This document shows, piece after piece, positions 1-27,230 of a DNA stretch of 27,230 nt (position 1 is its first letter; each line of letters opens with the position of its first letter). A model generated the notes under the pieces. It saw only the letters and a list, made by a program, of their open reading frames with translations. It ran no database searches and was not told the DNA's origin. Origin of the DNA: a virus. The stretch spans positions 1-27,230 of the IMG/VR virus record IMGVR_UViG_3300025395_000030; one strand, written 5' to 3'. Position numbers and translations under genes: made by a program.

Positions 1-1099
1 CGCATGGCCCATAAATCGGGCATGGGCCGGTATTGGAAGAGCAATAGCAAGGCATGGCTTTGACGGTGCCGCAACTGCAAGATTCGGTGGGAGGGGAAGA
101 AATGCAATTCGGGCTGCAAACTGTCCCCGTCGGACAGTATCCGGACAACCATTGCCATTTATTCGCCTGGTTGCACCAGTATTGAACCGAACCGGTGCAA
201 GGCACAGGAGGTGGGGCATTAACCGGAGCGGAACAGCTGGTGGTGGCCGTGGCGCAATAGGTGGGCGGGATTGTCGGAGGTGGACAAGGGCAGCAGGATG
301 GGCAACCACTGGTTGCCTGAATCCATCCGTACACGCCCGATTGCAACAACTGCGATTGCCATTGGCAAGAGCCTTGGCATTGCGGCGGCAATGTGGTCGT
401 GCTGGTCGTAGTCGTGCCAGGTGCGGCCGTCGTGCAAATCACTGGCCCGGGCCCAGGTGCTGGCACGCAGCTGGTTTGGGTTATCTGACAAGCGAATGCC
501 CCGCAAAAATCAGGCGGGTGCGGAACGCAACCGCTGGAGCAGGTATTGCCGGTGGCTGACCAACTACTGCTACTGGCTGACCACGACCAAGAACCGGTGC
601 CGGTGCATGGCGGCATGGTGGTGCTGGTCGTGCTGGTCGTGCTTGTGCTAGTGGTAGCCGGGGTGACACAAATGTCCGAAATCGTATAGATGGGAAGGCC
701 ATCCATCCAGATTCCGGACAAAAGCGCGGAATAAACGCCGTTGACTACAGGAGCCATCAGCATGACAAGCCAACAATCCTGAGTGCCATCGGCGAAAGGA
801 ATGTATTTGCAGGTTGGCGGGGCTGCCGTGGTCGTGCTGGTCGATGGCTTCGGCGTGGTGCTGCTGGTCGTGCTGCTGGTCGACGTAACCGGAAGGAAAT
901 AAACCTGAACTCCCGGATACATGCCATTGGAAGGCGTGGTGCTGAGGACCTGAACAAGCCCGGATCGAGCATCACGGCCACCGGCAACAGCTGGTCGGGG
1001 TGAATCAGGATATAAAGGCCGTTTTTCGACCGTGCGGACAACGTCCCCGATGCGGATAACGGAATGTTCGTCGAATGTCCATGGCCTCGGGTCACTCAT
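1..1099 (-). CDS. Cys-rich modular tail-appendage candidate with Thr/Ser linkers (3' end outside window)
   Basis: The frame is open for 366 codons from ATG at 1099 to the left edge, with no stop inside the window. The start overlaps the upstream stop as ATGA, which suggests translational coupling. Residues 1-70 form a soluble N-terminal part. Thr/Ser-only linkers follow at about 71-92, 147-163 and 228-237. They separate Cys/Trp/Pro-rich modules at about 166-223, 242-300 and 302-366, each with a loose pattern of Cys-x-Gly, then Trp, then a C..C.CPPP-like stretch. No signal peptide is visible, which fits a virion protein rather than a secreted one. Position after tape measure and distal tail genes suggests a tail-tip or fibre component, perhaps disulfide-rich or sugar-binding. 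That role is inference. I recall similar TTSTTTST-linked Cys modules from planctomycete proteins. Several plus-strand and other-frame ORFs here are shadows of this gene. Confidence 0.72.
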   Translation of the reverse strand, partial: MSDPRPWTFDEHSVIRIGDVVRTVEKRPLYPDSPRPAVAGGRDARSGLVQVLSTTPSNGMYPGVQVYFLPVTSTSSTTSSTTPKPSTSTTTAAPPTCKYIPFADGTQDCWLVMLMAPVVNGVYSALLSGIWMDGLPIYTISDICVTPATTSTSTTSTTSTTMPPCTGTGSWSWSASSSSWSATGNTCSSGCVPHPPDFCGAFACQITQTSCVPAPGPGPVICTTAAPGTTTTSTTTLPPQCQGSCQWQSQLLQSGVYGWIQATSGCPSCCPCPPPTIPPTYCATATTSCSAPVNAPPPVPCTGSVQYWCNQANKWQWLSGYCPTGTVCSPNCISSPPTESCSCGTVKAMPCYCSSNTGPCPIYGPC

Positions 1100-2217
1100 G
1101 ACGTAGGTAGTCCCAATGGAGCAAAGGGCAGCATTTTGTAAGTCTGAAATCGAAGAAAATAAGGCTGAAGGACGACCACGGCACCAATTGCGTGGGCTGC
1201 TGGAATTGTACCAGCCCATCCGCGTGTCACTGACCAGGTTCCCGCGTTGGTCCGGGTCACCTGCATGATTTCATTGTCTACTTTCACCTCAAAATAAAAA
1301 TGCGGGGGAGGTGTCGCGGCAATCGTGCCATAGGTGGCCAGTGGCGGGAATTTAAAAGCGTCGGCCGCTGGCACTCCGATGACTGTGTCATTAACCAGAC
1401 AATTGGTGGCGAGCGTAGTCGTCCCGGTCGTCAACCGCTGCCCCCACCCATTCAGCATGGTGGGGTTGCTCAAAACGGCTTGCGTTTGAAGATCCTTGAA
1501 AGCGTAGCCGTTGACGTCGGTCCAGCCCATATCCTGGACAAATTGGTAATAGCTTTCACGCCTGAATTCAATTTCGTAACTGACCCGGTAGTAAATCAGG
1601 CCAATATCCTGCTGCTTTACCCCAGTGATCGAATTGATTTTCGCTTGCCCAGGAATGCCAGGGCCAAAAATATCGCTGTTTACTGCGTCCTGATAGGTGA
1701 TGGCGTTTGCCGAATTAAAGGTCGCTTCATTTCGAGAAATAACAAGAGTAGGTCGACTATCATCGGCAACCACCGGAGGGTCGAACAGCCTACCCGCTGA
1801 ATTCACGATCGGAACGCCCAAGAGGTCTCGGGGCATCGGTTTTTCGTATTTCGCAAACGACCATTGCAATTCTGCTGGCAAATTTAGCGGGTTCGTGATC
1901 GTGGCGTCAACGAGCCTATCGGTGTCGTATTCAGCCGTGACTTGCCACAACAAAGGCCATTCACCGTAAGGAGTGCAATCAACCGAAACACACGTAGCCA
2001 GGGCATCGGTGTCGTTACCTACGGTGTAACTGTCACCGATTTGAGGAATGCCACCGGAAGCGTAGATCGTGGCGGGTCCGTCGTTGATGTCGGTAGTGGA
2101 AACAAGGAAAATCTTGCGGTATTTGCGATTAGTGAGCTCAAAAACAGAGTTTTTCCGCTCGCTGGCAAATGTGCCTGCCCGTCCGGCCTTCGTCAGCTGA
2201 ATCGAAGAAACCGCCAT
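1096..2217 (-). CDS. Distal tail / baseplate-type structural protein, function unassigned
   Basis: This 373-aa protein starts MAVSSIQLTK. A longer in-frame start at 2502 exists, but the ATG at 2217 overlaps the tape-measure stop as TAATG and has a GAGGA-like SD, so the short form is preferred. The sequence is beta-rich with many Thr/Asn/Tyr and no transmembrane segment. The C-terminal part (about 285-360) has a repeated Val/Thr-rich pattern ending in a Trp-rich VTRGWAGT-like loop. I do not recognise a catalytic motif. It follows the tape measure and precedes the Cys-rich protein with a 4-bp overlap, the position where siphoviruses encode distal tail and tail-tip proteins. The structural role comes from position only. 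Confidence 0.7.
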   Translation of the reverse strand: MAVSSIQLTKAGRAGTFASERKNSVFELTNRKYRKIFLVSTTDINDGPATIYASGGIPQIGDSYTVGNDTDALATCVSVDCTPYGEWPLLWQVTAEYDTDRLVDATITNPLNLPAELQWSFAKYEKPMPRDLLGVPIVNSAGRLFDPPVVADDSRPTLVISRNEATFNSANAITYQDAVNSDIFGPGIPGQAKINSITGVKQQDIGLIYYRVSYEIEFRRESYYQFVQDMGWTDVNGYAFKDLQTQAVLSNPTMLNGWGQRLTTGTTTLATNCLVNDTVIGVPAADAFKFPPLATYGTIAATPPPHFYFEVKVDNEIMQVTRTNAGTWSVTRGWAGTIPAAHAIGAVVVLQPYFLRFQTYKMLPFAPLGLPTS

Positions 2218-3800
2218 TACAGGATCCTCGCTACCTGTGGAGAAACCGTTGCAGCTTCGGCCAATCTGCGCTGATATTCCAGCTGCTGCCGTTCGATTTC
2301 GAGGGATTGCTCGGCAATCCGCTGCAATCTCTGGTCCGGAGTTTCCCGGGAATAGGTTTCTTGTGCCTCCGCTTTTGCGGCCGCTGAATAGGCCTCCACG
2401 GTGCCCCGGCTCGTCGCTCCAGCCAATTGTACGGATCGCAATTCGTGAGCTTTTTCGAGTTCGTCCACGGCCTTGGAAATGCCCCTGGCGTAGGTGTCCC
2501 ATGAAATGGCACCAGCCTGCAAAGCCGAATCCAGTTTTTGCAATTCCGACTGGTATTTCTGTAAAGGCGTGGCCAAAGATTCGTTCAGTTCCTCGCCTAT
2601 TTTAAACAATTCAGCATGTTTCGACAATTCGGTTAGACTTCCGGCCGCGTTTCGCGTGTGTTCGATTGATTTTGCTGCCTGTTCGGCCTGTTCGCTGATT
2701 TGCCTAAATTTTTCAGGCATTTTTAAACGATTGTCGGCCGTATCGAACAGGTTTTGAGCTTCGGCACTCATTTCAGCTGCAGCCAAGGCCATGGCGGCCG
2801 TGAAATCGTCGGCCATTTTCTTGGTTTCGGCAAAAAGTTTGCCGCCCAACGAATCGGGCAAGCTGCTTGCGAGGTCAAAAAGCCCGGAAACACCGGAAGA
2901 AATCTGGGCAATTCCCCCCATGAAGGTCGAGACCATGCCTTCGAGGGCCGATCGGACCACTTGCACGACGTCCAGTACTACTCCAACAGCATAGGCCGCC
3001 GTTTCCATTCCCGATCGAATGATGGCCGTGCCTGTTTTTCCAGATAAGCCCATGCTTTCGAGGTAGTCGATAACCAAGTTGATAACTGGCGCCAAAGCAA
3101 TTCCAAATTGACCGGCGAGATTGCTGACGTAGTCGGATAAACGACCGAAAGCCAGATTCATGCTTTCTACTTGGGCGACGCTTAAATCATTGACCGAAGC
3201 CCCAAGCCCTTCCATGGACGCTTTGGCTTTCGCTATTCCTGCCCCGCCTTGCGTCAGAAGAGGTAAAAGCGTTTTAGCTTTGTCGTCGAAAATGGCGTAA
3301 GCTGCTGCCGCTCGTTGAGTCGGGTTTTCAATCTTGCTGATGGCGTCGGCCACCGCGCTGAATTGCTGTTCCAAGTTCATGCCGGCAAGCTCTTTTGCAG
3401 ACAATCCAATCCGGTCAAAAGCGTTGTTGGTGGCGATGTTGCCGGCATTTGCTCCGGCCACTGCCTTGGACATCGCCTCAAGCCCAGCCGCTGCGTTGCC
3501 GGCATCGCCTCCGAGATCCTTTACGCCCTGTTTTACCGTGTTAATGAAATTGCTGGTAGTCCCGAGATTGCGAGCCAAGTGGAGCGTCTCGACGCTAGCG
3601 TCTAAAGCGTTTTTTACATAGCCAGTCAGGGCACCCGTAGCAAGACCCGCAATCAGAGCCTTGCCAGCCAATAACATTCGGTCAAGATCGTTCCATGTTT
3701 TGCTGAACTGCTTAGTAATTTGCTGAGCCGCGCTCATGGCTTTGGCGAATTCGCTGGTGGACGCTGTCAACGTCGCATGTAGTTTACCGATTGTCGGCAT
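2217..3800 (-). CDS. Tail tape measure protein
   Basis: This is the ruler and chaperoned core of the siphovirus tail. It is 527 aa, short for the family. At roughly 1.5 angstrom per residue the tail would be about 80 nm long (inference). The N-terminus LHATLTASTSEFAKAMSAAQ is the usual tape-measure opening. A Gly/Ala-rich hydrophobic stretch follows at about 45-60, and a second hydrophobic segment (FGIALAPVINLVIDYL) lies near 235-250. Much of the rest is Ala/Glu/Lys/Gln-rich helix, with a predicted coiled coil from about 360 to the C-terminus. The start overlaps the upstream chaperone frame by 17 bp. A GGAGG lies about 11 bases upstream of the ATG. No lytic transglycosylase or peptidase domain is visible. 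Confidence 0.9.
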   Translation of the reverse strand: MPTIGKLHATLTASTSEFAKAMSAAQQITKQFSKTWNDLDRMLLAGKALIAGLATGALTGYVKNALDASVETLHLARNLGTTSNFINTVKQGVKDLGGDAGNAAAGLEAMSKAVAGANAGNIATNNAFDRIGLSAKELAGMNLEQQFSAVADAISKIENPTQRAAAAYAIFDDKAKTLLPLLTQGGAGIAKAKASMEGLGASVNDLSVAQVESMNLAFGRLSDYVSNLAGQFGIALAPVINLVIDYLESMGLSGKTGTAIIRSGMETAAYAVGVVLDVVQVVRSALEGMVSTFMGGIAQISSGVSGLFDLASSLPDSLGGKLFAETKKMADDFTAAMALAAAEMSAEAQNLFDTADNRLKMPEKFRQISEQAEQAAKSIEHTRNAAGSLTELSKHAELFKIGEELNESLATPLQKYQSELQKLDSALQAGAISWDTYARGISKAVDELEKAHELRSVQLAGATSRGTVEAYSAAAKAEAQETYSRETPDQRLQRIAEQSLEIERQQLEYQRRLAEAATVSPQVARIL

Positions 3801-4140
3801 TGATAATTTTGCCTCCCATCGTTTTCGTCAATTCCATGGCCACTGTTTTCATCTGGGCCCAGGTCATTTCCTTGGGCTCCGGCGGTTCAAACTTCAGAGT
3901 GAAATCATGGTGATTATAAGGTTGCGGCCTTTTGGCCTTGTCCCTGTTCACCTCTGCTATCACCCTGGCGACAATCGCGGCCTGTAAATCTCCGCGATAT
4001 GGGCCCCTCGGTTCGATCGTCTCTTCGGCCCATAATTCGGCGAATTCAGCCGAAGATAATTGCCGTTGCAATTCCCTTACCGTGCGGCCATAACGGTAGC
4101 TCAGTTCGATCCAGAACCTTCGTTCGGGCCGCTCTCGGAG
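3784..4140 (-). CDS. Tail assembly chaperone, GpT-like part made by -1 frameshift
   Basis: The -1 frame after the slippery site encodes 118 residues, beginning LRERPERRFW, then YRYGRTVRELQRQLSSAEFA, and a segment with RGDLQAAIVARV...NRDKAKRPQPY. This matches the pattern of lambda GpT-like minor tail proteins (…GRTV.EL…EFAEW…R.DLRAA…N…). No ATG or GTG opens this part of the frame, and the only internal candidate start is a TTG at 4071 that would cut away the conserved first 23 residues. It is therefore read here as the C-terminal half of a G-T fusion of about 235 aa. It would bind the tape measure and recruit tail-tube subunits. The tape-measure gene starts inside its last codons. Confidence 0.8.
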   Translation of the reverse strand, partial: LRERPERRFWIELSYRYGRTVRELQRQLSSAEFAELWAEETIEPRGPYRGDLQAAIVARVIAEVNRDKAKRPQPYNHHDFTLKFEPPEPKEMTWAQMKTVAMELTKTMGGKIINADNR

Positions 4141-4490
4141 TTTTTTACAAGGTCTTCCATATCGGTCTGGCTGATACCCGCCAACCGGCTCGCCACGCCA
4201 AAAAGCCGATCCAAAACCTTGCTCGATTTGCAGCCCAAGTTATCATGGTCAGCAGTCCCGAAAATCTGCTTACCTGATTCATCCACGGCAGCCAGGCACA
4301 CCAGTTTGGCCCGAGCATTTCGCATATTCGCTTCTTTTTTCTTGCCTCGCTGTACTAAGCAAGATTCCTCGAACTGGTCGCGCTCCACGCCGGTAAGGGT
4401 TCTGATCCAGACATCACAGTCCCATTCGGGGCAGGACACTTTTTCGACCGGCAAATCCTGCGATTCCAGGATCTTATCTCGCAAATTCAT
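4101..4490 (-). CDS. Tail assembly chaperone, GpG-like
   Basis: This is a 129-aa protein from ATG 4490, which has an AGGGA SD 4-5 bases upstream. A TTG five codons earlier is disfavoured. The N-terminal pattern ILESQDLPVEKVSCPEWDCDVWIRTLTGVERDQFE fits the phage tail chaperone family, in which a Pro-Glu-Trp strand is followed by RTLTGxERD. It ends in a Gly/Ser-rich tail 13 codons after the slippery site, so the normal product is G-like and the minority product is the G-T fusion. It lies between the tail proteins and the tape measure, as in lambda-like gene order. Together the two products coat the tape measure during tail assembly in the cytoplasm. Confidence 0.82.
   Translation of the reverse strand: MNLRDKILESQDLPVEKVSCPEWDCDVWIRTLTGVERDQFEESCLVQRGKKKEANMRNARAKLVCLAAVDESGKQIFGTADHDNLGCKSSKVLDRLFGVASRLAGISQTDMEDLVKNSESGPNEGSGSN
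4140..4146 (-). promoter_or_regulatory. Programmed -1 ribosomal frameshift slippery heptamer A AAA AAC
   Basis: On the minus strand the G-like gene reads GTA AAA AAC TCC. The heptamer A-AAA-AAC is a canonical X-XXY-YYZ slippery sequence in the right phase for a -1 shift, into the frame that carries the GpT-like domain. The zero-frame stop is only about 13 codons downstream (TGA at 4101-4103). A downstream stimulatory hairpin was not resolved by eye. Confidence 0.8.
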
Positions 4491-4505
4491 AATTCCCTCG
4501 ATCAA

Positions 4506-4850
4506 TTAGCTGGAAGCGTTTTTGAACACAGCGACGGAAACACTGGTCGCCGATGAATATGTCAAGTTCATTCGGGCGTTACTATCATTGTAGTAGGTTG
4601 TCGGGAATGGCCCGATCAATCGGCCAGCGCTGGCAGGCACGGAAACCGTGCGATTGGTAATGGTCTGGCCGTCAACGGTAGACTGATAAACCAGGGTGAC
4701 GGTGACGCTCGAACCGCTAGCGTTTTTTACGTAAACGTATTCGTATCCGGTATTCGGGAAGCTGTCGCCGCTGCCACCAGCGGAAACCAGCACACCCACG
4801 GGATCAATCTGGCCCGTACGATCGACGTTATTGACGGTGAGGATTGCCAT
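4506..4850 (-). CDS. Small beta-sandwich virion protein (tail-cluster accessory)
   Basis: This 114-aa Thr/Ser/Val-rich protein has no charged core and alternating hydrophobic strands, including YVYVKNASGSSVTVTLVY and a conserved-looking IGPFPTTYYNDSN motif. I recall this pattern (…GDSF.N.G…KN…TVTI…GPFP…YND…TYS…TSVTVA) in many short phage proteins next to capsid or tail genes, where the exact role is unknown. The SD is AAGGA at about 9 bases. It sits 15 bp before the tail chaperone and 18 bp after the tail tube gene, so it probably decorates or caps tail or head surfaces. It could equally be a second tail-tube-associated protein. Confidence 0.7.
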   Translation of the reverse strand: MAILTVNNVDRTGQIDPVGVLVSAGGSGDSFPNTGYEYVYVKNASGSSVTVTLVYQSTVDGQTITNRTVSVPASAGRLIGPFPTTYYNDSNARMNLTYSSATSVSVAVFKNASS

Positions 4851-4868
4851 ATTTCAATTTCCTTTCAA

Positions 4869-5261
4869 TTATGCGGTAAAGGTTGGGACGCCGGTGATTT
4901 TGATAGAAAACGGCATGTGGACGGCATCTTCCATCGACGCATCAGTCTTAATCGCGTTGATATATCCCGAGAAATCCCATCGGGAATTATCGGGAAACGT
5001 GATTCGCCAAGTATTGGTAGTTCTGAATTGGGCATACAGGGCGGCACACTGATTGTGATCGTAAAGAGCCTCGAGCGCCACGACGCCGCCATCGGCCCAC
5101 CCGGCTATAAACTGTTTGAAATAGCCAGTGGAAGCCAGAACCGTGACGTCAATGTCTCCTGAGGTGAGGTCGACGCCACCGATACTGGTGATATTGGCAA
5201 CGGAGGTGTAAGAGCCGTTGTAAAGATAGAGCGTTGTTCCTGCCGAAAATTGTACTGCCAT
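4869..5261 (-). CDS. Major tail tube protein
   Basis: This 130-aa protein has the usual order for a phage tail tube subunit. It has an N-terminal strand (GTTLYLYNG), a central SIGGVDLTSGDIDVT segment that defines the tube loop, a long segment around FKQFIAGWADGGVVALEALYDH, and a C-terminal IKITGVP strand. The length is at the small end for the TP901-1/HK97 class. The SD GGAG lies about 7 bases from the ATG. The order tail terminator, tube, chaperone, tape measure is the standard siphovirus order. It would polymerise around the tape measure into the noncontractile tube. No C-terminal Ig-like domain is fused, although the next gene encodes a separate small beta-sandwich. Confidence 0.82.
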   Translation of the reverse strand: MAVQFSAGTTLYLYNGSYTSVANITSIGGVDLTSGDIDVTVLASTGYFKQFIAGWADGGVVALEALYDHNQCAALYAQFRTTNTWRITFPDNSRWDFSGYINAIKTDASMEDAVHMPFSIKITGVPTFTA

Positions 5262-5264
5262 GGA

Positions 5265-5660
5265 TTAGCTCCAAATTTCAAGAATTATGTGAATCAGCCT
5301 GGTACCTTTGATTTGTAATTCCACCGGAGGCGAATAATCGTCCGAATCATCAACCTGGTAGATCCAGCGAAAACCGCCATCGCTGCCGTTGCCAGCGAGG
5401 TTACAGATTGCTGCTCTTACGGTCTCCATCGCTGGAGCATCTGTGCCGATCGCGGTTATCTGGAACCGGGTTTTCCGTAGTCCTGACGAGCCCGCAAGCG
5501 TGTTGATGTTCTCGTTTCCATCCTGCTGATAAATGATGTAAGGCAGTTGGGCCCCTTGCGGTGCTGCTGACAAATAAATCCGGTTGCCGATGACCGAAGT
5601 GATGGCCGTTTGGGCAAGAAGATAGGCGACCAGCTTTTCTTTGTCCGAAAGCGTTTTCAC
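5265..5660 (-). CDS. Tail terminator / tail completion protein (DUF3168-like)
   Basis: This 131-aa protein opens with VAYLLAQTAITSVIGNRIYLSAAPQGAQLPYIIYQ, the typical DUF3168/SPP1 gp17-like start (L…I…lvG.RIy…ap…lPyi.y…). The family forms the ring that ends tail growth and joins the tail to the head. The GTG start overlaps the gp10-like stop by four bases (GTGA), so the two genes are probably translationally coupled. The C-terminal LIHIILEIWS strand is also family-like. The tail tube gene starts 3 bp after its stop. Confidence 0.82.
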   Translation of the reverse strand: MKTLSDKEKLVAYLLAQTAITSVIGNRIYLSAAPQGAQLPYIIYQQDGNENINTLAGSSGLRKTRFQITAIGTDAPAMETVRAAICNLAGNGSDGGFRWIYQVDDSDDYSPPVELQIKGTRLIHIILEIWS

Positions 5661-6142
5661 AGCTTTTCAAACTCCTCTTGCAGCTTGTTTGCCATCACAG
5701 ATTGCACATCAGTCTGCTTTTCGGCCGGTTCAATAAACGGTCGAGCTTGCACGTCTTTTACCCGTTTGCCGAAAATATGGTCGCCGTCGCTCATGACTTT
5801 CTTTTTTCGAATCTGGTCATTGCTTCGGCCACCTTCAACCAAATGCGAATATTTTGCAGGATTGACCGGCATGCCGTTGATAAAAACTTTTTTGCTTCGT
5901 GGTCCCATCATGCCATAAAGTAAACCAGTGTTTCCGTTTTTTACCGAAGCCTTGTAATCTTTAATTTTAACGCCCAACGATTTTTTCAATTCCCCGGTTC
6001 GAGATGGAACTGCTGCCTTAGCCTTTACAATCATTGCTCGGAGGGCCGCATTGACGGCCTTTCGCATCATCTTTTTGGATTCTTTGGTTTCCAGCTTTTG
6101 AAGTTTGGCCAAGTATTCGTCTAGGCCCTTAATGGTTTCCAT
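5657..6142 (-). CDS. HK97 gp10-like tail/neck protein
   Basis: This 161-aa Lys-rich basic protein contains LDEYLAKLQKLETKESKKMM, AVPSRTGELKKSLGVK, a central segment with YSHLVEGGRS, and ARPFIEPA near the end. RTG.L..S, then the H/Y-x-x-x-V/E-G segment, then PARPFIRPA is the hallmark order of the HK97 gp10/minor capsid family. It acts in neck assembly between head and tail. The SD AAAGG lies about 8 bases from the ATG. The gene lies 17 bp after the head-tail adaptor and overlaps the terminator gene by 4 bp. Confidence 0.85.
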   Translation of the reverse strand: METIKGLDEYLAKLQKLETKESKKMMRKAVNAALRAMIVKAKAAVPSRTGELKKSLGVKIKDYKASVKNGNTGLLYGMMGPRSKKVFINGMPVNPAKYSHLVEGGRSNDQIRKKKVMSDGDHIFGKRVKDVQARPFIEPAEKQTDVQSVMANKLQEEFEKL

Positions 6143-6159
6143 TATTTTGGCCTTTTGAA

Positions 6160-6510
6160 TTATGGTGCTGCTGTGGTTGTACCCAACGACCCGTATCGAA
6201 TTTCTGTACTCAAAATCGTCAATTCATAACCCCGCTCTTGGGTCGATAGCTGTGGCCCAGGTTCGTAAACCCGGCCATTCCAAACGAGCCGATGGGCTGA
6301 TGAAATTTGATTGGTATACCGCAAAGTAATTTTGTTTGTCGCGTCGGCCCGGATCTGATTCGCGTACCAAAGATCCCGACCGGACAATGGTTCGATCGAG
6401 CCCCAAACGGTCGCCACCAGCTGATATTGAAGTTCGTCATCACCGAAGGAATCGATTGCATCCACCGGGGCATATATCTGAATCTGGTGTCGTAGTTGGC
6501 CCGCTCTCAC
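6160..6510 (-). CDS. Head-tail adaptor (SPP1 gp16 / HK97 gp7 type)
   Basis: The GTG start at 6510 overlaps the connector stop as GTGA and gives the family-typical start MRAGQLRHQIQIYAP. A TTG five codons upstream is less likely. The 116-aa product has VWGSIEPLSGRDLWYANQIRAD and a later TLRYTNQISSAHRLVWNGR strand pair, which match head-closure proteins that sit under the portal and connector and seal DNA in the head. The C-terminus ends in a short Thr/Ala tail. Genes on either side (gp6-like connector, gp10-like protein) support the assignment. Confidence 0.85.
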   Translation of the reverse strand: MRAGQLRHQIQIYAPVDAIDSFGDDELQYQLVATVWGSIEPLSGRDLWYANQIRADATNKITLRYTNQISSAHRLVWNGRVYEPGPQLSTQERGYELTILSTEIRYGSLGTTTAAP

Positions 6511-7142
6511 GTGTAGTTGCCCCAACCCAACGATTTCAGGTAAGACTTTAGCCCATAAGGCAATTCATTCGCGGCCTGTTCTGCTGAGGCTTCACGGTGT
6601 TCGTACATTTCGGCCACCAATGTCTTGATGGCCAATTTAAGCCGCTCGGGCACTGCTGCCGCTGTCGTTCCATAGCCGCAAGTAAAAGTGACCTGCACGG
6701 CGTCCAGTGTTTGCGGATCAGCCACCGGCCAAACCTGGTACCTGGCTGGTGCCACCTTGCCTGGTGTCTGGTAGGTGCTGACCTGGTACAGCGTGGGCGA
6801 TAGCGTCGTCATGGTCAGCGTCGTGGCGTCAACATATTGAATTTGGTCGACGGAAATCAACGGCGGTTTAGGTAGTCTGATAATCCCATACCGATAGCCT
6901 GCCGGTGAAACGTCGTCGTAAGATTTGCCGGGGAAACAATTGAGCGTGAGCAGATATTGAGACGAAATACATTGCCGGTTAATGGTGGTCTCGATCCATT
7001 CCCGGGCCGCTGTGATTAACAAGCCGATGTAGGTTTGATCGGCATCGGCCGCGTAAATCCTGCTATGAGCTAACACCTCGGACACCGTAACGGGTTCCGT
7101 GGAAGGTGCTATCAGCTGTGTTAGCCCATAGGCAGGAATCAT
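6507..7142 (-). CDS. Head-tail connector (gp6-like)
   Basis: This 211-aa protein has LIAPSTEPVTVSEVLAHSRI, then an acidic turn and YIGLLITAAREWIETTINRQ. This is the N-terminal helical pattern of HK97 gp6-like connectors (…EPVTL.E.K.HLR…D..I..LI.AAR.W.E…T.R.L). A beta-rich middle carries IIRLPKPPLISVDQIQYVD. The C-terminus has helices containing LKLAIKTLVAEMYEHREA, also typical. It forms a ring below the portal. It starts 2 bp after the small acidic protein and overlaps the adaptor by 4 bp. Confidence 0.85.
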   Translation of the reverse strand: MIPAYGLTQLIAPSTEPVTVSEVLAHSRIYAADADQTYIGLLITAAREWIETTINRQCISSQYLLTLNCFPGKSYDDVSPAGYRYGIIRLPKPPLISVDQIQYVDATTLTMTTLSPTLYQVSTYQTPGKVAPARYQVWPVADPQTLDAVQVTFTCGYGTTAAAVPERLKLAIKTLVAEMYEHREASAEQAANELPYGLKSYLKSLGWGNYT

Positions 7143-7144
7143 GC

Positions 7145-7360
7145 TTAGTCTTCCTCATCGTGGTCCGGTTCGGGAATGTCTTCAGGATCAGGAGTGGGAG
7201 GAATTCGCACGGTTGGCGTATCGTTGGAAACGATAATGCCAGCCTGTGGAATTGCGTTTTCCAATTCTTCCGCTTCGTCCTTGGAAAGGTTGTAAACCTT
7301 GCCCACGTCGAGGATCCTGTTCTCATTTGCAGAGATACAGAGCATTTTGACCTTTGGCAT
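7145..7360 (-). CDS. Small acidic protein of the head module, unknown function
   Basis: This is a 71-aa protein from ATG 7360. The longer TTG form would overlap the previous gene and adds no conserved-looking sequence. The N-terminal half is a compact beta/helix segment (KMLCISANENRILDVGKVYNL, then a helix with KDEAEELENA). The C-terminal third is a Pro/Asp/Glu tail ending in DHDEED. Similar short proteins between capsid and connector genes bind portal or connector in some phages. I do not recognise the family, so any such role is inference. The SD is weak (ACGGGTAAC); coupling to the previous stop (6 bp) may substitute. Confidence 0.68.
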   Translation of the reverse strand: MPKVKMLCISANENRILDVGKVYNLSKDEAEELENAIPQAGIIVSNDTPTVRIPPTPDPEDIPEPDHDEED

Positions 7361-7365
7361 AAATG

Positions 7366-7902
7366 TTACCCGTAAGAGGCCGATGTCAACTGTGCCGATA
7401 CTTCCGGAACAGTTGTGCATTGACCCTGAACCATGATGTAGTAACCCGTTTTTCCCGTGTCCGTGATATTGAACACAATTTGACCGCTGGCATTGGTCTG
7501 AACATAATACGCTTTATTGTTTACGTATGCGTTCAGACTGGTACCAGCGGTAAAGCTGACGCCTCCAGAAGGCGCGGTGGCTGTGACGCCCACGCCATTG
7601 GCGTTGTCGGACAAAATCACGTCCACGTCGAAAGGAACTCCTGTTACGGGCTGGCCACCATTATCCAGAGCGGTAATAGTGACCTGGCACACATTGGAAG
7701 AACCTTTCGCCGTGGTGATCGAAACCTTCTGGGCCACCACCTGACCATTGAAAGCCATCAGGCCATATTGGCTTTGCAAGCTTCCGACGTCTGATACTTC
7801 TTCGGTGGTGATCGCGTTGCTGTTCAGCGTCGCCCCGCTGGGCTGCTGTTTGATGTAGATTTTCGAGCCGCTGGAATAGCTGGCATCAGGTCCAAGAGCC
7901 AT
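7366..7902 (-). CDS. Ig-like head decoration protein candidate
   Basis: This 178-aa protein has a strong SD (AGGAGG, 5 bases from the ATG). The N-terminal part (1-55) is Ser/Gly-rich. Residues 60-165 carry a bacterial Ig-like (Big-1-like) pattern: VTITALDNGGQPVTGVPFDV, then VTATAPSGGVSFTAGT, then GQIVFNITDTGKTGYYIMV. Such domains adorn capsids and tails and bind surfaces weakly. The position, two genes after the major capsid protein, suggests a capsid decoration protein. The Big-1 fold is a reasonable call; the location on the virion is inference. Confidence 0.72.
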   Translation of the reverse strand: MALGPDASYSSGSKIYIKQQPSGATLNSNAITTEEVSDVGSLQSQYGLMAFNGQVVAQKVSITTAKGSSNVCQVTITALDNGGQPVTGVPFDVDVILSDNANGVGVTATAPSGGVSFTAGTSLNAYVNNKAYYVQTNASGQIVFNITDTGKTGYYIMVQGQCTTVPEVSAQLTSASYG

Positions 7903-7916
7903 GAAAGCCTCCTATA

Positions 7917-8363
7917 TCAAGCGGTTCCAGTTGCAGGGGAGACCAGCACGGTGCGGTCCTGAACGGTGCTGTCGTCAGTAGTGGGGGCGCGATGAGCCCC
8001 AGTCTGAATAGCGACCACACCATCAATCACTACGTTCTGAGTGGATCGAGCCACGACCAGGCGCAAGTATCGATAAACCGATTCGACGACCTCATGGACA
8101 ACCATCAAGCCGGTGCCCGGATCGGCCAGGGTGATTTTGCTGCTGGCGAGGTCAGCCATATCGCTCCCATCACTGGCATTGCCGCCCTGCACTTTGATCG
8201 CAGTAACCTGCCCTGTGGTACAAGTCCCAAAAAGGGTTTCAAAAACGGTCGTTGCAAAATCGGCCGTGTCGATGATCGAGCTATTCACCGTAGTGGTGCC
8301 AGCTGATTGGCTGGTCATCACCCTGGTGCGTTTGCTATTTGGTGTCGCGTTAAATGTCGGCAT
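7917..8363 (-). CDS. Capsid-associated protein, probable decoration or head protein
   Basis: This 148-aa Thr/Val/Asp-rich protein follows the capsid gene directly. It has VTAIKVQGGNASDGSDMADL, then ITLADPGTGLMVVHEVVESVYRYLRLVVAR, and a QNVVIDGVVAIQTGAHRAP stretch. I recall this layout in phage genes of about 120-150 aa located immediately after the major capsid protein (…G..Q..TA.DAADLAGT…V.DV.RP..RYVR.VV.RGTQN…..GAHR.P). The usual annotation is hypothetical or head decoration. SD AAGGA lies at about 9 bases. There are no membrane segments or enzyme motifs. Confidence 0.72.
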   Translation of the reverse strand: MPTFNATPNSKRTRVMTSQSAGTTTVNSSIIDTADFATTVFETLFGTCTTGQVTAIKVQGGNASDGSDMADLASSKITLADPGTGLMVVHEVVESVYRYLRLVVARSTQNVVIDGVVAIQTGAHRAPTTDDSTVQDRTVLVSPATGTA

Positions 8364-8380
8364 AGATATTGATCCTTATA

Positions 8381-9868
8381 TTAGTTGGTTTTGAGGCGTA
8401 CGAATGCTTCAGCCAGGACGGGCATGCCGTCAAGCTCACGACGGGCAATAAAGCCGATTTGATTGGCTTCGGCATAAAGCTCAACGAGCCTCTGAATGGT
8501 CATCTGCTCAGAGTCGGCAATCCAATAAAAGCTGAAATCGCCGAGCATGCCCACATAGTTGCCGGTCGAAAATGTGTTTGGTACATACTCGGACAGCACG
8601 CAGGGGATGTCAAGGAGGGTGTCAGGATCGCCACCGGCAAGCCCCAGACGCCAAATGTACTGGCCGGTGCCATCCTTCAGCTGGCGGATGTACTGAAGAG
8701 CGGTACGGCTAAAAAGCCACTTGGTTGACGGCCTGCCCCAATACTGAGGTTTCAGGGTGTGCTTGGCGGCAATCAGCTGATCAGCCTGGAAGCCGGTGCT
8801 GGTACCCGTCAGCACGTCACGAGAAGTATCGATACCCCTGCTGGAAGCGGTGAACAGGCCCAAGGGCTGGTTGGCCCCGGAACCAGTCATGAATGCCTTT
8901 TCCTCGGCCACCGCGAATTTGTACCCGAGACGGGTGCGGACCAGTCCCTCCACGCTTCCGGTATTGTTCGCTCCGTATGCCTGGACAGTAGAAGCGATTG
9001 TCGCCATGCGAAGCAGTTTTTGGCTGACCTTCAGCCTTTTGGCCAGTGGTCTTGGAGTCAATTCACGCTTGCCGAAGGACATCGCGTTATCGACGTTGCC
9101 GGTGGCGAGTTCGCTGGTCCAGTCTGCATCAGCTGGATCGTTGTCAAGGCTTGGGGCGCCCAAAGTCTGGGCAGCCTGAACGATGTACTTAGTGGCGAAT
9201 TGCCGAATCCACAGCATGTTGTCGACAAATTTGATTAAGTCGCCGACGAACTGTTGAGGGGCAACCAGGTAACCGCCGACGATGTCCGAGTCGGCTGAAA
9301 TATCTCGTTTTGCCAGCGGAGCAATCAGCGCGTCTGGGCCCTGGGCGAGGTAGTTGGACCACACCTTGCGGTACTGATCACTATTTCGCCGCTGACGTGT
9401 GCGGAAATCGCCATCAGTCTCCCAAGGATGGCGTTCCACCCGGCTGTTGCTTCGTTTGTTGGGATTAGGCAAGCCGGTGCGGCCATTGGGAACAAGGACA
9501 GCTAGGCGGCCGTCAGGCAAGCGGATGGAACGTTTACGCTCATCATCGGTGTCGTAGTTATCTTCATCGTCGCGGTCGTCGTCGTCGTCGGAAGAATTTT
9601 CCCGCTTCTTACGCTCTTTTTCGTCTCCGTCCGGCTCGTCGTCCTGGTTGTCGTCTTCCTTTTTGGAAAGGCTTTCGACCATGTCCATTCTTTCTTTCAG
9701 GTCATCGATCTCACGATTCATGCCTTCCCAAAGGTTTTTTTCATCATCCCGGAGGCCCCGGCTTTCGCCGTTGGCGGTGTCGAGGATTTTGCGAGCATCG
9801 TGAAGCAATTTGCCGCGCTGCTCGCGGAGGGATTTTACCTTCTGGTGATCTGCTGGAGATAACGCCAT
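8381..9868 (-). CDS. Major capsid protein, HK97 fold, with N-terminal scaffold domain
   Basis: This 495-aa protein has a coiled-coil scaffold (delta) domain at about 1-70. It is followed by an extremely acidic linker (about 71-112, nearly all Asp/Glu/Lys/Arg), a basic Pro/Asn stretch (112-160), then the HK97 capsid domain from about 165. Family features are IGGYLVAPQQFVGDLIKFVD-like N-arm text, LTPRPLAKRLKVSQKLL, a central SRTALQYIRQLKDGTGQYIW, and the C-terminal RRELDGMPVLAEAFVRLK. The delta domain is normally removed by the prohead protease encoded upstream. SD AGGAAACAGGA precedes the ATG. A four-gene cassette on the other strand separates it from that protease, and a terminator at 11.1 kb lies between them. 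Confidence 0.93.
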   Translation of the reverse strand: MALSPADHQKVKSLREQRGKLLHDARKILDTANGESRGLRDDEKNLWEGMNREIDDLKERMDMVESLSKKEDDNQDDEPDGDEKERKKRENSSDDDDDRDDEDNYDTDDERKRSIRLPDGRLAVLVPNGRTGLPNPNKRSNSRVERHPWETDGDFRTRQRRNSDQYRKVWSNYLAQGPDALIAPLAKRDISADSDIVGGYLVAPQQFVGDLIKFVDNMLWIRQFATKYIVQAAQTLGAPSLDNDPADADWTSELATGNVDNAMSFGKRELTPRPLAKRLKVSQKLLRMATIASTVQAYGANNTGSVEGLVRTRLGYKFAVAEEKAFMTGSGANQPLGLFTASSRGIDTSRDVLTGTSTGFQADQLIAAKHTLKPQYWGRPSTKWLFSRTALQYIRQLKDGTGQYIWRLGLAGGDPDTLLDIPCVLSEYVPNTFSTGNYVGMLGDFSFYWIADSEQMTIQRLVELYAEANQIGFIARRELDGMPVLAEAFVRLKTN

Positions 9869-9962
9869 TCCTGTTTCCTTAAATGTTTTTCAATCCCCCT
9901 ACAGATAAATGGCTTTCAAGGGCCGGTTTTGCCCCCGGATTTTTTTTTCGAAATATATTGGA

Positions 9963-9976
9963 TTGTCTGTTGACAA
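9963..9976. promoter_or_regulatory. Dyad TTGTC-N4-GACAA overlapping the cassette -35 box
   Basis: The sequence TTGTC TGTT GACAA is an exact inverted repeat with 5-bp arms. Its right half is part of the TTGACA -35 hexamer, so a protein bound here would block RNA polymerase. The XRE-type protein at 10887-11084 is the obvious candidate. Short dyads occur by chance, so confidence is moderate. Confidence 0.4.
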
Positions 9977-9998
9977 GTAATTGCCTATGGGCTATTAT
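9970..9998 (+). promoter_or_regulatory. Near-consensus sigma-70 promoter of the plus-strand cassette
   Basis: TTGACA at 9970-9975 and TATTAT at 9993-9998 are separated by exactly 17 bp. Transcription would start near 10005 and reach the first cassette ATG at 10044 after a short leader with a GGAG SD. It is the best promoter match I found in the window. Confidence 0.8.
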
Positions 9999-10043
9999 CA
10001 AAGTGTAAGGTTAATCGAACGCAAACCAAACAGGAGATGAAAG

Positions 10044-10337
10044 ATGAGCAAGCTGTCAAAAATCACGGCCCCGAAAAACATGTCTGGGTTAATGTGCAGG
10101 CCATGGGGTGGAGAGATCGTGGCCGTTGCCGCCAATTGGTCCGAAGCGTCCAGCCCGGTCCTGGTCTGGTCCGAGGATGGGTGGGTAGAAGACGCATACG
10201 GCCGACAGGTGGCCAATTTTCGGCATTGCGCCAACAACGCCCTGGAGGTGATTATTGAGGAGATAGCCACGGACAGCGGCGACGAGGTGACCGAAGACGA
10301 AATGGACGCAATCATGGAAAATGTCGTTGAAATTTAA
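10044..10337 (+). CDS. Unknown protein, first gene of moron-like cassette
   Basis: This 97-aa protein has GGAG 7 bases before ATG 10044. An overlapping ATG at 10037 opens a different, less likely frame. The N-terminal half is mixed beta (IVAVAANWSEASSPVLVWSEDGWVEDAYGRQVANF). The C-terminal third is acidic helix (IIEEIATDSGDEVTEDEMDAIM). There is no signal peptide, membrane segment or zinc motif. I do not recognise the family. The acidic C-terminus could be a protein-binding or DNA-mimic-like surface, but nothing proves it. It is first behind the consensus promoter, so it is likely expressed in the lysogen. Confidence 0.7.
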   Translation: MSKLSKITAPKNMSGLMCRPWGGEIVAVAANWSEASSPVLVWSEDGWVEDAYGRQVANFRHCANNALEVIIEEIATDSGDEVTEDEMDAIMENVVEI

Positions 10338-10385
10338 TCCAAGTTCGCCCCCGGTCATCTGGCCGAGGTTTCAGGAAGGTAAAAA

Positions 10386-10457
10386 ATGGAAAGTATTATC
10401 ATCGCAGTGTGCAACCTATTTTTGTGCTGGCTGGGCAGCCAAGGTGACAAAGATTAG
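10386..10457 (+). CDS. Putative 23-aa hydrophobic peptide
   Basis: ATG 10386 is preceded by AGGAAGG with 6-base spacing, a very good SD. The 23-codon frame encodes a hydrophobic core (SIIIAVCNLFLCWLG) followed by the short charged tail SQGDKD. The shape resembles a tiny membrane peptide, such as a small toxin or superinfection-exclusion peptide. No family is recognised, and the frame is too short for length to prove coding. An overlapping 73-aa frame (10321-10542) starts inside the previous gene and lacks a comparable SD. Confidence 0.42.
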   Translation: MESIIIAVCNLFLCWLGSQGDKD

Positions 10458-10475
10458 CCCGGAGTGTTGCACGGG

Positions 10476-10502
10476 GAACCGTCAAGGACGGCTTGACGGT
10501 TC
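10476..10502 (+). terminator. 11-bp perfect hairpin with following T-rich stretch (attenuator or terminator candidate)
   Basis: GAACCGTCAAG and CTTGACGGTTC pair perfectly around the loop GACGG. A weaker dyad, AATCTT-CC-AAGATT, then runs into TTTTTGG at about 10515. The T run is not immediately after the main stem, so a protein-binding or mRNA-processing role is as likely as termination. Confidence 0.5.
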
Positions 10503-10526
10503 AATCTTCCAAGATTTTTGGATAGT

Positions 10527-10589
10527 TGGCTCAAGTGTTTGAAATTTTGGCTCAAGTGTTTGAAATTTTGGCTCAAGTGTTTGAAATTT
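10527..10589. repeat. Three exact tandem 21-bp repeats upstream of cassette gene 3
   Basis: The unit TGGCTCAAGTGTTTGAAATTT occurs three times without a mismatch. Each unit holds the dyad TCAA-GTGT-TTGA. A 21-bp period is two helical turns, so bound proteins would sit on one face of DNA. It lies 27 bp before the ATG at 10616, which has AAAGGAG as SD. Best explained as a cooperative operator. Confidence 0.85.
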
Positions 10590-10615
10590 TCTAACGGTTC
10601 GTTAAAGGAGAAAAA

Positions 10616-10840
10616 ATGGCAGAAGTTACATGGATCGATAAAGAGGAAGCAAAAGTCCTACAAATATCCCAACCCGTAGGAGTGGATCGTGTTCGACTGT
10701 TCGTTCTCGGAGATCATATGGCGTACGGAACATACGAGCGTCCTAGTTTCCACCTCGACCACGCTCCCACCCAGGAGTCATTCGATGCGATCCTTCAGCA
10801 TTTAATCAACAAAAAGAAAACCATTGAGATCATCGTGTAA
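10616..10840 (+). CDS. Unknown 74-aa protein, cassette gene 3
   Basis: It has a strong SD (AAAGGAG, 6 bases from ATG 10616). The sequence has alternating strands and turns: ITVTWI-like start (AEVTWIDKEEAKVLQIS), a central VDRVRLFVLGDHMAYGTYERPSFHLDH, and a short C-terminal helix (FDAILQHLINKKK) ending in a strand. No cysteines, membrane segment or known motif are seen. It is likely a small alpha/beta protein. It sits directly under the 21-bp repeats, so it may be regulated separately from the first cassette genes. Confidence 0.72.
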   Translation: MAEVTWIDKEEAKVLQISQPVGVDRVRLFVLGDHMAYGTYERPSFHLDHAPTQESFDAILQHLINKKKTIEIIV

Positions 10841-10886
10841 CTTTACCTGACGACAGGAGCAGACAACAACCCGGAAAGAATAAACC

Positions 10887-11084
10887 ATGACCATCGGGCA
10901 AAAAATTGCTGCATTGCGCGAGCAAAAGGGGTGGACTCGATACCGCTTGGCCAAAGAGGCCCAAACTCATCAGGCCACGATTGGCCGGATCGAGACCGGC
11001 GAACGGCAACCGAGTTTCGATATGGTCCACCGCATAGCCATGTGCCTGGGCGTGTCGCTAGCCGAATTCGATGCAGGCAAGTAA
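10887..11084 (+). CDS. XRE/Cro-family HTH regulator
   Basis: This is a 65-aa single-domain protein. The helix-turn-helix covers about residues 17-38: YRLAKEAQTHQATIGRIETG, with the usual leading IGQKIAALREQKGW and trailing RQPSFDMVHRIAMCLGVSLAEF helices of the HTH_3 fold. It binds DNA, probably as a dimer. It is the last gene of the cassette, just before a terminator. Candidate targets are the -35 dyad at 9963 and the 21-bp repeats. It could be the cassette autoregulator, a superinfection regulator or the prophage repressor. No other Cro/C1-like repressor was found in the window. SD is weak (GGAAAG). Confidence 0.9.
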   Translation: MTIGQKIAALREQKGWTRYRLAKEAQTHQATIGRIETGERQPSFDMVHRIAMCLGVSLAEFDAGK

Positions 11085-11085
11085 A

Positions 11086-11127
11086 ACGAAAAAGCCACCG
11101 GGGTTTTGCCTCGGTGGCTTTGTTTTG
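11086..11127. terminator. Bidirectional intrinsic terminator between cassette and prohead protease
   Basis: AAAGCCACCG (11091-11100) pairs with CGGTGGCTTT (11112-11121), and GGG/CCT can extend the stem with one G-T pair around a TTTTG loop. Plus-strand RNA runs into TGTTTTG. Minus-strand RNA runs into CTTTTTCGTTTT. Both directions have the U tract. It therefore ends the plus cassette and also faces transcription leaving the protease gene. Confidence 0.88.
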
Positions 11128-11139
11128 CAAAGGAATCTG

Positions 11140-11760
11140 CTATTCTTTTTCTTTCAGGTCCAGTGCCAAACTTAGCACCTCTAAAGATTCTTTCGGTCTG
11201 CCCAAAGCCGCCTTCATCCTTGCCAACACCTTCGACCGGACCTCCGGATCCTCGCTCGGATTGAAACCGCCGCGAATGCCTGCACTGGTGGCAAGATAGG
11301 CCGGAAAAACAACCCAGGAAACCTCATGGATTTCGGCTTTCTTCACGGTCCTGGTGCTGCCGCCATTTTCGTCGATGCCCCAATCGTCTTCAAGAACATC
11401 GAAAATAAATGACATGCCTTTGATATCTGTCCTCTGAACGCTGACAGCAAGATCCCGGGCATAAGAAATATCTGGAAGGCTAACCTCTGCGTCGATTCCT
11501 TCCGGCCCCCGATTCAGTTTCAGGGTGCCGCTTGATGTCCGGCCCAGGAGTCGGCAAGGGTCATGGTCGACGGTTCCAATAATATCATTGTCACGTTTGC
11601 CAAGACTCTCATCGAAACAGCCAGGCAAGAGTCTTTCCCGGAAAGACCCGTAAATTGGCTCGGACCAGCTGTTATAAACCACGGCCCGGCCCATCAGGGT
11701 TTTGCCGCCGCCGTCTTCCTCCCGGAGTTCCACCCGGGTGGTTAATGATCTTGTTTCCAT
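11140..11760 (-). CDS. Prohead protease, HK97 type (S78/U35 family)
   Basis: This 206-aa serine protease cleaves the scaffold domain from the capsid protein during head maturation. Seen: GRAVVYNSWSEPIYGSFRERLLPGCF (family start), catalytic His66 in TVDHDP, LLGRTSSGTL, then YARDLAVSVQRTDIKGMSFIF with nucleophile Ser117, and AEIHEVSWVVFPAY, which holds the third-residue region. All key segments are intact. It starts on the portal stop (TAATG). The normal next gene, the capsid, is 1.27 kb away behind the opposite-strand cassette. Confidence 0.93.
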   Translation of the reverse strand: METRSLTTRVELREEDGGGKTLMGRAVVYNSWSEPIYGSFRERLLPGCFDESLGKRDNDIIGTVDHDPCRLLGRTSSGTLKLNRGPEGIDAEVSLPDISYARDLAVSVQRTDIKGMSFIFDVLEDDWGIDENGGSTRTVKKAEIHEVSWVVFPAYLATSAGIRGGFNPSEDPEVRSKVLARMKAALGRPKESLEVLSLALDLKEKE

Positions 11761-13217
11761 TAGCCAATTCCTTTCTGATACGGTTTCAGTAGTAGCTTGA
11801 TTTGTTCAGGATCTACATTCGGAAATGCAATTTGCACGATTTGGGCAGCCGAATCAGGTTTGATCTGATTAGCCGAAACCGCCTGAATGATCTGCATTAA
11901 GCTATCAATCTGCCCACCGTCCAAGGCTGTCTCCTGAATGACTCGCGGATCAGTGCTGGCAAGCTGCCCATTGTCGTCGACGGCTGGAACGCTGTGCGGA
12001 CCAAAAACAGACATATTCTCAGGCATTAATCGGACATCACCTTCCGGCCCGTCAATAGGTTTCATGCGTTCGCGCCGAAGAATATCGTTCAAGGTAAAGA
12101 TGCCAGAATAGCGGCCCGTCTGGTACATCTGGAATCGGGTGGCCCCGTCAGTCTGAAGCAGTTCATGCGTGTTGTGCGACACCGAAAACGCCATTCGCTC
12201 GGCAGGCCGAAACAATTTCCGGTTAATTTCCTGACACCATTTGATCAGCCAGGGGCGGAGGGTATAGGTAAGGAAATCGATGCCCTGGTGTTCGATGTTG
12301 GCGAAAGATGCGTTCGACAAATCACGCAACATATGGGGCGGGATATTAAACCAGCGGGCAATCTCGATCACTTGGAATTGTCGGGTCTGAAGGAATTGAC
12401 TGTCTTCCGGCGACAAACCAACCGTCTTGTAAGATGCGCCCTCTTCGAGGATTGCGATTCTGTTCGATTGGTCAACTCCCCTGTGAACCTGCTCCCAAGA
12501 CTCCCTTAAATTCTTGATTCCCTGTTCGCCTAATTCCGTAGGGTGTTCGATGATACCGCCTGGCACCGATCCATTGCCGAAGAACCTCCCGCCATGTTCT
12601 TCGCACGCCAAGCCCAAGCCCACACTATCCCGGGCGAGTTCAATCACGCCATAGCCCCGGATTCCATCGAAGCCAAGCCCAGGCACGTGAAGCAGGTCTT
12701 CGGGAAAAATGGTTTCATCCTGTTCACCCTCATAATGGGCATGAAACTCATAGCATAGTTTGCCGTCGTCGGTGCGGTTCGGCTCAATCTGGTTGGGCAT
12801 CACCGGCCAAAGATTGACGATATTCCCATCGGTGTCACGCTCGATCTTGGCATAGCAATTGCCATAGGTCAGCATATGGGCTTGAAGAGTCTCGAAAAAA
12901 ATAAACGGCGTCATCTCGACGTTGGGGGCCAGTTGCAACAGCCTGGCAATCGGGTGGTTCAAGACTTCTTCGAAGCCCTTGCCACTACGTTTATAGACGT
13001 TGATCGGCAATGATGCCACGGTGCCGGAAATCAAATTGACGGCACACCAAACAGCCGAGAAATTCAGGGCCTTGGCTTCGTCGACGTCGATCCCCGATGA
13101 TGCAGGCGTCCGGCCGAGCATGGCCACCAAAGCCGGATCACGAAGGGGGATGCCCGCAAACTTGGCGGCACGCTTCGCGATGCCTCCGGCTACTCGCTGT
13201 AAAAAAGATTTTTTCAT
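11760..13217 (-). CDS. Portal protein, HK97/SPP1-like superfamily
   Basis: This 485-aa portal forms the dodecameric DNA gate of the head. Characteristic text includes LNFSAVWCAVNLISGTVASLP, NVYKRSGKGFEEVLNHPIARLLQLAPN, LTYGNCYAKIERD, and the C-terminal wing and crown with FSVSHNTHELLQTDGATRFQMYQTG. The SNIEHQ-type segment is present as SFANIEHQGIDFLTYTLRPWL. The length is in the usual 400-500 range. Its ATG overlaps the terminase stop (ATGA), so it is coupled. The C-terminal tail (about 440-485) is variable. All domains look intact. Confidence 0.93.
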   Translation of the reverse strand: MKKSFLQRVAGGIAKRAAKFAGIPLRDPALVAMLGRTPASSGIDVDEAKALNFSAVWCAVNLISGTVASLPINVYKRSGKGFEEVLNHPIARLLQLAPNVEMTPFIFFETLQAHMLTYGNCYAKIERDTDGNIVNLWPVMPNQIEPNRTDDGKLCYEFHAHYEGEQDETIFPEDLLHVPGLGFDGIRGYGVIELARDSVGLGLACEEHGGRFFGNGSVPGGIIEHPTELGEQGIKNLRESWEQVHRGVDQSNRIAILEEGASYKTVGLSPEDSQFLQTRQFQVIEIARWFNIPPHMLRDLSNASFANIEHQGIDFLTYTLRPWLIKWCQEINRKLFRPAERMAFSVSHNTHELLQTDGATRFQMYQTGRYSGIFTLNDILRRERMKPIDGPEGDVRLMPENMSVFGPHSVPAVDDNGQLASTDPRVIQETALDGGQIDSLMQIIQAVSANQIKPDSAAQIVQIAFPNVDPEQIKLLLKPYQKGIG

Positions 13218-14905
13218 ATCGATTGGACTCCAGTGGTTTGATATTTACTTGGCTTCTTTTCTCCGGTTTTGATAATTCCAGCCAGGGCAAGGATGGAGGC
13301 AAAAACGCCGTCAATTTTTTCCGCTGAATTCTTTTTCGTCGGCTTGATATTCCCGGCCGCGTCCGATTCAACCGCCACGTTTGCCACGTTCCATTGCATC
13401 ACCGGGTTGCCGTCGTGCCGAATATTTCCTTCCAGCACCAGTTTTTCAAACTCTTTTGTGGCTCCAGCAACACCGTAAAAAGTAGGTCGAACGAAAACTA
13501 CATTATGCCGATCCGACTGCAATTGCGTTGCCAGCTGGGTGGCGTTCCATGGGTCAATCAATATCTGATCGATTTTGTATTGTTTGCCAAAATCGTTGAT
13601 GTCTTTCCTGATTACGTCGTAATCGATTACGTCGCCCTTGGTTAATTTGATCCAGCCTTGCCTCACCCAGTTGTCCAGCCTGGTGCGGTTTGATCTCTCG
13701 CGGGTCTTCAGCGCTGATTCAGGAAGCCAAAATCGGGTCATGATTCGATAAGGCGATGATTTTGGGAATATCGCGGTCATGGCCGTCAAGTCGGTTGTTG
13801 TGGATAAATCGAGGCCCACAAAGCATTTGCTTTTTGCTTCGATTGGCGTGTGGTCTTCGAGTTCCCGCCATCGGTCCACCGATAACCATCGAGTCACTTG
13901 CCCGCACCATTGATTGAGCCGATAACGTCGGAAATTATTTTCGTTGGCCGGACTGCTGATTGCTTCTTCACATGCCTCTTTCATTGATCGAGTTGAAATC
14001 GTGATTCCATAAGACGGATTGGCTTTTTTCCACGTCTCTTCTGATTTCCAATCGTCATTATCGCCGGCAGCATAAACCACGCCGAGCAAGCTGATGTCTT
14101 CCGATCGGTTCTCCTGCACGGCTAATGCCTGCTCCCATTGCTCCCAACACAGAGACTCTTTATCGATGCCGGCCGTCGTAATCCAAAAGATAAGGGGCTG
14201 CCGCCTGGCTGCGCCCCCGTATCGAAGCGTGTTCCACAAATCGCGGGTCTGCTGTGTGTGCAATTCGTCAAACAAAAGCCCCGAAATATTGAAGCCGTCT
14301 TTCGTCGGTACGTCAGCCGAAAGAGCTTCAAAAATCGAATTGGTTTCAGGGTATCGGATCGTTTTACTGGCCCGCCTGACCTTCAACCGGCTGGATAGTG
14401 CCGAAGACGCTTCGACCATCGTGGCCGCTTCATTGTAAATGATCGACGCCTGTTTCCGGTCTGCTGCAGCCGTATAAACCTCCGCGCCACGTTCGCCATC
14501 GGCTACCAATAGATAAAGGGCCACGCCCGCGCAAAGCGTAGACTTGCCATTCTTTTTCGGAATTGCCACGCCCGCGCGGTTAAAACGCCTGGTTCCATCA
14601 GGCATTTTCCAACCAAATAACGGAGCAATCACCCGATCCCACTGCCAATCGAGCAATTCAAACGGCCGGCCCGCGTCCGCGCCTTTCGAGTGGCGTAAGA
14701 ATTTTTCAAAAAAGGTCCGAACCCGTTCGGCTGCACGCGAGTCGAAATAACATCCCTGACTCGCGGCAACCTCATCGGCTCGGGTTCTGATCCAGTTTTT
14801 TGTTTCTGCCGTCAATCTTGTTCCCTTTGCAACAACTGAGGCAGTATCTGCACCCTGGGCATTTGCACCCGGCTGTGCATCGGTGACGCTTTCCGCACGA
14901 ATCAC
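13214..14905 (-). CDS. terL: Terminase large subunit
   Basis: This 563-aa ATP-driven DNA packaging motor and nuclease starts with GTG on the small-subunit stop (GTGA). The ATPase has Walker A at 115-122 (IPKKNGKS) and Walker B GLLFDELH with Asp213-Glu214. The RNase H-like nuclease has Asp366 (VGLDLSTTTD), Asp451 (ILIDPWNA) and Asp532 (AEKIDGVFA). All catalytic positions are present. The order TerS, TerL, portal, protease is standard. The text resembles HK97-like TerL (phage terminase-like family), which implies cos or pac cutting; which one cannot be told. The Ala/Gly-rich first 30 residues are poorly conserved-looking, and the true start could be later. Confidence 0.95.
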   Translation of the reverse strand: MIRAESVTDAQPGANAQGADTASVVAKGTRLTAETKNWIRTRADEVAASQGCYFDSRAAERVRTFFEKFLRHSKGADAGRPFELLDWQWDRVIAPLFGWKMPDGTRRFNRAGVAIPKKNGKSTLCAGVALYLLVADGERGAEVYTAAADRKQASIIYNEAATMVEASSALSSRLKVRRASKTIRYPETNSIFEALSADVPTKDGFNISGLLFDELHTQQTRDLWNTLRYGGAARRQPLIFWITTAGIDKESLCWEQWEQALAVQENRSEDISLLGVVYAAGDNDDWKSEETWKKANPSYGITISTRSMKEACEEAISSPANENNFRRYRLNQWCGQVTRWLSVDRWRELEDHTPIEAKSKCFVGLDLSTTTDLTAMTAIFPKSSPYRIMTRFWLPESALKTRERSNRTRLDNWVRQGWIKLTKGDVIDYDVIRKDINDFGKQYKIDQILIDPWNATQLATQLQSDRHNVVFVRPTFYGVAGATKEFEKLVLEGNIRHDGNPVMQWNVANVAVESDAAGNIKPTKKNSAEKIDGVFASILALAGIIKTGEKKPSKYQTTGVQSI

Positions 14906-15381
14906 ACTGGTGAGAGATTATTCGCGAAGACATCGAATTCATCCATCTCCTGGGTTTTTGGTGGTTCAATCGCAATCTTGGTACGCGCTGCAGGGCTAAA
15001 TCCGAATTCATTGGCCATGCGTCGCAATTCGGCCAAGAGAACATTTGCCTGCCGCACAGCGGGGTGCAATTTCGGCTCGCCGTTGGCCCCTTTGATAATT
15101 CGGCCTTCGGCCAGCACAATCGCCAGGTAGGCCCGGTATTCGGCGAATGCGTGGCAATAGCCGGACAAAATAACCGTGTCGATGGCTACCAGCAAATGAC
15201 GTTCAGCGAGGTCCGGAACCACACGCCGCCACTCGGCCAGCGCTTCGCCCGTCAGCCAGGCGGGAGGATCTAATGGCAATGGAGGCCCGGCCGGGGTTTC
15301 TTGGACGATCGGGAGGTCTGCAGCCTTTACTTTGCCCGCCGGGGCTCGGCGTCGTCGTCGTGATTTTGATTTTCTGCCCAT
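14902..15381 (-). CDS. terS: Terminase small subunit, P27-like
   Basis: This 159-aa protein has SD GGGG 6-7 bases upstream of the ATG. The N-terminus is strongly basic (RKSKSRRRRRAP), followed by PPAWLTGEALAEWRRVVPDL, ERHLLVAIDTVILSGYCHAFAEYR and LHPAVRQANVLLAELRRMANEFGFSPAARTKI. That order, a WL…A..EW…L…D…L..YC…HP…GL.P..R pattern, is the P27 family. It recognises phage DNA and loads the large subunit. Its start overlaps the previous sigma-like gene by 55 bp. Confidence 0.9.
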   Translation of the reverse strand: MGRKSKSRRRRRAPAGKVKAADLPIVQETPAGPPLPLDPPAWLTGEALAEWRRVVPDLAERHLLVAIDTVILSGYCHAFAEYRAYLAIVLAEGRIIKGANGEPKLHPAVRQANVLLAELRRMANEFGFSPAARTKIAIEPPKTQEMDEFDVFANNLSPV

Positions 15382-15800
15382 AAAATCCCCTTCGCTTTTG
15401 TCAATTTGTCAATCAATGCACGCTTGGTCAGTCCGTATTGTTCACGGATCACACGATTGCAAAAACCCTGAATCCATTTAGCGTGAGCCAGAATTTTCAA
15501 ATCATCCGGCAAACAATCCAAAAGTTTAGCGGGCTCAATTGGCGTGTAAACAGGATCCCCGTTCAATGGCAATTCCCGCCTACGTCGCCGAAGCTCTTTT
15601 TTTTGTTCGTTGCGTAATTTGTTTCGAATCGTTGTAAAGACAAGAAAAGGAACAAGATCAAGATGATATTTTGAAACGAGCTCAACCACTTCCAGGATTG
15701 CAATTGAATAAGCATCAGGGACATTTTTTCCGAAGCGTTTCGCGAGGCGAACAGCGAGAAACCGTAAAGTTTCGACCAATCGCGTTTGCTCGGGTGTCAA
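15327..15800 (-). CDS. Sigma-70 region 2-like protein, late-gene regulator candidate
   Basis: The open frame reaches 15884, but the only SD is AAAGGA just before TTG 15800, which gives MTPEQTRLVETLRFLAVRLA. An upstream TTG at 15851 has none. The protein (157 aa) has a sigma region-2-like helical block: RLAKRFGKNVPDAYSIAILEVVELVSKY, then FLVFTTIRNKLRNEQKKELRRRRRE. A C-terminal helical part (QGFCNRVIREQYGLTKRALIDKLTKAKG) looks like an HTH of region 4. It lies immediately upstream of the terminase and reads into it, a place where phages encode late regulators. It may direct host RNA polymerase to the packaging and head genes. Function is inferred, and no ATG start exists. Confidence 0.72.
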   Translation of the reverse strand: MTPEQTRLVETLRFLAVRLAKRFGKNVPDAYSIAILEVVELVSKYHLDLVPFLVFTTIRNKLRNEQKKELRRRRRELPLNGDPVYTPIEPAKLLDCLPDDLKILAHAKWIQGFCNRVIREQYGLTKRALIDKLTKAKGILWAENQNHDDDAEPRRAK

Positions 15801-15904
15801 GCAATTCCTTTCATTTTCGTCGCCGTTCCCCAATTCGTTTTTCGGAAACAAAAAAATACGTGCGATTACAAGCTCGGTCTTCTACCCTTTTTGTCCACAA
15901 ATTG

Positions 15905-15948
15905 CCCCCATATGGGGGTCTCCCCCACCCCCCCCTGGCCCGGGGGAG
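15905..15948. other. GC-rich palindromes in the gap before the sigma-like gene
   Basis: CCCCCATATGGGGG is an exact 14-bp palindrome (15905-15918). CTCCCCC and GGGGGAG pair around a C-rich loop (15920-15948). They lie just 3' of the HNH/spike-base ORF on the minus strand. There is no downstream U tract, so a classical terminator is not supported. The rest of the gap (15801-15964) holds no visible promoter. Confidence 0.5.
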
Positions 15949-15964
15949 GAGGTCCGGGGTCAGC

Positions 15965-16192
15965 CTAGTACAGCCCCACCAGGTTGGTGGCGGTCGTGCC
16001 GGTCGCCTTCACGGCCTGGAAAAAAAATTCCAGCCGTGTGCCCGTCGGCACTGCCTTAAACGTCACGGCTTGGCCCCCGTTCATTACGGCTGCAATGTCG
16101 CCAGTGCCACCGCAATAGATCGATCGCAAGGGCGGGTTGAATGTGGTCGTGTCTGATGGCGTGATACTGACGCCGTTGTTCTCTCCACTCAT
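15965..16192 (-). CDS. Spike-base-like small protein (RCAP_Rcc01079-type), internal start
   Basis: ATG 16192 is preceded by AAAAGGAG with 9-base spacing, better than the HNH start. The 75-aa product carries ITPSDTTTFNPPLRSIYCGG, GDIAAVMNGGQAVTFKAVPTG and ATGTTATNLVGLY. I recognise this as the short protein family typified by the gene-transfer-agent spike base protein: ITPSDTT.L…R…VGGAGD…GG..VTF..VPAG…TGTTAT.IVALY. In such phages it is a complete protein of about 70-80 aa, which fits this start and supports independent translation. It probably binds tail spikes or the virion surface. Its position far from the tail genes is unusual. Confidence 0.72.
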   Translation of the reverse strand: MSGENNGVSITPSDTTTFNPPLRSIYCGGTGDIAAVMNGGQAVTFKAVPTGTRLEFFFQAVKATGTTATNLVGLY

Positions 16193-16486
16193 TTCATCAG
16201 TCTCCTTTTGTTCAGGATTTTTAATTCTACCAAAAGCTCCATCATGCTGATACGTTTTTCGGCTATGGCATCGATGGCACAGTGATTGATAATTATCTAA
16301 TGAGTTGTTTTCTCTGTTGCCGTCGAAGTGGTCCACTGCTGTTGCAGCTTGCCCGCACCTGGCACAGGCGGGATGATGTCGAAGGTACCATGCCCGCCTG
16401 TTCTGCCAGTATTTTGATCGGTAGAACCGATCAGCCTTTTTCACCTCATGCGGTGCATTCTTCAGGTATTGCGGTTTTTGTGGCAT
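15965..16486 (-). CDS. HNH endonuclease joined in frame to a spike-base-like domain
   Basis: This single 173-aa ORF has two parts. Residues 1-95 are an HNH nuclease: RSKYWQNRRAWYLRHHPACARCG, Cys41/Cys44, VDHFDGNRENNSLDNYQSLC with His53, then CHRCHSRKT. Such nucleases nick DNA and often sit near terminases and help packaging. Residues 99-173 are a different domain, described in the next entry, and have their own strong SD. There is no stop between the parts. The SD for the HNH start (GCGGAAAAAGA) is weak. It follows the clamp gene by 10 bp. A genuine fusion, or two genes that share a frame, are both possible. Confidence 0.8.
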   Translation of the reverse strand: MPQKPQYLKNAPHEVKKADRFYRSKYWQNRRAWYLRHHPACARCGQAATAVDHFDGNRENNSLDNYQSLCHRCHSRKTYQHDGAFGRIKNPEQKETDEMSGENNGVSITPSDTTTFNPPLRSIYCGGTGDIAAVMNGGQAVTFKAVPTGTRLEFFFQAVKATGTTATNLVGLY

Positions 16487-16496
16487 TCTTTTTCCG

Positions 16497-17642
16497 CTAC
16501 TTTTTTGGCTTTTCAGGCAACTCTATCGGCATCACGATATAAGTGTATCTATCATAATGACTCATTTTAATCGGTCTGGCCGATGTAGTCATCTCAAATG
16601 TGATTTCTTCATCGGGTAATATGTGTTTCAGATAATCCATCACCAGTTTTGGATTAAACCTGATTTTAAAATTCTTGACTTCGCCAAAGAAGTTTAAATT
16701 GACGAATGACTTGCGTGTTGGGCTCATGCTGCTGATTTTTAAAAGGTTAGAATGGAAATCCATTTCAACCCAGATTGATTCGTCGTCTGTGCCGTGTGCT
16801 GCTGCTTTTAATGCAATCAACAAATTTCCAGCAAACACTGTGAATTTCTTTTCAGCTTTGTCCGGCAGGATAAGGCGATAATTTGGAAATCGGCCTTCAA
16901 CCACGCCGGTGTAAATCGTGGCCGTGGATGTTTGAAACATGACGCCGTTTGTCAGAAAAAAGATTTTGATCTCTTCATTGTCCTGAATTGTTTTGGACAA
17001 CAATTGCAATGCTTTTACTGGAACAATGTGACTGGCATTTATTTTGAATTCGTCCATTATCGAGTAAAACGATAACCGATGGCCATCAGTGGAAACAAAA
17101 TTAATTGCCCCTTCGGTTGCATTAACCTCGATTAATACGCCTGAAATGGCGTGCTTGGCTGAACTGGATTCAGTAGTCGCAAATGCGGTCAAGGCAATTG
17201 CCTGTTTCAGCTTAATGCCTTCGATCGTCACTGGATTAGGATAATGATCAGGCACACCAAATACCGGCATTTCTTCTGGCAGCCCTGGCAAGGATAAATC
17301 AAATTTGCCATAGTCTCCAGAAATGGCAATTCTTTCCGATTCGCCTGCCTTGGTTAACTTGATAGTCACTTTCTCAACCGTTGGCAGATCCCGAATCATG
17401 GCAACGGTTTTGCTAGGCAATAGGATTTGCCCCGTTGAAAGTGATTTTTCATCGGTGTTGTCGCGCTCAAACAATAATTCAAAACTCATATCGCCATCGG
17501 TGCCGTAAATTTTCACGGTTTCATCGTTATAAGAAAGCATCAGGCAATCATAAATCGGGGAGGTTTTATCCCGGGTTGATACTGCTGCAACCGTGGACAT
17601 TGCTGTCAGTAATTGTTTACGATCGAATTGAGAACAAAACAT
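16497..17642 (-). CDS. dnaN: DNA polymerase III beta subunit (sliding clamp), phage-encoded
   Basis: This is a 381-aa clamp from ATG 17642, which has SD AGGGG at 7 bases. The TTG at 17660 only adds six residues across the SD. It shows TDGHRLS (185-191), EGRFPNY (249-255) and the C-terminal YIVMPI (368-373), the family hallmarks. The opening KQLLTAMSTVAAVSTRDKTSPIYDCLML fits domain 1. All three clamp domains are present (usual length 365-375). It tethers polymerase to DNA at the replication fork. Few phages encode their own bacterial-type clamp. It sits at the end of the replication block, which suggests phage control of fork processivity or of host clamp-binding proteins. Confidence 0.94.
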   Translation of the reverse strand: MFCSQFDRKQLLTAMSTVAAVSTRDKTSPIYDCLMLSYNDETVKIYGTDGDMSFELLFERDNTDEKSLSTGQILLPSKTVAMIRDLPTVEKVTIKLTKAGESERIAISGDYGKFDLSLPGLPEEMPVFGVPDHYPNPVTIEGIKLKQAIALTAFATTESSSAKHAISGVLIEVNATEGAINFVSTDGHRLSFYSIMDEFKINASHIVPVKALQLLSKTIQDNEEIKIFFLTNGVMFQTSTATIYTGVVEGRFPNYRLILPDKAEKKFTVFAGNLLIALKAAAHGTDDESIWVEMDFHSNLLKISSMSPTRKSFVNLNFFGEVKNFKIRFNPKLVMDYLKHILPDEEITFEMTTSARPIKMSHYDRYTYIVMPIELPEKPKK

Positions 17643-17662
17643 GATCAATCCCCTGATCAAAA

Positions 17663-18010
17663 CTAAGGTTTAGTAAGAAGACGCTCGACCAGCTCAACGG
17701 CATCACCGTTGTCCATTTGCTTAGGTGTTACCCTAAGCAATTTGAACCCCATCAACGTGGCTTCGTTGTATTTTTCCATATCCTGCAGATACCCTTTTCC
17801 TCGCGTGTGCCTGCCGCCTGACCAGATGCCGCCTTCCACCTCAAGCCCAATGCGTTGATCAGGCCAAGCAAAATCCATCCTCCATTTTCTGGAAGGATGG
17901 AATTTGAATTCCTGCACCGGCTCGGGCAGTTTTCGCATGGCCAGTAATGCGAGGAAAAACAGGTATCTATTCTCGGCCAAAATGGAGCTCCTGATAAAGG
18001 GTTCAACCAT
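17663..18010 (-). CDS. PD-(D/E)XK endonuclease, DUF559/Vsr-like
   Basis: The core is PEPVQEFKFHPSRKWRMDFAW, then IGLEVEGGIWSGGRHTRGKG, YNEATLMGFKLLRVTPKQM. Asp in MDFAW and Glu-x-Glu in LEVEG form the PD-(D/E)XK-like metal site, with the His/Arg-rich loop after it. This protein type is widespread in phages. It may process replication or recombination intermediates. Start is uncertain: ATG 18010 follows the previous stop by 23 bp and has no clear SD, while TTG 18196 and ATGs at 18178, 18142 and 18124 would extend it through the previous gene in another frame. It ends 20 bp before the clamp. Confidence 0.8.
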   Translation of the reverse strand: MVEPFIRSSILAENRYLFFLALLAMRKLPEPVQEFKFHPSRKWRMDFAWPDQRIGLEVEGGIWSGGRHTRGKGYLQDMEKYNEATLMGFKLLRVTPKQMDNGDAVELVERLLTKP

Positions 18011-18033
18011 TTTGCGCACTTGCGCAATATGGT

Positions 18034-18285
18034 CTATTCTCGTCCACGGTGGTCCTCCGCTGCCCTGATTGCCTGCATCATGGTCGGCCACAATTCTTTG
18101 ACGCCAGGGCCTGATAATTTCCATTTTGTTTTTAAACTGCATTTCATAATACTGATTCGGTGATCGGTCATATCCCATACGGAAAAACGCCCGCAATCAG
18201 TTTTCCACCCGGTGTTCGTTGCACGCCATTTCATCCCGCCCCGAATGAACTGAAATAGTTTCACCTTTGGTGCCGTTGTTGCCAT
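18034..18285 (-). CDS. Small basic protein, unknown function
   Basis: This 83-aa protein starts at ATG 18285 with an excellent SD (AAAGGAG, about 7 bases). It has a beta-rich first half (VKLFQFIRGGMKWRATNTGWKTDCGRFSVWDM) and a helix-rich end with MQAIRAAEDHRG. The net charge is positive. The text resembles small phage proteins of about 80 aa that lie near replication genes, without a known function. The longer in-frame upstream start at 18462 would cross two other genes and is rejected. The C-terminal part is shared, in another frame, with a possible longer nuclease. Confidence 0.62.
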   Translation of the reverse strand: MATTAPKVKLFQFIRGGMKWRATNTGWKTDCGRFSVWDMTDHRISIMKCSLKTKWKLSGPGVKELWPTMMQAIRAAEDHRGRE

Positions 18286-18400
18286 TATTCGCTCCTTTCG
18301 TACAACCAGGTCGCTTTCGTTCGCAGATTTTCGGATCGTGTGGATGTCCTCGATGCCGCCAATGCCCACAGCGCTGACAGCGAACCAGCTGGTCGGGCAT
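18197..18400 (-). CDS. Small zinc-finger-like protein, doubtful
   Basis: ATG 18400 lies 2 bp after the RMF-like stop (AAATGATATG), so it may be coupled. The 67-aa product begins MPDQLVRCQRCGHWRHRGHP, with Cys8/Cys11 and later Cys pairs (KICERKRPGC) that could bind zinc. The second half is Gly/Asn-rich (KGANNGNNGTKGE). It overlaps the next gene by 89 bp. Either it is a real overlapping gene or only the first half is genuine. Confidence is limited for this reason. Confidence 0.45.
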   Translation of the reverse strand: MPDQLVRCQRCGHWRHRGHPHDPKICERKRPGCTKGANNGNNGTKGETISVHSGRDEMACNEHRVEN

Positions 18401-18401
18401 A

Positions 18402-18638
18402 TCATTTTCTCGCCGCTGGTAATGGTGTCAATTCCTCCCGATTTTTTGCTTCCTCGCCCCAATGCTGATCCACGTCATCCCATCCAGCGGCCCAGCTGTT
18501 GCGGAGCGATAAGTCGCGCTCAGGATTGTTGCTCCGTGGCACGCCACGCAATCTGGCGTCAGCGCCCGCGTTGAACACGGCCTGATCCAATAGCTTGGCC
18601 CAGTGAGTCCGATGCTTTTTACTTTTCGTTGCCTGCAT
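18402..18638 (-). CDS. RMF/CrpP-like small protein
   Basis: This 78-aa protein starts at ATG 18638 with SD AGGGA at about 8 bases. The longer start crosses the upstream stop. It carries AVFNAGADARLRGVPRSNNP and then LRNSWAAGWDDV, the pattern of ribosome modulation factor/CrpP-like proteins (A…G..AR.G…NP…..W..GW). RMF inactivates ribosomes as dimers in stationary-phase bacteria. Phage members are common, and their role, perhaps translation or antibiotic-response control, is not known. It lies between the TubC-like and zinc-finger-like genes with no gap. Confidence 0.75.
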   Translation of the reverse strand: MQATKSKKHRTHWAKLLDQAVFNAGADARLRGVPRSNNPERDLSLRNSWAAGWDDVDQHWGEEAKNREELTPLPAARK

Positions 18639-18639
18639 A

Positions 18640-18972
18640 TTAAATTCCCTTTCGGTTCCAATCACAAATTGCGTCCACGGTTGATTTGCTCAGGGCAATG
18701 GCCTGTCCGTCGTCCCAGGCGAGACGATAAACCTCCACCATATCGGTGCTGGCGGTAGTCTGTTCCCAATTGGGCCCAGCGCTGACGGGCTGCCGGTCCC
18801 ACAAATAATCCAAGATAATTTCTTTGTGTTCCTTAATCAGGTTTCGTAGCTCATCGGTCAACAAAGACTTGTTGCCCTGAAGGTTGAGGATCCATCCGGT
18901 GTCACTCTCATATTGGATGTCCAGCCTGAAGCCTAAGCGGCTAAGAGATCTAAGTAGCTGGTCTATCATCAT
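18640..18972 (-). CDS. TubC N-terminal docking-like protein
   Basis: This 110-aa protein starts at ATG 18972, with a second ATG next to it. It has LLRSLSRLGFRLDIQYESDTGWILNLQGNKSLLTDELRNLIKEHKEIILDYL. The L…L…G..L…L…LT.ELR..I..HK..IL pattern is the TubC docking domain, a dimeric protein-protein interaction module from NRPS/PKS enzymes that also appears in phage replication loci. Residues 65-110 end in WDDGQAIALSKSTVDAICDWN. It lies directly beside the iteron array and downstream of the primase-helicase, so it may be a replication partner (inference). Confidence 0.7.
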   Translation of the reverse strand: MMIDQLLRSLSRLGFRLDIQYESDTGWILNLQGNKSLLTDELRNLIKEHKEIILDYLWDRQPVSAGPNWEQTTASTDMVEVYRLAWDDGQAIALSKSTVDAICDWNRKGI

Positions 18973-19010
18973 CTCTCTCTTCTTCCCTTTTTGTTCATTT
19001 AGCTTTACAA

Positions 19011-19243
19011 GCGTTACACCGTTACACCGTTACAAGCGTTACACCGTTACAGTTTTTGTAACGCTGCATAGAGGGTTGTAACGGGGTTGTAACGCTAGCC
19101 CGTTACAAGGCTAAACTCTGATATTTAAAGGGTTTAGAGCAATCTGTAACGCTGTAACGGTAACACTAGAAAGATAGAGTAAATCCTGTTATTTCATTTT
19201 GCGTTACATGCGTTACACCGTTACAAGCGTTACACCGTTACAG
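19011..19243. repeat. Iteron array: 16 copies of CGTTACA in both orientations; candidate replication origin
   Basis: CGTTACA occurs on the plus strand at 19012, 19020, 19028, 19037, 19045, 19101, 19202, 19211, 19219, 19228 and 19236. The inverse TGTAACG lies at 19057, 19077, 19088, 19145 and 19153. Spacing within clusters is 8-9 bp, nearly one per helical turn. Two almost identical five-copy clusters (19011-19052 and 19201-19243) flank an AT-rich stretch (TCTGATATTTAAAGGG and AGTAAATCCTGTTATTTCATTTT). The array fills the whole gap between the primase-helicase and TubC-like genes. It fits an iteron origin; an operator is the alternative. Confidence 0.85.
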
Positions 19244-19250
19244 AGTTTGG

Positions 19251-21335
19251 CTAAAAGCTTTCAGTGTCGTTTGTTCCGTGAACCAGAAATCCGAATTTTG
19301 TTCCTGACTTTCGAATAAGTCCGGCTTTGTGCATCTTGTAAAGGGTCACGCGAGTATTTTCACGGTTATGCTCAATGCAGTCGGCAATCTCTGCACTGGT
19401 AAAAAACGTCAAAGGGTTGCCTTGGAGAAATTGGTAAATCTTGGATTGAAGCTCGCCTTCAACTACCGTTTTACTGTCTCCCAAGTTAGTCCAGGTGAAT
19501 TTGACTGGATCGAATTTGCAAACAATTTCTTTCTCTTCGATGTCTCTTCCGGTGAGAAATAACTTGGCTTCATTCTCACCCCGGTGTCGGGACATGATGA
19601 CCATGCCGTCAGCACAGCCAGCAAGCCCATGCGTTCCGGATATTTCATCTACCACGTCTTCGGCCACTGCCTTTTTGCAGTGATGCAAAGCAAGGATGGA
19701 AATGCCGGTAGAATCGCCCAAAGCCTTCAGGGCTCCGGCGTATTCGTAATCCTGTTCGTACTGGTTGCCGTTGGCCTTAGTCGGAGGCTTAAATTTTGCC
19801 CACACGTCAAGCACGATCAGCCGGGGCCTCGATCTGGAATCGATCCATTTTTTGATCTCATCAAGGCCGCCCTGGTGCATGCGAGGAAATTCGCACGACC
19901 AAACAAGCCGGTTTGTGGCTTCCAGATTAAGCCCTGCCCTCACCTTTCTGGATCGGTCCTGAATACGCCTAAGCCGGTCTTCGAGAGCCAAGTAAAGGAC
20001 GTCGCCCGGCTCCGTTTGGGCATCGCCCAGGGCCTTCGCCCCGTTGGCTATCGTCAAAGCCAAATTCAGGGCCAACCAGCTTTTGCCCAGCTTGGGCTTG
20101 CCGGCAAGGATCGACAAACCTTCCGATAGTAGCCCAGGCACAGCCCACCGCGCTGGCGGGATGTCCAGCCGGTCAAGGGTGTCGTCTTCGTAAAATGTCA
20201 CGGTTGGCTTTTCTGATGTCGGCCCTACAGGCAATCCCGCCGTTATCGGTGATGCCGTCGGCTTCGCCTGCTCCGGTAGCACCCTGGGCGTCAGCAGGCC
20301 CTTATCAAGACCATCCCTGATCGTCCTGGCGTCTGCAGCCCGATCGCCCTTCCAGGTGTCCGCTGCATTGGTCAAATGGGCTTCGGCCATCTCCCGGGAA
20401 ATATAGCCACCGACGACCAGGTTGCCGAAATTGGCCGCCGCGCGGAACAGGGCTGCATGTCGTTCACCCTCCGGTGTCCGTAGTAGCTGGCCAAGCTCCC
20501 GATCCAATATTGCCTGCAGATAAGATTGGCCGGAGGTGTTGCTGGTGGCAGGCACGACTAGCGACGATTTTTGCCCTGGCTTAGCGCCTTCGGCTGACAG
20601 GGTGGCCGTCAATATCTGATCACGTGTGACCAGATTGGCATGGTAGTCGGCCACCGATGGCGCTGATAATACTTTGGCCATGCGGTGAGGCCGTTCATCG
20701 CTGGCAGGGCCTTTACAGGACATGGTCCCGGGCAATTTGCGGATCCTGCGAGCATCGTAGACGCTGGCATCGATCTTGATCGCCTGGTTGTCGAACCGCC
20801 GACCCAAGGCCCGTAGAAACAACTTCAGGGCCTGCTTGGTGTCGTCGTCGTTCGGGAGGTCAATTCGGAAATCGATATGCACGCCATTGCCGCTGTCAAT
20901 CACTACCGGCTCAGGCCATCGATATTGATCGACCAAAAGGGCAATGACCTGCTTGCTGATCGCAAAAATCTGATCCCGTTCGGCTTCACTGGCGTTGGTC
21001 CCGGTGCCTCCGGCTCGATCAATGTCGATTAGGAGGTGGTGCCTTGCACAAATATCGTCATTGCGTGCTGCGCTGACGGTCATCGTGGTTTCATCGATCG
21101 GATTCAGCGTGATGTAAACCCCGATCGGGTCATGTTGTTCGCACAGCCGTTGCACGGCTCGGATGACCTGGTCAGGGGCATTCCCGGCACAGTATTCAAA
21201 CTTGGCCGATGGCAATACTTGAACCATCACAAGATGTTCAGGCGAGGTGAGATAAGGCAAGCAGGCCCGAACCTGGTCGAGGTCCGGGGTCTGCTGCCGC
21301 CCGCCTGTCACCCTGATTTTAAAAATGGATGACAT
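19251..21335 (-). CDS. PrimPol-like primase fused to RepA/RecA-fold ATPase and a winged helix
   Basis: This 694-aa multidomain replication protein is intact. Residues 1-225 are AEP/RepB-like primase: LLIDIDRAG (Asp104, Asp106), DSGNGVH with His153, then IDASVYDARRIRKLPGTMSC. Residues 395-610 are an AAA_25/RepA-like ATPase: Walker A AGKPKLGKSW (411-420), Walker B LIVLD (506-510) and a LALHHCKK sensor segment (548-555). Residues 625-690 look like a winged helix (FLQGNPLTFFTSAEIADCIEHN). It would prime and unwind at the origin, and the iteron array begins 8 bp after its stop. SD AGGA lies 7 bases from the ATG. Confidence 0.9.
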   Translation of the reverse strand: MSSIFKIRVTGGRQQTPDLDQVRACLPYLTSPEHLVMVQVLPSAKFEYCAGNAPDQVIRAVQRLCEQHDPIGVYITLNPIDETTMTVSAARNDDICARHHLLIDIDRAGGTGTNASEAERDQIFAISKQVIALLVDQYRWPEPVVIDSGNGVHIDFRIDLPNDDDTKQALKLFLRALGRRFDNQAIKIDASVYDARRIRKLPGTMSCKGPASDERPHRMAKVLSAPSVADYHANLVTRDQILTATLSAEGAKPGQKSSLVVPATSNTSGQSYLQAILDRELGQLLRTPEGERHAALFRAAANFGNLVVGGYISREMAEAHLTNAADTWKGDRAADARTIRDGLDKGLLTPRVLPEQAKPTASPITAGLPVGPTSEKPTVTFYEDDTLDRLDIPPARWAVPGLLSEGLSILAGKPKLGKSWLALNLALTIANGAKALGDAQTEPGDVLYLALEDRLRRIQDRSRKVRAGLNLEATNRLVWSCEFPRMHQGGLDEIKKWIDSRSRPRLIVLDVWAKFKPPTKANGNQYEQDYEYAGALKALGDSTGISILALHHCKKAVAEDVVDEISGTHGLAGCADGMVIMSRHRGENEAKLFLTGRDIEEKEIVCKFDPVKFTWTNLGDSKTVVEGELQSKIYQFLQGNPLTFFTSAEIADCIEHNRENTRVTLYKMHKAGLIRKSGTKFGFLVHGTNDTESF

Positions 21336-21350
21336 TGGGATTCCTGATTA

Positions 21351-21977
21351 TTAAAAGGGGATGTTGTCGTCTTGGGAATTGTTGCTCACTGCTGCCGATG
21401 CGGTGCCTGCCATGGACTGCCTCATCGCCTTCCATGTCTCGCTTTTGCCGATATATTCGGCCAGCGTTTCTCCATAAATTTTGGGAAACCAGGTCGGGAC
21501 CTCAAGATCGCCCGATGGCTGACCGTTGGTGCCAAACTCCCAGGTGTAAGGCTGGTGCCTGCCCGTTGGCCTCTCCATGCCTTTGGGCAGTGGTGAACAC
21601 CCGGCAAGATTCACGTTGCCCTTCTCATTTTCGGTGAGATTGACAAGGCAAGGAATACCGAGCAATTTTGACACGTCAAGCTCTTCGGCATTGGTGTAAG
21701 GCTTGCCCCGTATGGATTCCATTAATTTTCTCAGACCTGATTTTTCATGGCCGGAAAGTGTAAAGTTTTTGACGATGACATGGTTGTATCCCCGCGTTCC
21801 AGACATCGCTTCATCGACAAGCTCGAAGCCGAGGGCAATCTTGCGAACCAGCTTTTCGGGCTGATCACCGTAAGATTCGAAGTGTTCGCCACAATCTACG
21901 ACAGCACAGCACACAGCGCGGTGCGTGCCTGCCGGTGGGCGTTCGTATTCAGACGATTTCGTTGATGTTTTCAGCAT
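21351..21977 (-). CDS. ssDNA-binding-like replication protein
   Basis: This 208-aa protein has SD AAGGAG 8 bases from the ATG. The N-terminal domain has GTHRAVCCAVVDCGEHFESYGDQPEKLVRKIALGFELVDE, then KNFTLSGHEKSGLRKLMESI and DVSKLLGIPCLVNL, the layout I recall for phage ssDNA-binding/annealing-type proteins next to primase-helicases. The C-terminus ends in acidic DDNIPF, like the partner-binding tip of bacterial SSB (DDDIPF). It would coat single strands at the fork and could recruit the primase-helicase encoded 15 bp downstream. The exact fold (OB) is not proven by eye. Confidence 0.72.
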   Translation of the reverse strand: MLKTSTKSSEYERPPAGTHRAVCCAVVDCGEHFESYGDQPEKLVRKIALGFELVDEAMSGTRGYNHVIVKNFTLSGHEKSGLRKLMESIRGKPYTNAEELDVSKLLGIPCLVNLTENEKGNVNLAGCSPLPKGMERPTGRHQPYTWEFGTNGQPSGDLEVPTWFPKIYGETLAEYIGKSETWKAMRQSMAGTASAAVSNNSQDDNIPF

Positions 21978-21989
21978 CGTGATTGCTCC

Positions 21990-22496
21990 TTAGTTGCTCT
22001 TGTAATTCTGTAAAAAAAGGTTGTTGACGTATCGGGTAATTTCTCGATCCAGCTGTCTGAAACTTTCGTGCCTTTCAGTGCCCCACCACCAATAAAGCAA
22101 GTCATCGATGTGGGCATTGGTGACAATGCTATCGGGTTTGTTGATTGCCTCCTTTCTGAATAACAGCAGTAAATGGGCCCGCCAGGTGAAAACCTCACTG
22201 ATGGTTTCATAACCACCACTGCACCAAGCCAGGAATCCAAAAAGATCAGCGCTGAGGCATTTATCGGTGTCGCGTTGCCCTTCGCCTTTAAGCTGGCCTT
22301 TTGGCAAGGCATAGACACCAATTTTGTTTGTCAATGCTGGGCTATCGGTTTTGACTGCATCCCATAGGCATTTAAGGGCCCGCGAGCTTATCTTCGGCAA
22401 TAGCCATTCCCTCAAAGCAATTTGCCACCCGGCCAGCTGTTCGGGTTCATGTTTTTGCCCATTAATAATTTCCTCGATAGTTACATTCGTCTTCAT
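21990..22496 (-). CDS. Conserved-looking phage protein, unknown function
   Basis: This 168-aa protein starts at ATG 22496 with a GAGGGG SD about 5 bases away. A TTG start 31 codons earlier only reads through the CxxC small gene. The sequence is helix-rich: TIEEIINGQKHEPEQLAGWQIALREWLLPKIS at the start, a Trp-rich middle (LYWWWGTERHE), and a YNNLFLQNYKSN-like end. No zinc or nucleotide motif is seen. It starts 35 bp inside the previous small gene and ends 12 bp before the SSB-like gene, so it belongs to the replication operon. Confidence 0.7.
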   Translation of the reverse strand: MKTNVTIEEIINGQKHEPEQLAGWQIALREWLLPKISSRALKCLWDAVKTDSPALTNKIGVYALPKGQLKGEGQRDTDKCLSADLFGFLAWCSGGYETISEVFTWRAHLLLLFRKEAINKPDSIVTNAHIDDLLYWWWGTERHESFRQLDREITRYVNNLFLQNYKSN

Positions 22497-22599
22497 AGTC
22501 CCCCTCGCTTTCAGCCATCTCCAGTGCCTCGCAAATGCCACAGATTCCGTCCTCAACCTGGCATCCGCAGTAATTGCATACGTCGTCAATGACCTGCAT
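22462..22599 (-). CDS. 45-aa CxxC zinc-ribbon-like small protein
   Basis: ATG 22599 has SD AGGGG at 7 bases. The 45-codon frame encodes CNYCGCQVEDGICGIC at about 8-23: a CxxC pair, then Cys-x-x-Cys about 9 residues later, then an acidic helix (EALEMAESEGDYEDE). This is a compact zinc-ribbon or rubredoxin-like knuckle. The good SD and cysteine spacing support a gene despite the short length. Its 3' part overlaps the next start by 35 bp in another frame. Confidence 0.68.
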   Translation of the reverse strand: MQVIDDVCNYCGCQVEDGICGICEALEMAESEGDYEDECNYRGNY

Positions 22600-22668
22600 T
22601 AAAATCCCCTTACGTGAAATTAGAGTTAAAAATTAAACAGCTTACATTAAGGCAAAAAAAAATTATAG

Positions 22669-23601
22669 TTAATTGACAGGATCAAATTCTAGTTCTGGAA
22701 ATTCGCTGGCATGATCCCCAAACAAATTAAATCGAATATGTTTTGTTACCTTGTTTGCTAAACGGTAATTCCAAGCCTTGATGCCCTTGGCAAACTTTTC
22801 CACATATCCCATCCGCCTGTTGCTGCGGAATCGATCCATAATTTCCTTGCGGAGTGCGTAGACGGGGTCCCCCTCTTGCAGCCTTTCGCCCTTATCGAGA
22901 TCACGAAAGAAATTGTCCGCATGCTTTTTTAGGCCGTGCTGGCAACCAAGGTAATGGATTACAGAACTGGGACCGTCCCCAACATTGATTTCGGTGCTAG
23001 CAACATAGGCAACGGATTCGCGCATACCTGGATTTTCTTGCAAAACACCCAGATACTCGGTGGTGCTGTATATATTCTCCCTGGAGTAAATATGAGACCT
23101 ATCATGGTACCTTTTCAGGCAGCAGATAGCAGCGCCGAGAGTATAATAATGCTTCTCGCCACGGGCGCGTAGATATTGGTTCAGTGTCCGTTTTTCGCCG
23201 GTGTCGGTAGTAAGAGTCGGCTTAATCCCGACAATCACAAACGTCGTAAAACTCACTAATCCATCAGCACACGCGGCAAGACGCTTTTGGCCGTCCACCA
23301 ATTTGCCGTCAGGTCCAAACACGATAGCCGCTCCATTAAGATTCCAGCGGCCACGACGCATGTCGTCCATGTAGGATTTTTTAAACTTAACCGAAATCTT
23401 TCGGAAATTGACAGTATTCCTTTGCTTTAAGCACTCTTGAGCCGACGCTGGAGAAATGCTGATAATTTGTACCTGATAAGTTTTTTTTCCATCGGTCAAA
23501 CGAGCAAAACACTTTCCAGGCAGGAAGAACCCGGCCTCCTCTGGGTAAATCCCTGATTGATATGCCTCGTCCGCTATTTTTCCTGCAATTTCAAAAGTCA
23601 T
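22669..23601 (-). CDS. ParB-like N-terminal domain protein
   Basis: This 310-aa protein has SD AGGGGG 7 bases from the ATG. Residues 70-125 hold YMDDMRRGRWNLNGAAIVFG and GKLVDGQKRLAACA, the ParB/Srx-like signature (…M..G.W..NG..I…DGQHRL.A). The usual His is Lys here. The rest is helical with RTLNQYLRARGEKHYYTLGAAICCL and a central YRLANKV-like helix. ParB-fold proteins can bind nucleotides or DNA, but phage members of this type have no known function. It leads the early operon. It has no HTH of the plasmid ParB kind that I can see, so partition is not claimed. Confidence 0.72.
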   Translation of the reverse strand: MTFEIAGKIADEAYQSGIYPEEAGFFLPGKCFARLTDGKKTYQVQIISISPASAQECLKQRNTVNFRKISVKFKKSYMDDMRRGRWNLNGAAIVFGPDGKLVDGQKRLAACADGLVSFTTFVIVGIKPTLTTDTGEKRTLNQYLRARGEKHYYTLGAAICCLKRYHDRSHIYSRENIYSTTEYLGVLQENPGMRESVAYVASTEINVGDGPSSVIHYLGCQHGLKKHADNFFRDLDKGERLQEGDPVYALRKEIMDRFRSNRRMGYVEKFAKGIKAWNYRLANKVTKHIRFNLFGDHASEFPELEFDPVN

Positions 23602-23631
23602 ACTAATCCCCCTTAATGGTTAATTGTTTTA

Positions 23632-23775
23632 TTAGTGCCTGAAATTCGATTGGGTTAAATCCTCGATGGCCTGTTCCTGGGCCTCGATCACGTCCCGGGA
23701 CCATTGGTAGCAATGAAACAGGCCGAACAGATAGCCGATTAGTCCGGCAAAACAAATGAACATAAATCCGAGCAT
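23632..23775 (-). CDS. 47-aa single-pass membrane protein
   Basis: ATG 23775 follows AAAGGA by 6 bases. The product begins MLGFMFICFAGLIGYLFGLF, one membrane helix, then a charged 25-residue tail with EAQEQAIEDLTQSNF, probably an amphipathic helix. A 92-codon frame on the same strand (23603-23881) is its shadow and has no good SD. It is the first gene of the early minus-strand operon after the structured intergenic region. Function could be superinfection exclusion or a membrane anchor; no family is recognised. Confidence 0.7.
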   Translation of the reverse strand: MLGFMFICFAGLIGYLFGLFHCYQWSRDVIEAQEQAIEDLTQSNFRH

Positions 23776-23827
23776 GCAAATTCCTTTCTAAAAAATAAAA
23801 CAAAACAATCGACACGGTTTGATTAAA

Positions 23828-23957
23828 CACCCGGAGGAGTGTTACCTGATCCTCCCCCGGGTGCCAGGAGACCACCCCCAAGGTGGTTCGTATTGAATCT
23901 TACGTGGTCTGTGGATGCTGGGGGCCGGGTGCCATTCTACAAACACCCAACCCCCAG
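23828..23957. other. Three closely spaced hairpins in the divergent intergenic region
   Basis: Stem 1 pairs CACCCGGAGGAG (23828-23839) with CTCCCCCGGGTG (23852-23863), one mismatch. Stem 2 is ACCACC/GGTGGT (23871-23887). Stem 3 pairs CTGGGGG..GGGTG (23918-23931) with CACCC..CCCCCAG (23944-23957), two mispairs. Together they fill 130 bp of the 446-bp gap (23776-24221). The structures would also form in a minus-strand leader RNA of the early operon. The rest of the gap holds a GTGTACAC palindrome (24091-24098) and the promoter below. Confidence 0.55.
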
Positions 23958-24161
23958 ACTGTTGCCCACATGCCGACCTCATTATTGCCATGGCCCTAAC
24001 CTATGACCGATGGAAATTAAAAAGGCATGTGGTTCCGATAGTGGTTCGAGACACAGATTACTTTGCTTGTGTAAAATGTGTATAGTCGCAGTGTACACAG
24101 AGTATAATCGAACGCAACCTATTTTTTTTGATTTTTTGAAAACTTTTTTATCGCCTACAAT

Positions 24162-24190
24162 TTGAAAAAGTTGCAAACAGGTGGTACATT
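24162..24190 (+). promoter_or_regulatory. Sigma-70-like promoter for the ribbon-helix-helix gene
   Basis: TTGAAA (24162-24167) and TACATT (24185-24190) are 17 bp apart. An AAGGAG SD lies 8 bases before the ATG at 24222. An alternative TATAAT at 24103-24108 lacks a good -35 match. Confidence 0.58.
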
Positions 24191-24221
24191 CAAAGTTACA
24201 ACCAGTTAAGGAGCTGCAACA

Positions 24222-24407
24222 ATGGTCAAAAAAAAGTCTGACAAACCAGTTGAGAAAAAGAAAAAAAGTCGCGGAATGATTAGAGTCGACGACGATCTTC
24301 ACGATATTTTGCTTCAAGAAGCATTAAAAGAAAACAGAGATAAAACAGGCCAATTGAATTATCTTTTAAGAAAGCTGTTTAAAGAGCAAGGATTAATCCC
24401 TAGCTAA
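24222..24407 (+). CDS. Ribbon-helix-helix-like small DNA-binding protein
   Basis: This 61-aa Lys-rich protein is the only plus-strand gene near the integrase. After a basic N-terminus (KKKSDKPVEKKKKS) it has MIRVDDDLHDILLQEALKENRD, a beta strand plus helix, then QLNYLLRKLFKEQGLI as second helix. This is the Arc/CopG ribbon-helix-helix layout. It may repress the divergent early operon or the integrase, and its promoter lies in the gap with palindromes. Its last 8 bases overlap the converging excisionase candidate. Confidence 0.75.
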   Translation: MVKKKSDKPVEKKKKSRGMIRVDDDLHDILLQEALKENRDKTGQLNYLLRKLFKEQGLIPS

Positions 24408-24654
24408 GCAATTCCCTAAGCTCTTCCTTACTGATGTGTTTCACGCCCTGGTTTACCTTTCGGCCTCGGTTCAGCTGATCAAGAAATTCCTGTAGCCACT
24501 CCTCTGACGTGCGGAAACTCCGGCCGATCAACTGATGTTTCAGCCTGATCTTTCGATTATTGCGTTTAATGCCACGGACCATCCAGCACCGCACGGTGAG
24601 CGGGTGAAGTTTGAACCGACGAGCAATAGCGGTTGTCCCGAGAATAAGTTGCAT
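24400..24654 (-). CDS. HTH excisionase candidate (DUF1580-like)
   Basis: This 84-aa protein starts at ATG 24654 (AGGAG, 8 bases). Longer in-frame starts pass through the upstream gap. It has LGTTAIARRFKLHPLTVRCWMVRGIKRNNRKIRLKHQLIGRSFRTSEEWLQEFLDQL. The AARR…HP.T…W…G.RG…L…GGR..TS.E.L..F pattern matches the MerR/DUF1580 helix-turn-helix used as excisionase in planctomycete elements. It would steer the integrase toward excision. It is followed on the same strand by the replication genes and ends convergent with the RHH gene. Downstream of the integrase gene by 88 bp. Confidence 0.74.
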   Translation of the reverse strand: MQLILGTTAIARRFKLHPLTVRCWMVRGIKRNNRKIRLKHQLIGRSFRTSEEWLQEFLDQLNRGRKVNQGVKHISKEELRELLS

Positions 24655-24719
24655 GTGCGTGGCTCCTGAAGGTGTTATAACTTTATTTTGCCACAGCATC
24701 CAAAATAGGTGTACCCCAG

Positions 24720-24741
24720 ATACTGTAAAATTTTACAGTAT
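24720..24741. promoter_or_regulatory. 22-bp perfect palindrome next to the integrase stop
   Basis: ATACTGTAAAATTTTACAGTAT is self-complementary over all 22 bp. It lies 1 bp after the integrase stop. A T-rich run follows on the plus strand (TTTATTTTTC). It shares the half-site CTGTAA/TTACAG with a second palindrome upstream of the integrase at 25877. Operator, integrase arm site or terminator are all possible. Confidence 0.7.
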
Positions 24742-24742
24742 T

Positions 24743-25831
24743 TTATTTTTCAAATTTCCACTCCATTTCGCGAACCACCCGGCGTAGCAATTCGTCATCA
24801 CGTTCCGCATAAATTTGCGTAACGTCCGCTTTCGCGTGCCCTCCGGCGTGCTGAGACGCTTCCAATCCAAACTGGGCCCGGACCAGGGTAAGGGCTGTGT
24901 GTCGGATCTGCCCGGGCGTAAACAGCTTGACGCTTGCCAGTTTGCATGGGCGGTGAAGCAGTTGGCTCACGTGCGCTGGTGCCAATGGCTGGTTGCCCAA
25001 TGGGCTCGGGAACAGGTATTCGCCTGGCTGTTTGCTCAGGTAATCTTGAAGGATTTTTTGACCAGCTTCCGGGATGTAGATCAGTCTTTCCCTTCCATGA
25101 TGTTCGGTTTTGTGATGGGCGGGCCTGTAGGTCCACGGTTGCCCGCTGGTGTCGATGTCCTTGCGTCTCATGATGCGGATTTCCCCGATGCGTGAGCAAG
25201 TCACCAGCTGAAGCCGGAACATGTCCGCATGTCGCTTTTTCATCAATGCCAGCACCTTTAATAAATCCTGCATCGGCACAGGCTGAACGGGAGGCCGATC
25301 GGTGGCAGGTGTTCGCCCTGGCTTAAGGGCTGTCACTGATTTGCAGGACCACCAGATTTCAGGCCGCACTATCTCGCACTCGGAACCCCACCGAATGCAC
25401 CTGGTAACAATCCGAGTCCATGCGTTGCAGGTTTTCCGACAGCATTTCATGGCGACAAAATGTTCTCGAACCTTTTTCAATTTCTGAGGCCCGAAATCGT
25501 TGCAGTGGATGTCTCCGAATAATTCGCCCAATGGCCTTAGAGCCAGCTTGATTCGGAAGAATTCGCTTGTGTGCCGGCCATCGGATAAACGGTAATAACC
25601 GTCGGCCCATTTCAAATATCTTTGGATCAGATCGCCTATCGTGTAATCACCCGGCCCGACAACCTCTTCCCCTCGGTTCACCCATGCGAGGTATTCCGTA
25701 ACCCAGGCTGAATACGCTCGGCCAGTTTCGAGAGATCCAATCGGGCCCAGATAGACCATCTTCCTGGTGCGCGGGTCCGTGACGTAAGACCGGCCTGATG
25801 GTCGATGGTCGCACAGCTTCGGGATTTTCAT
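24743..25831 (-). CDS. int: Tyrosine recombinase / phage integrase
   Basis: This 362-aa integrase has an N-terminal AT-hook-like DNA-binding region (CDHRPSGRSYVTDPRTRKMVYLG), typical of planctomycete elements, and a core domain at 60-175. The catalytic residues seen are Arg214 (TCSRIGEIR), Lys241 (HHKTEHH), Arg310-His311 (GQIRHTA), His332 (GGHAKADVT) and Tyr341 (IYAERD). The first His of the usual HxLRH box is Gly307, as I recall from planctomycete relatives. It integrates the phage at an attachment site near this gene. SD AGGGG is 6 bases from the ATG. The nearby excisionase candidate and palindromes fit an int-att-xis locus. Confidence 0.93.
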   Translation of the reverse strand: MKIPKLCDHRPSGRSYVTDPRTRKMVYLGPIGSLETGRAYSAWVTEYLAWVNRGEEVVGPGDYTIGDLIQRYLKWADGYYRLSDGRHTSEFFRIKLALRPLGELFGDIHCNDFGPQKLKKVREHFVAMKCCRKTCNAWTRIVTRCIRWGSECEIVRPEIWWSCKSVTALKPGRTPATDRPPVQPVPMQDLLKVLALMKKRHADMFRLQLVTCSRIGEIRIMRRKDIDTSGQPWTYRPAHHKTEHHGRERLIYIPEAGQKILQDYLSKQPGEYLFPSPLGNQPLAPAHVSQLLHRPCKLASVKLFTPGQIRHTALTLVRAQFGLEASQHAGGHAKADVTQIYAERDDELLRRVVREMEWKFEK

Positions 25832-26177
25832 GGCAGCCCCTAATACTGAACAGGCGTTAAGGAAAATCTTACCAAATTCTGTAATTACAGAAAATTCGCA
25901 AAAATGGGAAAATAAAAAGAAAGTTGTAAACCGTTGATAAATAAGGGATTAGGAAACAAAAATGGCTGAGAAAATGGCCGGATTAATTGCCAAAGTAGCA
26001 GTATTTTAATACGGCGTAAGAACATACTTTATATAGGTTTGCGTCACGGCTACCATCATTTTACAGAGTGATATTGATAAAGTTGAAAAGCCTATTTTTC
26101 CGGTTGTTTTTAAATTCGGCACAGATAGGATTCTGTAGGATTCTGTAGGGCAATTCCTTAATCAATCATGGTGATAA
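25832..26177. other. AT-rich non-coding gap upstream of integrase
   Basis: No convincing gene is seen. It holds the palindrome above, a GTATT-TT-AATAC dyad near 26000, and a 10-bp tandem repeat TAGGATTCTG twice plus four bases (26126-26149). Such repeats are common in attP arms. A promoter for the plus-strand gene at 26178 is not clear by eye. Confidence 0.5.
25877..25892. promoter_or_regulatory. 16-bp perfect palindrome upstream of integrase
   Basis: TTCTGTAATTACAGAA is self-complementary. It lies 45 bp before the integrase start and has the same CTGTAA half-site as the palindrome at 24720. It overlaps where the integrase promoter should be. Likely an operator or integrase arm site. Confidence 0.65.
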
Positions 26178-26660
26178 ATGGCGAAAAAGAAATCGGGTTC
26201 GGATCCACGGAAAGTTTGGTACCAAATCACTTTGGATCGGGAAATGTTGTGGCGAGTGAGAGAAGCCATGGAGCTAATTGCCCGCTTTCAATCAGGCCAA
26301 TTCCAATATTTGCTCGAAACACTAAAAGACGGCACCGGCAGGCGTATCGAAACTGATTTGGCCCGATCAATTTCCAGCGGGCTCGATCGATCTTTAAAGC
26401 CCGCTATGGGATTGAGCCATCCCAATTCTTCATGGGGCGTTGGTCATGACAAGGAGGTGGATGCCTACTGGGATCTTTACACAGCGGCACGGTATCGCCT
26501 GGCATGGGATCGAGACATTGAGGAGGGCATGATTAAGCCCGGCGAGCCAAGGAAATGGCCGGAGATGATGCAAGTAGTCTATGACGAGCCGACCACGTTT
26601 TCAGGGCATTTTATTAAGGTTTGCAAAATGGAAAGAGGCCTAGATGACAACGGAAATTGA
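26178..26660 (+). CDS. Unknown protein, divergent from the integrase
   Basis: This 160-aa protein starts MAKKKSGSDP. It is helix-rich: RKVWYQITLDREMLWRVREAMELIARFQSGQFQYLLETLKDG, a middle with SNSSWGVGHDKEVDAYWDLYTAARYRLAWDRDIEEG, and a loose C-terminus. There is no visible HTH, zinc or enzyme motif. The SD is weak, and a nearby upstream ATG lies in another frame. The last 17 bp overlap the next gene, so the two are co-translated. It may belong to the phage or to DNA next to it. Confidence 0.65.
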   Translation: MAKKKSGSDPRKVWYQITLDREMLWRVREAMELIARFQSGQFQYLLETLKDGTGRRIETDLARSISSGLDRSLKPAMGLSHPNSSWGVGHDKEVDAYWDLYTAARYRLAWDRDIEEGMIKPGEPRKWPEMMQVVYDEPTTFSGHFIKVCKMERGLDDNGN

Positions 26661-27230
26661 GCTAATCGCGGAAATGGCTGACGCCCTTTACACGCTGGTC
26701 CCTACTTGTTTTTGCCATGCACGCCATTGCAGCAAGTGCGAAAATTGGGAGCGGGCGAAAATTTTGATTGATACTGCCGGAGTGTTCGCAAATTTAAAAA
26801 CTCGTCGTGGCTCCGGCGGCAAGAAACCACCGCAAGGCGGCTTAAGTACAGCACCGCCACAGCCTCCGCAGGATACGCCACCAAAGAAAAAGGTTTGCCG
26901 TTTTTTTTATCGCGGCGAAGGCAAACCTGATCCAGTTCCGGACGATGCTTTCAGCGATAGCATCTCTTGGCAGGGTGGACCCGAAACTTGTAGACCGATG
27001 GCTGATCTTGAAATAAAGGAGACAAATATGTCCGACACCCACCAGCAACTACCATGGCAACCGGGACCAGCTAAGGGAGGATCTGTACCACAGGTACAAC
27101 ATGATACCTATGTGGTAGCTGAGACTAGCCGGGAGCCTCAAATAGTCCATTTTTATGGTGATCGTTGGGATACTGAAGGCGGGGAAATCTTTGATGCCTG
27201 TTGGGAGGAAGTGGATAGATGGTTGATCCT
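26644..27230 (+). CDS. Unknown protein with Cys/His cluster and Pro-rich linker (3' end outside window)
   Basis: ATG 26644 has SD AAAGAGG and an in-frame TAG just before it. The frame stays open for 195 codons to the window edge. Residues 21-37 have CFCHARHCSKCENW, a tight Cys/His cluster that may bind zinc. Residues 55-80 are Gly/Pro/Lys-rich linker. From residue 129 (ATG 27028) a second start with a strong SD, AAAGGAG 6 bases upstream, lies in the same frame and begins MSDTHQQLPW. So this ORF may encode one long protein and one shorter protein. No family is recognised. The 3' end lies beyond the right edge. Confidence 0.65.
   Translation, partial: MTTEIELIAEMADALYTLVPTCFCHARHCSKCENWERAKILIDTAGVFANLKTRRGSGGKKPPQGGLSTAPPQPPQDTPPKKKVCRFFYRGEGKPDPVPDDAFSDSISWQGGPETCRPMADLEIKETNMSDTHQQLPWQPGPAKGGSVPQVQHDTYVVAETSREPQIVHFYGDRWDTEGGEIFDACWEEVDRWLI

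Follow-up and report, generated by a model that had tools for sequence, protein, structure and literature searches.

An iteron array immediately 3′ of a RepA-type primase-helicase gene as a probable phage replication origin

A dense array of short repeats lies directly past the end of a primase-helicase gene in the viral record IMGVR_UViG_3300025395_000030, of which the whole 27,230-bp stretch analysed is referred to here as the window. The locus raises the question of whether such an array is an origin of replication, as a preliminary description made from the letters of the DNA had proposed, and, if so, which protein reads it.

The array itself is confirmed. The heptamer CGTTACA, counted together with its complement TGTAACG, occurs as 16 exact copies in the window, all of them within 19012–19242, matching the number first reported, with zero copies in the remainder of the 27,230 bp, although 1.74 copies would be expected in the whole window. 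It forms the densest 7-mer cluster of the record (16 copies per 260 bp, the runner-up reaching 6), and in 100 first-order Markov shuffles no 7-mer exceeded 6 copies per 260 bp. Because C or G precedes the word in 16 of 16 cases, the iteron unit can be written as SCGTTACA. The parts of the array, placed by word positions except where stated, are as follows.

19012–19242, both strands (11 copies on +, 5 on −): array of 16 SCGTTACA iterons, proposed replication origin (word count and shuffles)
19012–19051, + strand: left cluster of five iterons, spaced 8, 8, 9, 8
19057–19107, both strands: inverse copies at 19057, 19077 and 19088 and a forward copy at 19101
19108–19201: AT-rich stretch between iteron sets, candidate melting site, holding inverse copies at 19145 and 19153
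19202–19242, + strand: right cluster of five iterons, spaced 9, 8, 9, 8, oriented like the left cluster

Each five-copy cluster spans 40–41 bp at a spacing of 8 or 9, and both belong to a 63-nt direct repeat of 75% identity, 199 bp apart. The clusters had been called mirrored, which is wrong because they point the same way as direct repeats, with the inverse copies between them. That they flank inverse copies and AT-rich DNA is borne out in part: five inverse copies do lie inside, and the 94 bp from the last inner forward copy to the right cluster are 66% AT compared with 49% for the record, but 19108–19201 ranks outside the record's 12 least stable places. No DnaA boxes or IHF-type sites were found within the array, and Rfam and tRNA searches gave no matches.

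As first described, the array fills the gap beside the primase-helicase gene: it begins 9 bp beyond the stop codon (19251) and occupies the space towards the start of a leftward 110-aa open reading frame (ORF) at 18972. The genes and domains that bear on its function are listed below.

19251–21335, − strand: primase-helicase, 694 aa, proposed initiator, with its 3′ end 9 bp from the array (domain and profile matches)
19266–19478, − strand: C-terminal region, about residues 620–690, proposed iteron reader (predicted H-H-H-E-E winged-helix topology, low confidence)
19668–20177, − strand: RecA-fold hexameric helicase domain, residues 387–556 (AAA_25, E = 3e-27; RSF1010 RepA, E = 1e-9)
20706–21146, − strand: N-terminal primase-like region, residues 64–210 (weak match to phage DNA polymerase/primase phrog_2478, E = 2e-4)
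21351–21977, − strand: gene directly upstream of the helicase, a replication-module neighbour (NCBIfam 'phage replication initiation protein, NGO0469 family', E = 1e-36)
16497–17660, − strand: phage-encoded DNA polymerase III beta clamp, a replication-module neighbour

The sole solved-structure match of the window helicase ATPase is RSF1010 RepA (1g8y, E = 1.3e-9). Its C-terminus is modelled (pLDDT below 60) with helices at residues 626–639, 647–656 and 658–670 and strands at 674–677 and 680–683, and gives sub-threshold HMM matches to HTH_Crp_2 and MarR_2; the AlphaFold model of the entire protein is poor (pLDDT 46). These predictions hint, weakly, at a winged helix in the window protein itself. 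Exact-peptide scans of viral contigs found no homologue of the window helicase, and the helicase of contig L104 recovered itself only. The window also encodes a large terminase, a P27-type small terminase and an integrase, and further ORFs, judged from the ORF list, resemble phage structural genes. A small ribbon-helix-helix (RHH) protein with a weak Omega_Repress match is encoded close to the integrase, at 24222–24407 on the + strand. The ORF at 15965–16486 appears to be an odd fusion, with an HNH-like N-terminal half and a C-terminal half matching the RCAP_Rcc01079 spike base family (E = 3e-20), and groups by BLAST with ORFs of contigs L103, L104 and L125.

Is the position of the array peculiar to this window? 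Named phages were picked by helicase similarity alone, and ten genomes (one of them over 50 of its 60 kb) were searched for the strongest array of short repeats that occur on both strands. In 7 of the ten phages this top array fell no more than about 100 bp from the 3′ end of the helicase gene:

CRP-831 (Roseobacter phage): GTATAAA, 10 copies, at the helicase 3′ end
Rhizobium phage 16-3: CGTGACA, 11 copies, at the helicase 3′ end
XX1924: GGTTCA, 12 copies, at the helicase 3′ end
CGphi29: GGGACA, 6 copies, barely above shuffles, at the helicase 3′ end
1N2-2: GGTACA, 11 copies, at the helicase 3′ end
CRP-406: GCTGGA, 8 copies, at the helicase 3′ end
MW202867: TGGGACA, 8 copies, at the helicase 3′ end

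The iteron words of the named phages are mostly CGnnACA-like, yet there is one per phage. In MW202711 the top array lies 1.5 kb from the helicase, and Vibrio 1.210.O and Pherbot carry the helicase with no such array in the scan. The same position recurs in a larger set of 68 non-redundant loci, assembled from GTDB, from Rhodobacterales/Alphaproteobacteria genome scans and from the phages, together with the window, L103 and L104; 65 of the 68 were chosen by helicase homology only, these last three not. In 50 of the 68 loci the strongest array of short repeats in mixed orientation is found at the helicase 3′ end; chance would give 5.4 such loci, and the highest count among 100,000 draws of the null was 16. 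Among arrays of at least 8 copies the fraction is 28 of 32, against 2.1 expected. In the relatives the array follows the helicase regardless of the next gene. Such arrays had been thought rare in phages of this type; downstream of RepA-type helicases they are in fact common.

Which protein reads the iterons is best addressed in the Rhodobacterales, where helicases that are 69–90% identical have the array in the same position with wholly different words (CGTCACA, CGTAACA, CGTTACA, CGGGACA and CGGACA), the switch running through the entire array. The last 90 residues of these helicases are predicted to form a winged helix, with pLDDT mostly 73–90 and elements in the order helix 271–286, strand 300–303, helices 304–313 and 322–338, and strands 342–345 and 348–351. 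The domain ahead of it has RSF1010 RepA as its best structural match (VIA-align Z 15, rmsd 2.6, 180 aligned; relative L183, residues 15–261). In a ranking that covers helicase columns alone, column 334, which is residue 327 of the L183 model and lies in helix 3 of the predicted winged helix, comes top, more strongly associated with the iteron word than any other of the 319 variable columns, and it leads again among 254 columns within a close clade. Second, fourth and sixth place go to columns 330, 328 and 337, which lie within helix 3 or where it begins. Column 334 is T with CGTCACA (6/6), M with CGTAACA (2/2), K with CGTTACC (6/6) and K or R with CGG-type words (13/14).

The word classes share ancestry, and pairs were therefore matched by ATPase-core identity (0.85 for pairs with the same word and 0.84 for pairs with different words). 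Column 334 differs in 97% of the different-word pairs and in 0% of the same-word pairs and again ranks first; the mean contrast in matched pairs is 0.30 for the helix compared with 0.05 for the ATPase core. The comparison strongly favours a helicase that itself reads its iterons in the Rhodobacterales, and the relatives suggest that it would do so with its tail end, one word per lineage. Identity between the window helicase and the Rhodobacterales family is low, at about 20%, and the C-terminal domain of the window protein gives no match to the Rhodobacterales profile (hhalign probability 0.2); position and layout carry over to the window directly, and the reading mechanism by inference.

The proposal that the array is a likely origin is thus well supported by comparison, because it lies 3′ of a primase-helicase gene, recurs in unrelated phages and has a word that covaries with the C-terminal helix of the helicase in relatives. 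We consider it highly probable that the array is the replication origin of this phage, whichever protein binds it, and probable that the primase-helicase is its iteron-binding, self-loading initiator. The primase-helicase would bind the SCGTTACA iterons through a C-terminal winged helix, form a RecA-fold hexamer at the pair of direct clusters and help to open the AT-rich DNA between them; it would then load itself and start replication, perhaps also priming it. From the array, its position, its recurrence and the covariation of iteron and recognition helix in relatives, all of which are documented at the level of sequence, we infer that in this phage the iterons are bound, the DNA melted, the helicase loaded and replication initiated.

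The origin might instead be bound by a separate protein, such as the NGO0469-family product of 21351–21977 or a small helix-turn-helix (HTH) protein, with the helicase merely recruited. There is precedent in RSF1010, whose RepA partners a separate iteron binder, RepC (PMC4234260), and in the window the helicase's upstream neighbour is itself named a replication initiation protein; small HTH genes also precede the helicase in 1N2-2, XX1924 and MW202867. We regard this arrangement as unlikely, since the Rhodobacterales word tracks the recognition helix of the helicase better than it tracks any other helicase column.

A different role for the array, as an operator at which a repressor or activator controls the operon starting at 18972, was raised in the preliminary description as a repressor site and now appears quite improbable. 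The array is indeed 5′ of the leftward ORF, repressors too use arrays of short sites, and the RHH gene at 24222–24407 offers a candidate through its weak Omega_Repress match. However, scoring of sigma-70-type sites gave nothing promoter-like beyond chance level in the region, no copy of CGTTACA occurs at the RHH gene or any other gene, and in relatives the arrays track the helicase whatever gene follows, with a word that covaries with the helicase. The resemblance to the ParB-like Omega repressor lies in 7-bp sites arrayed in both orientations and in the presence of the Omega_Repress-like gene. The Omega site is WATCACW, and such heptads stand at the promoter of the Omega regulator itself as well; the window word is CGTTACA and has no copies near that gene. 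No ParA was noticed in the window, in an inspection that was not systematic.

Further CGTTACA arrays were collected from other viral contigs by word and serve as background only. A scan for three close copies returned at least 119 stretches, and a complete scan with the reversed word as control returned 27; CGTTACA is thus enriched over the reversed word, 119 being a lower bound. Among the matches listed, the array lies directly 3′ of a RepA/AAA_25-type primase-helicase in L008, L103, L104 and L125, of a VapE-like or related helicase in L024, L030, L037, L039, L095 and L127, and of a Prim-Pol in L031, so that the primase-helicases preceding it come from unrelated superfamilies. Other arrays among these matches are found at small terminases, inside tail-fibre repeats or in other ORFs. 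CGTTACA as a universal origin word was rejected on the grounds of these other locations and of the differing words of relatives; because some CGTTACA arrays adjoin terminase genes in other phages, the word by itself is not enough to indicate an origin. A pac or cos-proximal packaging site bound by the small terminase can very nearly be dismissed for the window array, for although CGTTACA arrays adjoin small-terminase genes in the L102 and L047 group of contigs and lie between helicase and large terminase in L103, L104 and L125, the window terminase genes (13214–15381) are 3.6 kb from the array, the covariation maps to the helicase C-terminus, and the arrays of CRP-831, 16-3 and XX1924 are at the helicase, not the terminase.

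Several of these word-selected loci are of interest in their own right. Mixed-orientation CGTTACA arrays beside or over small-terminase genes (L102:3034–3436, L047:3045–3326, L026:2985–3386 and relatives) are possibly packaging sites. A recurrent 68-bp four-copy cluster lies within an ORF of 400–600 aa (L014:6738–6805, L018:1741–1808, L065:4653–4720 and relatives), and the L014 ORF that carries it has no Pfam or PHROG match. At L096:11267–11324 and L080:9215–9272 the repeats fall within ORFs whose products resemble phage replication initiation proteins, marginally so in L080; repeats inside the initiator ORF are the arrangement of lambda O-type origins. A short palindrome (e.g. CCCCATAGGGG) is framed by inverted iterons within the arrays of L103 (1850–1860), L104 (4265–4280) and L125 (4820–4830); similar palindromes occur in the arrays of Rhodobacterales relatives and are absent from the window array. 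The Gram-positive phage EFRM31 of Enterococcus (L156:2750–3040) has eight non-coding CGTTACA copies in both orientations, near genes that carry no replication annotation. In Thioclava dalianensis (L185:900–1420), the 3′ part of the helicase gene is frame-broken and partly duplicated beside an intact CGTTACA array, in a decaying prophage.

The reading of the window array as an origin places it close to known systems. Phage-inducible chromosomal islands (PICIs) have two iteron sets flanking AT-rich DNA, always immediately 3′ of rep, and in the E. coli PICI EcCICFT073 rep with its 3′ ori maintains a plasmid; the layout was said to occur in 'no other known bacterial replicon' (PMC6092414). SaPI Rep uses its C-terminal domain to recognise short iterons that directly follow rep, and SCCmec Cch2 likewise binds downstream repeats through its C-terminal domain (PMC7581432). 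The window array is similarly placed, 9 bp past the end of a putative initiator gene, with two direct five-copy sets flanking 66% AT DNA, although here with inverse copies inside; reading by the C-terminal domain, reported for SaPI Rep and Cch2, would extend to the window helicase. The systems differ in the helicase, which is of the DUF927 or Primase_Cterm/D5 type in PICI and SaPI Rep and a RecA-fold AAA_25 protein nearest RSF1010 RepA in the window, and in the element, PICIs being satellites that depend on helper virion genes whereas the window has its own terminase and ORFs resembling structural genes. The overall plan would thus be that of PICIs and SaPIs, with an iteron origin lying just past the 3′ end of the gene for a self-loading initiator helicase, but carried by a full tailed phage and using a helicase of the RSF1010-RepA type. 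The 'new class' of phage origin first suggested is therefore too strong a term (PMC6092414, PMC7581432), and on sequence grounds we class the putative window origin as a variant of the PICI/SaPI type.

Other replicons share parts of this plan. The RecA-fold helicase is related to RSF1010 RepA by sequence in the window (1g8y) and by fold in the L183 relative. In RSF1010 three proteins share the work (RepC binds iterons, RepA unwinds and RepB′ primes), whereas the window protein combines helicase, probable primase and probable iteron binder in one polypeptide with the array 3′ of its gene. P4 alpha and pRN1 ORF904 also unite primase, helicase and C-terminal DNA-binding domain in one polypeptide, and pRN1 has its origin 3′ of the primase-helicase gene and a C-terminal winged helix in the protein; unlike the window, pRN1 has a 100-nt stem-loop origin instead of iterons and an SF3 helicase (PMC4234260), and P4 has a TOPRIM-type primase. 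In the open-access literature, to which the search was confined, there was no description of a 3′ iteron array for RepA-type phage helicases and no paper on the origin of 16-3 or similar phages, and a full-text search for CGTTACA returned unrelated primers and oligos only.

Beyond this phage, we lean somewhat towards a general reading, in which a single RecA-fold (RepA-type) primase-helicase would act in many tailed phages as a self-loading initiator on a 3′ array, with word and recognition helix switching together between lineages as a readable code that separates near-identical replicons. As part of that reading, and with the same reserve, the code would pair T with CGTCACA, M with CGTAACA, V or Q with CGTTACA, K with CGTTACC, and K or R with CGG(G)ACA. 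To our knowledge, the origin is not known for most phages found by sequencing; if the reading is correct, the origin of many phages with RepA-type primase-helicases could be found just past the helicase gene. Full phages with an unrelated helicase would then share an origin layout that has been described as exclusive to satellites of phages, and naturally matched variants of protein and iteron would make initiator specificity, and the incompatibility of coinfecting phages or prophages, open to experiment.
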